NCBI RefSeq assembly: GCF_018531375.1
Contig: NZ_JAHBOH010000001.1
Span: 2,852,001 to 2,916,000 of the forward strand
Direction of reading: 5' to 3'
Source: Cellulomonas fulva
GTDB taxonomy: Bacteria; Actinomycetota; Actinomycetes; Actinomycetales; Cellulomonadaceae
DNA: 64,000 nt
The stretch's first letter is position 1; each line of letters opens with the position of its first letter. The position numbers and the translations under genes were made by a program. Positions 1 to 64,000 of this stretch are shown in pieces. The notes under the pieces are model-generated. The model made no database searches, was not told where the DNA came from, and worked only from the letters and a program-made list of their open reading frames with translations.

Positions 1-128
1 TCGGACGGTCCCGATCGGTGGCCGAATCGATTCAGCGCCACCCGACCCCAGCCCCCTGCCCCCGACGGCCGTCCACAGGTGCCGGCCCGCTCCCCCGCCG
101 ACCGCCCGCCGGCCGCACGCTCGTCGCC

Positions 129-620
129 ATGGTGACTCCTGCGCCCCACCCCGACGGCCACGGCCGCGACGCGATCGGCCCCGACGACCACCTCGCGGAC
201 GTGGCCGGGCTGATGGACCTCCCGGTGCGGGCGCCGGGTGAGGCGCTCACCGTGCTGGTGCCGATCGTGGGGCCCGAGGCACGCGGGCCGCTCGCCGTGT
301 GGTGCCTGCTGCTGGACGCGGACGACCGCCCGCTGCGGCCCGTGGTCGTCGTCGACGACCCGCCCGACCCCGAGCTCGTCGGCCGCGGCTTCGGCGGTGC
401 CCTGATGGAGGACCTCGCGGCCGCGCTCGACGAGCACGCGCTCGGGGGTTCGGTCGTCGTCGCCATCGTCGGGGAACGACGTCACCGGCCCGTGTGCACC
501 TCCACGTGGGTCACCGCGCTGGCCACGGGCGCCGCGGCGGCGGGCGTGCCGCTGCGCGGCGTCGTCGTCGTCGGGCCGCGCGGACCGCGCGCGCTCGCCT
601 GGCACCGGGGCGACGGGTGA
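129..620 (+). CDS. Hypothetical protein, 163 residues
   Basis: I do not recognise this family. The frame is open from base 18, but the first 37 residues before the ATG at 129 are proline- and arginine-rich and look like non-coding GC-rich sequence, so I chose the internal ATG. The protein alternates hydrophobic beta-like stretches (LTVLVPIVGP, RPVVVVDD, GSVVVAIVGE, RGVVVVGPRG) with a helical segment around residues 85-100, suggesting a small soluble alpha/beta fold. There is no signal peptide or membrane helix. It converges on the aldo/keto reductase with a gap of 47 bases. No good Shine-Dalgarno sequence precedes the ATG, so both the start and the gene itself are uncertain. Confidence 0.5.
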   Translation: MVTPAPHPDGHGRDAIGPDDHLADVAGLMDLPVRAPGEALTVLVPIVGPEARGPLAVWCLLLDADDRPLRPVVVVDDPPDPELVGRGFGGALMEDLAAALDEHALGGSVVVAIVGERRHRPVCTSTWVTALATGAAAAGVPLRGVVVVGPRGPRALAWHRGDG

Positions 621-667
621 TCGCGCTGCGGGCTGCGGCGGCGCGGCACCACCCCCGCACCGCCCGC

Positions 668-1690
668 TCAGGCGGGCGCGGCGTCGTCGAGCGCAGCGAG
701 CTGCTCGAGGTCCGGCTCCCAGAGGATCGAGGCGACGTTGGACCGCAGCTGGTCCGGCGTGCGCGCACCCGCGATCACCGACGCGACGGCCGGCTGGGCG
801 GCCAGGCCGCCGAGCGCGAGCGTGGCGAGCGGGACGCCCCACTCCTGGGCGAGAGCGGTCAGCGCGTCGATCCGGTCGAAGTCCGCGCTCGCGAGGCGGT
901 CCGGCATCCGGGACAGCCGCGACCCCGACGGGGCGTCCGCGCCGCGCGTGTACTTGCCCGTCAGCAGGCCGGACGCGAGCGGCACGTAGGGCAGGATGCC
1001 CACACCCGACGCCTCGGCGGCCGGCACCAGCTCCGCCTCGGCCGACCGGTCGAGCAGGTTGTACCGGTTCTGCGCGGAGACGAACGGCGTGAGCCCGGCG
1101 GTGCGCGCGGTCCAGTCGGCCTCGACCACCTGCCACGCGGCGAAGTTCGACGAGCCGACGTACCGGACCTTGCCCTCGACCACCAGCTCGTGCAGCGCCG
1201 CGAGCGTCTCCTCGACCGGGGTGGCCGGGTCCGGGGCGTGCAGCTGGTACAGGTCGATCCAGTCGGTGCCCAGCCGCCGCAGGGAGCTCTCGACGGCGCG
1301 CCGCACGTAGCGACGCGACCCGCGCGCGCCCCAGTCCGGACCGTTGAGGCCCCGGGTGTCCATGCCGAGCTTCGTCGCGACCACGACCTCGTCGCGGTGC
1401 GAGCCCAGCGCCGCCCCCAGGAGCTCCTCGCTCTGCCCAGGGCGGCCGCCGTACACGTCGGCCGTGTCGAAGAACGTCACACCCGCCTCGAGCGCCGCGT
1501 GCACCAGCGGGGCGACGCCCTCGTCCGGCAGCGTGGCGCCGAAGGTGTTGCACCCGAGTCCGGCGGTCGAGACGACCAGGCCGGAGTCGCCGAGGCGGCG
1601 GAACGTCATCTCGGGGGCGTCGGCGCGCCCGCCGCCCTGGTCAGGGCTCGCGTCGGTGGGTCCGGGGGTCGTCTGCGTGGTGGAGGTCAC
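668..1690 (-). CDS. Aldo/keto reductase
   Basis: NADPH-dependent oxidoreductase of the aldo/keto reductase superfamily, probably cytosolic and acting on carbonyl substrates; the substrate cannot be told. The expected tetrad is visible: Asp75 and Tyr80 in FFDTADVYGG, Lys107 in VVVATKLG and His151 in LYQLHAP. The length (340) fits the family. The first 27 residues are a low-complexity extension, and MTFRRLGDSG at residue 28 is the usual family beginning, so an internal start is possible. I kept the GTG at 1690 because TACCGT lies exactly six bases upstream of it, the leaderless layout seen at many genes here. Single-gene unit, divergent from rbpA. Confidence 0.88.
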   Translation of the reverse strand: MTSTTQTTPGPTDASPDQGGGRADAPEMTFRRLGDSGLVVSTAGLGCNTFGATLPDEGVAPLVHAALEAGVTFFDTADVYGGRPGQSEELLGAALGSHRDEVVVATKLGMDTRGLNGPDWGARGSRRYVRRAVESSLRRLGTDWIDLYQLHAPDPATPVEETLAALHELVVEGKVRYVGSSNFAAWQVVEADWTARTAGLTPFVSAQNRYNLLDRSAEAELVPAAEASGVGILPYVPLASGLLTGKYTRGADAPSGSRLSRMPDRLASADFDRIDALTALAQEWGVPLATLALGGLAAQPAVASVIAGARTPDQLRSNVASILWEPDLEQLAALDDAAPA

Positions 1691-1702
1691 CCCCGCACGG
1701 TA
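1688..1702 (-). promoter_or_regulatory. Putative leaderless promoter -10 of the aldo/keto reductase gene
   Basis: TACCGT (1702-1697), six bases, then GTG. No Shine-Dalgarno sequence is present, so transcription probably starts at or next to the start codon. Confidence 0.42.
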
Positions 1703-1752
1703 AGCCTCTGCGGCGCTCTCCGCGTGCGTTCACGATCCCTTCACGCCAGGCT

Positions 1753-1778
1753 GGAACACTGGAACGGTCCCCACCGTT
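1753..1778 (+). promoter_or_regulatory. Sigma-R/SigH-type promoter of rbpA
   Basis: GGAAC at 1753-1757 and GTT at 1776-1778 are separated by exactly 18 bases, matching the GGAAY-N18-GTT consensus of the actinobacterial thiol-stress ECF sigma factors (SigR in Streptomyces, SigH in mycobacteria). The Streptomyces coelicolor rbpA gene is known to belong to the SigR regulon. A second GGAAC at 1761 makes a short direct repeat but has no GTT at the right distance. Confidence 0.6.
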
Positions 1779-1832
1779 GACACCGGTGGAACTCACACTC
1801 GACGGCCGCAATCCGGCTACGGAGGCAATCCC

Positions 1833-2177
1833 ATGGCGAACAGGTCCCTGCGTGGCATGCGCATCGGGAGCCAGAGCATGGAGTCCGAGGACGGCGTTGA
1901 CTTCGCCCCTCGTCTTCAGGCGCACTACGACTGCCCCAACGGGCACACCATCATCCTGCCGTTCTCGGTCGAGGCCGACGTCCCGGTGGTGTGGGAGTGC
2001 CGGTGCGGCGCGGAGGCGCTCCTGCGTGACGCGTCCAAGCCCGAGGCGAAGCCCGGCAAGCCCCCGCGCACGCACTGGGACATGCTGCTCGAGCGCCGGA
2101 CCATCGGCGAGCTCGAGGAGCTGCTCGACGAGCGGCTCGACCTGCTCCGCTCGGGCAAGCTGCGCCGCAGCGCCTGA
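1833..2177 (+). CDS. rbpA: RNA polymerase-binding protein RbpA
   Basis: Actinobacteria-specific transcription factor that binds the primary sigma factor and the RNA polymerase core, stabilises open complexes and modulates rifampicin sensitivity. At 114 residues it has family length. The N-terminal tail (MANRSLRGMRIG) is followed by the core domain with YDCPNGH and WECRCG, where cysteines and a histidine may bind zinc, then a basic linker and the C-terminal sigma-interaction helices (GELEELLDERLDLLRSG). GGAGG sits at 1822-1826, a proper distance before the ATG. A sigma-R type promoter lies about 55 bases upstream of the start codon. It converges on ppm1, and a hairpin inside the ppm1 3' end may terminate it. 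Confidence 0.96.
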   Translation: MANRSLRGMRIGSQSMESEDGVDFAPRLQAHYDCPNGHTIILPFSVEADVPVVWECRCGAEALLRDASKPEAKPGKPPRTHWDMLLERRTIGELEELLDERLDLLRSGKLRRSA

Positions 2178-2199
2178 CCCCACGCGGACCGCCTCGGTT

Positions 2200-2237
2200 C
2201 AGACGGGCCGGTTCAGACGAGCTGGATCAGACGCGCT
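2200..2237. repeat. Imperfect 14-bp repeat, about three copies, between rbpA and ppm1
   Basis: The segments cggttcagacggg, ccggttcagacgag and ctggatcagacgcg follow one another. The third contains the ppm1 stop codon (TCA on the plus strand at 2227-2229). It resembles a small slipped-strand duplication at a gene end. Confidence 0.6.
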
Positions 2238-3015
2238 GGTTCGCGTCGTCGCTCCTGCTGCTCCTCCGGAACGCTCCCGCCACACGGCGGGAGCGTTCTG
2301 CTATCCCCCACTGCGTGACCTTGAGCAGCGCCTCCAGGACGATGTCCCGGCTCATCTTCGACGCGCCCAGCTCGCGCTCGACGAACGTGATCGGCACCTC
2401 GACCACGCGCGCCCCCGTCTGCACCGAGCGCCAGGCCATGTCGACCTGGAAGCAGTAGCCGCGCGAGGCGACCTCCCCGAGCGGGAGCCGGCGCAGCAGG
2501 TCCGCCCGGAAGGCCCGGAACCCGCCCGTGGCGTCGTGCACCGGGATGCCGAGCATCAGCCGGGCGTAGGTGTTCGCCCCGCGGGAGAGCCACTCGCGGT
2601 TCTTGGGCCAGTTGACGACCTCGCCGCCGGGGATCCAGCGCGAGCCGAGGACCAGGTCGGCGTCCGGAACGGCGGCGAGCAGCCGCGGCAGGTCCTGCGC
2701 GCGGTGCGAGCCGTCCGCGTCCATCTCGACCACGACGTCGTACCCGCGCTCGAGCGCCCAGCCGAACCCGGCGACGTACGCGGTGCCGAGACCGAGCTTG
2801 CCGGCGCGGTGCAGGACCGTGACCTGACGGGTGGCGCCCGCCGCGCGCTCGTCGTCGGCGATCGCCTCGACGATCGCCCCCGTGCCGTCCGGCGAGCCGT
2901 CGTCGACCACCAGGACGTCGACGTCCGGGGCGTGCTCGTGGAGCCGGCGCAGCGCGACCGGGATGCTCTCGCACTCGTTGTAGGTGGGGACGACCACCAG
3001 GACCCGCGTGCTCAC
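2227..3015 (-). CDS. ppm1: Polyprenol monophosphomannose synthase (Ppm1/DPM1 type)
   Basis: Family 2 glycosyltransferase that moves mannose from GDP-mannose to polyprenyl phosphate, giving the lipid donor for extracytoplasmic protein and lipoglycan mannosylation. The 262-residue protein begins STRVLVVVPTYNECESI, has the DGSPDGT motif and the metal-binding DAD in VVEMDADGSH, and GSRWIPGG and TGGFRAFR typical of the family. The GTG at 3015 overlaps the lnt stop as GTGA, which fixes the start and implies coupled translation. In mycobacteria Lnt and Ppm are domains of one protein; here they are two adjacent cistrons. There is no C-terminal membrane domain, so membrane recruitment probably depends on Lnt. 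The last 25 codons carry a perfect hairpin. Confidence 0.92.
   Translation of the reverse strand: MSTRVLVVVPTYNECESIPVALRRLHEHAPDVDVLVVDDGSPDGTGAIVEAIADDERAAGATRQVTVLHRAGKLGLGTAYVAGFGWALERGYDVVVEMDADGSHRAQDLPRLLAAVPDADLVLGSRWIPGGEVVNWPKNREWLSRGANTYARLMLGIPVHDATGGFRAFRADLLRRLPLGEVASRGYCFQVDMAWRSVQTGARVVEVPITFVERELGASKMSRDIVLEALLKVTQWGIAERSRRVAGAFRRSSRSDDANQRV
2269..2298 (+). terminator. Perfect 13-bp hairpin, likely rbpA terminator inside the ppm1 3' end
   Basis: Arms 2269-2281 and 2286-2298 are perfect complements with an ACAC loop. It lies 92 bases past the rbpA stop, within the last 25 codons of the convergent ppm1. No T-tract follows, as is common for actinobacterial terminators. Confidence 0.5.
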
Positions 3016-4574
3016 GCCCGCTCCCCCCGGTCCGTCCCGCGCGTCCGGGCGGCGCCGACGGCGCCCGCGACCACCGCGCACACCGCCAGGACGTCGATCG
3101 CCCACGCCGGCCATGACCCGAGGCGCGTCGCCCAGGTCTGCGACGTCCGCAGCGGCAGCCGCGCGACCATCTGGTCCGCGGTGAAGAGCTCGGTGCGCTG
3201 GGTGACCGCGCCGTTGGGCTGGATGACCGCGCTGACCCCGACGGTCGAGATCTGCACGGTCGCGCGGCCGTGCTCCACCGCGCGCACCCGCGACATCGCG
3301 AGCTGCTGCACCGACTCGTCGGACCAGCCGAACGTCGCGTTGTTGGTCTGCACCACCAGGATCTCCCCACCCGCGCGCACCGCGGAGCGCACCACCTCGT
3401 CGTAGGCCACCTCGAAGCAGATCACCGTGCCGATGCCGACGGTGCGCCCGAGCCGGGACGACTCGAGGGGGATGTACCCCGGTTCGTCACCCGGAAGCAT
3501 GTCACGGGTGACGAGGTCCACGGCCGACGAGAACATGCGGGCGACGCCGCGCAGCGGGATGTACTCGGCGAACGGCGCGGGATGCTGCTTCGTGTACGAC
3601 GCGACCACGCCTTGTTCGGGCTCCCACAAGACCGAGGTGTTGTAGCGCCCGCCGGTCTCGGGGTACTGCACGGTCCCGACGAGCATCGGGGCGTCGACGG
3701 CCTGCGCCGCGTCGTCGATCAGCCCGGCCGCACGCTCGTCCGCCTGCGGGTCGATGTCCGTGCCGTTCTCCGGCCACAGGACCAGGTCCAGGTCCCCGGG
3801 CTCGACCTGGTCGAGCAGCGCGTACGTGCCCGCCAGGTGGTTGTCGAGCACCGCCTCGCGCTCACCGAACGCGTCCAGCCCTTGACCCGGCACGTTGCCC
3901 TGCACGGCACCGACCGCGAGCGTGCCCTCCTGCGCCGACGTCGGCGTCGGGACCAGGACACCGGCGAGCACGACGAGCAGCGCCGCCACCCCGGCGACCG
4001 ACGCGCCGAGGAGGTTCGCCTGCCGCAGCGCGGCCGCTCCCTGGCCGAGCAGGACGCCGACGACGCAGACGAGCGCGCTCAGCAGCGGCACACCGCCCCA
4101 GGACACGAACGCGAGCAGCGTCGAGTCCGCCTGGGAGAACGCCAGTCGGCCCCAGGGGAAGCCGCCGAAGGGCCAGAACGCGAGCAGCTCCTCGACGGCG
4201 ACCCACACCAGCGGGAACACGACGAGCTGCCAGCCGCGGCTGCGGCGGACCGCCTCACCGCGCCGCGCCCACGACCACGCGGCGCCGAACAGGGCGACGT
4301 ACCCCGAGCACGCGAGCGAGAGCGCGAGCCACGGCACCAGGCCGACCGCGTCGTCCGCCCACGTGATCAGCAGCGGGTAGAACGCCAGGCCCCACACCAG
4401 GCCGACCAGCGCGTTCCACCGGGCGCTGTCGCGGCGGAGCGCGAGGTACAGCAGCGCGATGCCGACGAAGGCGGCCGGCCACCAACCGGGGTCCGGGAAC
4501 GCCAGCCGCATCAGCAGGCCGCCCGCGACCGCGAGCACGAGCGTCCAGGTGCGGGACGGTCGGGCGGCTGGCAC
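3012..4574 (-). CDS. lnt: Apolipoprotein N-acyltransferase
   Basis: Membrane enzyme that N-acylates the lipid-modified cysteine of lipoproteins. The 520-residue protein has about six membrane helices in its first 210 residues, then a nitrilase-like periplasmic domain, then a final helix near residue 500. The catalytic triad is visible: Glu269 in LVLWPENG, Lys329 in YTKQHPAPF and Cys386 in GTVICFEVAYDE. It is coupled to ppm1 by a GTGA overlap, matching the mycobacterial Lnt-Ppm1 fusion. The GTG start lies six bases after TAGGCT with no Shine-Dalgarno sequence, so the transcript may be leaderless. Confidence 0.93.
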   Translation of the reverse strand: MPAARPSRTWTLVLAVAGGLLMRLAFPDPGWWPAAFVGIALLYLALRRDSARWNALVGLVWGLAFYPLLITWADDAVGLVPWLALSLACSGYVALFGAAWSWARRGEAVRRSRGWQLVVFPLVWVAVEELLAFWPFGGFPWGRLAFSQADSTLLAFVSWGGVPLLSALVCVVGVLLGQGAAALRQANLLGASVAGVAALLVVLAGVLVPTPTSAQEGTLAVGAVQGNVPGQGLDAFGEREAVLDNHLAGTYALLDQVEPGDLDLVLWPENGTDIDPQADERAAGLIDDAAQAVDAPMLVGTVQYPETGGRYNTSVLWEPEQGVVASYTKQHPAPFAEYIPLRGVARMFSSAVDLVTRDMLPGDEPGYIPLESSRLGRTVGIGTVICFEVAYDEVVRSAVRAGGEILVVQTNNATFGWSDESVQQLAMSRVRAVEHGRATVQISTVGVSAVIQPNGAVTQRTELFTADQMVARLPLRTSQTWATRLGSWPAWAIDVLAVCAVVAGAVGAARTRGTDRGERA

Positions 4575-4586
4575 CGGCTCAGCCTA
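4572..4586 (-). promoter_or_regulatory. Putative leaderless promoter -10 of lnt
   Basis: TAGGCT (4586-4581), six bases, GTG; no Shine-Dalgarno sequence. Confidence 0.42.
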
Positions 4587-5090
4587 GGCGAGGAACCCGT
4601 CGGTTCCGACCAGCGGTTCCGGGCGGAGGCCGACCGACCGGCCCGCGTGTCCTTCGTACCGGTCGCGCGCGTGAGCGCGCACCGTTGTCTACTGAACACG
4701 CGGGCCCGGTCGGAGCCCCTGGATCCGGTTCGGAGCGGGTGCTGGACCCCTCCTGTCCCGTCCCAGTCCGGCGGTGGTGGCGACCTCGTCGTCCCCGTCC
4801 TCCGGCGGTGGGTCACCCGGAAAACTACCGTGCTGACGAGGGGTGTCAAGACGGCATCGGCGCAGGTGACGGGCCTTGCTGCAGGTCACCGTGGCGGCAC
4901 GAACCGGACATGCGGCCCGGTTGTCGGCGTGTCGCACAGCGTGTCGGTACGACCCGTCCGGCGCGCCGCGGCGCTCACCGCCCGACCGCCGGCCGACCTC
5001 ACCGCGGCCGGTCGGGGCGGCCCGCCAGATTTCACCCGCTCGCCGACGCGCGACGCGCTGACCAGGTGCTCGAGGCAAGGATCCGGCGGA
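4575..5090. other. Intergenic stretch of 516 bases with no recognisable gene
   Basis: Between lnt and the amidohydrolase. Short open frames exist on both strands, but none has a recognisable protein, a good ribosome binding site or protein-like composition. The first dozen bases hold the lnt promoter, and a short palindrome of GCGC repeats lies near 4665-4682. I see no tRNA, riboswitch or mobile-element remnant. A small RNA or a decayed gene is possible but unsupported. Confidence 0.5.
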
Positions 5091-6707
5091 TCAGGCCATC
5101 GCGTCGAAGATGACCGTGCCCGCCCGGACGGTGCGCAGGCAGCGCGGCGGCGGCTCGTCGGCACCCAGCAGCGGGAGCAGCGGCGTGCCCGCCTGGGCGT
5201 CCGGGCTCCACGCGGACAGCCGACCGTCAGGCGCCTGCACCGCGAGGTGCTCGGCCCGCCACACCGCCAGGTGCGCCGGTGCCCCGACCCGCAGGTCGCC
5301 GGTCTCGTCGTGGCCCGCGAGGCGCCAGCCCCCTCGCGTCGCCGCACGGAACGCCGCCCGTGCGGAGATGCGCTGCTCGACCGCGGTGTGCTCGACGGCC
5401 GCCCGCACGCCCGCCCAGGGGTCGACGGGCGTCACCGGGGAGTCGGAGCCGAAGGCCAGCGGGACGCCGGCACCGGCGAGGTCGGCGAGCGGGTTGAGGG
5501 CGGCCGCACGCGCCGCGCCGAGGCGCGTCGCGTACATGCTCTCGGAACCGCCCCACGCGGCGTCGAACGCGGGCTGCACGCTCAGCCGCACGCCCAGCAG
5601 CACCAGCGCGGCCAGGGTCGGCGCGTCGACCATCTCCGCGTGCTCCAGCCGCACGCCGGTCCGCGCGATCGCGGCGGCGCCCTCGACGTCCACCGCGGCG
5701 CGCAGCCCGAGCAGCACCTCGTCCATCGCCCGGTCGCCGATCACGTGGAAGCCGGCCTGCACGCCGGCGCGGGACGCCGCGGTCAGGTGGTTGCAGATCT
5801 GCTCCCCGGTCAGGTGCAGGACCCCGTCACCGGGGGCGTCCGCGTACGACGAGCGCAGCGCGGCGGTCCGCGAGCCGATCGACCCGTCCACGTTGAGGTC
5901 CCCCCCGAGGCCCGTGAGCCCCGGGACGGCGGCGAGCACCTCGCGCGCGTCGTCGACCGTCACGCACTGCTCGCCGCGGTAGGCGACCAGGTGCGGCAGC
6001 CCGCCGGCCGCGTCGCGCGTCAGGTCCAGCAGCTCGACGAGGCCCGCCCGGGTGTCGATGAACGGTGCCGACTGCTCGTGCACCGACACCACGCCCCGTG
6101 CCGCCGCCTCCTCGAGCGCTCGGCGGTACAGCCGGGTCCGCCGGCCGGCGTCGACGGTGCGCGCCGCCTCGCGTGCGGCGTGGTGCGCCTCGCGCTCGAC
6201 CCGTCCGTCGTCGGACCACCCGGCCAGCCGGTCGAGGCCCAGCCGCTCCGCCAGCGAGGTCGAGACGACCGCCGAGTGCACGTCCACGCGGGCGAGGTAG
6301 ACGGGCGCGCCGCCCGCCGCGGAGTCGAGCTCGAACCGCGTCGGGGGGCGTCGCTCGGGCCAGCGCAGCTCGTCCCAGCCGAAGCCGAGCAGCACGCCGT
6401 CACCCGCGCCCCGGTCCCGGGACGCGGCACGCACGGCGGCCAGCGCGTCGTCCAGCGACGCGGTGCCCGACAGGTCGACGGACTCGAGCGCGAGGCCGGT
6501 CTCGAGCACGTGCACGTGCGCGTCGACGAAGCCCGGGGTGACGAGCGCGCCGTCGAGGTCGACCACGTCGTCGGCCCGTGCGGCGAAGCCCGCCGCGGTG
6601 TCGTCGGCACCCAGCCACGCGACGGTGCCGTCCTCGATCAGGATCGCCTCGGCGAACGGGTCGGCGGGCGAGTGGACGACGCCGCCGCGGTACAGGGTGG
6701 AGGTCAC
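5091..6707 (-). CDS. Amidohydrolase family protein (YtcJ-like)
   Basis: Metal-dependent hydrolase of the amidohydrolase-3 group, cytosolic, with unknown natural substrate; relatives act on N-acyl or cyclic amide bonds. The 538-residue protein has the N-terminal beta-sandwich start, then DAHVH (metal-binding His-X-His), GDRAMDEV, LEHAEM (metal-ligand His) and FGSDSPVTPVDPW near residue 430 (metal-binding Asp). The metal site therefore looks complete. It lies 19 bases after helY and may be co-transcribed with it. However, the GTG start is preceded by TATCGT at six bases, so it may also have its own leaderless promoter. Confidence 0.85.
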   Translation of the reverse strand: MTSTLYRGGVVHSPADPFAEAILIEDGTVAWLGADDTAAGFAARADDVVDLDGALVTPGFVDAHVHVLETGLALESVDLSGTASLDDALAAVRAASRDRGAGDGVLLGFGWDELRWPERRPPTRFELDSAAGGAPVYLARVDVHSAVVSTSLAERLGLDRLAGWSDDGRVEREAHHAAREAARTVDAGRRTRLYRRALEEAAARGVVSVHEQSAPFIDTRAGLVELLDLTRDAAGGLPHLVAYRGEQCVTVDDAREVLAAVPGLTGLGGDLNVDGSIGSRTAALRSSYADAPGDGVLHLTGEQICNHLTAASRAGVQAGFHVIGDRAMDEVLLGLRAAVDVEGAAAIARTGVRLEHAEMVDAPTLAALVLLGVRLSVQPAFDAAWGGSESMYATRLGAARAAALNPLADLAGAGVPLAFGSDSPVTPVDPWAGVRAAVEHTAVEQRISARAAFRAATRGGWRLAGHDETGDLRVGAPAHLAVWRAEHLAVQAPDGRLSAWSPDAQAGTPLLPLLGADEPPPRCLRTVRAGTVIFDAMA

Positions 6708-6719
6708 GACCGCACGATA
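6705..6719 (-). promoter_or_regulatory. Putative leaderless promoter -10 of the amidohydrolase gene
   Basis: TATCGT (6719-6714), six bases, GTG, in the helY-amidohydrolase gap. Confidence 0.42.
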
Positions 6720-6726
6720 GGCCAGG

Positions 6727-9627
6727 TCACACCGACGAGTACGCCACGACCCCGCGGCGCACGGCGTCCACGGCCCGCGCGGCGGTGCTGCGCAGGCGCT
6801 CGTGGGGCGCGGCCGACGAGATCTGGTCGAGCACGTCGATGACCTGCTTGCACCAGCGGACGAAGTCGCCCGCGGTCAGGTCGCTGCCCCGCAGGACCGC
6901 GTCGAGGCTGCGGCCGGCGGCCCAGCGGTGGACCGCCTCGACGAGGCCGAGGTCGACGGGCTGGATCGTCTCGAGCCGGTGGGCGGTCTCCAGGTCCTCG
7001 AGCTCCGACCAGGCCCGCACCGTCGCGTCGATCGCCACGCCGAGCCGCCCGTTCGGGCCACCGGGGACGTGGGGCTGCGCGTCCTCGTCGCGGCGGGACC
7101 GGTACAGCACGGTCGAGACGGCCGCCGCGAGACCCGGCGGGTCCAGCTCGTCCCAGGCCCCCCGCCGCAGGCACTCGGCGAGCAGGAGGTCGTTCTCGGC
7201 GTAGAGCCGCCGCAGCCAGCGCCCGTCCGGCGTGACGCGCAGCGCGCCCTCGTCGTCGACGTCGAGGTACCCGAGCTGCGCGAGCAGGTCGCACGTGCGG
7301 TCGAACACCACCGAGATGGAGCCGGTCCGCCCCGCGATCCGCCCGACCAGCGCGTCGTGCTCCGCGCGCAGCCGCGACCAGCGCTCCGCCCAGCGCGCGT
7401 GGTCCTCGCGCTCGGGGCAGCCGTGGCACGGGTGGGCGCGCAGCGCGCGGCGCAGGTCCTGCACGCGCGCGTCGTCGTCCGCCCGCGCCGCCCGCCGAGG
7501 CCGCTCGTGCGGCGCGGGCGCGAGGTCGGCCACCGCGGCGCGCAGCCGGGCGGCGAGGTCGCGCCGCGCGGCCGGCACCCGTGCCTCGAAGTCCCGCGGC
7601 ACGCGCACGAACCCGACGGTGCGGGCGCCCCGGCCCACGTCGGGCACCGTGAGCCGCTGCACCTGCCGGTCGGTGGTCAGCACCGTCGGTCGCGGACCCT
7701 CGAAGCCCGCCTTCGGGCCGGGGTCGACGACGACGACGTAGCCGCTGCGCCGGCCCTGCGGCACCTCGAGCACGTCGCCCGGGCGCAGCCCCTCGAGCGA
7801 GCGCGCCGCCTCCGCGCGACGCGCGCCGGCGGCCTGCCGCGAGACGTCCTTCTCCGCCGCGGACAGCTCGCCACGGAGCCGCGCGTACTCCGCGAAGTCG
7901 CCCAGGTGGCACTCCATGGCCTTGGCGTAGCCCTCGAGCGCCTCCGTGTGCGCCTGCGCCTGCCGCGCGAGGCCGACGACGCCGCGATCGGCCTGGAACT
8001 GCGCGAACGACGTCTCGAGCACCTCGCGCGCACGGTCGCGCCCGACCTGCGCCACCAGGTTGACCGCCATGTTGTACGTCGGGCGGAAGCTCGAGCGCAA
8101 GGGGTACAGGCGCTTGGACGCGAGGCCGGCGAGCTGCACCGGGTCGAGGCCCGAGTGACCGAGCACCACGGCGTGGCCCTCGACGTCGATCCCGCGCCGC
8201 CCGGCACGGCCCGTGAGCTGGGTGTACTCCCCCGGCGTCACGTCCACGTGCCGCGAGCCGTCCCACTTGACCAGCTTCTCGAGCACCACCGACCGCGCGG
8301 GCATGTTGATCCCGAGCGCCAGGGTCTCGGTCGCGAAGACGACCTTGACGAGGCCCCGCGAGAAGAGGTCCTCGACGGTCTCCTTGAACAGCGGCAGCAT
8401 GCCCGCGTGGTGCGCCGCGACCCCGCGGCTCAGGGCGTCGGCCAGCTGCCAGTAGCCCAGCACCTCGAGGTCCTCCGGGGGCACCGCGGCGCAGCGCTCC
8501 TCGACGATCATCCGGATCTCGGCCTGCTCGGCCGGCGAGGTGAGCCGGATCCCCGCACCCAGGCACTGCTGCACCGCGGCCTCGCAGCCGGCGCGGGAGA
8601 AGATGAACACGATCGCGGGCAGCAGCCCCTCGCGGTCGAGGACGTCGACGACGGCGAAGCGCGGCGTGGTCCGCACGGCCGGTGCACCGCCGGGCCGGTG
8701 GTCGCCGCCCGGTCGTCGTCCCCCGCGACCCCGGTACCCGCGGTCCCCGGGCCCACGCCGCTCGCCGCCGGACCGGTTCGCGAGCAGGCGCCGCAGGTCC
8801 GGGTTGATCGGCGGGTCGACGCCCGGGTCGGTCGGGTCCACGTGGCCCGCGTACAGGTCCAGGAGCTCGGCGTTGACCAGGACGTGCTGCCCCAGCGGGA
8901 CGGGCCGGTGCTCGCTGACCACCACCTCGGTGTCGCCGCGCACCATCGCGAGCCAGTCCCCGAACTCCTCCGCGTTGGAGACGGTCGCGGAGAGCGAGAC
9001 CAGCTGCACGTCGTCGGGCAGGTGGATGATCACCTCCTCCCAGACCGGTCCGCGGAACCGGTCGGCGAGGTAGTGCACCTCGTCCATCACCACGAACCCC
9101 AGGCCGTCGAGCGTCGGCGAGCCCGCGTAGAGCATGTTCCGCAGCACCTCGGTCGTCATGACGACGACGGGAGCCTCCGAGTTGATCGTCGTGTCGCCCG
9201 TGAGGAGGCCCACCTGGCCCGGGCCGTAGCGACGCACCAGGTCCCCGTACTTCTGGTTCGACAGCGCCTTGATGGGGGTCGTGTAGAAGGCCTTGCGGCC
9301 GGCGCCGAGCGCCAGGTGCACCGCGAACTCCCCCACGACGGTCTTGCCGGCGCCCGTGGGTGCCGCGACCAGGACCCCGCTGCCCCGCTCGAGCGCGGTG
9401 CACGCCTCGACCTGGAACGCGTCCAGGCGGAAGCCGAGCTCCTCACGGAACCGTCCCAGCTCGCCGGAGTCCTCCTGCTGCCGCCGCCGGGCCGCCGCGT
9501 ACCGCTCGGCCGGCGAGGGCTCGTCGGCCGCACGCTGCCGTGCGGCACCCGCCGAGGTGTCGGGACCCGCCCCCGCGGCGCCGCTGGGGTTGTCGGGACG
9601 ACGACGGTGACGGGAACGGGACGGCAC
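6727..9627 (-). CDS. helY: DEAD/DEAH-box helicase HelY (Ski2/Mtr4-like)
   Basis: Superfamily 2 ATP-dependent helicase, probably acting on RNA, related to eukaryotic Ski2/Mtr4 and to mycobacterial HelY. In the 966-residue protein the Walker A APTGAGKT is at residues 89-96, motif Ia TTPIKALSNQK follows, the DEVH box is at 182-185, motif III is SATVSNAEEF and motif VI is QLTGRAGRRGID. A glycine/arginine-rich insertion near residues 290-315 separates the RecA-like domains. The C-terminal third is the helical DSHCT-like region. In Mycobacterium helY sits next to tatC, tatA, pafC and pafB; here the diacylglycerol kinase gene lies between helY and tatC. The GTG start follows TAGGGT by six bases. Confidence 0.93.
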   Translation of the reverse strand: MPSRSRHRRRPDNPSGAAGAGPDTSAGAARQRAADEPSPAERYAAARRRQQEDSGELGRFREELGFRLDAFQVEACTALERGSGVLVAAPTGAGKTVVGEFAVHLALGAGRKAFYTTPIKALSNQKYGDLVRRYGPGQVGLLTGDTTINSEAPVVVMTTEVLRNMLYAGSPTLDGLGFVVMDEVHYLADRFRGPVWEEVIIHLPDDVQLVSLSATVSNAEEFGDWLAMVRGDTEVVVSEHRPVPLGQHVLVNAELLDLYAGHVDPTDPGVDPPINPDLRRLLANRSGGERRGPGDRGYRGRGGRRPGGDHRPGGAPAVRTTPRFAVVDVLDREGLLPAIVFIFSRAGCEAAVQQCLGAGIRLTSPAEQAEIRMIVEERCAAVPPEDLEVLGYWQLADALSRGVAAHHAGMLPLFKETVEDLFSRGLVKVVFATETLALGINMPARSVVLEKLVKWDGSRHVDVTPGEYTQLTGRAGRRGIDVEGHAVVLGHSGLDPVQLAGLASKRLYPLRSSFRPTYNMAVNLVAQVGRDRAREVLETSFAQFQADRGVVGLARQAQAHTEALEGYAKAMECHLGDFAEYARLRGELSAAEKDVSRQAAGARRAEAARSLEGLRPGDVLEVPQGRRSGYVVVVDPGPKAGFEGPRPTVLTTDRQVQRLTVPDVGRGARTVGFVRVPRDFEARVPAARRDLAARLRAAVADLAPAPHERPRRAARADDDARVQDLRRALRAHPCHGCPEREDHARWAERWSRLRAEHDALVGRIAGRTGSISVVFDRTCDLLAQLGYLDVDDEGALRVTPDGRWLRRLYAENDLLLAECLRRGAWDELDPPGLAAAVSTVLYRSRRDEDAQPHVPGGPNGRLGVAIDATVRAWSELEDLETAHRLETIQPVDLGLVEAVHRWAAGRSLDAVLRGSDLTAGDFVRWCKQVIDVLDQISSAAPHERLRSTAARAVDAVRRGVVAYSSV

Positions 9628-9639
9628 AGGCCCACCCTA
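9625..9639 (-). promoter_or_regulatory. Putative leaderless promoter -10 of helY
   Basis: TAGGGT (9639-9634), six bases, GTG; no Shine-Dalgarno sequence. Confidence 0.42.
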
Positions 9640-9676
9640 GGCACGCCGACGCCCGACGAGCGCGCGACGCACGGCG

Positions 9677-10591
9677 TCAGACCAGGACGCGCAGCGCCCC
9701 CGGGACCACCTCGACCTCGAGCGGCAGCGGGCCGATCCGCTCGCCGTCAGCGAACGCCGGTGGCGGCGCGACGCCGAGCGCGTCGACGGGCTCGATCAGG
9801 ACGCGCCGCGCCCGTGAGATCCGCACACGCGGGTCCCCGACGTGCCGGCCGCGGTAGATGCCCGGGAAGATGCGCACGACGCCCCGCCGGGTGAACGGGC
9901 CGGCGACGACGACGTCGAGGAGCCCGTCGTCGACGCGGGCGTCGGGCGCGATCTGCAGCCCGCCGCCGATCCAGGGGACGTTCGCCACCGCGACGAGCGT
10001 GCCCGCCGACTCCCACACCTCGCCGTCGGCCGTGACGCGGTAGCCGAACGGCCGGAACGTGCCGAGCTCCGCGGCGAGCGCGCGCACGTAGCGCGCGTGC
10101 CCCCGCGGCCACGTGTAGACGTTGGCCCGGGCGTTCACGGCGGCGTCGATGCCGCACGACAGCACGCCGACGAACCACTCCCGCGCACCGCGCCCGGGTG
10201 CGCCGACCCGCACGGCGTCGATGGCCCGGGGCCCGTCCGCCAGCGCGCGCACCAGGTGCTCCACCGCCGCGGGCACGTCGCCGCGCGGCAGCCCGAGCGT
10301 CCGTGCGACGTCGTTGCCGGTGCCCGCCGGGACGATGCCGAGCGGCAGGTCGGTGCCCGCGACCACGTTCACGCCGAGGTGCACCATGCCGTCGCCGCCG
10401 ACCACGACGAGCGCGTCCAGCCCCCGCAGCGCCCCGGCGCGTGCGCGGTCGGTCGCCTGCGCGAGGGACGGGCCCGAGAGGTCCTCGACCTCGAACCCGC
10501 GGCGTCGCAGCTCGTCGTGCACCGCGCGGCCCGCACGCCCGCCGCGTCCCCGCCCGGCGGTCGGGTTCACGACGAGGCCGAGACGCGTCAC
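9677..10591 (-). CDS. Diacylglycerol kinase / lipid kinase family protein
   Basis: Soluble lipid kinase of the DAGK/LCB5 catalytic family (304 residues), expected to phosphorylate diacylglycerol or a similar lipid at the membrane surface. LVVNPTAGRG at the N terminus, GGDGMVHLGVN (glycine-rich nucleotide loop with catalytic Asp region) and PAGTGNDVART match the family; the C-terminal half is the beta-sandwich domain. The same frame stays open upstream through tatC, giving an apparent 546-residue protein, but that part is out-of-frame tatC. The GTG at 10591 overlaps the tatC stop as GTGA, which I take as the true start. The gene is the last of a pafB-pafC-tatA-tatC unit. Confidence 0.9.
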   Translation of the reverse strand: MTRLGLVVNPTAGRGRGGRAGRAVHDELRRRGFEVEDLSGPSLAQATDRARAGALRGLDALVVVGGDGMVHLGVNVVAGTDLPLGIVPAGTGNDVARTLGLPRGDVPAAVEHLVRALADGPRAIDAVRVGAPGRGAREWFVGVLSCGIDAAVNARANVYTWPRGHARYVRALAAELGTFRPFGYRVTADGEVWESAGTLVAVANVPWIGGGLQIAPDARVDDGLLDVVVAGPFTRRGVVRIFPGIYRGRHVGDPRVRISRARRVLIEPVDALGVAPPPAFADGERIGPLPLEVEVVPGALRVLV

Positions 10592-11439
10592 GTGCGCGGC
10601 TCCGAGGCGGCACCCGGCGAGGGCTCCGGCGGCGGTCCGGGCATGGTGCCGTCGAGCCGGGGAAGGCCCGCCGCGGCGCGACGCCGGTCGAGCCGGCGGT
10701 CGTGCAGCTCGCAGACACCGAGAGCCACGAAGTACAGCGCGCAGATCGGCGCCGCCACGACGATCATCGTGAGGGCGTCGGGAGTCGGGGTCATGACCGC
10801 CGAGAAGGTGAACGCGATGACGATCGCCCACCGCCAGCCGCGCCGCCACGTCTCCGCACGTCCGACGCCCGCGAAGTTCAGCGCGACCATCAGCACCGGC
10901 AGCAGGAACGCCAGCCCGAACGCGAGCAGCAGCCTCATGACGAACGACAGGTACGTCTGGGCGTCGATGAGGTTGGTGGCGCCCTCCGGGGTGAACTCCG
11001 TCAGCAGGCGCACCGCGTTCGGCAGCGCCCAGAAGGCCAGCGCGGCACCCGCGAGGAAGAGCGGCACCGCCGCGGCGAGGAAGCCGACGGCGTACCGCCG
11101 CTCGGACCGCGTCAGCCCCGGGGTGACGAAGGCCCAGAGCTGGTAGAGCCACCACGGGCTGGACAGGAACACGCCGAGGAACAGCGAGACCTTGATCTTC
11201 ATGTCGAACGACGTCGCCACGCCCGCGAAGTTGATCGCGACGACGGACCCGCGCTCGTTCGCCACGTCCTGCAGCGGCTGCTGCAGGAGCTCGAACATCG
11301 GCTCGTACAGGAACCACCCGACGACCGCGCCGAGCACGAGGCCCAGGGCGGCGAGGAAGAGCCGGTGCCGCAGCTCGAGCAGGTGCGCCCGCAGCGGCAT
11401 CCGGCCGCCGGGATCGCTCCCGCGGCGCTTGCCGGCCAC
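10588..11439 (-). CDS. tatC: Sec-independent protein translocase TatC
   Basis: Polytopic membrane component of the twin-arginine translocase; it binds the RR signal peptide with TatB-type partners. The 283-residue protein has six predicted membrane helices. The conserved N-terminal HLLELRHRL holds the signal-peptide-binding Glu, and the loop before helix 2 contains the SFDMKIK and FVTPGLTRSERR motifs. Only TatA is encoded next to it; a TatB, if present, is elsewhere, as in other actinobacteria. tatA lies directly upstream with a gap of a few bases, and the diacylglycerol kinase gene overlaps the stop. The C-terminal tail is proline-rich. Confidence 0.96.
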   Translation of the reverse strand: MAGKRRGSDPGGRMPLRAHLLELRHRLFLAALGLVLGAVVGWFLYEPMFELLQQPLQDVANERGSVVAINFAGVATSFDMKIKVSLFLGVFLSSPWWLYQLWAFVTPGLTRSERRYAVGFLAAAVPLFLAGAALAFWALPNAVRLLTEFTPEGATNLIDAQTYLSFVMRLLLAFGLAFLLPVLMVALNFAGVGRAETWRRGWRWAIVIAFTFSAVMTPTPDALTMIVVAAPICALYFVALGVCELHDRRLDRRRAAAGLPRLDGTMPGPPPEPSPGAASEPRT

Positions 11440-11444
11440 CCGGG

Positions 11445-11738
11445 TCAGGCGGTGGTGCCGGTGCCGCCCTCCGCGGGGCGGTCGGCAGGCGGCGTCGCGG
11501 GCGCCTGCGGAGCGGGCGCGGGTGCCGGGGCCGGGGTCACGGGCGGCGCCGCGGGAGCGTCCGCCACGGGTGGCAGGGGCGCCGTGGCGGGCGGGTCGTC
11601 ACGCAGGTCCTTGACCTCGTTCTTGAAGATCTTCATCGACTGGCCCACGCTCTTCGCCAGGTCGGGCAGGCGCTTGGCGCCGAACAGCAGCAAGATCACC
11701 ACGAGTAGCACCACGACGTGCCAGGGCTGCACCCTCAT
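11445..11738 (-). CDS. tatA: Sec-independent protein translocase TatA
   Basis: Pore-forming component of the twin-arginine translocase. The 97-residue protein has the classical layout: a short N terminus with one membrane helix (residues 6-19), the FGAKRLPD hinge, an amphipathic helix (residues 26-46) and an acidic, proline/alanine-rich disordered tail. I chose the ATG at 11738 because the membrane helix begins there and GGAGGAGAGG lies just upstream; the frame is open further 5' but that part is not TatA-like. It sits five bases before tatC. Confidence 0.95.
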   Translation of the reverse strand: MRVQPWHVVVLLVVILLLFGAKRLPDLAKSVGQSMKIFKNEVKDLRDDPPATAPLPPVADAPAAPPVTPAPAPAPAPQAPATPPADRPAEGGTGTTA

Positions 11739-11835
11739 GTCGGCCTCTCCTCCACAGCGGGGTCGCACGATCCTAAACCGCTCCGCGGGCCTTCCCGGAC
11801 CGGCCGGCCCGTGCCGCGCACCGGATCCGTCGGCG

Positions 11836-12156
11836 TCAGGTCCAGAACGCGCGCCAGCCTTGGGCGGCGTCGAGCACCCGCACCGCGCGGCGCTCCTCGC
11901 GCTCGGTGCGCAGCCGGTCCCGGACGTCCCGCAGCTCGTCGCGGTCACCGAACAGCGTGGGACCGGTGTCCGGGGCGTTCTCGCGCGCGAGCCGCGCCAG
12001 CTCGTCGGCACGGTCGGCGAGCACGGCCAGGACCTCGCTCGCGCGGCCCAGCTCGCGCCCGAGCGCGAGGGTCGAGCGCCACAGGCGCCGCCCGAGGAAG
12101 AACGCGCCGGCGAGCGTCCCGAGCACCAGGACCGTCCAGAGCAGGAACCACAGCAT
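11836..12156 (-). CDS. Small single-pass membrane protein of unknown function
   Basis: A 106-residue protein with one N-terminal membrane helix (residues 2-21, FLLWTVLVLGTLAGAFFLG), then a charged helical region rich in Arg, Glu and Ala (residues 25-60) that could form a coiled coil, and a C-terminal helix ending in WRAFWT. I do not recognise a named family. It lies between pafC (13-base gap) and tatA (97-base gap) on the same strand and is probably in the same transcript. Its position in the paf-tat block suggests a conserved envelope role, but no function can be assigned. Confidence 0.72.
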   Translation of the reverse strand: MLWFLLWTVLVLGTLAGAFFLGRRLWRSTLALGRELGRASEVLAVLADRADELARLARENAPDTGPTLFGDRDELRDVRDRLRTEREERRAVRVLDAAQGWRAFWT

Positions 12157-12169
12157 CGCGGTCAGCCTC

Positions 12170-13144
12170 TCATGCGTCCCGCGGGTCCACCGCGAGGGGG
12201 CCGTACGCCGCGAGCGTCGCCCGGGCGGTGGCGGCCACCTCGTCGGCGACGCCCTGGGGGTGGATCGCGAGCACGTCGTCGGCCGCCTGCAGCACCAGGT
12301 GACGCAGCCAGGCGTGGCTGACGACGCGCAGGTCGACCTCGAACGAGCCGTCGTCGAGGTTGCGCACGTCCTCGACCGGGCTCGTCTCGGCGATCCACCG
12401 GGCGCGGCTGCGCAGGCGCAGCGTCACGAGGTCGCCCTCGGGTCCGGGCAGGAACTCGCCACCCGTGACCTCGTGCCGCTCCGCGGGCTCGTCGAGCACG
12501 CGGGCGGCCAGGATGCGGTCGACGCGGAACAGCCGCTCCCCCTCGACCGCGTGGCACCACGCGAGCAGGTAGGAGCGGTCGGCGTCCGTGACGAGGCGCA
12601 CCGGGTCGACGTCGCGCTCGGACGCGACGTCGGCCGCGTTGACGTACCGCAGGTGCAGGCGGCGCCCGTCGCGCAGCGCCTGGGCGAGCGCGGCCGCGAC
12701 CGCCGGCTGCGCGGCGAGCGTCAGGGTGACGTCGACCGTGCCGGCCGCGTCGCCCACGGCGGCGGTGAGCTTGTGCAGCGCGGAGCGGACGACGGCCGCT
12801 CGCTCGTCGTCCAGCGCGCCCGCGAGGCCCGCGTCCAGCGCGCGCAGCGCGGCCACGAGCGCGACGCCCTCACGCGCGCTGAGCCGCAGCGGGCGGGTCA
12901 TGTTGCGGGACTCGGTGAGCCGGACCACGCCGCGGTCGAGCGCGAGGGAGTCGAAGTCGATGAGGTCGTACGGCAGGTAGCCCGGCGTGCCGGTCACCCA
13001 GAGCGTGTCGACGTCCGCCATGACCTGGCGCGGTGTCACCCCGAACTGCTCGGCGAGCTGGTCCACCGACGCGTCCTCGTGCCGGTCGAGGTACGCGATC
13101 ATGCCCAGGAGCCGCACCACGCGGTCGCTCGCGCGCTCAGCCAC
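12170..13144 (-). CDS. pafC: WYL-domain transcriptional regulator PafC
   Basis: Second subunit of the PafBC regulator, which activates LexA-independent DNA-damage genes in actinobacteria. The 324-residue protein starts ERASDRVVRLLGMIAYL, a winged-helix DNA-binding domain (residues 1-80, with VDQLAEQFGVTPRQVMADV), then a WYL domain (about 140-220, with SYLLAWCHAVEGERLFRVDRI) and the C-terminal extension. The start is the GTG at 13144, overlapping the end of pafB by 8 bases, so the pair is translationally coupled. WYL domains sense single-stranded nucleic acid in characterised homologues. It is encoded immediately after its partner. Confidence 0.9.
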   Translation of the reverse strand: MAERASDRVVRLLGMIAYLDRHEDASVDQLAEQFGVTPRQVMADVDTLWVTGTPGYLPYDLIDFDSLALDRGVVRLTESRNMTRPLRLSAREGVALVAALRALDAGLAGALDDERAAVVRSALHKLTAAVGDAAGTVDVTLTLAAQPAVAAALAQALRDGRRLHLRYVNAADVASERDVDPVRLVTDADRSYLLAWCHAVEGERLFRVDRILAARVLDEPAERHEVTGGEFLPGPEGDLVTLRLRSRARWIAETSPVEDVRNLDDGSFEVDLRVVSHAWLRHLVLQAADDVLAIHPQGVADEVAATARATLAAYGPLAVDPRDA

Positions 13145-14195
13145 GGGCCACCTCCGGGTCCGACGAGCCCCCGCGCGGCGCGAGCCCCGTCGCCTGCGCC
13201 AGCATCCACAGCACGTGGTCGCGCACCTCCGGGGGGTCCAGCACCAGGACCGCGTCGCCGTACCCGACGAGCTCCTCGGCCAGCTCCCAGGCGTTGCGGT
13301 ACCCGACGTGCACCACGTCGCGCCCGGCGAGCAGCCCGGCCGTGCCCTCGTCGTCCCGCAGCCGCGCGAGGAGGTCCGCGGTGTCCGGCGGCGGCGTGAC
13401 GGCGCGCACGCGCGCGGCCTCGGCACGCTCCGGGAGCAGCGCGAGCGTCGCCGTCCGCGCCGGACCCTCGCGCCAGGCGGCCAGCGCCGCGTCGACCTCC
13501 GCCTGACCGGGCGGCTCGAACGCGCCGGGCGGGCCCACGGGCCGCACCGCGCCCTCGATGCGGCTCAGCCGGTAGGAGCGGCTCGCTCCGCGGTCCAGGT
13601 CGCGTCCGACCAGCACCCAGCCACCGCGCCGGGCGAGGAGCTGCCACGGCTCGACCCGGCGTTCCCGGACCTCGCCGGTGTTCGCGGCGCGGTACGTGAA
13701 GCGCACCGCCTGACGCTCCTGCGCGGCGTCCAGCAGGGGCGCGAACGCCCCGCCGCCGGAGCGCACGCGCGGCGCCAGGCCGGCGACCAGGTCGGTCTCC
13801 CCCGGCCCCTGCCCGACCGCGCGCAGCTTCGTCAGCGCGCGGGCCGTGTCGCCGCGCATGGTCCGGTCCTGCCACGTCTGCGCGGCGAGGGTGAGGACAC
13901 CGAGCTCGGCCGCGGTCAGGTCGATCGGGGGCAGCGCGTAGGTCTCGAGGTCGATCCGGTAGCCGATGTCGTCGCCGTGACCCGGGTCGGTGACCGTGAC
14001 CAACGGGATGCCGAGCTCGCGCAGGGTGTCCTTGTCCCGCTCGAACATCCGCTCGAAGGACTCGTCCGACGGCGCGTCGGCGTAGCCGGCGACGGAGGCG
14101 CGCACCTGCTCCTTGGTCATCCGCCCACGGGAGTTCACCAGGGCGATGAGGAGGTTGAGGAGACGCTCGGCCGCGTCGATCTGGGTGACCATCAC
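13137..14195 (-). CDS. pafB: WYL-domain transcriptional regulator PafB
   Basis: First subunit of PafBC. The 352-residue protein has an N-terminal winged-helix domain (ERLLNLLIALVNSRGRMTKE, residues 9-80) followed by a WYL domain (about 160-240, with RRVEPWQLLARRGGWVLVGRD) and a C-terminal domain. It begins with GTG-ATG at 14195/14192; TACGGT lies five bases before the GTG and eight before the ATG, so the mRNA may be leaderless. In mycobacteria pafB and pafC follow the Pup ligase gene pafA. Here the next gene upstream is the divergent DUF3866 gene and no pafA or proteasome gene is in the window, so the regulator is separated from pupylation genes at this locus. Confidence 0.9.
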   Translation of the reverse strand: MMVTQIDAAERLLNLLIALVNSRGRMTKEQVRASVAGYADAPSDESFERMFERDKDTLRELGIPLVTVTDPGHGDDIGYRIDLETYALPPIDLTAAELGVLTLAAQTWQDRTMRGDTARALTKLRAVGQGPGETDLVAGLAPRVRSGGGAFAPLLDAAQERQAVRFTYRAANTGEVRERRVEPWQLLARRGGWVLVGRDLDRGASRSYRLSRIEGAVRPVGPPGAFEPPGQAEVDAALAAWREGPARTATLALLPERAEAARVRAVTPPPDTADLLARLRDDEGTAGLLAGRDVVHVGYRNAWELAEELVGYGDAVLVLDPPEVRDHVLWMLAQATGLAPRGGSSDPEVARG

Positions 14196-14206
14196 CGCAC
14201 ACCGTA
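14190..14206 (-). promoter_or_regulatory. Putative pafB promoter -10, leaderless type
   Basis: TACGGT (14206-14201) is five bases before GTG 14195. It is only eight bases from the -10 of the divergent DUF3866 gene, so polymerase could hardly occupy both promoters at once. Confidence 0.4.
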
Positions 14207-14214
14207 GTGGCCGG

Positions 14215-14229
14215 TAGCGTGGAGTGGTG
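14215..14229 (+). promoter_or_regulatory. Putative leaderless promoter -10 of the DUF3866 gene
   Basis: TAGCGT (14215-14220), six bases, GTG at 14227. Together with pafB this forms a back-to-back promoter pair. Confidence 0.42.
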
Positions 14230-15363
14230 ATCAGGTGGCGCGCAGGGGTCGTGGAAGAGGTCGGCGCCTCGTGGCCCGGCGCCGTCGAGCTGGTGGTGGC
14301 GCTGGACGAGCCGTGGTCGGACCCGACCCTCCCGGCGCGCGTGAAGGCCCTCGCCTACCCCGCGCTCGTGGGCGAGCTCGGCGTGGGTCGGCGCGTCCTG
14401 CTCAACGTGAGCGCGCTCGCGCGGGGGCTCGGGACCGGCGGGTACGCGCTCGTCGTCGCGCCGGGCGACGGCCGACCCGCCGACCCGCCTGGCCGGCGGG
14501 GCCACCTCGTCAAGGCGCGCTACACCCCGCTGCAGGCCATGGTGCTGGGCGTCGACGACCAGGAGTCGGAGCACCACGAGACGCTGCGTGACGCCGATGA
14601 CCTCGAGGGGATGCCGGTCGTCGTCGCGGACCTGCACTCGGCACTGCCCGCGATCGTCGCCGGCACGCGGACGGCCGCCGCACGGGCGGGCCGCACCCCG
14701 CCCTCGGTGGCGTACGTCATGACCGACGGCGGCGCGCTGCCCGCCTGGTTCTCGCGGGCCGCCGCCGGCCTGCGGGAGGCCGGGTGGATCGACGCGGTCG
14801 TCACCGCGGGCCAGTCCTTCGGGGGCGACCTCGAGGCCGTGTCCGTCCACACGGCCCTGCTCGCCGCACGGCACGTGCTGCGCGCGGACCTCGCGGTCGT
14901 CGTCCAGGGCCCGGGGAACCTGGGCACGGGCACGCGGTGGGGCTTCTCCGGGGTGGCCGCGGGCGAGGCCGTGAACGCGGCGGGCGTCCTGGGGGGCCGC
15001 CCCGTCGCGTCCCTGCGCGTCTCCGGCGCGGACCCGCGGGAGCGGCACCTCGGGATCTCGCACCACTCGCTCACGGCCTACGGCCGGGTCGCGCTGGTCC
15101 CCGCGGACGTCGTCGTGCCGACCTTCGACGTGGACGACGACGAGCTGACCGCGCTGGGCCGCCGCGTGCACGCCCAGGCCGTCGCGCTCGGCGAGCCGCA
15201 CGGCCGGCACCGCCTGGTCGAGGTGCACGCGGGTGCGGACCTGCGGTCGGCGCTCACCGCCTCGCCGGTGCGGCTGTCGACCATGGGCCGGGGGCTCGAG
15301 CAGGACCCGGCCGCGTTCCTCGCGGCGGCCGCCGCCGGGGTCCACGCGGTGTCGCTGCTCTGA
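14227..15363 (+). CDS. DUF3866 family protein
   Basis: A 378-residue protein of the actinobacterial DUF3866 family, whose function is not known. The sequence has a Rossmann-like character with YVMTDGGALPAWFSR near residue 160, VVVQGPGNLGTGTRWGFSG near residue 225 and ISHHSLTAYGRV near residue 280. These glycine-rich and His-rich motifs suggest a ligand or metal site. There is no signal peptide. GTG codons stand at both 14224 and 14227; I prefer 14227 because it lies exactly six bases after TAGCGT. It diverges from pafB across a very short promoter region, so the two may be transcribed alternately. Confidence 0.82.
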   Translation: MIRWRAGVVEEVGASWPGAVELVVALDEPWSDPTLPARVKALAYPALVGELGVGRRVLLNVSALARGLGTGGYALVVAPGDGRPADPPGRRGHLVKARYTPLQAMVLGVDDQESEHHETLRDADDLEGMPVVVADLHSALPAIVAGTRTAAARAGRTPPSVAYVMTDGGALPAWFSRAAAGLREAGWIDAVVTAGQSFGGDLEAVSVHTALLAARHVLRADLAVVVQGPGNLGTGTRWGFSGVAAGEAVNAAGVLGGRPVASLRVSGADPRERHLGISHHSLTAYGRVALVPADVVVPTFDVDDDELTALGRRVHAQAVALGEPHGRHRLVEVHAGADLRSALTASPVRLSTMGRGLEQDPAAFLAAAAAGVHAVSLL

Positions 15364-15383
15364 CCCGCGGGCGTCGCGTGCGG

Positions 15384-15821
15384 TCAGTCGTCGGGCAGGC
15401 CGCGGGAGCGCGCGGCGACGAGCGTCGCGAGCCGGCGCGCCTCGGCGTTCGCGCGCTCACCGTCGGCGCGCTGCACGCCCATGACGGCGAGCGTGTCGCC
15501 GTCGGCGAGGTCGAGCTGGACCCACGGCCGGTCGCCGAACCGCACGGAGACGATCTGCTCCCACTGCAGGTGCGTGGTGACCAGGAGGTTGCGGACCGTG
15601 AGCCCGCGCTCGTCGGGCACCGCCGCGACCGAGGCCTGCCGCCAGCAGAACCACGCGATGAGCAGACCCAGCAGCACGAACCCGGTGCGGTCCAGCGCCG
15701 TCAGGTCCGGCATGAGCGCGACCAGCACGCCCGTCGCGGCGAGCACCAGGACGACGAGCGCCCACGCGACGATCCGGGCGAGGTGGGGCCGGAACGGCCG
15801 CAGCGCCGGGTCCGCGGGCAT
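15384..15821 (-). CDS. PH domain-containing membrane protein
   Basis: A 145-residue protein with two N-terminal membrane helices (about residues 16-36 and 45-62, LVVLVLAATGVLVALM and FVLLGLLIAWFCW) and a small beta-rich domain resembling the bacterial PH domain (residues 65-120, GLTVRNLLVTTHLQWEQIVSVRF followed by VQLDLADG; shown here in part only). Such proteins are probably membrane anchors or scaffolds; no enzymatic role is apparent. The ATG overlaps the hisG stop as ATGA, so it is translated with the histidine genes, a linkage seen in related actinobacteria, although a role in histidine synthesis is not implied. Confidence 0.75.
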   Translation of the reverse strand: MPADPALRPFRPHLARIVAWALVVLVLAATGVLVALMPDLTALDRTGFVLLGLLIAWFCWRQASVAAVPDERGLTVRNLLVTTHLQWEQIVSVRFGDRPWVQLDLADGDTLAVMGVQRADGERANAEARRLATLVAARSRGLPDD

Positions 15822-16669
15822 CAGATCCGGCAGGCGTGGATCGAGGTCACCAGGATCGCGCGCGCGCCCAGGTCGTAGAGCTGGTCCATCACGCGGTTGG
15901 TCTGGTCGCGGCGCACCATCGCGCGCACCGCGGCCCAGTCGCGGTTGTGCAGCGGGGAGACCGTCGGCGACTCGAGCCCCGGCGTGACCGCCACGGCCGC
16001 GTCGACGAGCGTGAGCGGCACGTCGTAGTCCATCAGCACGTACTCGCGCGCCGTCAGGACGCCCTGCAGGCGGCGCGTCAGCACGTCGAGCCCGGCCGGC
16101 ACCGCGACGTCGGAGCGGCGCACGAGCACGGCCTCCGAGCGCAGCAGCGGCTCGCCGAAGATCTCCAGGCCCGCCGCGCGGAGCGTCGAGCCCGTCTCCA
16201 CGACGTCCGCGATCACGTCGGCCACGCCGAGGCGGATCGCGCTCTCGACGGCTCCGTCGAGCCGCACCACGCCGGCCGGCTCGACGCCGCGGTCGCCGAG
16301 CACGGTGCGCACCAGCACCGGGTAGGACGTGGCGACGCGCTGCCCGGCGATCTGCGCGACGTCGGTCATGGTGCCCGCCGTCGTCGCGAACCGGAACGTC
16401 GACCGCGCGAAGCCGAGCGGCAGGTGCTCGACCGCCGCGGACTCCGAGTCCAGCAGCAGGTCCCGGCCGGTGATGCCCACGTCGACGGTCCCCGCGCCCA
16501 CGTACACCGCGATGTCCCGCGGCCGCAGGAAGAAGAACTCGACGTCGTTGTCCGGGTCGGGCAGGACGAGCTCGCGCGAGTCGCGGCGCTGGCGGTAGCC
16601 CGCCTCGCGGAGCATCTCGACGGCGGGCTCGGACAGGGAGCCCTTGTTGGGGACGGCGATGCGCAGCAC
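15821..16669 (-). CDS. hisG: ATP phosphoribosyltransferase HisG (long form)
   Basis: First step of histidine synthesis: condenses ATP with PRPP to phosphoribosyl-ATP. At 282 residues this is the long form, with the catalytic domains ([14 protein letters not shown] at the start, VGITGRDLL near residue 60, [19 protein letters not shown] near 160 as the PRPP loop) and a C-terminal ACT-like domain (from about residue 210) that binds histidine for feedback inhibition. The GTG at 16669 was chosen because family members start [10 protein letters not shown] and GAAGGAT precedes it by a few bases; the upstream frame is open but not conserved. It lies 70 bases after hisE. Confidence 0.96.
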
Positions 16670-16739
16670 GGGGATCCTTCGGCGGGGACGTCGGGACGGG
16701 CTCGGAGCGGGGTCGCTCAGGATGAGGGGTGGGGACCGC

Positions 16740-17003
16740 TCAGAGGTGGGCGTAGACGTCGTCGAGCGTGAGCCCGCGCGCGACCATGAGCACCTGCAGG
16801 TGGTAGAGCAGCTGCGAGATCTCCTCGGCCGTCCGCTCGTCACCCTCGTGCTCCGCGGCCATCCAGACCTCGGCCGCCTCCTCGACGATCTTCTTGCCGA
16901 TCGCGTGCACGCCCGCGTCCAGCTCGGCGACGGTCCCCGAGCCTGCGGGCCGGCTCACCGCCTTCTCGGACAGCTCGGCGAACAGCGCCTCAAACGTCTT
17001 CAC
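16740..17003 (-). CDS. hisE: Phosphoribosyl-ATP pyrophosphatase HisE
   Basis: Second step of histidine synthesis: hydrolyses phosphoribosyl-ATP to phosphoribosyl-AMP. The 87-residue all-helical MazG-like protein shows [14 protein letters not shown] at the start and the metal-binding acidic helices [18 protein letters not shown] and [14 protein letters not shown]. The frame also offers a TTG at 17012, but homologues start at KTFE, so I chose the GTG at 17003. It overlaps the end of the PnuC-family transporter gene by 14 bases. hisE before hisG is the usual actinobacterial order. Confidence 0.93.
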
Positions 17004-17736
17004 GTCGGCCAAGACTAGACGCAGCGCCGAGCGCCCCCGTCTCGGGTTCGGCCGCTGGGACGGCAGCGGCGTCCCCGGCAGCCCGCCGGGCGCGCCACCA
17101 CACCACGAAGCCGTAGCCGACGACGCCGGCGTACACGACGTACAGCACGGCCGACGGGTAGTAGCCGGCCGAGAGCAGCAGCGGGACGCCCACCGCGTCG
17201 ACCGCGATCCAGATCAGCCAGAACTCGATCCAGCCGCGCGCCATGCCGTACGTCGCCAGCAACGAGCCGGTGAAGATCCAGGCGTCCGCCCACGGCCCCC
17301 AGGAGCCGAGCTGCTGGAACACCCAGGCGAAGCCGACCGTGCCGACCACCGCGGTGGTCGCGATGAGGACCCAGCCCCGCGGACCCGCCCACCGCGGCTC
17401 GACGGCGGGGGCGTCCGGTACGCCGGCCTCGCGCGCGGCCCGCCGGGTCGCGCTCCACCGCGCCCAGCCGTACACGGACACCACGACGAAGAACACCTGC
17501 CGGCCGGCCTGGCCGTACAGGTCGCGGTGCTGCGGGGTGTCGAAGACCGCGCCGAGGAAGACCGTGAACAGCAGGACGTTCCCGACGATGCCCACCGGCC
17601 ACGCCCAGACCCGGCGACGCAGACCGCCGACCGCGGACGCGAGCCCGAACAGGTTGCCGACGATCTCCCGCCACAGGATCTCGTGGCCCGCGACGGTGAC
17701 GGTCGCGTCGAACAGCCAGCCCAGCGGTCCGCTCAC
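16990..17736 (-). CDS. ribM: PnuC-family transporter, probably riboflavin transporter RibM/PnuX
   Basis: Membrane protein of 248 residues with about seven helices and PnuC-family motifs ([52 protein letters not shown]). General annotation would call it a nicotinamide riboside transporter. Its place as the last gene of an FMN-riboswitch-controlled riboflavin operon, joined to ribH by a GTGA overlap, points instead to riboflavin uptake, as shown for RibM/PnuX of Corynebacterium and Streptomyces. Facilitated uptake followed by cytosolic phosphorylation is the known mechanism of those relatives. Its 3' end overlaps hisE by 14 bases. The substrate is inferred from context. Confidence 0.82.
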
Positions 17737-18227
17737 GCGCGGGGGTCCGCCAGCGCGCCGCGGAGCTCGCGCAGCGCCGTCACGGTCGCGACCGCCGCCT
17801 GCGCGGCCTCGTGACCCTTGTCCTCCGACGACCCGGGCAGCCCCGCGCGGTCCAGCGCCTGCTGCTCGTCGTCGCACGTCAGCACGCCGAACCCGACGGG
17901 GACGCCGGTGGCGACGCCGACCTCCGTGAGGCCGTTCGTCGCCCCGCTGCACACGTAGTCGAAGTGCGGCGTCCCGCCCCGGACGACCACGCCGAGCGCG
18001 ACGACCGCGTCCGCGCCCGCCCGCGCCGCCACCGCCGCGGCGACCGGCAGCTCGAACGTGCCCGGCACGCGCACGACGTGCACGTCCTCGACGTGCGCCT
18101 CGGCGAGGGCACGCCGGGCGCCGTCGAGCAGGCCGTCCATGACGACCTGGTGCCACGACGCCGCCACGACGACGACCCGAAGGCCGCTCCCGTCGACGGT
18201 GAGGGTGGGTGCTCCGGCGCCGCTCAT
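17733..18227 (-). CDS. ribH: 6,7-dimethyl-8-ribityllumazine synthase
   Basis: Penultimate step of riboflavin synthesis: condenses 5-amino-6-ribitylamino-uracil with 3,4-dihydroxy-2-butanone 4-phosphate. The 164-residue protein carries the substrate-site motifs [25 protein letters not shown] (catalytic His in the GGTPHF loop) and a phosphate-binding [14 protein letters not shown], followed by the C-terminal [12 protein letters not shown] helix. It forms a capsid-like or pentameric assembly in characterised members. ATGA overlap with ribBA upstream and GTGA overlap with the transporter downstream show a tightly coupled operon. Confidence 0.96.
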
Positions 18228-19588
18228 GCGAGGTCCTCCAGGGGGACGTAGGTGTGGTCGGTGGTGTCCGCACCCGGCGTGCCGGCGGCGCGGACGGGTT
18301 CGACGCGGACGGGGTCGAGGTGGAGCGCGTGGCCCATCGACGTCGCCTTGGTGCGCAGGTAGGCCTCGTTCTGCGGCGTCCGGCCGACCTCGAGGCCGCG
18401 GACCTCCGCCACCTCGACGCCGTGGGCGCGCAGGCCGGCGACCTTGGCCGGGTTGTTGGTCAGCAGGCGCACGCGCGCGACCCCGAGCTCCCGCAGGATC
18501 GCCGCCGCCGCGCCGTACTCGCGCCGGTCGGCGGGCCAGCCCAGGTCCAGGTTGGCCTCGACCGTGTCGCGGCCCTCGTCCTGCAGCGCGTAGGCGGCCA
18601 CCTTGGCCAGCAGGCCGATCCCCCGCCCCTCGTGCCCGCGCAGGTAGACCACCGCCCCGCCCTCGGCGGCCGCGAGCTCGAGCGCCGCGTCGAGCTGGGG
18701 TCCGCAGTCGCAGCGGGCGGAGCCGAACGCGTCGCCCGTGAGGCACTCGGAGTGCACGCGGACCACGGGCTCCTCGGCGAGGCCGGCGGTCGGGACCAGC
18801 GCGACGTGCTCGTCGCCGGTGCGCAGGTCGCGGAAGCCGTGGATCCGGAAGTCGCCGTGCCGGGTCGGCAGGTACGCGGTGTGCGTGGCGTGCACGCGCG
18901 GGCGCCCGGCCACGGGCCTGTCGGTGACGACCTCCGCGTCGTGCTCGCGCCGCCACGCGACCAGGTCGGCGATGGTGAGCAGCACCAGGCCGGCCTCGGC
19001 GGCGAGCGCGGCCGCCTGCGGCAGCCGGACCATCGAGCCGTCGTCGTGCACCAGCTCCGCGATCGCGCCCACCGGCTCCAGGCCGGCCAGCCGGCACAGG
19101 TCGACGGCGGCCTCCGTGTGCCCCGCCCGGTGCAGGACGCCGCCCGGGACGGCGCGCAGGGGCAGCACGTGCCCGGGCCGGATCAGGTCCCCCGCGCCGC
19201 TCGCGGGGTCCGCCAGGACGCGCAGCGTGCGCGCGCGGTCCGCCGCGGAGATCCCCGTGGTCACGCCCGTCGCGGCGTCCACCGTCACCGTGTACGCCGT
19301 GCGCCGGGGGTCCTGGCTGTGCGGCACCATGAGCGGCAGGTCGAGCGCGTCGGCGCGCGCCGCGGGCATGGGCGCGCACAGGTAGCCCGAGGAGTGCCGG
19401 ATCGTCCAGGCCACCCACTCGGGGGTCGCGGACTGCGCGGCCAGGATCACGTCCGCCTCGTTCTCGCGGTCCGGGGAGTCCGCCACCAGGACGGGCCGGC
19501 CCGCGCGCAGCGCGTCGAGCGCCTCCGGCACCGTGCCGAGCCGGACGAGCTCCCGCTCCGCGCCGCGCCCCGCGCCCGGGTCGCTCAT
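18224..19588 (-). CDS. ribBA: Bifunctional DHBP synthase / GTP cyclohydrolase II
   Basis: Supplies both precursors of riboflavin: the N-terminal half makes 3,4-dihydroxy-2-butanone 4-phosphate from ribulose 5-phosphate, the C-terminal half opens GTP. In 454 residues, the first domain (about 15-220) has [26 protein letters not shown] and [10 protein letters not shown]. The second (about 225-440) has the zinc motif [19 protein letters not shown], then [11 protein letters not shown] and LLTNNPAKV. Both active sites look intact. The ATG overlaps the ribE stop and its own stop overlaps ribH (ATGA each), so it is translated with them under the upstream FMN riboswitch. Confidence 0.96.
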
Positions 19589-20184
19589 CGCGGCACCGCC
19601 GTGAGCAGCCGTTCGGCGTACTTCGCGAGCACGTCCACCTCCAGGTTGACGGGCGAGCCGACGACGAGGGTGCCGAGCGTGGTGCCGGCGAGCGTCGTCG
19701 GGATCAGGGAGACGCCGAACGCCTCGTCGGACACGTGCGTGACGGTGAGCGAGACCCCGCTGACCGCGATCGAGCCCTTCTCCGCCACGTAGCGCGCGAG
19801 GGCGGGCGGGACGGCGACCTCGACCTCGTCCCACCGCTCGCCCGGACGCCGCGCCAGCACGGTGCCGACGCCGTCGACGTGGCCCTGGACGACGTGCCCG
19901 CCGTACCGTCCGCCGACGGCCAGCGCGCGCTCGAGGTTCACGGGTGCGCCGACGACGAGCGAGCCGAGGGCCGTGCGCCGCAGCGACTCCGGCATCACGT
20001 CGGCCGTGAACGTCCCGTCGCCGGGCAGGTCGCTGACCGTGAGGCAGACGCCGTCGACGGCGATGGAGTCGCCCAGGTGCGCGTCGGACGTGACGAGCGG
20101 TCCGCGCACCCGCAGCCGTGCGTCCTGGCCGCGGTCCTCGATCGCGACGACCGAGCCCAGCTCCTCGACGATCCCGGTGAACAT
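19585..20184 (-). CDS. ribE: Riboflavin synthase alpha subunit
   Basis: Final step: dismutation of two 6,7-dimethyl-8-ribityllumazine molecules to riboflavin. The 199-residue protein shows the twin lumazine-binding repeats: [16 protein letters not shown] and GHVDGVG in the N-terminal barrel and [11 protein letters not shown] and SLIPTTL in the second barrel. The start ATG shares one base with the ribD stop (TGATG). Length and motifs match functional family members. It lies second in the operon. Confidence 0.96.
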
Positions 20185-21230
20185 CAGGCCTCCCGCAGGG
20201 GTGTGGCGACGACGAGCACGTCCGGCCCGAGCGGCAGCACGCTGACCGGCTCGAGCCGCACGGCGTCGGCGATCGTGGTGATGCCCAGGTCCGCGAGAGC
20301 GGCCGGGCCGGAGCCGAGCAGGACGGGCGCGACGTACGCGTGCACCTCGTCCACGAGCCCGGCGCGGAGGAACGCGGCGGCGAGCGTCGGTCCGCCCTCG
20401 ACGAGCACGCGGCGCACGCCGCGCGCACGCAGGTCGTCCAGCACGCTCGCCGGGTCGTGCGTCGCCAGCGCGACCAGCTCGCCGCCGGGACCGCGCAGCC
20501 GCGCGCCCGCCGGGACCTCGCGCCGGCCGACGACGACGCGCAGCGGCTGGTGCTCGGCGAGCGAGCCGTCGGCCGTGCGGGCCGTCAGCGAGGGGTCGTC
20601 GCGCAGCGCGGTGCCCGTGCCGACGACGATCGCGTCGACCTCGGCCCGCAGCTCGTGCGCGTGCCGCCGCGCGACGTCGGAGGTGATCCACCGGCTCGAG
20701 CCGTCGGCCGCGGCGACGCGGCCGTCCAGCGAGGTGGCGGTCTTGAGCGTGACGAACGGGCGGTCGCGGCCGACGGTCGGGAGCCACGCACCGAGCACCG
20801 TGCGGCCCTCGTCGGCCAGCACGCCGGTCTCGACCACGACGCCCGCGGCCCGCAGCACGGCCGCTCCCCCGGCGGCCACCGGGTTCGGGTCCTCGACCGC
20901 GACGACGACGCGTCGCACGCCCGCCGCGAGCAGCGCCTGCGTGCACGCGCCCGTGCGGCCGGTGTGCGCGCACGGCTCGAGCGTCACCACGGCCGTCGCA
21001 CCGCGCGTGTCCTGCCCGCGCTCCGCCGCGTCCGCCAGCGCCGCGACCTCGGCGTGCGGGGTGCCCGCTCCCCGGTGCCACCCCTCGCCGATCGTCGTCG
21101 CGGGGCCGTCGTCGTCCTCGTCGGGACGCAGCAGGACGCAGCCCACGCGCGGGTTCGGGTCGTGCTCGGGCCCGCGGCGCGCGAGCTCGAGGGCGCGGCG
21201 CATCGCCGCGCGCTCGTCGGCGCTGGTCAC
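20184..21230 (-). CDS. ribD: Bifunctional deaminase / reductase RibD
   Basis: Second and third steps of riboflavin synthesis: deaminates the pyrimidine ring and reduces the ribose side chain. The N-terminal deaminase (to about residue 145) carries the zinc site TPHAEVAAL and [14 protein letters not shown]; the C-terminal reductase has [36 protein letters not shown] and NADPH-binding surroundings. I chose the GTG at 21230, with GGAGG at a short distance upstream, giving 348 residues; an ATG in frame at 21299 would add 23 poorly conserved residues and lies only about 17 bases after the riboswitch. First gene of the operon; the leader contains an FMN riboswitch. Confidence 0.92.
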
Positions 21231-21315
21231 GTCCACCTCCCGGCCTCGGTCGGCTCCGGGGGTGCGCGCAGGAAGGTGCCACGCGTCAACGGCCCGCACC
21301 GCACGGTGCGCGCCG

Positions 21316-21452
21316 CCACGTACTTCCTCCCATCCGGACTTTCACCGTCGGTCCTGGAGTTCCACCAGGTCAACCGCGTGGCCGACGATCGCTCGTCGCC
21401 CGCACGGGTCGCGGACTGTCACCGCCGGCTCGGACTTTCACCGACCCCGGAG
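21316..21452 (-). promoter_or_regulatory. FMN riboswitch (RFN element) controlling the rib operon
   Basis: Read on the minus strand, the leader contains the hallmark RFN segments in order: GGGGTCGGTGAAAGTCCGAG, GACAGTCCGCGACCC, a variable arm, CTGGTGGAACTCCAG, CCGACGGTGAAAGTCCGG and ATGGGAGGAAGTACG. These match the conserved junction and arms of FMN aptamers. The element ends about 85 bases before the chosen ribD start. No clear T-tract terminator follows, so control may act on translation or through Rho. Confidence 0.94.
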
Positions 21453-21542
21453 CACGTGTACTCGACCACGACGAACGCCGCGGTCGCTTCCGATGATGCC
21501 ACAGCCGCGGCGCACCCCCGACGGGGTGCCCGCGCGTCGGGC

Positions 21543-22205
21543 TCAGGCCTGGATCGTCGACCCGAGGGTGCGCAGCGCGTCGATCTCGGCCGCGACGTCG
21601 TCGGCGCCGTACACCGCGGACCCCGCGACGAACACGTCCGCCCCGGCCTGCGCGACGCGCGCGATCGTCGACCGCGAGATCCCGCCGTCGACCTGCAGCC
21701 ACGTGCCGGTCCCGGCCTGCGCGATGGCCTGCCGCGTCCGGCGGATCTTCGGCAGCATCCCCTCGATGAACGACTGGCCGCCGAACCCCGGCTCGACCGT
21801 CATGACGAGCACCATGTCGAGCTCCGGGAGCAGGTCGAGGAACGGCTCCACGGGCGACGCCGGGCGCAGGCCCACGCCGGCCCGCGCCCCGAGCGACCGC
21901 AGCTCGCGCGCCAGCCGCACCGGCGCCTGCGTCGCCTCGGCGTGGAACGTCACCGACGACGCCCCGGCGCGGGCGAACTCCGGCGCCCAGCGGTCGGCGT
22001 CCTCGATCATGAGGTGCACGTCCACCGGCACGGGCGAGACCTCGACGATGCGCTGCACGATCGGCAGCCCGAGCGTGAGGTTCGGCACGAAGTGGTTGTC
22101 CATCACGTCGACGTGCACCAGGTCGGCGTTCGCGATGCGCTGCAGGTCGCGCTCGAGGTTGACGAAGTCGGCGGACAGGATGCTGGGAGCGATCTTCACG
22201 GCCAC
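21543..22205 (-). CDS. rpe: Ribulose-phosphate 3-epimerase
   Basis: Interconverts ribulose 5-phosphate and xylulose 5-phosphate in the pentose phosphate pathway; its substrate also feeds the neighbouring RibBA. The 220-residue TIM barrel begins [11 protein letters not shown] and has the metal-binding [12 protein letters not shown] and DVHLMIED (His and Asp ligands), the mobile loop [12 protein letters not shown] and the phosphate-binding VDGGIS and GSAVYG. The GTG start is six bases after TAGGCT, so the gene may be leaderless; it lies 28 bases from the rsmB stop. The riboswitch-led rib operon follows it. Confidence 0.95.
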
Positions 22206-22217
22206 CCGGTCAGCCTA
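22203..22217 (-). promoter_or_regulatory. Putative leaderless promoter -10 of rpe
   Basis: TAGGCT (22217-22212), six bases, GTG, in the short rsmB-rpe gap. Confidence 0.4.
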
Positions 22218-22233
22218 GCCAGGGGCCGACGCC

Positions 22234-23862
22234 TCAGCCGAGGCGGCGCAGCAGCGTCAGGTGCATCGCGTCCGTGCCGTGCACGTGCGGCCAGAGCTGC
22301 AGGTCCACGCGGTCCCCGACGAGGTCGAGCGGCCCGGCCGCGACGCCGCGGGCGACCGTCCGCGCATCGACCTGCTCGACCGCGAGCCCCGCCTTCGCGG
22401 CGACCTTGATCGCGTCACCGACGACCAGCCGCGTCTCCGCCAGGTGCGGGGAGCACGTCACGTACGCGACGACGCCGCCGGGGCGCACCGCCCGCAGCGC
22501 CGAGCCCAGCAGCTCGCGCTGCAGCGCGGCGAGCCCGACGAGGTCGGCGGGCGTCCGGCGCCAGCGCGACTCCGGGCGGCGCCGCAGCGCGCCCAGCCCC
22601 GTGCACGGCGCGTCCACCATCACGCGGTCGTACGCCGCGGGCTCGTCGTCGCCCACCGTGCGTCCGTCGCCGGTGCGGACGTCCTCGACCGCGTCCGCCG
22701 GCACCGCGCGCAGCGCCTGCTCCACCAGGCGCGCGCGGTGCGGCTGCACCTCGTTCGCCACCAGCCGCGCGCCGCGCTGCGCGGCCAGCGCCGCGAGCAG
22801 GGCCGCCTTGCCGCCCGGGCCGGCGCACAGGTCGAGCCACCGCTCGTCGGGGCCCTCGAGCGGCGCGGCGGCGAGCGCGAGCGCCACCAGCTGGCTGCCC
22901 TCGTCCTGCACCCCCGCCCGGCCGGTGCGGACGGCCTCGAACGCCGCGGGGTCGCCGCCGCCCGGGACCACGGCGACGGGTGAGACCGCGCCCGGCCGCG
23001 CCTCGTCCCCCGCCGCGGCCAGCAGGTCGACGGGGTCGACGAGCCCGGGGCGCGCGACGAGCGCGACGAGCGGCGCGGCGTTGTCGGCGTCGAGGAGCGC
23101 CTCGACGTCGGCCGCCGCGCGACCGTCCCCGACCAGCGCCTCGCGCAGCGCGCGGACCACCCACTGCGGGTGGCTCTGCGTCGCCGCGAGCCGGACGACC
23201 GGGTCCTCGCCGGACGGGTCCGCGGCGTCGCCGACCCGCTCGAGCCACGTCGCGAGCTCGTCGCGGGCGACCGCCCGCAGGACCGCGTTCACGAACTGCG
23301 ACGCGCCGGTGCCGACGCGCTCGCGGGCGAGCCCGACCGTCTGGGACACCGCCGCGTGCGCGGGCACCCGCATGCCGAGCAGCTGGTGGGTGCCCAGCCG
23401 CAGCAGGTCGAGCACCGGCGGGTCGATCTTCCCGACGTCGCGGCCCGCGGCCTGCTCGACGACGGCGTCGTAGCGGCCCCGCAGCCGCAGGGTGCCGTAG
23501 GCCAGCTCGGTGGCGAAGCCCGCGTCCCGGCCGCGGATCCCCCGCTCGCGCAGCAGCGGCGGCAGGACCAGGTTCGCGTACGAGTCGCCCTCGTCGACCG
23601 CCCGCAGCACGTCGAACGCGACGGCGCGGGCGGGGTCCGCCCCGCGGGCCCGCTGCGACGGCGCCTGCGCCGAGCGCTGCACGCGCCCCTGCGCGCGGGC
23701 CGCCCCGCGCTGCCGGCCCCGCTCGTCGCGGCGCTCGTCGGCGACGCGCGGGCGACCGCGGCGGTCCTCGCGGTACCCGCCCTCCTTGCGCACGCCGTCC
23801 TCGCGCGGGTCGTCCCTGCGCGCGTCGTCCCTGCGCGCGTCGTCCCGGTCCGCGCCGCTCAC
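22234..23862 (-). CDS. rsmB: 16S rRNA cytosine-967 C5-methyltransferase RsmB
   Basis: SAM-dependent methyltransferase (Fmu/NOL1/NOP2/Sun family) that makes m5C967 in 16S rRNA. Of its 542 residues the first 70 are a highly charged, probably disordered tail with a DDARR pentapeptide repeated. An NusB-like RNA-binding domain follows (about 75-215). The Rossmann catalytic domain (about 295-540) has [17 protein letters not shown] for SAM binding, DAPCTG with one catalytic Cys and VTCSPH with the second. The GTG at 23862 overlaps the fmt stop as GTGA. The N-terminal tail is longer than usual and its coding DNA is a 15-bp tandem repeat. Confidence 0.93.
23804..23848. repeat. 15-bp tandem repeat (three units) in the rsmB 5' end
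   Basis: Three consecutive 15-base units of the form cgcgcgtcgtccctg, differing at one or two positions, encode repeated DDARR on the minus strand. Copy-number change would keep the frame. Confidence 0.75.
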
Positions 23863-24809
23863 GCGTCCGCCCCGAGCACCAGGTCGTCCGCGAGGCGGGC
23901 GCCGCGCGCCCAGTCCGCCGCGGCCATGGGCCGCTTCCCGGGCGGGGTCACGTCCCCGAGGCGGACCGCGTGCCCGCCCGTCCCGACGAGCACGTCCCGC
24001 TTGCCGACCCGCACGCGCCCGGGCGCGAGGTCGTCGACGTCGGGTGCGGGGGTGACGGGTCCGAGGCCCAGCCGCGAGCCGTCGGGCAACGTGGTCCACG
24101 CGCCCGGTGCCGGCGTGCAGCCGCGGATGCGGCGGTCGACCACGTGCGCCGGGAAGGTCCACCGCACGCGGGCGTCCTCGACCTCGACCTTGGGCGCGTG
24201 GCTCACGCCGTCGCGGGGCTGCTCGGCGGGGCTCAGGATGCCGTCCTCGATCGCGTCGAGCGTGCGGACCAGCAGCGTCGCCCCGGCGACCGCGAGCCGG
24301 TCCAGCAGGTCGCCCGCGGTGTCGCGCGGACGGATCGTCTCGGTGAGCGTGCCGTACACGGGCCCCGTGTCGAGGCCCGCCTCGAGCCGGAACGTCGAGG
24401 CGCCCGTGACCTCGTCGCCCGCCATGATCGCGTGCTGCACCGGTGCGGCACCGCGCCAGGCCGGGAGCACCGAGAAGTGCAGGTTGACCCAGCCGTGGGT
24501 CGGCGCGGCCAGGAGCGCGGGAGGGACCAGCCCGCCGTACGCCACCACGGGCGCCGCCTCGACCTCGAGCTCGGCGACCAGCCCGGCGACCTGCGCCGCG
24601 CCGGCCTCGTCACGCAGGCTCGTCGGCGTCAGCACGGGGATGCCGGCCTCGAGCGCGCGGGCCTTCACCGGGCTCGGTGCGAGCGTGCGGCCGCGGCCCG
24701 AGCGCGCGTCGGGCCGGGTGAGGACCGCGACGACGTCGTGCCGGGAGTCGATCAGGGCGTCGAGGCTCGCCAGCGCGGGCGTGGGCGTACCGGCGAACAA
24801 CAGGCGCAT
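23859..24809 (-). CDS. fmt: Methionyl-tRNA formyltransferase
   Basis: Formylates initiator methionyl-tRNA using 10-formyltetrahydrofolate. The 316-residue protein starts [16 protein letters not shown] and contains the catalytic-site pattern [17 protein letters not shown] (Asn and His of the formyltransferase fold) and [20 protein letters not shown]; the C-terminal OB-fold domain follows from about residue 205. The ATG is preceded by TAGGAT at seven bases with no Shine-Dalgarno sequence, pointing to a leaderless mRNA. It overlaps rsmB by GTGA, the common fmt-rsmB pairing. Confidence 0.95.
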
Positions 24810-24822
24810 GGCGACGATCCTA
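24807..24822 (-). promoter_or_regulatory. Putative leaderless promoter -10 of fmt
   Basis: TAGGAT (24822-24817), seven bases, ATG. Confidence 0.42.
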
Positions 24823-24888
24823 GGCGCGCGCCGGGGCCCACCTCTTCGGGCGGCGTCCGTCGCGCGGCCCGCGCCCGACGTCGGGGTG

Positions 24889-24972
24889 CGCCTCGCCTGT
24901 GCCTCGCCCTGTGCCTCGCCCTGCGCCTCGACCTGTGCCTCGCCCTGTGCCTCGCGCCGTGCCTCGCCCGCG
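24889..24972. repeat. 12-bp tandem repeat, about seven units, between priA and fmt
   Basis: Seven near-identical 12-base units around gcctcgccctgt fill most of the 173-base gap and end 10 bases before the priA stop codon. Units differ by single substitutions or a one-base deletion. No gene covers them. Confidence 0.85.
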
Positions 24973-24982
24973 CGGTCGAACG

Positions 24983-27058
24983 TCAGGTCAGGTCGGTGGG
25001 GTCGAGCTGGGCGCGCACCGAGCCACCCTCGCGCCGCGCGCTGCGCACCGCCATCGAGGCCGCCACGGCGGAGGCCAGCGCGGCCGCCGCGGCGCGCGGG
25101 ACGCGGACCACCGCGCGCACGTCGGGCTCGAAGGCCCCCGCGTCGTCCTGCCGGACCACCACGGGTCCCAGCACGTCCTGGCCCGGCACCTCGATGCGGG
25201 CGAGCACGGCGTCCACGGCGTCGCGCGGCCCGGTCACCGAGGCGACCCGGACCGCGGGCGGCAGCCCCAGCGCGGCCCGCTCGTCGAGCTCGCGCACCGC
25301 CAGGCCGACGGGGTCCCAGCGCACGAGCGCCTGCGACGCGCGCTGCTCCGCGTCGCCCACCAGGAGCACCACTCCCCCGTCCGGGCCCGAGCGGACGAGG
25401 GCGGCGGCCGTGAGCCAGCGGCGCAGCGCCTCCGGCAGCAGCCCGAGCGCCGAGCCCGCCGTCGCGACCGCCGCGTCGAGCAGCACCGCGGCGGCGTAGC
25501 CACCCGGTACCCACGGTTCCGCGCCGGGCGTCGCGACGACGACCGCGGGCCGGTCCCGCACCTCCGCGACCACCCCCGCCGCCGCCCGCGCCCCCGAGAC
25601 CACCACGGGGACGCCGGGGAACGCGCGGCCGAGCTCCTCGGCCGTCCGCTCCGAGCCGACGCGGACCGAGCGCAGCGTCGCGCCGCCGCACTCCTCGCAG
25701 CGCCAGTCGGTCGCCATCCGGCCGCACCACCCGCACGTGGGCGTGCCGTCGCCGCGGTGGAGCCCCAGCGGCCCGTGGCAGGCCCGGCAGCGGGCAGACG
25801 CGCGGCACCGCCCGCACGCCACCGCGGGCACGTAGCCGGCGCGCGGGACCTGGACCAGCACGGGGCCGTCGGCCAGCCGGTCGCGGATCGCGCGCCACGC
25901 GGGCGTGGGCAGCCGTGCCGCCGCCGCCGGTCCCTCGCGCGCCAGCTCCACCGAGGTCAGCGCCTGCACGCGCGGGACCCGGGCGCGCAGCTGCGGCCGG
26001 TCCGCGCTCACGTCGTGCGCCCAGCCCGCCGCGACCAGCGCCTGCGCCTCCACCGTGCGGCCGTGCGCGCCGACCAGCAGCGCGGCACCCTGCAGCTCCG
26101 AGCGCAGCGCCAGCACCTCTCGCACGTGCGGGTACGGCGCGCGCGGCTCGGCGTGCAGCGAGTCCCCGTCGTCCCAGCACACCGCGAGGCCCAGGTCCCG
26201 CACCGGGGCGAGGGCGGCACCGCGGGTCCCCACGACGACGTCCGCGCGCCCGCGCGCCGCCGCGAGGAAGGCGCGGTACCGCGGGCTGGGGCCGTCCTCC
26301 GCGGTGAGCCGCACCGCACCGCCGCGCACGCCCGGCGTCCAGCGCGGGACCCCGGCGGCCTCGAGCGCGGCCAGCACGCGCTCGACGTCCCGGTGGTCCG
26401 GCACGACGACCAGCGCCCCGCGCCCGCCGAGCACGCACGCCGCCACCGCCTGCGCGACCGCATCGGTCCACCGCCGGCCCGCCGGTCCGGGCAGCGCCGT
26501 CCAGACCGCGCGCGGCGCCCCGCCGCCCGTGACGTGCTGCACGAAGGCCGGGCCACCGCGGTAGTCGGCCCACGCCGTCGCGTCGGTGCGCGGCGGTGGC
26601 ACCTGCTCGTCGTCCGCCACCGGCTCGGCCTCGACCCGGGCGTGCCGTGGCGGCACCGCGAGGCGCAGCACGTCCGCCAGCGTCCCGGCCCACCGGTCGG
26701 CCACCGCGCGCGCGACGCGAGCGACCTCCGGCGTGAGCACCTGCTCCGCGGACACCACGCGCCGCAGGGGCGCCAGCGCGCCGTCGTGCTCCGCCTCGGC
26801 GACCCGCTCGAGCAGCCAGCCGTCGACGTCCTGGCCCCCGAAGCGGACCTTCACGCGTGTGCCGGGCAGCGCGTCCTCGGCGAGGGCCGCGGGCACCGCG
26901 TACTCGAAGGCGCGGTCCAGGTGCTGCGGCGGGAGGTCGATGCAGACCCGGGCGACGGGCAGCGACGCCGCGAGCTCGACGCCCGACGTCCGTGACCGGC
27001 GCCGGGCACGCGGCGCGGGCACGCCCTCGAGCGTCAGCTGCTCCGCGGTCACGTCCAC
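24983..27058 (-). CDS. priA: Primosomal protein N' (PriA), helicase motifs degenerate
   Basis: Replication-restart protein PriA by layout and neighbourhood (691 residues). The N-terminal DNA-binding domain (about 30-140, [21 protein letters not shown] and [15 protein letters not shown] in the sequence) is clear. The zinc-binding module retains eight cysteines between about residues 430 and 475 (CGRC, CRAC, CGWC, CEEC). The Walker A loop expected near residue 195 reads [10 protein letters not shown], without GKT. The DEEH box is replaced by CWDDGDSLH. ATPase and helicase activity is therefore probably lost, as is known for many actinobacterial PriA proteins, leaving a structural or loading role. 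It lies between metK and fmt; the stop is preceded downstream by a 12-bp repeat array. Confidence 0.88.
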
Positions 27059-27140
27059 GCGCTCATCTCACCACCGGGTGCCCACGTCCCGGGCCGTGTC
27101 CGGCCCCGCGACGACGCCGGGGCGCCCGTCCGGGTGACGG

Positions 27141-28340
27141 TCAGCGGACCGCCGCGCGCAGCGCGTCGACGCGGTCCGTGCGCTCCCACGTGAACTCCGG
27201 CAGCTCGCGGCCGAAGTGCCCGTACGCCGCCGTGCGGCGGTAGATCGGCCGCTGCAGGTCGAGCGTGCGGATGATCGCGGCGGGGCGCAGGTCGAAGACC
27301 GCGCGGATCGCGTCGGTGAGCTGCTCGTCGGACACCGTGCCGGTGCCGAACGTCTCGACGTACAGCCCGACCGGGTGGGCCTTCCCGATCGCGTAGGCGA
27401 CCTGCACCTCGCACCGGCGCGCGAGCCCGGCCGCGACGACGTTCTTGGCGACCCACCGGGTCGCGTAGGCGGCCGAGCGGTCGACCTTCGACGGGTCCTT
27501 GCCCGAGAACGCACCGCCGCCGTGCCGGGCGTACCCGCCGTAGGTGTCGACGATGACCTTGCGGCCCGTGAGACCGGCGTCGCCCTGCGGGCCGCCGACG
27601 ATGAACTGGCCCGTCGGGTTCACGTACAGGTCGTACGACGAGGTGTCGAGGTCGACCTCGGCGAGCACCGGCTCGATGACGTGCCGCAGGATCGCCGGGC
27701 GCAGCCCGGTCTCGAGCTGGACGTCCGGCTCGTGCTGCGTCGAGAGCACCAGCGCGTCGAGCGCGACCGGACGGTCGCCCTCGTAGCGCACCGTGACCTG
27801 GGTCTTGCCGTCGGGCCGCAGCCCCGGGACCTCGCCCGTCCGCCGCACCGCCGCCAGCCGCTCCGCGAGCCGGTGCGCCACCCAGATCGGCAGCGGCATC
27901 AGCGACGGCGTCTCGTCGGACGCGTAGCCGAACATCAGCCCCTGGTCGCCGGCACCCTGCGCGTCGAGCTCGTCGTGGTCCTCGGTGTCCTCGCGCAGCT
28001 CGAGGGACTTGTCGACCCCCATCGCGATGTCCGGCGACTGCTGGCCGATCGAGACCGACACGCCGCACGACTCGCCGTCGAAACCGATGTGGGAGGAGGT
28101 GTACCCGATCTCCCGGACCACCTGCCGCACGATCGCCGGGATCTCGACGTACGCCTCGGTCGACACCTCGCCCGCCACGTGCACGAGGCCCGTGGTGACC
28201 ATGGTCTCGACCGCGACGCGCGCGCTCGGGTCCTGCTCGATGATCGCGTCGAGGATCGCGTCCGAGATCTGGTCGCAGATCTTGTCCGGGTGCCCCTCCG
28301 TCACCGACTCGGACGTGAACAGGCGCATGGCGGAGGTCAT
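27141..28340 (-). CDS. metK: S-adenosylmethionine synthetase
   Basis: Makes S-adenosylmethionine from ATP and methionine; homotetrameric cytosolic enzyme. The 399-residue protein shows [16 protein letters not shown] (ATP-binding His and Asp), [12 protein letters not shown] and the P-loop-like [16 protein letters not shown]. Length matches the family. The ATG at 28340 is six bases after TACCCT without a Shine-Dalgarno sequence; an ATG four codons later (MRLFTSESV) is the alternative. It lies 38 bases from coaBC. I looked for a SAM riboswitch in the short upstream gap and found none. Confidence 0.96.
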
Positions 28341-28352
28341 GCGCCCAGGGTA
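28338..28352 (-). promoter_or_regulatory. Putative leaderless promoter -10 of metK
   Basis: TACCCT (28352-28347), six bases, ATG. Confidence 0.45.
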
Positions 28353-28378
28353 GTCGCGCGCGAGGACAGCCCCGTGCG

Positions 28379-29659
28379 TCAGACCAGCGGCCGGACGGCG
28401 TCCCACACGGCGTGCGCGACGTCCCGCTTGGACCCCCGGGCGGTCGCGACCGGGCGCCCCTCGGCGTCCAGGACGGTCACCTCGTTGTCCGGCGTGCCGA
28501 ACCCGAGCCCCTCGCCCACCGCGTTCACGACGAGCAGGTCGGCGCCCTTGCGCAGCGCCTTCGCGCGTCCGTGCTCCAGCACCGTGCCGCGCTCGTCGCC
28601 GGTCTCCGCGGCGAAGCCGACCACGACCTGCCCGGCGCGGAGCCGGTCCCGGGCGAGCTCGGCCAGGACGTCGACGGTCTCGACGAGCTCGATGGTCGGC
28701 ACCGCGCCGTCGGCGGTCTTCTTGATCTTGGCCCCGGACGGGTTCACGGGACGGAAGTCGGCGACCGCGGCGGCCATCACGACGACGTCGGCGTCCTTGG
28801 CCGCGGCGCGCACGGCGTCCCGCAGCTGCGCCGCGGTCTCGACCGGGACCAGGTCCGCGCCGGGCGGAGCGGGCACCGCGAGGTTCGCGCCGACGAGCGT
28901 CACGCGCGCGCCCCGCTCGAGCGCTGCCTCGGCGATCGCGACGCCCTGGCGGCCCGACGACCGGTTGCCCAGGAACCGCACGGGGTCGAGCGGCTCGCGC
29001 GTCCCGCCCGCGGACACCACCACGTGGCGGCCGACGAGGTCGCGCTCATCGCCCGCGTCGGAGCCCGTCGCGTCGGCGCCGGAGCCCGTCGCGTCGGCGC
29101 CGGAGCCCGTCGCGTCGGCGCCGGAGGCCGGCGCCGGCTCGACGAGAGCCAGCGCCGCGGCGGCGATCTCCTCGGGCTCGGGCAGCCGCCCCGGACCGGT
29201 GTCGGCGCCGGTGAGCCGGCCCGACGCGGGATCGAGCACGTGCACGCCCCGGGCGCGCAGGGTCGCCACGTTCGCGACGGTCGCGGGATGCTGCCACATC
29301 TCGGTGTGCATCGCCGGCGCGAGCAGCACCGGCGCCCGGGTGACCAGGAGCGTGGCGGTCAGCAGGTCGTCCGCCTGCCCGCCCGCGGCGCGCGCGAGCA
29401 GGTCCGCGGTCGCCGGTGCGACGACGACCAGGTCCGCCTGCTGGCCCACGGCCACGTGCGCGACCTGCTCGACGTCCTCGAAGACGTCGGAGGTCACGCG
29501 CTGCCCGGACAGGGCCTCCCAGGTGGGCCGCCCGACGAACTCGAGCGCGGCACGCGTCGGGACGACGCGCACCTCGTGGCCCGCCTCACGCAGCAGGCGC
29601 AGCAGCAGCACCGCCTTGTACGCGGCGATGCCGCCGGTGACCCCCAGGACGATGCGCAT
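28379..29659 (-). CDS. coaBC: Bifunctional phosphopantothenoylcysteine decarboxylase/phosphopantothenate-cysteine ligase
   Basis: Two steps of coenzyme A synthesis. The N-terminal flavoprotein decarboxylase (residues 1-175) has [11 protein letters not shown], the catalytic-His segment [19 protein letters not shown] and PAMHTEMW; the last is the PXMNXXMW motif with His in place of Asn, which I believe is common in actinobacteria. The C-terminal CTP-dependent synthetase (about 210-426) has [28 protein letters not shown] and the KIKK signature. The linker (about 180-200) is three copies of SGADATG encoded by a 21-bp repeat. The gene lies between rpoZ and metK, the conserved actinobacterial order. 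Confidence 0.95.
29058..29127. repeat. 21-bp tandem repeat (three units) in the coaBC linker
   Basis: Three almost identical 21-base units (gcgtcggcgccggagcccgt and one base) encode SGADATG three times between the decarboxylase and synthetase domains. Confidence 0.88.
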
Positions 29660-29697
29660 GCGCGTGCTCGCCGGAGCTCTCGGTCGACTGCCGGACG

Positions 29698-29716
29698 CCG
29701 AGGGCTCAGCCCTCGG
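29698..29716 (-). terminator. 8-bp hairpin whose loop is the rpoZ stop codon
   Basis: CCGAGGGC and GCCCTCGG flank a three-base loop that is exactly the rpoZ stop (TGA on the minus strand). It may attenuate transcription into coaBC or protect the rpoZ 3' end; no T-tract follows. Confidence 0.4.
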
Positions 29717-29969
29717 TGGCCTCGGAGGTCAGCAGACCGCGGTCGATCTCCCGCATGGCGATCGACAGGGGCTTCTCCTGCGGACGGGTCTCGACGAGCG
29801 GGCCGACGTACTCGAGCAGGCCCTCGTTGAGCTGGGCGTAGTACGCATTGATCTGGCGCGCACGCTTGGCCGAGTACAGCACCAGGGCGTACTTCGAGTC
29901 GGCGCGCTCGAGGAGCTGGTCGATGGGCGGGTCGGTGATGCCCGTGGGGGCGGCGACGGTTCCGGACAC
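29706..29969 (-). CDS. rpoZ: RNA polymerase omega subunit
   Basis: Small RNA polymerase subunit that aids assembly of beta-prime. The 87-residue protein has the conserved [33 protein letters not shown] and the C-terminal [18 protein letters not shown] start with GGGAG a few bases upstream. It lies between gmk and coaBC, an order widely kept in actinobacteria. The stop codon forms the loop of a short hairpin. Confidence 0.96.
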
Positions 29970-30042
29970 GGAGAGACTCCCGGAGATGAGGGGTGGTGAG
30001 CTTCGGACTGCCGGCCAGTCTACCCGCGCGGCACCGGTCGGT

Positions 30043-30609
30043 TCACAGCGCGACGACGCCCATGACGCGCACGAGCTCGTCGGTCGCCCGGTGCACGTCG
30101 TCGTTCACGATCACGTGGTCGAACTCCGGCTCCGCGGCGAGCTCGACGCGCGCGGTCGCCAGGCGCCGCTCACGCTCCTCCGCGTCCTCGGTCCCGCGCC
30201 CGACGAGGCGGCGCACCAGCTCGTCGAACGACGGCGGGGCGAGGAAGACGAAGTGCGCGTCCGGCATCGTCTCGCGCACCTGCCGCGCACCCTGCAGGTC
30301 GATCTCCAGCAGCGCGTGCTGCCCGGCGGCGAGCCGCTGCTCGACCGGCCCGCGCGGCGTGCCGTACCGGTTCCGGCCGTGGACCACGGCCCACTCGAGC
30401 AGCTCGCCGGCCGCGACCAGCCGGTCGAACTCGTCGGAGGACACGAAGTGGTAGTGCACGCCGTCCACCTCGCCCGGCCGCGGTGCCCGCGTCGTCGCGG
30501 AGACCGAGAGCCAGACCTGGGGATAGCGCGCGCGCACGTCGGCGGACACGGTGCCCTTGCCGACGGCGGTCGGACCGGCGAGAACGGTGAGCCGGGCTGG
30601 CGTCGTCAT
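30043..30609 (-). CDS. gmk: Guanylate kinase
   Basis: Phosphorylates GMP to GDP with ATP. The 188-residue protein has the P-loop [10 protein letters not shown] near residue 12, [21 protein letters not shown] (GMP-binding region) and [15 protein letters not shown]. The P-loop has Thr-Ala where many members have Ser-Gly. GGAGCTCC lies upstream of the ATG. It follows mihF, with a strong compound hairpin in the 109-base gap, so it may be partly separate in transcription from mihF. Confidence 0.96.
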
Positions 30610-30651
30610 GGCGGGGTGGAGCTCCTCGGCGGTCCGCGGTCGATCGGGTGG

Positions 30652-30709
30652 ACGCTGCGCCGCACGAACCCCGGTCCACGTGCCCGGGGACCCGGCGACG
30701 GCGCAGCGT
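30652..30709 (-). terminator. Compound hairpin downstream of mihF
   Basis: An 11-bp outer stem (30652-30662 with 30699-30709) encloses a 6-bp inner stem (30669-30674 with 30684-30689). It begins 10 bases past the mihF stop. No T-tract. Confidence 0.55.
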
Positions 30710-30718
30710 GACCCTATC

Positions 30719-31030
30719 TCAGCCGAACTGCTTGACGAGCTCTGCGACCTGGTGCGGCCCGAGCCCGCGGACGCGCCGCGTCTCCGAGATGCCGATGTCC
30801 GCCATGATCGCCCGCGCCTTCACCTTGCCGACCTTCGGCAGCGACTCGAGCAGCGAGACGACCTTGAGCTTGCCGATCGTCTCGTCCTGCTGCCCCTGGG
30901 CGATCACGTCCGAGAGCTTGGCCTGCGAGTACTTGAGGCGGTTCTTCACCTCGGCACGGGCCTGCCGGGCGGCAGCGGCCTTCTGCAGCGCTGCAGCGCG
31001 CTGTTCGGGAGTCAGCGGAGGGAGTGCCAC
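30719..31030 (-). CDS. mihF: Integration host factor, actinobacterial type (mIHF)
   Basis: Small nucleoid-associated DNA-binding protein unique to actinobacteria. The 103-residue protein begins [18 protein letters not shown], has a basic helix ([12 protein letters not shown]) and the helix-turn-helix module [18 protein letters not shown] followed by [14 protein letters not shown]. The GTG at 31030 with GAAGGTGA upstream gives the usual length; the frame stays open 5' without similarity. It sits between pyrF and gmk as in Mycobacterium. The leader carries a 13-bp direct repeat. Confidence 0.94.
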
Positions 31031-31046
31031 GCGCGTCACCTTCTCA

Positions 31047-31073
31047 TCCAGCTTCGTCGTCCAGCTTCGTCGT
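31047..31073. repeat. 13-bp direct repeat in the mihF leader
   Basis: The sequence ccagcttcgtcgt occurs twice in direct succession just upstream of the mihF ribosome binding site. Confidence 0.7.
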
Positions 31074-31174
31074 CCGGTGCGGACCGAACGGTCGGCCGCA
31101 GGCTTGCGGGCCGTATCAGTGAACCTAGCGACCACCCCACGCCCCGGCAACGCGGACGCGCGTTCACCTGCGCA

Positions 31175-31207
31175 CACGTACCCGCCGACCGCGTCGGCGG
31201 GTACGTG
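31175..31207 (-). terminator. Perfect 14-bp hairpin downstream of pyrF
   Basis: Arms 31175-31188 and 31194-31207 are exact complements with a CCGCG loop, starting 20 bases after the pyrF stop. It likely ends the pyrimidine operon before mihF. Confidence 0.7.
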
Positions 31208-31227
31208 CCGTCAGGACGGCGCCGCCG

Positions 31228-32117
31228 TCAGGAGAGCGCCGCGGCGGCGTCCTGCGCCGCGAGCAGCGCGGCCGCGCGCAGGGACGCGACGTCCGGCCCG
31301 GCCCGCAGCACGCCGCGCGACGACGACGCGAGCACCTGGTGCCGCGCGCTGCCGAAGACGGCCGCGAGCTCGGCAGGCCCGGCGCCCTGGGCGCCGACCC
31401 CCGGGGCGAGCAGCGGGCCGTTGACGGACGTCAGGTCGGTCCCGGTCCGCTCGGCCGCGTCACCGACGGTCGCGCCGACGACGAGGCCGACGGAGCCCAG
31501 CGGCTGCGCGCCGGCGTTGAGCGCGGCGGCCCGGGACGCCATGAGCGCCGCGACGGTCGGCCCCGCCTCGCCGTCGGCGTCGGTGCGCGCGTGCTGCACC
31601 TCGTGCCCCTCCTTGTTCGAGGTGAGGCAGAGCACGAACAGGCCGCGGCCCGACGAGAGCGCGAGGTCCACGGCGGGGTCGAGCGAGCCGAAGCCGAGGT
31701 ACGGCGAGACCGTGAGCGCGTCGCCCGCGAGCGGCGAGCCGTCCCGCAGGAACGCCTCGGCGTAGGCGCTCATGGTCGAGCCGATGTCGCCGCGCTTGGC
31801 GTCCACGACGACGAGCGTGCCCGTCTCGCGGCCGGCGGCGACCACCTCCTCGAGCACGGCGACGCCGGCCGAGCCGTGCCGCTCGAAGAACGCCGCCTGC
31901 GGCTTCACCGCCGCGACCAGCCCGCCGACCGCCTCCATGACGGTCAGCGAGAACCGGCGCAGCCCCGCGGCGTCGTCGGGCAGCCCCCACGCGTCCAGCA
32001 GGCTCGCGTGGGGGTCGATGCCGACGCACAGCGGCCCGTGCGCGGCCATCGCGGCCGCGAGGCGCGCCCCGAAGGGCTCCCTCGTCGGGCCCGCGCCACC
32101 CGGCGTGCTGGTCCCGC

Positions 32118-32121
<4 letters not shown>
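31228..32121 (-). CDS. pyrF: Orotidine 5'-phosphate decarboxylase (long type)
   Basis: Last step of UMP synthesis. At 297 residues this is the longer form found in mycobacteria and myxobacteria (PyrF type 2), with [28 protein letters not shown] and the catalytic [13 protein letters not shown] (Asp-Lys-Asp) and [10 protein letters not shown] near the phosphate site. The GTG start overlaps the carB stop (GTGA), so it is the last coupled gene of the pyr operon. A perfect hairpin follows. Confidence 0.95.
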
Positions 32122-35443
<3,322 letters not shown>

Positions 35444-35444
<1 letters not shown>

Positions 35445-35509
35445 CAGGCGGCGCCCTTCTGGTCGGTCATGAGGTCGAGGAAGCGGTCGAACTCGGAGGG
35501 CCTACGCAT
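35444..35509 (-). CDS. 21-codon micro-ORF duplicating the carA C-terminal tail
   Basis: Between carA and carB a short ORF begins at ATG 35509, overlapping the carA stop region in another frame. It encodes [16 protein letters not shown] after MRRPS and ends in TGATG, sharing a base with car[10 protein letters not shown] repeats the carA terminus; the DNA contains a 31-bp exact direct repeat. This looks like the original carA end left behind after a short duplication, now acting as a coupling bridge. Whether it is translated is unknown. Confidence 0.5.
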
Positions 35510-35556
35510 CGTGAGCCGCCTTCGAGTCGGTCATGAGGTCGAGGAAGCGGTCGAAC
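35462..35556. repeat. 31-bp exact direct repeat at the carA-carB junction
   Basis: Bases 35462-35492 and 35526-35556 are identical; the two copies are 64 bases apart start to start, which is not a multiple of three, so the second copy is read in a different frame from carA. Confidence 0.92.
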
Positions 35557-36680
35557 AGGTAGGCGGCGTCGTGCGGGCCGGCCGCGGCCTCCGGGTGGTA
35601 CTGCACCGAGAAGGCGGGCAGGTCGAGCGCCTCGAGGCCCTCGACGACGTCGTCGTTCAGGTCGACGTGGCTCACCACGACGCGGCCGTAGCGACCGCCG
35701 TCGTACGGGGCGGTGGACTCGCCCTCGAGCGGTGCGTCCACCGCGAAGCCGTGGTTGTGCGCGGTGATCTCGACCTTGCCGGTCTTGCGGTCGATCACCG
35801 GCTGGTTCACCCCGCGGTGCCCGTAGCCCAGCTTGTAGGTGCCGTAGCCGAGCGCACGGCCCAGGAGCTGGTTGCCGTAGCAGATGCCGAAGAACGGGAT
35901 CCGGCGGTCCAGCACGGCGCGCAGCAGCTCGATCTCGTGCGTCGCGGCCGACGGGTCGCCCGGGCCGTTGGAGAAGAAGACGCCGTCCGGCTCGGTCGCG
36001 AGCACGTCCTCGATGGTCGCCGACGACGGCAGCACGTGGACCCGCACGCCGCGCTGCGCCAGGCGCTGCGGGGTCATGGCCTTGATGCCGAGGTCGATCG
36101 CGGCGACGACCGCGCGCGGCCGGTCCAGCGGCGCACCGGACTCGTCGAGCGCGTCGACCACGTAGGGCTCGCTCGTCGTGACCTCGCCCGCCAGGTCGGC
36201 CCCGGCCATCGCGGGCGCGGCCAGCACCTCCTCCACGAGCTCGGAGTCGGTGCGGTCCCCCAGCGCGTCGCCGGAGAAGATCCCGGCGCGCATGACGCCG
36301 CGCTCGCGCAGGTGCCGCGTCAGGGCCCGGGTGTCCAGGCCCGCGATGCCGACGACGCCCTGCGCCGTCAGCTCGTCGTCCAGCGTGCGCGCCGAGCGCC
36401 AGTTCGAGGGCATGCGTGCGGGGTCCCGCACGACGTAGCCGGCGACCCAGATGCGGCCGGACTCGGGGTCCTCGTCGTTGACGCCCGTGTTGCCGATGTG
36501 CGGCGCGGTCATCACGACGATCTGGCGGTGGTAGCTCGGGTCCGTGAGCGTCTCCTGGTAGCCGGTCATGCCGGTGTTGAAGACGATCTCGCCGAGCGTC
36601 GTGCCGGTGGCGCCGTAGGCCTGCCCGGCGAAGCTCCGACCGTCCTCGAGGACGAGCCGGGCGGGTGCGGTGTCGGTCAT
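35502..36680 (-). CDS. carA: Carbamoyl-phosphate synthase small subunit
   Basis: Glutaminase subunit that hydrolyses glutamine and passes ammonia to CarB. In 392 residues, the N-terminal domain ([18 protein letters not shown] onwards) is followed by the class I amidotransferase domain with the nucleophile Cys267 in [11 protein letters not shown] and the His/Glu pair in VQYHPEA. The ATG is joined to the upstream membrane protein by ATGA. The stop (TAG) lies 57 bases before carB; the gap is filled by a duplicated copy of the gene's own 3' end, so the last residues (SKAAHDA) are probably a recent replacement. Confidence 0.96.
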
Positions 36681-37252
36681 GGCTTCTCCTGTGTGCCGCG
36701 CGGGGCGGCGGTCTGCGACGAAGAGGGGCTGGTGAGGGCGGCGACCGCGGCCACGAGGGCGTCGCGGTCGGCCGCGTGGCGGGGCAGGAGCCCGGTGTCG
36801 AGGGCGGCCTCGGGCGCGTGCTCGTCGGACGGGTGCGGCGCGGGCGGGGCCCACCTCAGGAGGACCAGGCCGTCGCGGCCCACGACCTTGCCCGCGATGG
36901 CGGGCGCGGCCTCGGCGCCGCGGAGCGCCGCGGCCGGCACGAACAGGTCCCGCGCGCCCGTGCGGCGCACGACGACGCCGCTCGCGTGCACGCTCACCGT
37001 GGCCGGGCTGCGGACGCCCAGGTCGTGCGCCACCACCCGGTCGAGCCAGTCGCCCGCGCTCGTGGTCGAGACGTACACGGCCTCGACGGGCCCGACGAGC
37101 GCCGGACCCGGGTCCGCCGGCACGTCCGGCACCGTGGGCACGGCGGCCTCGGTCCGTCGTCGTCGGGCCTCCCAGCCCCGGCGCATGCCCCACCACGCGA
37201 GCAGCAGGACGGCCAGCAGGGCCAGCACCGTCACTCCCTGTCGGGCGGTCAC
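36677..37252 (-). CDS. Membrane protein of the pyrimidine operon, unknown function
   Basis: A 191-residue protein with one N-terminal membrane helix (residues 5-22, [17 protein letters not shown]), a basic stop-transfer region ([10 protein letters not shown]), then a soluble beta-rich domain (about 50-150) in which [19 protein letters not shown] and the [14 protein letters not shown] segment resemble a PH-like fold. The same position between pyrC and carA is occupied by a membrane protein in Mycobacterium (Rv1382), so the linkage is conserved, but its function is unknown. GTGA overlap with pyrC and ATGA overlap with carA. Confidence 0.8.
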
Positions 37253-38555
37253 CGGGTGACCACCACGTCCTCGTCGCACGACTGACCGCCGAGCACGGTC
37301 GCGCGTCCCCGCAGGAACGTCGCCACCACGCAGCCGGACAGCTCGCGGCCCCGGAACGGCGAGTTGACCGACTTGGTCGCCTGCTCCTCCGGGGTGATCA
37401 CGCGGCGCACGTCGGGGTCGACGAGCGTGAGGTTGGCAGGCTCGCCCACGGCGATCGGCCGCCCGTGCTCCTCGACCCGGCCGATCCGCGCGGGCGCGGT
37501 CGACAGCACGCGGGCCACGTCGGCCCAGGTCATCCGGCCGGTGTCGACCATGGTCTCCTGCACCACGGACAGCGCGGTCTCCAGGCCCGTCATGCCGAAG
37601 GCGGCCGCGGCCCACTCGCAGTCCTTATCCTCGCGCGGGTGCGGCGCGTGGTCGGTCGCGACGATGTCGATCGTGCCGTCGGCCAGGCCCGCGCGCACCG
37701 CCTCGACGTCGCGCTGCGTGCGCAGCGGCGGGTTGACCTTGAACCGGGGGTCGTAGCCGCGCGCGAGCTCGTCGGTGAGGATCAGGTGGTGCGGCGTCAC
37801 CTCGGCCGTGACGTCGATCCCCCGCGACTTGGCCCAGCGCACGATCTCCACCGAGCCGGCGGTCGACAGGTGGCAGACGTGGAGGCGGGAGCCGACGTGC
37901 TCGGCGAGCAGCACGTCACGCGCGATGATCGCCTCCTCGGCGACCGCGGGCCAGCCCGCCAGACCCAGCTCCGCCGAGACGACGCCCTCGTGCATCTGGG
38001 CGCCCTCCGTCAGCCGCGGCTCCTGCGCGTGCTGCGCGATCACCCCGTCGAACGCCTTGACGTACTCGAGCGCACGGCGCATGACGACCGGGTCGTGGAC
38101 GCACTTGCCGTCGTCGGAGAACACCCGGACGCGCGCCGCGGACTCCGCCATCGCGCCGAGCTCGGCGAGCCGGTCGCCCTCGAGGCCGACCGTCACCGCG
38201 CCGACCGGGTAGACGTCCGCCCAGCCGGCCTGCTTGCCGAGCCGCCAGACCTGCTCGACCACGCCGGCCGTGTCCTGCGTCGGCGTCGTGTTGGCCATCG
38301 CGTGCACCGCGGTGAAGCCGCCCATGGCCGCGGCCCGCGTGCCGGACGCGATGGTCTCGGCGTCCTCGCGGCCCGGCTCGCGCAGGTGGGTGTGCAGGTC
38401 GACGAGGCCAGGCAGCAGCACCAGCCCGCGGCCGTCGACCACGATCGCGTCGTCGGCCTCGAGGTCCTCGCCGATCGCGGCGATCACGCCGCCCGACAGC
38501 AGGACGTCCGTGGGCTCCTCGCCCAGGGGCGAGACCTCACGCAGCAGGTAGGTGG

Positions 38556-38559
<4 letters not shown>
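37249..38559 (-). CDS. pyrC: Dihydroorotase
   Basis: Cyclises carbamoyl aspartate to dihydroorotate; zinc amidohydrolase of the class I type. The 436-residue protein has the metal-binding [13 protein letters not shown] near residue 55, [23 protein letters not shown] and HVCHLST (metal His ligands), and the catalytic Asp in ATDHAPH. The GTG overlaps the pyrB stop as GTGA. The active site looks complete, so this is not one of the inactive pyrC-like partners found next to some pyrB genes. Confidence 0.95.
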
Positions 38560-41154
<2,595 letters not shown>

Positions 41155-41182
41155 GCGGGGTGGACGTCGGTCGGGACCGAGG

Positions 41183-42937
41183 TCACCGGGCCTTCACGCC
41201 GGCGGAGTACGTGGCCTTGGCCCAGTACGAGCCGGTGCTGACCGGGGTCACGCGGACCTTGAGCCACTTGCCCCGGTCCGCGGCCGTGACCTTGTAGGAC
41301 TGCGACGTCGCACCCTTGATCGCCACGCCGTTGCGGTACCACTGGAACTTCTTCTTGGTGACCTTGCCGACGAAGCCCTTGGCGACGGTGCCCTTGACGA
41401 CCTTGCCCGCCGCCGGCGTGCCGACGACCTTGGCCTGGCCCAGCGGGACGAGCGCCTTCGAGATGTCGAGGTAGCCGCGCCCGCACAGGCTCGTGGAGCA
41501 GTTGTACGACGAGCCCGAGTACCGCGGGAACGGGGAGACGATCTTCTGCACGGCCTGCTCGAGCGCCGCACCCTTGACGCCGAGCGACGCGATGAGCGCC
41601 GCCGCGCCGGCGACGGCGGGCGCCGCCTGGCTGGTCCCGGCCATGCCGCCCCAGGTCGCCTTACCGGGCGACGTGGTCCCCGCGTTGATCGTCGACCAGA
41701 CGTAGCCCGACAGCGACGTGCCCGAGCCCGAGCCGCCGGGGGCCGACAGGTCGACCGCGGAGCCCTTGTTCGAGTAGGAGGAGCGCTTGCCGTTGCGGTC
41801 GATCGCGCCGACGTTGATGACGCCGGCGCAGTTGCCGGGCGCGGAGAGCGTGGCGGTCTTGTTGTAGTTGCCCGCGGCGGTGATGACGACGGCGCCGCGC
41901 TTGCGGGCGTTCGTGATCGCGGTCTGCAGCGACCGCGGGCAGGTCACATCGGCCTGCGTCTGGATGGAGAGGTTGATGACCTTGGCGGGCGTCGCGTTCC
42001 TCGACGTCCCGGACACGGCGCCGCCCGAGGCCCAGGTGATCCCCGCGGCGATGTCGCCGAACGTGCCGCCACCCTTGCCGAGCACGCGGACGGGCTGGAT
42101 CTTGGCGTTGGGCGCGACTCCCGCCATGCCCGTGGTCCCGCGCGCCGCGGCGACGATCCCGGCGACGTGGGTGCCGTGCCAGGTGCTGCCGCCCTGGTAG
42201 CCGGCGAGGTCCCCGTTGTCGAGCGGGTTCGCGTCCCGGCCGTTGCCGTCGCGGGCCGACGCCGCGGACGAGATCATGTCGTAGCCCGCCACGACGTTCG
42301 GGTTCAGGTCGAAGTGCTTCGTGATGCCGGTGTCGACCACGGCGACCACGACGCCGCCGCCCTGCGTGCGGGGCCACATGTTGAGCGCGTGCGCGGACCA
42401 GCCGCCCTTGGGGATCGCGACGTTGCTCACCGAGCCGTTGCGGTAGTCCCAGACGTTCCACTGGTACTTCTTGAAGTACTGATCCTTCGGCGTGACCGGG
42501 CCCGACTGCGCCGTGGTCGCGATGTAGTTCGGCTCCGCCCACTCGACCGCCGGGTTCGCGGCCACCGCCGCGGCCGCCTTGGCCGCCGTCGCCACGGAGA
42601 CCGGCTCCGCGAAGTCGACGGCCGCGGTGTCCGCGGCGTCGACCGGCGTCGTCGTCGTCCCGATCGCGACGCCCGAGGCCACGCCGGCCGCGGCCGAGAG
42701 ACCCTTCGCCGACGCCGTCGGCGAGTAGCCGTCGCGCATCTTGTAGATGACGCCGGCGGCGAGCTGCTGCGTCGCGGGCTCGCTGGTCGGCTGCGGCACC
42801 GGCTGGATGCCGACCGCGTCGTCGTCCGCGGCCTGCGCGGGTGCCACCAGCGCGGAGGTGATCAGCCCCATCGCCAGGCCGGTGCACAGCGTCAGCGCTG
42901 CGCCCCGGCGCACGGTCCGTCCGGTCGGTGTCGTCAC
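41183..42937 (-). CDS. Secreted S8 (subtilisin-like) serine protease with C-terminal Ig-like domain
   Basis: A 584-residue secreted protease. A signal peptide (about residues 1-37, cleavage near AQA-ADD) precedes an inhibitor-like propeptide (to about 145) and the peptidase S8 domain with Asp202 (VVDTGITKH), His254 (WHGTHVAG), oxyanion Asn357 (TAAGNYN) and Ser436 (MAGTSQAAP). After the catalytic domain a module of about 80 residues contains KKKFQWYRNGVAIKGAT, the Ig-like pattern common in actinobacterial secreted proteins, probably for binding polymer or cell wall. GTG start with AAGGGG upstream. It is next to a paralogue lacking this module; the two share insert motifs and look like a tandem duplication. 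Confidence 0.93.
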   Translation of the reverse strand: MTTPTGRTVRRGAALTLCTGLAMGLITSALVAPAQAADDDAVGIQPVPQPTSEPATQQLAAGVIYKMRDGYSPTASAKGLSAAAGVASGVAIGTTTTPVDAADTAAVDFAEPVSVATAAKAAAAVAANPAVEWAEPNYIATTAQSGPVTPKDQYFKKYQWNVWDYRNGSVSNVAIPKGGWSAHALNMWPRTQGGGVVVAVVDTGITKHFDLNPNVVAGYDMISSAASARDGNGRDANPLDNGDLAGYQGGSTWHGTHVAGIVAAARGTTGMAGVAPNAKIQPVRVLGKGGGTFGDIAAGITWASGGAVSGTSRNATPAKVINLSIQTQADVTCPRSLQTAITNARKRGAVVITAAGNYNKTATLSAPGNCAGVINVGAIDRNGKRSSYSNKGSAVDLSAPGGSGSGTSLSGYVWSTINAGTTSPGKATWGGMAGTSQAAPAVAGAAALIASLGVKGAALEQAVQKIVSPFPRYSGSSYNCSTSLCGRGYLDISKALVPLGQAKVVGTPAAGKVVKGTVAKGFVGKVTKKKFQWYRNGVAIKGATSQSYKVTAADRGKWLKVRVTPVSTGSYWAKATYSAGVKAR

Positions 42938-43125
42938 GTCGTCCCCTTGCGTCGTCGTCTGTCGTCGTGAAAGTCGGCCGCAGCAACCGTCGCGCGGCGC
43001 TAGGAAGATAACGGACACGTCCGACGAACGACGACTCCAGGACGCCCGTTCACCCGGACGCGGGCCCGCCGGGACGCCTGGTCGGCGTCGCGACGGGCCC
43101 GCGTCGCGGGACGGCGCGCGGTGGT
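42938..43125. other. 188-base gap between the two proteases, nothing recognised
   Basis: The gap holds the ribosome binding site of the first protease gene and an untranslated region, but no clear promoter or hairpin that I can support. Confidence 0.4.
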
Positions 43126-44619
43126 TCAGGCCTTCCCGAGGTCCAGGACGCCCTCGCCGCACAGCGCCTTGGTGCAGTTGTTCCCCGGGTAGAACGAGTA
43201 CGTCGGGAACCCGCGGACGGACGCGAGCAGCTTCTTCTCGAGCGCGACGCCCTTGAGGCCCGTGGACGCCAGCAGGGCAGCCGCCCCGGCGACGCCCGGC
43301 GTCGCCTGGCTGGTCCCCATCATGAGGCCGTACCCCGCCGCCTTCGGCGTCTTGAGCCCGGTGTTCACCGTCGACTTCACCAGCAGGTACGGCCCGTAGT
43401 ACGGGTCCTCGCCGCCGGGCGTCGCGATGTCCACGACGGCACCGAAGTTGGAGTACGACGCGCGCTGGCCGTACTGGTCGAGCGACGCGACCGTGATGAC
43501 GCCGTTGCAGCTCGCGGGGACGTAGTTCCCCGCGTTCTCGTTGTCGTTGCCCGCGGCCACGACGACCACGGAGCCGCGCGCGCGGGCGCCGTTGATCGCC
43601 TTCTGCAGGTTGGGGAACTCGCTGCACCTCCCCGCGCCACCGAGCGAGAGATTGATGACGGCCGCCTTCGTCTTGTTCTTCGGCACCCCGGAGACCGTCC
43701 CACCGGACGCCCAGGTGATGCCCGCCGCGATGTCCGCGAGGGACCCGCCGCCGGCGCCGAGGACACGCACGTGCTGGATGCGGACACCGGGCGCGTTGCC
43801 GACGACCGTCTTGCCGTCCGCCAGCGCGCCGACGATGCCGGCGACGTGGGTGCCGTGCCAGGAGCTCGGCACCAGGTCGCCCGAGAGGTCGTAGCCCCAG
43901 TCCCCCTGGTCCTGCGGGTTGACGTCGCGGCCGTTGCCGTCCCGCGCCACCGCCTTCGACGAGATCATGTCGTAGCCCGCGACGGTGTGGGCGTCGAGCT
44001 GCGGGTGGTTGGTGCGGCCCGTGTCCAGCACGGCGACGACCGTCGAGGCCTTGCCCTTGGTCTTCTTCCAGAACACCGGCGCGTGCGTGCTGTAGCCACC
44101 CACGGGCAGGGCGACCGAGCCCGATCCCGTCGGCGAGGGCCGGCTGTTCTTGAAGTCCCAGATGTTGAACTGGCGCCCGGCGCGGAAGTCGGGGTCGGTC
44201 GGGTTGACCGGCGGGTTCGACTCGATGGTCAGCAGCAGGTTCGGTGCCGCCCACGCGACGCCCGGCAGCGCGGCGACGGCGTCGGCAGCCTCCTGAGCGC
44301 GCGCGGCGCTCACCGGCTGCTCGAACTCGACGACGCCCGCCTGGGTGGCGTCCTGGGGCCGCACGGACGCCACGTCCACCCCGACGACGTCACGCGCCGC
44401 GGCGAGGCCCACCGACGCCGCGGAGACCTTCGCGGAGCCCTCGAGCTCGAAGAGCACACCGGCCGCGCGCTGCGGCGCCGGAGCGGTGCGCGGGATCTTG
44501 GCCGACGGCGTGCTCGGCGTCGCGGCACCAGCCGCGGGCACCAGCGCCGCACCGATCAGCGCGGCGACCATGCCCGCGCCCACGACGGCGCCGACCGCGC
44601 GCCGATTCCTTGTCCTCAT
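43126..44619 (-). CDS. Secreted S8 (subtilisin-like) serine protease, paralogue without C-terminal module
   Basis: A 497-residue secreted protease with a signal peptide (about 1-32, ending GAA), a propeptide, and an S8 domain with Asp199 (VLDTGRTNH), His255 (WHGTHVAG), oxyanion Asn (VAAGNDN) and Ser437 (MMGTSQATP). It shares with its neighbour the AGYDMISS-DGNGRD-NP insertion and the DIAAGITWASGG segment, and ends right after the catalytic domain with CGEGVLDLGKA. Probably an extracellular nutrient or maturation protease. It lies divergent from the GGDEF-EAL gene across 194 bases. Confidence 0.93.
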   Translation of the reverse strand: MRTRNRRAVGAVVGAGMVAALIGAALVPAAGAATPSTPSAKIPRTAPAPQRAAGVLFELEGSAKVSAASVGLAAARDVVGVDVASVRPQDATQAGVVEFEQPVSAARAQEAADAVAALPGVAWAAPNLLLTIESNPPVNPTDPDFRAGRQFNIWDFKNSRPSPTGSGSVALPVGGYSTHAPVFWKKTKGKASTVVAVLDTGRTNHPQLDAHTVAGYDMISSKAVARDGNGRDVNPQDQGDWGYDLSGDLVPSSWHGTHVAGIVGALADGKTVVGNAPGVRIQHVRVLGAGGGSLADIAAGITWASGGTVSGVPKNKTKAAVINLSLGGAGRCSEFPNLQKAINGARARGSVVVVAAGNDNENAGNYVPASCNGVITVASLDQYGQRASYSNFGAVVDIATPGGEDPYYGPYLLVKSTVNTGLKTPKAAGYGLMMGTSQATPGVAGAAALLASTGLKGVALEKKLLASVRGFPTYSFYPGNNCTKALCGEGVLDLGKA

Positions 44620-44813
44620 GGACGTCCCCCTCGTTCGACCTCGTCACCGGCCTGCCCGGCGCGTAGGCGGCCCGCCGGAGCGGACACCCGAGCCTAGAAT
44701 CCGACATCTCGGACAATCCAGGTCTTCTGCGGGTGACTTCCGACGGGCAGGCGTCGCACATCATCACTCGAATGCCGCGTCAGGTCCCTCACCCCGTCGG
44801 TCGATGAGACCGT

Positions 44814-47081
44814 GTGCTCGGGACCGTGCCCACGTGGGTCTGCGCCGTCCAGCTGCTGGCAGCCGGACTGGTCGCGGGCCTGCTCGTGCTGCAGTGGCTG
44901 TGGTGGCGCACGGACCAGCGGCCCCGCGGCGCGGTGTGGGCCCTGTTCTGGTCGGCCGACATCGGCGCCATGCTGCTGGTCGGCGGGATCGCCGGCTTCC
45001 TCGAGCCGGGTCTCGCCCAGCAGGTGCTCGGGTTCGCGCACGCGCAGCTGGTCGGCGGGTTCCTGCTGCTCGCGCTGCCGGCCACCCGCTGCTTCGGCCA
45101 CGGACCGCGCGTGCGGTGGTGGCTGGTGGGCGCCGCGACCCCGCTCGTCGTCGGCGCGGCCGCCTGGTTCGCCCTGCAGCTGCGGCTCGGCGAGACGCGC
45201 ACCGACCTCGTCGTCGGCTCGTCCCTCCTGCTGTCGACGCTCGTCGTCGTGCTGTACGTCGTGGTCACCGTCGGCCGGCGGTCCGTGACGCTGTGGGGCG
45301 TGCTCCTGGTGCTCGCCGCCGCCGAGTCGGTGTGCATGCTCGTCGTGAGCGGCTTCATGCCGGACCGGGACATCAGCGCGCTGCTCGCGGCGCTGTGGGC
45401 GGTGCCGATCGCGTTCGGGCTCGCCGCGCTCGCGCTCGTCCGGATCCGCCAGGAGCAGGAGCGCGCGCGACGCCAGCACCGCATGCGGGACGCGATCGCG
45501 CGGCTGGGCAACGCGGCGTGGTTCTCCCGGGACGCCGACGCGCTCCTGCTCAAGGCCCGCGACGAGGCCCGCACCGTGCTCGACGACCAGACCCTCGAGG
45601 CGTCGCTGCGACCGATCGCGCACGGACGGTTCGTCTGCGAGCTGTACAGCACCGCCACCCACGACGCCCAGGCCCGGACGCTGCTCGTCGACCTCGCCCA
45701 GATCGTGTCGAGCGCCGCCGAGCGGTACGCCCTCACCCAGCGCCTCGAGCGCACCGCGTTCACGGACGCCCTCACCGGGCTGCCCAACCGGCGCGCGGTC
45801 GAGCGGCACCTGCACGACGAGCTCGAGCGGGCCAACGTCGAGCGCACGCGCGTCTCCCTGGTCTACTGCGACCTCGACGGCTTCAAGCGGTTCAACGACG
45901 TGCACGGGCACGCGGGCGGCGACGACGTGCTGTGCCGGGTCGCCGCCTACCTGCGGACGGTCGCCCCGGGCGAGGAGACGTTCGTCGGCCGACTGGGCGG
46001 CGACGAGTTCGTCGTCGTGGTCTCCCGCTCGCCGCTGGAGCCCGAGCTCGTCTCGCTCGCCCGGGCGGTGCGCGACGGGTTCGTCGACCGCAGCGTCGGC
46101 AGCCGGCCCGCCCGGCTCTCGGTGGGCATCGCGACCTGGCAGCCCGGTGACGTCGTGGACGTCGAGGCCCTGGTCCGGCACGCCGACACGGCGATGCTCG
46201 AGGCCAAGCGGTCCCGCACCGGGTTCCGGGTGTTCGACCGCGCGCTGCGGCGGGCGGTCGAGGCCGACCGGATCCAGCGCTCCGCCCTCGAGGCCGCGGT
46301 CGCCGACGGCCTCTTCATGGCCCACTACCAGCCGGTCGTGGACGCCCGGACGCTCGAGGTCCTGCAGGTCGAGGCCCTCGCGCGGTGGGACCACCACGGC
46401 CAGCTGATCCTGCCCGTGGAGTGGCTCGACCTCGCCGAGGAGACCGGCCTGATCGCCCCGATCAGCCTGTCGGTCCTGAACCAGGCCCGGCGCGCCCTCG
46501 ACCGGTTCCAGATGCCGGTCGCCGTCAACGTCGCCGCGCGCCAGCTCGCCGAGCCGGACGCGCTCGAGCAGATCGAGACCGCCTGGGGCAGCAGCTACTG
46601 GGAGCACCTGACCCTCGAGATCACCGAGAGCGCGCTGGTCCAGACGTCGTCGGCCATCCCCGTGCTGTCCGAGCTGCGCGCCCGTGGCGCCCGGATCGCC
46701 GTGGACGACTTCGGCACGGGGTACTCCTCGCTCGCCCGCCTGGCGCGGCTGCCCGTGGACGTGCTCAAGATCGACCGCTCGTTCGTCCGCGAGGTCGGCA
46801 CCGAGCGGGGGGCGTCGGTGATCCGCGCGATCGTGGAGCTCGCGTCGGCGCACGGGCTCGACGTCGTGGCGGAGGGCGTGGAGCGCGCGAACGACCTCGC
46901 CGCGCTCGTCGACCTGGGCGTCCGACGGGTCCAGGGCAACCTCCTGGGCCGCGCGATGCCCACCATCCCGGTGCGAGGTCCGCGCCCCGGCTCCCAGTGG
47001 GAGGACACGCGGCCGCTGCGCGTCGTGCCCAGTCCCCGGTCGGAGAACGACGAGCCCCACCGCCTCCCCCAGCACGCCTGA
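44814..47081 (+). CDS. Membrane-bound GGDEF-EAL protein (cyclic di-GMP turnover)
   Basis: A 755-residue protein with about seven membrane helices in residues 5-212, a linker (about 215-310), a diguanylate cyclase domain and a phosphodiesterase domain. GGDEF is intact at residues 395-399 (GRLGGDEFVVVV). The RxxD inhibitory site that usually precedes it is absent. The EAL domain has the catalytic VEALARW (520-522 for EAL), NVAARQL, EITESAL, DDFGTGYSSL, KIDRSFV and VAEGVE. Both activities could therefore be present. The integral membrane sensor is not a recognised family. GTG start without a clear Shine-Dalgarno sequence. The type IV pilus block 12 kb away is a possible output, but nothing links them directly. 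Confidence 0.92.
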   Translation: MLGTVPTWVCAVQLLAAGLVAGLLVLQWLWWRTDQRPRGAVWALFWSADIGAMLLVGGIAGFLEPGLAQQVLGFAHAQLVGGFLLLALPATRCFGHGPRVRWWLVGAATPLVVGAAAWFALQLRLGETRTDLVVGSSLLLSTLVVVLYVVVTVGRRSVTLWGVLLVLAAAESVCMLVVSGFMPDRDISALLAALWAVPIAFGLAALALVRIRQEQERARRQHRMRDAIARLGNAAWFSRDADALLLKARDEARTVLDDQTLEASLRPIAHGRFVCELYSTATHDAQARTLLVDLAQIVSSAAERYALTQRLERTAFTDALTGLPNRRAVERHLHDELERANVERTRVSLVYCDLDGFKRFNDVHGHAGGDDVLCRVAAYLRTVAPGEETFVGRLGGDEFVVVVSRSPLEPELVSLARAVRDGFVDRSVGSRPARLSVGIATWQPGDVVDVEALVRHADTAMLEAKRSRTGFRVFDRALRRAVEADRIQRSALEAAVADGLFMAHYQPVVDARTLEVLQVEALARWDHHGQLILPVEWLDLAEETGLIAPISLSVLNQARRALDRFQMPVAVNVAARQLAEPDALEQIETAWGSSYWEHLTLEITESALVQTSSAIPVLSELRARGARIAVDDFGTGYSSLARLARLPVDVLKIDRSFVREVGTERGASVIRAIVELASAHGLDVVAEGVERANDLAALVDLGVRRVQGNLLGRAMPTIPVRGPRPGSQWEDTRPLRVVPSPRSENDEPHRLPQHA

Positions 47082-47100
47082 GCAGGCGTGGCGGCGGTCC

Positions 47101-47583
47101 TCAGCCGGCGACCCGCACCACCGCGTCCGCGGCGACGCCGCCGTCGCGCATCACGAGGAGTCGCGCCTGCCCGGGGGACGCGTCGTCCGGCACCACCGCG
47201 CTCACCGTGAAGCTCCCGCCGTCCTCGATCCGCCCTTCCGCCACCGTGGCGTCGGGACGCCCGGACTGCCGCCACACGAAGGCGATCTCCCGCGGGCCGG
47301 TCACCTGCCCGTTGCGCGAGCAGAACGCGCTCCCGGTGTCGTCGCACTGGGCGAAGCCGTACCCGACCAGGGCGACCGCCTCGCCGCGATCGACCTCCTC
47401 CAGCGCGCTGACCCCGGGGTCGTCGGGTGTCGCCTCCTGCGCAGAGCGGACCTCGAGCGTCTGCCCCACGCAGGCCGAGGCGACCGACACGCAGCCCGTC
47501 GCCACGGTGAGCCCGCCGATCACCGCTGCGAGGGCGACCGCCGCGGCCGCCCCGGCCCACCACCGCCCGTGTCCTCGCGCCAT
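47101..47583 (-). CDS. Secreted or membrane-anchored hypothetical protein
   Basis: A 160-residue protein with an N-terminal hydrophobic segment (residues 9-31, AGAAAAVALAAVIGGLTVATG) followed by Cys, which resembles a weak lipobox (ATGC lacks the usual Leu at -3). The rest is a small beta-rich domain with several cysteines (CVGQTLEV, AQCDDTGSAFCSRNG), probably folded outside the cell. No family recognised. It converges on the GGDEF-EAL gene with a 19-base gap and lies upstream of the nusB terminator region. Confidence 0.65.
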   Translation of the reverse strand: MARGHGRWWAGAAAAVALAAVIGGLTVATGCVSVASACVGQTLEVRSAQEATPDDPGVSALEEVDRGEAVALVGYGFAQCDDTGSAFCSRNGQVTGPREIAFVWRQSGRPDATVAEGRIEDGGSFTVSAVVPDDASPGQARLLVMRDGGVAADAVVRVAG

Positions 47584-47699
47584 GCCGTCTCCCCCTCGCG
47601 CTTCGCCTGCGCCAGGTCTACCGGACCGGCGGCCGGTCCGGGCGTCGACGAGGTCTCGGTCGGGTCACGTTCGGCCTGGTCAGGTCACGGTTCGACGAC

Positions 47700-47737
47700 G
47701 ACGGCCTGCGTCCACCGCACGGTGGACGCAGGCCGTC
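47700..47737 (-). terminator. Perfect 17-bp hairpin downstream of nusB
   Basis: Arms 47700-47716 and 47721-47737 are exact complements around GCAC. It begins 13 bases after the nusB stop and closes the efp-nusB unit. No T-tract. Confidence 0.8.
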
Positions 47738-47750
47738 GGGGCGGGCCGGG

Positions 47751-48167
47751 TCAGGCGAGCAGCATCGGCTTGAGCTCGACGACGCGGCCCAGCAGGCCGT
47801 TGACGAACCCGGGCGACTCGTCGGTGGACAGCGCCTTCGCGAGATCCACGGCCTCCGAGACGGCCACCGCGTCGGGCACGTCGTCGTTGAACAGGATCTC
47901 CCAGGTGCCGAGCCGCAGGATCGCGCGGTCGACCGCGGGCATCCGGTCGATGGTCCAGCCGTGCGAGTGCGACGCGAGGATCTCGTCGATCCGCGCACGC
48001 TGCGCCACCACGCCCTCGACGAGGTCGACGGCGTACTGCGGGAGCGCCGCCTCGGTGCCGGGCTCGGCGATGCGCTGCGCGAGCAGCGTCACCGGCTCCA
48101 GGCCGCGCTGGTCGGCCTCGAACAGGACGTCGAGCGCCCGCTTGCGGGCCTTGGAGCGAGCACCCAC
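47751..48167 (-). CDS. nusB: Transcription antitermination factor NusB
   Basis: RNA-binding factor of rRNA antitermination, acting with NusE and NusG. The 138-residue all-helical protein starts ARSKARKRALDVLFEADQRG and has VDLVEGVVAQRARID, WTIDRMPAVDRAILRLGTWE and a C-terminal FVNGLLGRV. GTG start one base after the efp stop; a long hairpin follows. Confidence 0.96.
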   Translation of the reverse strand: MGARSKARKRALDVLFEADQRGLEPVTLLAQRIAEPGTEAALPQYAVDLVEGVVAQRARIDEILASHSHGWTIDRMPAVDRAILRLGTWEILFNDDVPDAVAVSEAVDLAKALSTDESPGFVNGLLGRVVELKPMLLA

Positions 48168-48168
48168 G

Positions 48169-48732
48169 TCAGTCGTTCACGCGGCCCAGGTAGGAGCCGT
48201 CGCGCGTGTCGACCTTGACCTTGGTGTCCGCCTCGAGGAACAGCGGGACCTGGATCTCGTAGCCCGTCTCGAGCGTCGCGGGCTTGGTTCCGGCGCTCGA
48301 GCGGTCGCCCTGCAGACCCGGCTCGGTGTAGGTGACCATCAGCACCACCGACGGGGGCAGCTCGACGTACAGCGGGACACCGTCGTTGGTCGCGACGAGC
48401 GCGTTCTGCGACTCGAGCATGAAGTTCGCCGCGTCGCCGACCGTGGCGGCGGGGACGTTGATCTGGTCGTACGTGTCCGTGTCCATGAACACGAAGTCGT
48501 CGCCGTCCTTGTACAGGTACTGCATCTCGCGCTTGTCGACGTTCGCCGTCTCCACCTTGATGCCGGCGTTGAACGTCTTGTCGACGACCTTGCCGCTCAG
48601 CACGTTCTTGAGCTTGGTGCGCACGAACGCGCCGCCCTTGCCCGGCTTGACGTGCTGGAACTCGATGACGGTCCACAGCTGGCCGTCGATGCGCAGCACG
48701 GTGCCGTTCTTCAGGTCGTTGGTGGTCGCCAC
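48169..48732 (-). CDS. efp: Translation elongation factor P
   Basis: Relieves ribosome stalling at polyproline stretches. The 187-residue protein has three beta-barrel domains; the tip loop of domain I reads [10 protein letters not shown] with Lys32 at the position that is modified in some bacteria. The C-terminal signature [19 protein letters not shown] (read in part) is present. GTG start at 48732 with AGGAAG upstream. Followed by nusB after one base. Confidence 0.97.
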
Positions 48733-48870
48733 GATTCGTCGCTTCCTGTCGAGGATGGGGTTCCGGGGCGGGCCGGACGACACCCGCCAGGAACCGCTCG
48801 CGACGACGACACGTCGACAGCTCCCGGCTCGCGTGCGTCAGTCCGGCCGCAGGCCGTCGACCATCCTAGC

Positions 48871-48901
48871 GCGCGAGCCTCGCTGGGCCTCGCGGGCCTC
48901 G
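48871..48901. repeat. 10-bp imperfect repeat with a GCCTCG core
   Basis: Three degenerate units (gcctcgctgg, gcctcgcggg, cctcgtcgcg) in the gap between the membrane protein gene and efp. The core resembles the 12-bp array near priA. Confidence 0.5.
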
Positions 48902-48928
48902 TCGCGTCTCCCCGAGCCGCGCGGCGGC

Positions 48929-49537
48929 TCAGGTGATCAGCAGGCGCCCGACCACGCCGATCGCGACGGCCCACACGAGCGACGCGAGCGTCCCGATCAC
49001 GAACCGCTCCGAGACGCCCGGGTTCTCGCGCAGCTCCGGGTAGCGACCCAGCCCCTTGACCGCGACCACGATCGCGACGCCCTCCACCTGCCCGAGCAGC
49101 ACGCACCCCGTGACCGCGAGCCGTTCGAGGATCCCGATCCAGGTCCCGCCGCGCAGCACGGCCTTCGCGCGCGGGCCGTCGGGCCCGTCCGACGAGCCGG
49201 CGACGCTGAGCACCGGCGGGGCGGGGTCCGCGGACTGCGGGTCGCCGGCGCCCGCGGGCGCTGCGGGCGCTGTCGGCACGGCCGTCGTGGCCGTCGGGCC
49301 CGCAGCGCCGGCCGCGACCGACGGCTTCCCCGCCGACGTCGGCGCCGGAGACGCAGCGCCGGCGGCGCTCGGGCTGGTCGCGCTCGGGTCGAGCGCGGGA
49401 GGGGCGGCGGTGCTCGTCGTCCCGGCGTCGCCGGACCGGGAGGCCAGACGCAGGACCCCGGCGACCACGAGCCAGCCGAGGCCCGCCGAGACCGCCAGCG
49501 CCAGCACCACCACGAGCACGTCCAGGACGTCGTCCAC
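48929..49537 (-). CDS. Membrane protein, DUF3307-like partner of a SatD-like regulator
   Basis: A 202-residue protein with an N-terminal membrane helix (residues 6-28), a long Ala/Pro/Thr-rich linker (about 35-125) and a C-terminal pair of helices. The C-terminal region, GGTWIGILERLAVTGCVLLG then KGLGRYPELRENPGVSERFV and IGTLASLVWAVAIGVVG, matches the pattern of membrane proteins encoded next to SatD-family genes. The GTG at 49537 has GGGAGGTGA upstream, a strong ribosome binding site. It lies downstream of the SatD-like gene on the same strand with a 111-base gap. Function unknown; co-regulation is inferred. Confidence 0.65.
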   Translation of the reverse strand: MDDVLDVLVVVLALAVSAGLGWLVVAGVLRLASRSGDAGTTSTAAPPALDPSATSPSAAGAASPAPTSAGKPSVAAGAAGPTATTAVPTAPAAPAGAGDPQSADPAPPVLSVAGSSDGPDGPRAKAVLRGGTWIGILERLAVTGCVLLGQVEGVAIVVAVKGLGRYPELRENPGVSERFVIGTLASLVWAVAIGVVGRLLIT

Positions 49538-49648
49538 CCGGTCACCTCCCGCCGCGGCGGCACACCCGCCGCACGCGACCCAAGCACATCCGCCGGGCGC
49601 GCGCACGTGTCCGCGCGGGACCGGCGCCGCGCTCGTCGGACCTCCGGC

Positions 49649-50287
49649 TCAGCCCGCCGCGAGCCCCAGGAGCCACGCCGCCGCACGGCGGGCGGCGAGC
49701 TCCTCCTGCCAGAGCGCCGTGCGCAGTCGTTGGCTGATCGCCTGCTGCGAGACCCCCATCTGCGCCGCGACGTCCTCCTGGCGCGCGTCGGGCCCGGCCT
49801 GCTCGATCGCGTCGATCGCCGCCCAGCCGGCCGCCGACCGTCGCGCCGCCGTCGCTGCCGCGAGGGTGAGCACCGCCTCGGCGTCGAGGCCGGCGTCGTG
49901 GTGCGCGCCGCGCACGGCCAGCGGCACGACGCGCTGCCGGCTCTTGGCGGCCTCGACGGCGTCCCGCGCGAGCACGAAGCCCGGCCCCGACGCGGCCCGC
50001 GAGCTCTCCGGCAGCGGCTCGTCGACCGGCCCGCACCCGATCCCCACGCTCCAGCCGCCCCACCGCAGCACCGTCAGCGCGACGTCCACGACGAGCCCGG
50101 CGTCGTCGAGGACGCCCTGCACCTCGTCCCCCACGGTCCGCTCGAACCCCAGCACCACCCCGTCGCGCGACGATCCAGAGGAGCTGGCGATGATTCCTGG
50201 CCATTCACTCTGGGTGACGCGCAGGAGCTCCGGGACGCGGTCGGTGTCGCGGCGGCTGCCCCGCTGGTCGATGGTCAGGATGAACAT
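49649..50287 (-). CDS. SatD-like regulator with C-terminal helix-turn-helix
   Basis: A 212-residue cytosolic protein. The N-terminal FILTIDQRGSRRDTDRVPELL and GFERTVGDEVQGVLDD resemble SatD-family proteins, which are poorly characterised. The C-terminal segment EDVAAQMGVSQQAISQRLRTALWQEE is a typical helix-turn-helix of the sigma-region-4 or MarR kind. The ATG at 50287 is chosen because FILTIDQ is the family start; the frame stays open to 50443. Upstream lie TTGTCC and GACACT at 17-base spacing, and three alternating ACAAG/CTTGT half-sites that could be its own operator. The membrane protein gene follows on the same strand. Confidence 0.65.
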   Translation of the reverse strand: MFILTIDQRGSRRDTDRVPELLRVTQSEWPGIIASSSGSSRDGVVLGFERTVGDEVQGVLDDAGLVVDVALTVLRWGGWSVGIGCGPVDEPLPESSRAASGPGFVLARDAVEAAKSRQRVVPLAVRGAHHDAGLDAEAVLTLAAATAARRSAAGWAAIDAIEQAGPDARQEDVAAQMGVSQQAISQRLRTALWQEELAARRAAAWLLGLAAG

Positions 50288-50573
50288 GGGACCAGTGTCC
50301 AACCTTGTTCGGTCGAGGACAAGCCCTAGAACTTGTGGACACAGCATGCGCGCCTGGGAGCGGGTGACGCCCTCGTCGTGCGCCTGCCGCACGGTGAGCA
50401 CCCCGGCGACCGCCGCCCGGGGAACCCACCCGTCCTCCACCACACCCGCGCCGCATGCCTGGCTGCCGCTGGCCGGCCGTCCCGGCCCTGCACAAGGACG
50501 CTCCTCGTCTCCGAGGATCTGGCGACGAATCGTGACCGGACTCTCTGGCTGGATGGGGCGGCTGCGACGCTGG
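50288..50573. other. Non-coding stretch between the SatD-like gene and the aroQ end
   Basis: The 328-base gap to the aroQ stop holds the SatD-like promoter with its half-sites at the left and the pentamer array at the right. The middle (50345-50570) contains no recognised gene; a 5' extension of the SatD-like frame to 50443 is the only alternative. Confidence 0.45.
50304..50336. promoter_or_regulatory. Candidate operator of the SatD-like gene
   Basis: Half-sites CTTGT (50304-50308), ACAAG (50319-50323) and CTTGT (50332-50336) alternate in orientation, forming two overlapping inverted repeats across the likely -35 and -10 region. Confidence 0.4.
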
Positions 50574-50623
50574 GGTCAGGTCAGGTCAGGTCAGGTCAGG
50601 TCAGGTCAGGTCAGGTCAGGTCA
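50574..50623. repeat. (GGTCA)10 pentanucleotide array at the aroQ stop codon
   Basis: Ten perfect tandem copies of GGTCA (TGACC on the minus strand). The aroQ stop codon (TGA, 50618-50616) lies inside the array, so the repeat supplies the end of the gene; an array this pure suggests recent slippage. Confidence 0.97.
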
Positions 50624-51047
50624 GGGAGGAGAGAGCCAGTCGGTAGCTGGTCAGGCCGAAGCCGGCGACGGTGCCCGTCGCCACGGGACCGACCACCGAG
50701 TGGTGCCGGAACGTCTCGCGCGCGTACGGGTTGGTCAGGTGCACCTCGACCAGGCGCAGCCCGGCACCGGTCACCTGCGCCGCCGCGTCCCGCAGCGCGT
50801 AGGAGTAGTGCGTGAACGCCGCGGGGTTGAGCACCACGTCGCAGCGGGTGTCGACGGCCTCGTGCAGCCAGCCGACGAGCTCGCCCTCGTGGTCGGTCTG
50901 GCGGACGTCGACCTCGAGGCCCAGCTCGGCCGCCCAGCCCTGCACGGCCGCGGCGAGGTCCGCGAACGTCTCGGAGCCGTAGACCTCCGGCTCACGCGTG
51001 CCGAGCCGGGACAGGTTGGGGCCGTTGAGCACCAGCGCACGCGTCAT
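50616..51047 (-). CDS. aroQ: 3-dehydroquinate dehydratase, type II
   Basis: Third step of the shikimate pathway, dodecameric type II enzyme. The 143-residue protein has [21 protein letters not shown] with catalytic Tyr23 and Arg18 region, [27 protein letters not shown] and [17 protein letters not shown] with the catalytic His. The C terminus (SSLT) and stop codon are formed by a TGACC pentamer array. The ATG is preceded by TACGCT at seven bases, so it may have its own leaderless promoter 77 bases after aroB. Confidence 0.95.
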
Positions 51048-51060
51048 GGGCGTCAGCGTA
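51045..51060 (-). promoter_or_regulatory. Putative leaderless promoter -10 of aroQ
   Basis: TACGCT (51060-51055), seven bases, ATG. Confidence 0.42.
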
Positions 51061-51124
51061 GGGGACGACGCGGCCGCGGCCCCGGCACCGTGAGCGCCGT
51101 CTCGTCGTACCCGGGACGGCGCGG

Positions 51125-52270
51125 CTACAGCGCGACGGCCGACGAGGCCGTGGCGCCCTCCGCGACCTCGGCATAGGCCGCGACGAGCAGCGTCGGGTCC
51201 GGGCCCTCGAGCCGCGCCGTGCGGCCGACGTCCTCGAGCACCACGAAGCGCAGCACGTCGCCGCGGGTCTTCTTGTCCCGGCGCATCGCGGTCAGCAGCC
51301 GCTCCCATCGGTCGCCCCGGTACGTCGTCGGCAGGCCCAGGGAGGTGAGGATCGAGCGGTGCCGCGCGACGACCTCGTCGGACAGGCGTCCCGCCAGGCG
51401 CGCGAGCTCGGCCGCGAAGACCATGCCGACGGACACCGCGGCGCCGTGCCGCCACTGGTAGCGCTCGACGTGCTCGATCGCGTGACCGAAGGTGTGGCCG
51501 TAGTTGAGGATCTCGCGCAGGCCGGCCTCCTTGAGGTCCTCCCCCACGACCTTCGCCTTGACGACCACCGCACGCTCGACGAGCTCGAGCAGCACGTCGG
51601 AGCGCGCGGCCGCCGCCGGGTCCTTGAGCAGGTCGACGTTCGCCTCGACCAGCTCGAGGATCCGCGGGTCCGCGATGAAGCCGGCCTTGACGATCTCCGC
51701 GAGGCCGGCGACGAAGTCGAACGGCGCCATGGACTCGAGCGAGGCCAGGTCGCACAGCACGCCCGCCGGCGGGTGGAACGCGCCGACGAGGTTCTTGCCC
51801 TCGGCCGTGTTGATGCCGGTCTTGCCGCCCACGGCCGCGTCGACCATCGCGAGCACGGTCGTCGGGACCTGGACCACCTGGATGCCGCGCAGCCAGGTCG
51901 CCGCGACGAACCCGCCCAGGTCCGTGGTCGCGCCGCCGCCGACCGCGACGACCGCGTCCGTGCGCGTGAAGTCCGCCTGGCCCAGCACGCCCCAGCAGAA
52001 CGCGGCGACCTGCGCCGTCTTGGCCTCCTCGGCGTCCGGCACCTCGGCGCCGAACGCGTCGTAGCCCGCCGCGCGCAGGTCCTCGAGGATCGTGTCCGCG
52101 GTGGTCGCCAGGGCCGCGGGGTGCACGACGAGCACGCGGCGCACGTTGGTGCCGAGGAGACCGGGCAGCTCGCCCAGCAGGTGCCGGCCGATCACCACGT
52201 CGTACGGGCGCTCCCCGCTGACGGTCACCCTGCGGGACTCGTTCGGCTGCTGGTCCAGGTGATCGGTCAT
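51125..52270 (-). CDS. aroB: 3-dehydroquinate synthase
   Basis: Second step of the shikimate pathway: NAD- and zinc-dependent cyclisation of DAHP. The 381-residue protein has the NAD-binding [37 protein letters not shown], the metal ligands in [11 protein letters not shown] (Glu) and [13 protein letters not shown] (His), and [14 protein letters not shown]. The ATG overlaps the aroK stop as ATGA, showing the aroK-aroB operon. Confidence 0.96.
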
Positions 52271-52842
52271 GACTGCTCCTCCCGGCCCGTGGCGCGCGCC
52301 CGGCGCACCTCCGCGAGCTCGTTCTCGATCGACTCCGCCACGTCGGCCGGCCGCAGCCCGTCCGTGAGCACCCGGACCGTCGCGACCGCCTCGTAGACCG
52401 GGCGTCGCGCCTCCATGAGGGCCTGCCACTGCGCGCGCGGGTTGCCCAGCAGCAGCGGCCGCGACTGGTTCAGACCCACCCGCGGCGCCGCGTGCGCGAG
52501 CGTGACGTCCAGGAACACGACGGCACCGCCGCCCTCCGCGTAGCGCGCCAGCACCGCCTGCGTGCCCTCGTCGAGCACCGCACCGCCGCCGAGCGCCAGC
52601 ACGCCGTCGTGCTCGTCGACCGCCCGCGCGACCGCTGCCCGCTCGAGCGCGCGGAACGCCGGCTCGCCGTCGTCGACGAAGATCTCGCTGATCGGCTTGC
52701 CCGCCGTGGCCTCGACGTCGCTGTCGGTGTCCCGCAGCCGCAGCTGCCAGCGCTCTGCGAGAGCCGCACCCACCGTGGACTTGCCCGAGCCGGGCGGTCC
52801 GACGAGCACGATCCGGGGGCCGGGGATGTCGGAGAAGGGCAC
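52267..52842 (-). CDS. aroK: Shikimate kinase
   Basis: Phosphorylates shikimate at the 3-OH. In 191 residues, the P-loop GPPGSGKST is at 15-23, the shikimate-site DTDSDVE follows, then GGGAVLDEG and RPLLLG of the lid. The GTG at 52842 is chosen because TACGCT lies six bases upstream with no Shine-Dalgarno sequence; another GTG 13 codons earlier (52881) is possible. First gene of aroK-aroB, divergent from the PemK-like gene. Confidence 0.93.
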
Positions 52843-52854
52843 GCGGGGAGCGTA
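52840..52854 (-). promoter_or_regulatory. Putative leaderless promoter -10 of aroK
   Basis: TACGCT (52854-52849), six bases, GTG. The same hexamer and spacing occur at the divergent gene. Confidence 0.45.
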
Positions 52855-52950
52855 GTCCAGCGCGCGCGGGCACGACGGCACGGTTCAGGCGCGGTGCACG
52901 GGGCCGTCGTGCACCTGCCCCGACGCTCCCGCCCCGACGCTCCCGCCCAC

Positions 52951-52965
52951 TACGCTCCCGCCGTG
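52951..52965 (+). promoter_or_regulatory. Putative leaderless promoter -10 of the PemK-like gene
   Basis: TACGCT (52951-52956), CCCGCC, then GTG. The preceding bases carry two further copies of a gacgctcccgcc-like unit. Confidence 0.42.
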
Positions 52966-53403
52966 GAGCAGCTCACGTCGTTCGTGCCCGTCCCCGCGCT
53001 CGTCGTCGCGGCCGGCGTCCTGACCCTCGTGCTGGTCGCGGCGCGGCTCCTCGGTGGCCCGCGCCCTCGCCGGGGCGAGATCTGGTTCGCGATGGTGCCG
53101 TTCAAGGACGGCCGCGCGGCGAAGGACCGGCCCGTGCTCGTCCTCGGGCGGGACGGACGCAAGGTCGTCGTGGCGCGGTTCACGTCGCAGGACCGCGACC
53201 GCCGGCGCGACCACGTCCGCGTCCCCGACGGCATCCCGGGGCTGAGCAGGACCAGCTGGATCGAGCTGCGCCCGCGGTCGCTGCGTCGTCGCGCCTTCCG
53301 GCGCCGCGCCGGTGACCCCGGCGCCGGGCTCGTCCGGTGGTTCGACGACCAGGTGGCCGCGTCCTCCCGGACGTCACCCCGGCAGGACCGGGCTGGCCGC
53401 TGA
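52963..53403 (+). CDS. Membrane-anchored PemK/MazF-fold protein
   Basis: A 146-residue protein with one N-terminal membrane helix (about 9-30, [20 protein letters not shown]) followed by a PemK/MazF-like domain: [25 protein letters not shown] and [10 protein letters not shown]. In MazF toxins the Arg of the RPVLV segment and the Thr/Ser near the end of the next strand are catalytic, and both are here. The domain would face the cytoplasm. No antitoxin gene is adjacent: the neighbours are aroK (divergent) and the fibronectin gene. It may be a tethered RNase or a non-toxin relative. GTG start six bases after TACGCT. Confidence 0.78.
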
Positions 53404-53564
53404 CCCGTTCTGCCCGCGGGACCGCGCGAGGCTCGCAGTCCTCGCCGTCGCGAACCGACGGGCAGACGAGTGAATCGCGGACTGACCGGGGCAATCGGCT
53501 CACCCCAGGACCGACTCGTGCCGATATGGCGTCGATCCGTGTGACGACCATGCCTGGAGGCATC

Positions 53565-56500
53565 GTGATCCTGCGCAGAACGGCCGCTGCCCTGGTGACA
53601 GCAGCACTCGTCGTGGTGGGGGGCTCGGCTGCCGTCATCGCCCCGGCCACGGCGGCGACCACCGTCCTGCTGGCTGCACCCGTGAACCTCGCGACGCGCG
53701 TGGTGAACGACGACACGCAGTACACGTGGGACGGGGTGGACGGCGCGACCGGCTACACGATCGAGGTGGCCACCGACGACCAGTTCGCGACGTCCAACAT
53801 CGTCGCGACGCGGACGACGACGGCCCGCACGTGGATCCCCGAGCGCATGCTGGGCTCGACCGACGGACGCACCCTCTACTGGCGCGTCGCCGCGCACTCG
53901 TCGGGCACCACCGCCGCCTCCCGCGGTGACTTCTCCGAGCCCGCGCTCGTCGACGTCGAGGCGGCTCGCACCCCGACGCTGCTGTCCCCCTCGCCGGGCG
54001 CGGTGGTCGACTACCCCGCACCGGTGTCGTTCCGCTGGTCGCCGGTCGAGGGAGCGGTCTCCTACACGCTCACCTACTCCTCCAGCCCGGACTGGGCAGC
54101 TGGGGTGACCACGACCGTCGCGGGGGTCACCGGGACGGCCCACACCCCGACGGCGCCCCTCGCGCGGACGTCCGCCGCGGCACCCGTGCAGTGGTACTGG
54201 AAGGTCCAGGCGGTCTTCGCCAACCCCTCGAGCGCGACGTCCACCACCTACCCCGTGACCGGGCCCGCGCAGGCCGAGGCCGGGACGTTCTCGGTCCGCT
54301 GGACGGCGGCCGCGTCGGCCCCGAGCCTGCTGGCGCCCGTGGGTACGGACATGGTCCAGAGCGACCTGAAGTTCACCTGGACCACCGTGCCCGGCGCGGC
54401 GACCTACAAGATCGAGATCGGGCAGTCCGTCGACAACGCGACGGGCGCGGTCACGACGCTGATCGACACGGGCCAGACCACGAGCACGAGCTACGTGCCG
54501 CTGAAGCAGCTCGTCGACGGCAACTACTTCTGGCAGGTCACCGCCTACGACCCCGCGGGGAAGCCCGGCCAGCGGTCCACGGCGGCCGAGTTCCGCAAGG
54601 CGTGGGGCGCGCAGAGCGCGTCGACCACGTCGGCCAGCGGCTTCGCGAAGACCTATCCCTTCCCCACGTTCGGCAGCACCGACATCGCTCAGGCGACCGC
54701 CGTGCCGCTGGACCGGATCATGCTCACGTGGGACCCGGTGGCCCGCGCCACCCTCTACGAGGTGGTCGCGACGCCGATCAACGAGCGTGCCGGTGACCCG
54801 GACGCTCCTGCCGACACGCGCAAGGCGCTGACGTGCCGGACGGCGTCCACCTCGGCGACCGTCGTGGCGCGCGTCGACGAGGGCGCGAACACGGGCTCGA
54901 TGCTCGAGGGCGACCAGGTGTGCCTGTGGAACGGCTCGAGGAACCAGCGCATGGACGCGGGCGGTCTCTACGAGTGGAAGGTCCGCGCGATCGACTACTC
55001 CGGCAGCGCGACCACGGCGATCCAGGCGACGACGCCTGCCGGTTCGCAGGAGTCGCAGTGGTCGGACGTGGACGACGGCGACCTCAGCCGCAAGCGCTAC
55101 TTCCGGGTCCTGCCGACGAGCGAGCCGACCACGACGACGACGGTCGTGAACGAGGCGAGCTGGACGACGCAGAGCACGAGCGCCGTCGGCAAGCCCGCCC
55201 CCGTCATGGAGTGGGCACCCGTCCTCGGCGCGAACGCGTACGAGGTCGCGGTGTACTCCGACCAGGACTGCACGGCGCACGTGAGCACGCAGTACACGAT
55301 GCAGACCCGCCTCCTCGTGAACGGCGTGTTCGACGACGAGACGTCGGGCGCGTACTGCTGGCGGGTGCGCGGCATCAGCATGAACGAGGCGTTCACGCAG
55401 ATCACGCTCGTCGTCGGGTCCGTCTTCAGCGAGAAGCACTTCTGGCAGAAGAGCAGCACGCCGGTCGACTTCGTGGGGGTCGACCGCGTGACGACGGCAC
55501 CGGACGGCTCGATCGTGTTCGCGTGGCGGCCGCAGGCCCTGTCCGCGCCGGCCGACGGCGGCAGCCGCGGGTACGCGGTGACGATCCTCGACTCCTCCCT
55601 TAACTCCAAGGGCACGGTCAAGGTCGAGTACCCGTGGTACGTCGCCAAGACGCCGGACGCGCAGCAGAAGCCGCTCGCGCCGGGCACCTACTACTTCAAG
55701 GTCGCCGCGCTCGACGCGCTGGGCAACGCCGGCAACTACACCGAGAACGTCGGCTTCGAGGTCGCCGGTCCCCGGCCGACCCACCTGGACCAGACCGTCG
55801 ACGGCACGACCGCGACGCTCACGTGGACGGGGACGACAGCTGCCGCGAAGTACGGCGTCAAGGTCCGTCCGGTCGGGGCGGCGTGGCCGACCACCACCAC
55901 GCAGGTGACCCAGGCGGCCGCCACCGTCCGCGACCTCGACGACGGCGCCTACGAGTGGCTGGTCTTCTCCTACGACGACAGCGGGTACACCTCGCTCGAG
56001 GCGACGACCGGCGCGTTCTCGGTCGCGGCGCCCGTCCCCGCGCTCACGACGCCCACCGGCACGGTGCTGACCAGCGACGACCGCGTCCTCGACTGGGAGC
56101 CGGTGCCGGGCGCGTCCCGCTACCTGGTCCAGTACAGCGCTGCGGCGGGGTCCCTCGACTCGGCCGCCGCGGCCGAGACGATGGCGACGTCGTACGCGAT
56201 CCCGACGACCCTCGCCTACGGCACGACCTACTACTGGCAGGTCACCGCGGTGCCCGAGAAGGCTTCGACGAGCTCCACGCGCGTCAAGCTCGGCCGGTCG
56301 TCGGTCTCGGCGTTCAGCGTGGTCAACCCGCCGGCGACCGTGTCCCTCTCGAAGGTCACCGCGACGGGCACGGAGGTGACCGCGACGTGGACCACGCCGA
56401 CGGGCGCCGCTCGGGGCTCGGCGGACGCGCCCGCCTACCGGCTCGCGTACCGGGCGTCCAACGGCACGGGGGCGACGAGCGAGTGGACCGTCCTCGAGAT

Positions 56501-57509
56501 CGAGTCGGGGGCCGTGTCGCGGACGCTGACAGGTCTCGACGTGAGCACGACCTACGAGTTCCAGCTGCAGGCGTACAACGCGGAGGGCAGCAGCGCCTGG
56601 TCGACCTCGAAGTCCGTGAGCACGCCGGGGGCACCCACGGCCGCGGTCACGGCGCTGACGGCGTCGCCCACCGTCGACTCGCTGAAGGTCAGCTGGCGCG
56701 CGCCGAGCTCGTCGGCCACGGGCGGCTCGCCGATCACGGGGTACGCCGTCGCGTACCGGAAGGGTGCGGGCGCCTGGGTCGAGGTCCCGGCGAACCGCAC
56801 CAGCACCGCGACCACGGCGACGCTCACGGGCCTCACGAGCAAGTCGAGCTACACGGTGAGCGTGGCACCGCTCAACGCCGTCGGCGAGGGTCCGGCCGCG
56901 ACGCTCAGCGCGGTCACGCTCGGGCTCCCCTCGGCCCCGAAGAGCGTCAAGGTGGTCCGTGGCGACCGGTCCGCCGCGGTCACGTGGACGGCGCCTTCCG
57001 CCAACGGGGGCTCGGCGATCACGGGCTACACGGTCGAGCGCCGGGTCCAGGACCCGAAGACGAAGGCATGGAGCGGCTGGTCGGCTGCCGCGTCGACGTC
57101 CGCTTCGACGCTGACGACGAACCTTGGCGGCCTGACGAACGGGGTGGCCTACCAGGTGCGGGTCGCCGCGCGCTCCCAGGTCGGCACGGGCGCCTTCACC
57201 GCTCCCGTGACCTTCAAGCCCGCGGGCCGCCCGTCGGCGCCGACGGCAGTCAAGGCCACGGCGACCGCGGGCAAGATCACGCTCCGCTGGACCAAGTCCG
57301 TCGCCAACGGGTCGACCATCGCGTCCTACCAGGTCAAGTACTCGCTCAACGGCAGCACGTGGTACACGATGCCCAAGGTCGCGGCGACGTCGACGAGCAC
57401 CGTGCTCAAGCCAACCAAGAGGGGCAAGACGTACTCGTTCAAGGTCACGGCCCTCAGCAACGTCGGCGCCTCGCCGGCCTCGACGGTCGTCAAGGTCGTC
57501 GCGAAGTAG
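53565..57509 (+). CDS. Large secreted fibronectin type III repeat protein
   Basis: A 1314-residue secreted protein. I chose the GTG at 53565, with GGAGG a few bases upstream, which starts directly at the signal peptide (residues 1-31, ILRRTAAALVTAALVVVGGS then ending ATAA). The body is a chain of beta-sandwich modules with YTWDGVDGATGYTIEV-like motifs, diverged in the first two thirds and clearly fibronectin III in the last 400 residues (LKVSWRAPSSS, ITGYAVAYRKG, ITGYTVERR). No sortase signal, membrane anchor or catalytic domain is seen, so it is probably a released or wall-associated adhesin or binding scaffold. It is inserted between aroC and aroK and ends at a strong bidirectional hairpin. 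Confidence 0.88.
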   Translation: MILRRTAAALVTAALVVVGGSAAVIAPATAATTVLLAAPVNLATRVVNDDTQYTWDGVDGATGYTIEVATDDQFATSNIVATRTTTARTWIPERMLGSTDGRTLYWRVAAHSSGTTAASRGDFSEPALVDVEAARTPTLLSPSPGAVVDYPAPVSFRWSPVEGAVSYTLTYSSSPDWAAGVTTTVAGVTGTAHTPTAPLARTSAAAPVQWYWKVQAVFANPSSATSTTYPVTGPAQAEAGTFSVRWTAAASAPSLLAPVGTDMVQSDLKFTWTTVPGAATYKIEIGQSVDNATGAVTTLIDTGQTTSTSYVPLKQLVDGNYFWQVTAYDPAGKPGQRSTAAEFRKAWGAQSASTTSASGFAKTYPFPTFGSTDIAQATAVPLDRIMLTWDPVARATLYEVVATPINERAGDPDAPADTRKALTCRTASTSATVVARVDEGANTGSMLEGDQVCLWNGSRNQRMDAGGLYEWKVRAIDYSGSATTAIQATTPAGSQESQWSDVDDGDLSRKRYFRVLPTSEPTTTTTVVNEASWTTQSTSAVGKPAPVMEWAPVLGANAYEVAVYSDQDCTAHVSTQYTMQTRLLVNGVFDDETSGAYCWRVRGISMNEAFTQITLVVGSVFSEKHFWQKSSTPVDFVGVDRVTTAPDGSIVFAWRPQALSAPADGGSRGYAVTILDSSLNSKGTVKVEYPWYVAKTPDAQQKPLAPGTYYFKVAALDALGNAGNYTENVGFEVAGPRPTHLDQTVDGTTATLTWTGTTAAAKYGVKVRPVGAAWPTTTTQVTQAAATVRDLDDGAYEWLVFSYDDSGYTSLEATTGAFSVAAPVPALTTPTGTVLTSDDRVLDWEPVPGASRYLVQYSAAAGSLDSAAAAETMATSYAIPTTLAYGTTYYWQVTAVPEKASTSSTRVKLGRSSVSAFSVVNPPATVSLSKVTATGTEVTATWTTPTGAARGSADAPAYRLAYRASNGTGATSEWTVLEIESGAVSRTLTGLDVSTTYEFQLQAYNAEGSSAWSTSKSVSTPGAPTAAVTALTASPTVDSLKVSWRAPSSSATGGSPITGYAVAYRKGAGAWVEVPANRTSTATTATLTGLTSKSSYTVSVAPLNAVGEGPAATLSAVTLGLPSAPKSVKVVRGDRSAAVTWTAPSANGGSAITGYTVERRVQDPKTKAWSGWSAAASTSASTLTTNLGGLTNGVAYQVRVAARSQVGTGAFTAPVTFKPAGRPSAPTAVKATATAGKITLRWTKSVANGSTIASYQVKYSLNGSTWYTMPKVAATSTSTVLKPTKRGKTYSFKVTALSNVGASPASTVVKVVAK

Positions 57510-57521
57510 GCACCGCCACCC

Positions 57522-57567
57522 GACGCACGAGAGGCCGGTCCCGTCGGGGACCGGCCTCTCGTGCGTC
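57522..57567. terminator. Perfect 21-bp hairpin, bidirectional terminator
   Basis: Arms 57522-57542 and 57547-57567 are exact complements with a GTCG loop, between the convergent fibronectin gene (stop 57509) and aroC (stop 57574), 12 and 6 bases away. It serves both strands. Confidence 0.88.
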
Positions 57568-57573
57568 TCCGTG

Positions 57574-58761
57574 CTACCGCAGCAGCTCGGGCACGGCGTC
57601 CAGGTAGGCCTCGAGGTTGCGCCGGACCTCCGCGACGGAGTCTCCGCCGGTCTTCTCGAGCAGCGCGTCGGCCAGGACCAGGGCCACCATCGCCTCGGCG
57701 ACGACTGCGGCGGGGGGCACGGCGCACACGTCGGACCGCTGGTGCTGCGCCTTGGCGGCGTCTCCGGTGCTGGTGTCGATCGTCGCGAGCGCACGCGGCA
57801 CGGTGGAGATCGGCTTCATCGCCGCGCGCACGCGGAGGATCTCGCCGTTCGTCATCCCGCCCTCGAGACCGCCGGCGCGGTTGGACCGCCGCCGCACGCG
57901 GCCGTCGACCCGGTCGATCTCGTCGTGCGCCTGCGAACCACGGCGGGCGGCCGTACGGAACCCGTCGCCCACCTCGACGCCCTTGATCGCCTGCACGCCC
58001 ATCAGAGCAGCGGCCAGGCGGGCGTCCAGCCGACGGTCGGCGTGCACGTACGAGCCGAGCCCGGACGGCACGCCGTAGGCCAGGACCTCCACGACCCCGC
58101 CGAGGGTGTCGCCGTCCTTGTGGCACTCGTCGATCTCCGCGACCATCGCCGCGGAGGCGTCGGCGTCGAAGCACCGCACGGGGTCGGCGTCCAGCGCCGC
58201 GACGTCGTCGGGCGACGGCAGCTCCGCGTCGTCGGGGACGGCGACCGGTCCGATCGAGACGACGTGCGACACCAGCCGGATCCCGGCCGCCTGCTCGAGG
58301 AGCCGCGCCGCGACCGTGCCGAGCGCGACCCGCGTCGCGGTCTCGCGCGCCGAGGCGCGCTCGAGGACGGGTCGGGCGTCGTCGAACCCGTACTTGCGCA
58401 TCCCGACGAGGTCGGCGTGCCCCGGCCGCGGCCGGGTCAGCGGCGCGTTGCGGGCTCGCTGCAGCACGGATGCGTCCGCCACGGGGTCGGAGGCCATGAC
58501 CTCGACCCACTTGGGCCACTCGGTGTTCGCGACCTCGATCGCGACCGGCCCGCCCTGCGTCAGGCCGTGGCGCACGCCGCCCAGCAGGCGCACCTCGTCC
58601 TGCTCGAACTTCATCCGCGCACCGCGGCCGTAGCCGAGCCTCCGACGAGCGAGCGCCTCCTGGACGTCGGTCGTCGTGACCGCCACGCCGGCGGGCATCC
58701 CTTCGAGGACCCCGACCAGCGCCGGACCGTGCGACTCACCCGCCGTCAACCACCGCAGCAT
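57574..58761 (-). CDS. aroC: Chorismate synthase
   Basis: Last step of the shikimate pathway, FMN-dependent. The 395-residue protein begins [25 protein letters not shown] and has [46 protein letters not shown] and [21 protein letters not shown] lies eight bases upstream of the ATG at 58761; an in-frame GTG at 58782 is less likely. In relatives aroC, aroK, aroB and aroQ are contiguous; here two accessory genes separate aroC from aroK. Confidence 0.96.
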
Positions 58762-58780
58762 GCCGCGATCCTCCCATGAC

Positions 58781-58826
58781 ACGGTGGGCGCCCTCGGTGC
58801 GAGTCCACACCGCGGGCGCCCACCGT
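58781..58826 (-). terminator. 12-bp hairpin at the end of the pilus operon
   Basis: Arms 58781-58792 and 58815-58826 are complementary, with a further 5-bp stem in the loop. It lies 24 bases after the pilO stop and just before aroC. Confidence 0.6.
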
Positions 58827-58850
58827 CGTCGTGGCGTCGTCGTCGACCCG

Positions 58851-59639
58851 TCAGGCCCCCGTGACCGGGAGCAGGGGGTTCTTGCCGTCGTTCGACGGAA
58901 GCCGGCCCGGCTCGTCCGTGGGCTCGTCGTCACCCCGGTCGACGTCGTTCGGGAGCGTGTAGATGTAGCCGGTGATGGCCAGCTCCTGGTCGCCCTCCTC
59001 GGTGGCGGGCTTGCCGCTGGAGCCGTCGCTCGCCTTCTGCGAGGTGCCCGTCAGACCGGACACCAGGAACACCCGCGGGTTCCTCTTGTGGACGTCGTCG
59101 AGGAAGGCCATCGTGTCCTCGTACGTGCCGATGACCGTGACGGAGACCGGGATCGCCGTCAGTCCGAGCGGCACCTTCGGGCCCTCGTCCTCGTCCTCCT
59201 CCGCCGCGCTGCCGGACTCGTCCTCCGACTCGCTCTCGGACTCGTCCTCCGCCGACGGCTCGGGCTCCGGCTCTGCGACCTCCGCGAGCAGGAACTCCTC
59301 GGGCGTGCCGGCGGTGACCGCGGTGATCGTCACGTCGCGGCGGACGGCGATGGCGTCGAGGCCGTCGAGGTAGCTCTCGAGATCGGCCGTGCTCGGGATC
59401 TGCTTCTCGCGCTCCGCGAGCTCCGCCTTGTAGTCCTCGAGCTTGCCGAAGTCCGACTTCAGCTTGGTGAGCTTGAGGCCGAGGACCTGGTTGAAGGACT
59501 CCGCCGCCTCGGTCTCCGCGCGCGTCTCCGAGGCCTTGGACAGGTTCGGCGACACGAGGAGGAACCACGCGGCGACCGCGAGCAGGACCGCGACGAACGC
59601 CGTCCCGCCGATCCAGGTGCGCTTCTTGCTGGCGCCCAT
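58851..59639 (-). CDS. pilO: PilO-like type IV pilus alignment protein
   Basis: Inner-membrane alignment subcomplex protein of type IV pili. In 262 residues there is one membrane helix (about 9-28), a coiled-coil region (35-85, [20 protein letters not shown]), then a ferredoxin-like domain split by an acidic low-complexity insertion (about 122-152, [20 protein letters not shown]) and ending with a polar tail. The [20 protein letters not shown] segment is typical of PilO. It lies two bases after pilN; the operon order M-N-O is the canonical one. Identification rests on layout and synteny more than sequence identity. Confidence 0.82.
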
Positions 59640-59641
59640 GC

Positions 59642-60403
59642 TCAGTCCTCCGTGCTCTCGTCGTCGGCCGACTCGTCCGCGGCCGCTGCGTCGGCGTCCT
59701 CCGGCTCGTAGTCGTGGGTGAGCGCCTGCTCGGAGACCTGGACGGTCGACGAGAACGCGTAGTAGTCGCCGTTCTCCTCGTCCCCGGTCACCGCAGCGGA
59801 GGCGAGCCACGCGTCCTGGAAGCCCGGCACGGAGTTGAGCGCCTTGAGCCACTCCGCCGTGTCGGGGACGGTCACCGACCGGCCCGTGAAGGCGATCTGG
59901 CCCAGGCTCGGGCCCTGGAGCGGGTCCGTCGGCTCCGGCGCGCCCGACATGGGCGTCGCGTAGGCCACGGTGAAGTTGTCGATGCTCGCGCCCTCCGGCA
60001 GGACCGCCGCGATCGCGTCGATGTACTCCGACCAGTTCACGTCGGTCGCCATCGCCATGGGGAGCGCCTTCTCGTTCGCCTCGAGCGCGCCGAGCACCAG
60101 CGGCACCTCGGCGTACTTGGGATCGGCGAGCTGCCCCTGGATCCGGGTGGTCTCCGCCTGGGCGGTCTCGAGATCCGACTCGGCGGTGCTCACCTCGAAC
60201 AGCGAGAAGACCCAGGCGAGCGCGCACAGCGCGACGGTGCCGAGCAGGACGAGGGCGAGCAGACGCTTGGTCCGCCGCAGGCCGCGCGCAGCGCGCACCT
60301 CGGGCGGGAGCAGGTTCACCTGCGGCAGGCTCGTGCCGACGATCGACGGTCCCGCGCCCTTGGTCTTGGTCTTGGTGCGGGGACGCTCCAGCAGCGCGCT
60401 CAT
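59642..60403 (-). CDS. pilN: PilN-like type IV pilus assembly protein
   Basis: Membrane partner of PilM and PilO (253 residues). The N terminus carries the PilM-binding motif PQVNLLPPEV (about 30-39), then one membrane helix (about 49-69, LLALVLLGTVALCALAWVFS), a coiled-coil region, and a beta-rich domain with FTGRSVTVPDTAEWLKALN. The C-terminal tail is acidic. The ATG overlaps the pilM stop as ATGA. Confidence 0.88.
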   Translation of the reverse strand: MSALLERPRTKTKTKGAGPSIVGTSLPQVNLLPPEVRAARGLRRTKRLLALVLLGTVALCALAWVFSLFEVSTAESDLETAQAETTRIQGQLADPKYAEVPLVLGALEANEKALPMAMATDVNWSEYIDAIAAVLPEGASIDNFTVAYATPMSGAPEPTDPLQGPSLGQIAFTGRSVTVPDTAEWLKALNSVPGFQDAWLASAAVTGDEENGDYYAFSSTVQVSEQALTHDYEPEDADAAAADESADDESTED

Positions 60404-61464
60404 GCGGCAACTCCGTAAGCAAGTCCGACGGGGAGGGCCACGCACGACTCGCGGCCCGTGAGCTGGTCACGCCGAGCGGACTTGCCCGTCCGGAGGCCCG
60501 CGAGCGGGTCTCCGAGCGTGACGGGGAGTCGGCTCGCGCTCGACAGGTACTGCCCCAGCCCCGGCAGGTGCGACCCGCCACCGGTCAGGACGACGACGTC
60601 GACGCCCGCGCCGGGGTTGTTGCCCGTGTAGTAGACGAACGTGTTGCGGACGGACTCGACCAGCCCGCGCACGACGTGGGAGATCGCCTCCGCCGCGTCC
60701 TGACGGTCGGCCGGCACCGCGTAGCCGATGCCGATCTCCCGCTTCAGCGCCTCGGCCTCGGGGCCGGAGATGCTGCGCGCGGTGGCGAGGGCGTTGGTGA
60801 CGTGCTGCCCGCCCGAGGGCAGCGACCGGACCAGGCGGGGCACGCCGCGCGACGCGATCACGACGGTCGTGATGGTCGCGCCGATGTCGACGAACGCGGC
60901 GGTCGCGTTCGCGAGGTCGCCGCGGGCGAGAGCCCGCAGGAGCGCGAACGCGTTCAGGTCGACCATCTGGGGGTGCAGGCCCGCGGCCTCGACGGCCAGC
61001 ACGTTCGCCGTGACCGTGTCGCGCTGCGCCGCGACGAGCAGTCCACGCGCCTGCCGACCCTGCGAGGTGTCCAGCTCGGCCGTCGGGTAGAAGTCGAGCA
61101 GGGCGTCGTCCGTCGCCATCGGCAGCATCTCGCCGACCTGGTACGGGAGCGACTCCTTGATCTGGGCGAGCGGCATCCAGGGCAGGTCGAGCTCACGGAC
61201 GAGCACGCGCTGGTTCCCGACGCCCAGGACGACGTCCTTCGACTCGAACTTCGCCTGGGACCACAGCTGACGCAGGGCGGTCGCGACGCTCTCGGGCTGG
61301 ATGACCTCGCCGTCCCGGACCGACCCGAGCGGGACGGGGACCTCGCCGTAGCGCACCAGGGTCGGGGGGTTCTTGCCGTTGGGTCCTCCGGCACCGAACT
61401 CGAGCTCGGCCGCGCGAACCGCGGACGAGCCGATGTCGAGGCCGATGACACGTGTGTTGGCCAC
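60400..61464 (-). CDS. pilM: PilM-like type IV pilus assembly ATPase-fold protein
   Basis: Cytoplasmic actin-like protein of the pilus alignment complex. The 354-residue protein has the actin-fold phosphate loops VIGLDIGSSAVRAAEL and AFVDIGATITTVVI and the GGGSHLPGL adenosine loop. It should bind the PilN N terminus. GTG start with GAAGGGA upstream. First of the pilMNO group, 129 bases after the prepilin peptidase gene. Confidence 0.92.
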   Translation of the reverse strand: MANTRVIGLDIGSSAVRAAELEFGAGGPNGKNPPTLVRYGEVPVPLGSVRDGEVIQPESVATALRQLWSQAKFESKDVVLGVGNQRVLVRELDLPWMPLAQIKESLPYQVGEMLPMATDDALLDFYPTAELDTSQGRQARGLLVAAQRDTVTANVLAVEAAGLHPQMVDLNAFALLRALARGDLANATAAFVDIGATITTVVIASRGVPRLVRSLPSGGQHVTNALATARSISGPEAEALKREIGIGYAVPADRQDAAEAISHVVRGLVESVRNTFVYYTGNNPGAGVDVVVLTGGGSHLPGLGQYLSSASRLPVTLGDPLAGLRTGKSARRDQLTGRESCVALPVGLAYGVAA

Positions 61465-61593
61465 GGGTGTCCCTTCGTGCGGAGCCGGACGTTCGGATTC
61501 ACCTGTCGTATCGGGAGCGATCCATCCCGACTTGAGGGGAACCGACGAAGCCGTCGCTCCTGGCCCGGGCGGCGCGATCGGCCGCCCCGCAGG

Positions 61594-62379
61594 TCACAGG
61601 CCGCCGAGGTACCAGGACCAGAGCTGCTCGCCCGCGACGATCCCGAACAGGGCGCCGAGCAGCATCCAGGGCCCGAAGGGGATGCCCTGCTTGCGGCCCG
61701 CACGACCGGCGACCATGAGGCCGATCGCGTAGACGCCGCCGAAGAGGAAGGCGCCGAACCAGCCCAGCACCAGCGACCCCCAGCCGAACCAGCCGAGGTA
61801 GAGACCGAGGACGCCCGCCAGCTTCACGTCACCGAAGCCCATCCCGGCGGGGTACACCAGGACCGTCAGGAAGTAGACGGCGTACATCGCCGCTCCCCCG
61901 ATCACCGCGCGCACCAGCGCACCCCAGTCGGCGGCACCGCCCGGGTCGGCGCTCGCCAGGGCGAGCAGCACCAGCGCCACGGGGTAGGACGGGAGCACGA
62001 TCGCGTTGGGCAGCTTGTGGGTGTCGATGTCGATGAGCGTCAGGGCGACCGCCACCGCCACCAGGTACAGCAGCGCCGGCAGCACCCAGGACGGTCCGGC
62101 CCACCAGGCGGTCAGGCCGAACAGCACGCCCGTGACGAGCTCGACCGCGGGGTACCGCGGCGAGATCGGCTCGCCGCAGTCCCGGCACCGCCCGCGGAGC
62201 ACGAGCCAGGACAGCACGGGCACGTTGTCCCGGCCCCGGATCAGGTGACCGCAGCGGGGGCAGGCCGACGGCGGCCGCACCACGGACTCGCCGCGCGGGA
62301 CGCGCCAGACCACGACGTTGAGGAACGAGCCGATCGCCAGGCCGAGGAGACCGACGAGGACGACGAGTGCTGCGGTCAT
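61594..62379 (-). CDS. pilD: Prepilin peptidase / N-methyltransferase
   Basis: Aspartic membrane protease that cleaves the prepilin leader; 261 residues with about seven membrane helices. The N-terminal cytoplasmic loop has two zinc-binding Cys pairs (CPRCGH and CRDCGE) found in bifunctional members that also N-methylate. The catalytic aspartates are in LIDIDTHKLPN (about 117-119) and GMGFGDVKL (about 184). It lies four bases after the pilX-like gene and leads into pilMNO. Confidence 0.95.
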   Translation of the reverse strand: MTAALVVLVGLLGLAIGSFLNVVVWRVPRGESVVRPPSACPRCGHLIRGRDNVPVLSWLVLRGRCRDCGEPISPRYPAVELVTGVLFGLTAWWAGPSWVLPALLYLVAVAVALTLIDIDTHKLPNAIVLPSYPVALVLLALASADPGGAADWGALVRAVIGGAAMYAVYFLTVLVYPAGMGFGDVKLAGVLGLYLGWFGWGSLVLGWFGAFLFGGVYAIGLMVAGRAGRKQGIPFGPWMLLGALFGIVAGEQLWSWYLGGL

Positions 62380-62383
62380 GCGC

Positions 62384-63964
62384 TCAGGGGGTTCCGATCT
62401 CGCGCTTGTAGACCACGTCCACGCGGTAGCCCGCCGTCGTCGTGTCCGCCGACGGCAGGTCGACCCCCGGGATCCCGATCGGCACGTAGTTGACGGTCAG
62501 CGCGTTGCGCAGGTTGACGGTGCCACCGTAGAGCTGTCCCGACAGGTTCGTGCTGTTGTTGGTGTCGATCGTGCACGGCGTGTACAGGAAGAGCGTGATC
62601 GGCGAGACCGCGAGGCTGCCGGAGTCGCCCTTGATGTTGCCGATGCCGCCCGAGCACTCCGCGACCCCGTTCGCGTTGGCGTCCGGCACGATGATCCACA
62701 GCTTGTGCTCGTTGCCGTCCTTCGACGTCACCGAGAAGTTGCCGGTGGAGTAGAAGTCCTTCGCGAAGATCACGAGGTCGGCCCGGAGCTGCAGGTTCAC
62801 GCCGTTCTGGAAGGTCGTCTGGTTGCAGAAGCGCGTGTCGAACAACGTGGGCACCGCCGGGCCGAGCAGCGGCCCGTTGAGGTCGTAGCTCGCCCCGGCC
62901 ACCGTGCACTGGAGCTGGGTCCCGCCCGTCGTCGCCCGGGAGGCGGCCCACGACGGCGCGCTGTTCGCGGCCGCGTTGGTGCGCACCCACTGCTGGTAGG
63001 CCGCCGCGCGGTCGCCCGACGTGACGAACCCCGTCCAGTCCTGCGGCCGGTACAGCACCTCGGGAAGCCCCTTCGGGACGTAGACCGGGATCTGCGAGGT
63101 CGCCAGGCCCGTCCGCCTCACGCCACCGACCTGGATCGAGCTGGGACCACCCCAGGTCGTCAACGACCCGGTCAGCATGATGTCCTTGCCGATCTTCACG
63201 CCCGAGTTCATCGCGGCGTTCGCGGTCGCGTACAGCGAGCCGCCGATGCTCGCGAGCCCGGCGCTCTGCGCCTGCGAGATCTCGACGTAGTTCTTGCTCC
63301 ACAGGTCCCCGGTCACCCGGCAGGCGCCGGACATCCGCACGCCGCCGTTCGCCACGATCAGGCTGCCGTCGATCTTGACACCCGAGTTGCAGTTGACGTC
63401 ACCCGAGTCGACCCACACGTCGGCCTTCTCGTCCGGCAGCGTCGTCGTCACGGTGAACGCGTTCGTGGTCATGATGCTGTTGGCGGCGAAGATGGCCGAG
63501 CCACGACCGGAGACGACGCTGGGGGTCAGGACGATCTTGGACTGCATCGTCCGCGAGCGGCCGCTCTCGTCCTCGGCGGTGGAGGTCACGACGGCGGTCA
63601 CCGGCGCACCGGTCACGGTGCCCGAGGCGCACGTGAGCTTGTTGCCGTCCTTGTCGTAGTAGGCGATCGTCGCGCTCGCGTCGATCTGCGAGGGCGCCGC
63701 GCCGGCGTCCACGGTGCCGCTCGCCGGGTACCGGCAGGGCGTCGTCGTCTCCAGCTGGAGGTACACGTCGTCGATCAGCCCCTCGGCCGCGTGCACCTCG
63801 CTCGAGCGCGCGCGGTCCACGCCGGAGGCGCGCGACGCCGCGATGACGTTCGCCACGACGACCGCCGCGAGCATCGCGCCGATGAGCGCGACCGCGACGG
63901 CGGCGACGAGCACGCTCCCGCGCTCGTCTCCCGCTGCGGCCAGCCGGCCTCGAATCGCTCGCAT
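62384..63964 (-). CDS. PilX-like pilus-associated protein with large passenger domain
   Basis: A 526-residue protein. The N terminus (RGSVLVAAVAVALIGAMLAA, about residues 15-35) is a PilX-like hydrophobic segment following Gly, lacking the Glu at position 5 of major pilins. The rest is a large extracytoplasmic domain with Cys residues and beta-helix-like repeats (SGVKIDGSLIVANGGVRMSG, then GDLWSKNYVEISQ). It probably is a minor pilin-like or surface protein assembled with the pilus. Codes next to the prepilin peptidase with a 4-base gap. Further pilus genes likely lie beyond the right edge. Confidence 0.72.
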   Translation of the reverse strand: MRAIRGRLAAAGDERGSVLVAAVAVALIGAMLAAVVVANVIAASRASGVDRARSSEVHAAEGLIDDVYLQLETTTPCRYPASGTVDAGAAPSQIDASATIAYYDKDGNKLTCASGTVTGAPVTAVVTSTAEDESGRSRTMQSKIVLTPSVVSGRGSAIFAANSIMTTNAFTVTTTLPDEKADVWVDSGDVNCNSGVKIDGSLIVANGGVRMSGACRVTGDLWSKNYVEISQAQSAGLASIGGSLYATANAAMNSGVKIGKDIMLTGSLTTWGGPSSIQVGGVRRTGLATSQIPVYVPKGLPEVLYRPQDWTGFVTSGDRAAAYQQWVRTNAAANSAPSWAASRATTGGTQLQCTVAGASYDLNGPLLGPAVPTLFDTRFCNQTTFQNGVNLQLRADLVIFAKDFYSTGNFSVTSKDGNEHKLWIIVPDANANGVAECSGGIGNIKGDSGSLAVSPITLFLYTPCTIDTNNSTNLSGQLYGGTVNLRNALTVNYVPIGIPGVDLPSADTTTAGYRVDVVYKREIGTP

Positions 63965-64000
63965 GAGAATCCTCCTGGTCAGGGCGCCGGGACGGGGCTG

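Follow-up and report, generated by a model that had tools for sequence, protein, structure and literature searches.

A short minus-strand stretch of the Cellulomonas fulva genome encodes a SatD-like protein and, behind it, a membrane protein (here MEM), and raises the question of what such a pair does and how it is controlled. We followed up both genes and the sequence before them within the window, by which we mean the whole 64,000-nucleotide stretch of DNA that was analysed, and among relatives of the pair in other genomes and on plasmids. As the best reading we propose, with rather more confidence than doubt, that SatD is a nucleotide-responsive autorepressor restraining a membrane effector, MEM.

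Table 1 Features of the SatD/MEM locus, in positions of the window
Feature	Position	Strand	Details
SatD-like gene	49649..50287	minus	ATG at 50287, stop at 49649, 212 aa
SatD-like protein, parts			residues 1 to ~141, class III cyclase/GGDEF-type fold (model and alignment); then C-terminal helices, with helix-turn-helix at 170-190
MEM (membrane gene)	48929..49537	minus	GTG at 49537, stop at 48929, 202 aa
Palindrome 1, ACAAGTTCTAGGGCTTGT	50319..50336	minus	sole exact ACAAG-N8-CTTGT in the genome
Palindrome 2, ACAAGGTTGGACACTGGT	50291..50308	minus	28 bp from palindrome 1; decayed fourth half-site
-35-like TTGTCC	50317..50322	minus	overlaps half-site 2; predicted from sequence and conservation
-10-like GACACT	50294..50299	minus	17 bp spacer, 6 bp before the ATG; weak hexamer; predicted from sequence and conservation

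The MEM start codon has a Shine–Dalgarno-like GGAGGTGACC in front of it, and an alternative start, the upstream GTG at 49606, would give a protein of 225 residues. By eye, the same-strand genes upstream of SatD are aroK, aroB and aroQ, and those downstream of MEM are efp and nusB. In Cellulomonas the locus occupies a stable chromosomal site beside the aro genes and efp, and this neighbourhood is the rule in Cellulomonas and the allied genera that chiefly make up the named relatives (80 loci). It is nearly missing in other groups, for which shorter flanks were inspected, so the linkage of the pair is independent of that setting. The SatD and MEM genes overlap by four bases in 46 of 73 named loci, where the MEM start across relatives is the first start codon, picked by script. 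Two records, L154 (Sphaerisporangium cinnabarinum) and L139 (Cellulosimicrobium cellulans DE0111), carry loci that look like those of Cellulosimicrobium and Cellulomonas, respectively, and are perhaps misnamed. The window also holds a perfect pentanucleotide array (GGTCA × 10.4; 50574–50625) between aroQ and SatD, a long open reading frame at 44814–47081 that reads by eye like a GGDEF-EAL protein, and two at 41183–44619 that read by eye like subtilisin-type proteases.

The first protein had been called a SatD-like regulator in an earlier note on this DNA. It is indeed a SatD relative, but of an outlying branch, because it scores 20.1 bits with the Pfam SatD profile (PF16264) against a cut-off of 29; run over its own genome and 14 control genomes, that profile gave no match. 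Intermediate sequences joined the window protein to the SatD family as a related branch, and divergent relatives (L184, L191 and L192) reach 48–59 bits with the Pfam profile. It is like the family in length, in a GDE motif and in a C-terminal helix-turn-helix, and differs as a branch of its own with QRGSRR and RTVGDEVQ motifs. The helix-turn-helix, which the earlier note had also named, is present in the model as helices 170–177 and 181–190; Pfam saw it as Sigma70_r4 at 19.6 bits, below the cut-off of 24.1.

The structural model of SatD (mean pLDDT 96.7, pTM 0.92) runs b-a-b-b-a-b-a-b, followed by helices that include the helix-turn-helix. Foldseek returned mycobacterial adenylyl cyclases in its first rows (E 0.027 or worse, none under 0.001), with the palm domain of Panoptes OptS among the weak rows (E 0.11). 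In a second structural comparison Rv1264 matched over 110 residues (Z 10.7, 2.4 Å), and the 50 matches listed were all cyclase, GGDEF or related palm domains, GTP cyclohydrolase III included. By sequence, a 12-row SatD profile searched against the PDB found the Rv1900c cyclase domain as its best match (E 2.9e-4), the remaining matches being helix-turn-helix proteins, and the alignment placed D7–S11 and T51–G53–D54 on the metal-site motifs of Rv1900c. Residues D54, E55, Q57, R50, S11 and R108 are conserved in 168/168 rows of the SatD alignment and D7 in 167/168, certain of these rows sharing a genome. At the fourth position before R108, Asn in class III cyclases, SatD has Phe, Leu or Tyr, and the purine-specifying Lys of those enzymes is not conserved. 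The residues that define class III cyclases are described in a paper whose subject is DUF2652 rather than SatD, in a part of which Rv1900c is given as having His in place of the Asn (PMC4886424). Judged by model and alignment, the N-terminal part of SatD folds as a class III cyclase/GGDEF domain and keeps both metal-site aspartates; most likely a nucleotide is bound or turned over there. The likeness to class III cyclases (Rv1900c and Rv1264) and GGDEF domains thus lies in fold and metal-site motifs, as seen in sequence and model, and the difference from class III cyclases lies in the fused helix-turn-helix and in the catalytic Asn and purine Lys, which are not kept.

MEM consists of an N-terminal helix, a Pro/Ala-rich linker and a C-terminal helical module (RGGTWIGILER...KGLGRYPEL...SERFVIGTLAS), and the WIGILER...IGTL segment, put forward earlier as conserved, is strongly so among relatives. 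The model of the 225-residue form (pLDDT 75) has helices at 23–56, 145–171, 174–187 and 196–224, with the linker at low confidence. It gave no Foldseek match in the PDB under E 4 and no useful sequence match there, and MEM matched no Pfam family; a known nucleotide-binding domain was recognised neither by Pfam nor in the model nor by the PDB sequence search.

A connection to a named family came through the C-terminal module. The MEM of a divergent locus (L191) matched the C-terminal part of plasmid DUF3307 proteins by tblastn (E 3e-4, 33%), and an alignment of MEM and DUF3307 C-terminal modules in 10 rows has ten invariant positions besides the start. DUF3307 (PF11750) membrane proteins and MEM therefore have in common, across phyla, a module G..IG..ER...K...R...E....G...S. 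They differ in that the DUF3307 domain proper is the N-terminal part, for which PF11750 gave no match in MEM or in the five relatives scanned. Directly upstream of the DUF3307 gene lies a SatD-like gene in the 8 annotated loci inspected.

These related pairs were found on ten plasmids, which comprise five of the ten plasmids matched from the MEM side and five of the further SatD-side matches, one of the latter unannotated. The DUF3307 protein follows a protein of ~190–250 residues on pEC34A of E. coli (3770 bp) and on a 4424-bp Klebsiella plasmid, and likewise in Vibrio lentus, Enterobacter kobei, Segatella copri, Sphingomonas insulae, Pseudomonas fragi and Salinivibrio costicola. Against Pfam, the Vibrio upstream protein gave a partial, sub-threshold SatD match (24.5 bits) and four others tested gave only helix-turn-helix-type or weak matches. 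A SatD profile built without the plasmid proteins gave Segatella 34.5 bits, Vibrio 27.0 and the proteins of the two small plasmids 19.0 and 14.9, with no match reported for the Enterobacter protein; by tblastn, the Segatella protein matched its counterparts in Enterobacter, Vibrio, Klebsiella, Sphingomonas and P. fragi. Aligned with SatD, the plasmid proteins keep the GD motif. SatD is unmistakable (65 bits) on an Arthrobacter plasmid, where it comes with a MEM.

Several plasmid loci have features of their own. The pair fills much of the 3770- and 4424-bp plasmids, where upstream repeats of AACCAAAA/TTTTTGGTT type suggest a separate operator, and a near copy of the pEC34A pair was not found in E. 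coli complete genomes. On the Segatella plasmid, CTTGAT/ATCAAG half-sites from 2903–2922 onward stand just before the SatD-like gene and resemble the actinobacterial TCAAG class (described below); the gene may really start later than the annotated 2932. On the Sphingomonas insulae plasmid the pair is immediately next to genes annotated as a Pycsar effector and cyclase, near a TIR-domain gene. We also considered SatD as a phage gene and rejected it, since phage records gave no matches and none of the 339 viral-contig stretches that fit a pattern was confirmed. The DUF3307 protein likewise had no match in phage records, against which stands one DUF3307 entry in a jumbo phage table (PMC8504454), the single appearance of DUF3307 in the parts of the open-licence literature searched.

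The linkage of the two genes, on which the earlier note depended, holds widely. Of 152 testable main-branch loci, 147 have MEM next to SatD: counted over the non-identical loci of that branch, MEM follows SatD on its strand in 144, lies on the opposite strand in 3 and is missing in 5, with 5 more cut off by contig ends. Where a locus has two SatD genes, the highest-scoring one was used for this count. MEM is also present in 10 of 11 divergent loci (inverted in one) and in 10/10 plasmid loci, the latter not an independent test of pairing because those loci were selected partly through MEM similarity and a profile to which they themselves contributed helped to call their SatD-like genes. Across 81 genomes of the genus, 61 have both genes and 19 neither, and one is interrupted by a contig edge. 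SatD counts as present in 62 (63 by the E limit, with a 41-residue match in G041 counted absent) and MEM in 61; the only genome with SatD and without MEM (G002) is the one at the contig edge, and the first part of MEM can be seen there. We considered whether the 19 remaining genomes have a divergent SatD and rejected this: a wider profile matched 15 of 19, at ~20–23 bits and in the helix-turn-helix half only.

The exceptions are informative about what SatD does to MEM. In three loci (L003, L004 and L005) MEM is inverted and kept, without half-sites before its start, so control of MEM transcription by SatD need not be universal. A common stretch, CTGTGGTTCGGTAGGCGC, lies directly before the inverted MEM ATG in these three loci and is perhaps a leaderless promoter of its own. 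One genus has two SatD paralogues, of which the one with MEM (L196) keeps D7 and GDE and those without it (L195 and L102) have D7N and G53E; in another MEM-less locus (L213) GSA replaces GDE. L190 and L208 keep the metal motif and have no recognised MEM; here SatD genes from two different branches lie ~0.7 kb from each other on a single strand. At L060, SatD is shortened and MEM is on another contig. The link between MEM presence and the SatD metal motif, drawn from sequence comparison in two lineages, is suggestive.

In a rival reading, SatD would be an active or tonic nucleotide synthase whose product gates MEM, as in Pycsar or Panoptes, the helix-turn-helix merely setting the dose of the operon. 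This we consider unlikely. The cyclase fold and conserved metal aspartates would fit a synthase, but the cyclase-site Asn and Lys are not conserved and MEM is without a recognised known nucleotide-binding domain; likewise, the loss of the metal motif from MEM-less SatDs in two lineages, and the genes staying together after transcriptional uncoupling, are set against the two loci that keep the motif without a recognised MEM. The plasmid pair adjoining a Pycsar system and the OptS palm among the weak Foldseek rows point towards known signalling systems, yet relatives were absent from phage records and none was confirmed in viral contigs, and PADLOC gave no trustworthy match: its 2023 library, which predates the Panoptes paper, returned one helix-turn-helix-region row (E 0.038) among five proteins.

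It is also improbable, in our estimate, that SatD is a housekeeping stress regulator, responding to a metabolite and adjusting a membrane protein that does no harm (in transport or the envelope), without toxicity. That role would suit the constant chromosomal position of the pair, among aro genes, efp and nusB, in Cellulomonas and allied genera. Against it stand the patchy distribution, with both genes absent from 19/81 genomes of the genus, the related pairs on plasmids, the smallest of 3770 bp, and SatD of Streptococcus pyogenes. In the portion of the S. pyogenes transposon study that deals with it (PMC11323703), satD alone among accessory genes scores in the top quarter for essentiality; it is found in 178/249 genomes and is essential in emm1, emm28 and emm49 strains. 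A gene both accessory and essential, as that portion reports, is what would be expected if SatD restrains something harmful, and by analogy it lends indirect support to harm by MEM.

How the pair is controlled can be read from the sequence before SatD. Three alternating ACAAG/CTTGT half-sites had been described there, and they stand at 50332–50336, 50319–50323 and 50304–50308. They are three of four, because a second palindrome with one mismatch sits 28 bp from the first; the fourth half-site, which completes it (50291–50295, CTGGT on the minus strand), has decayed by one base, and the complete unit is ACAAG-N8-CTTGT-N10-ACAAG-N8-CTTGT. The exact palindrome has one copy genome-wide, which indicates local control, and with up to one mismatch it occurs at 19 places, compared with 125 for a backwards-read control pattern. 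A larger regulon was rejected for a genome with one exact site. Conservation of the half-sites, which the earlier note had left to be checked, was evident: after 171 loci were reduced to the 137 with distinct sequence around the start, 110 had a perfect five-base palindrome with an eight-base spacer before SatD, against 9.8 in shuffled and 34 in coding controls, and 27 had none. Chance half-sites were rejected on this conservation and on the genome-wide count. Other even spacers were also elevated (up to 107 loci at spacer 10) because the sites extend and repeat, and odd spacers were at baseline. In most of the 62 loci of the genus the alternating pattern is visible directly before the start.

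Palindrome positions across loci peak at −49, −35 and −21, and palindromes starting at −49 and −21 place half-sites at −49, −36, −21 and −8, around the promoter elements. A consensus promoter scan of 48700–50650 reported no promoter, the TTGTCC/GACACT hexamers included, so the promoter call rests on conservation. Among the 137 loci, T, T and G occupy −35, −34 and −33 in 90, 75 and 72%, a TANNNT ends 6–7 nt before the start in 83, and a Shine–Dalgarno-like sequence precedes the start in 3. Because of the TANNNT so close to the start and the rarity of Shine–Dalgarno-like sequences, we predict a SatD transcript that is probably leaderless and half-sites that lie over both of its promoter elements.

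The outer base of the half-site varies between lineages, and with it one residue of SatD. Most Cellulomonas and Actinotalea loci have ACAAG or ACAAC; TCAAG occurs in Cellulosimicrobium, Isoptericola, Oerskovia and others, and GCAAG in one family with 6–8 Mb genomes. We compared operator class with SatD residues in those 96 of the 137 loci for which a perfect palindrome could be classed and the protein was full, using alignment columns filled in 90% of rows only. Residue 181, the first of the recognition helix and Q181 in the window protein, had more mutual information with the outer base of the operator than any other such column. It is Q in 57/59 A-class loci, E in 25/28 T-class loci (14 of these 28 assigned through the TTGAT form of the site) and R in 9/9 G-class loci, and GCAAG goes together with R at 181 in a different family as well (L198). 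Further T-class loci show V, A, T, P or K at residue 181, and P stands there in a single A-class locus. A tree of the N-terminal domain calls for 4 changes of operator and 6 of residue 181, and the operator classes cluster strongly on it; an independent-pairs test of the switches has at most 4 pairs and so cannot reach significance. A lineage-specific change of half-site that tracks a recognition-helix residue supports the predicted binding by SatD itself and is an argument for SatD as the reader of its own promoter, albeit one with few independent switches behind it. That another regulator reads the operator, and that shared ancestry made the link to residue 181, is very unlikely: the clustering of operator classes would suit it, but residue 181 ranks top among the tested columns at the expected DNA-reading position, Gln with A and Arg with G match the known base preferences of DNA-reading residues, and L052, the sole T-class locus within the A-class clade, is also the locus with V181.

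Autoregulation, as proposed in the earlier note, is thus well supported from sequence, by a conserved operator over SatD's own promoter whose outer base tracks residue 181. We return to the reading of SatD as a nucleotide-responsive autorepressor, for which the operator, its SatD link, the fold and the pairing are supported by computation. SatD, presumably dimeric, would bind the ACAAG-N8-CTTGT palindromes through its C-terminal helix-turn-helix and, lying over the −35 and −10 elements of its putative leaderless promoter, would block RNA polymerase. Binding of a nucleotide or metal at the cyclase-type site would alter repression, and a change in that nucleotide would relieve it. MEM, a predicted small multi-helix membrane protein, would be the effector, restrained by SatD through transcription and probably also through the nucleotide site; for such restraint beyond transcription speak the inverted MEM genes kept without half-sites and the metal motif lost in MEM-less SatDs. 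Repression we infer from the position of the operator, activation being the alternative, and we likewise infer the dimer, the ligand, the activity of MEM and its restraint beyond transcription.

In autoregulated toxin–antitoxin operons the restraining gene comes first, the operon is short, the operator lies over the promoter and the genes are present or absent jointly. Pycsar has a two-gene logic of a cyclase-fold protein and a membrane protein. By analogy, the SatD/MEM logic resembles the former, being alike in gene order, short operon, operator over the promoter and joint presence or absence; it differs in the fixed locus in Cellulomonas and in a toxin role that is putative. If SatD makes its ligand, the logic would also resemble Pycsar or Panoptes. 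Panoptes (OptS/OptE) is alike in pairing a palm-fold protein with a membrane protein; its published abstract mentions no DNA-binding autorepressor, and we found no shared effector domain. The open-licence papers listed in searches on SatD and DUF3307 yielded no description of the pair, of a cyclase fold in SatD or of the operator, and the passages on SatD in PMC10326533, PMC10210942 and PMC5786311 give only its name, a protein level or an expression change. A bolder, decidedly speculative extension is that SatD with MEM or DUF3307 is a widespread, so far undescribed nucleotide-guarded membrane-effector system. In it a single protein with a class III cyclase-type domain and an operator-reading helix-turn-helix would write or read the nucleotide signal that keeps the effector closed and would also repress the operon, and stress or phage interference with that signal would release the effector.

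Two uncharacterised names, SatD and DUF3307, are here joined in one recurring pair, which spans actinobacteria and, in related form, plasmids of proteobacteria and of a Bacteroidota species. The predicted cyclase fold turns into a testable ligand hypothesis, and residue 181 with the outer operator base into a testable specificity code. For the streptococci, the pairing offers a possible explanation for the essential score of an accessory gene.
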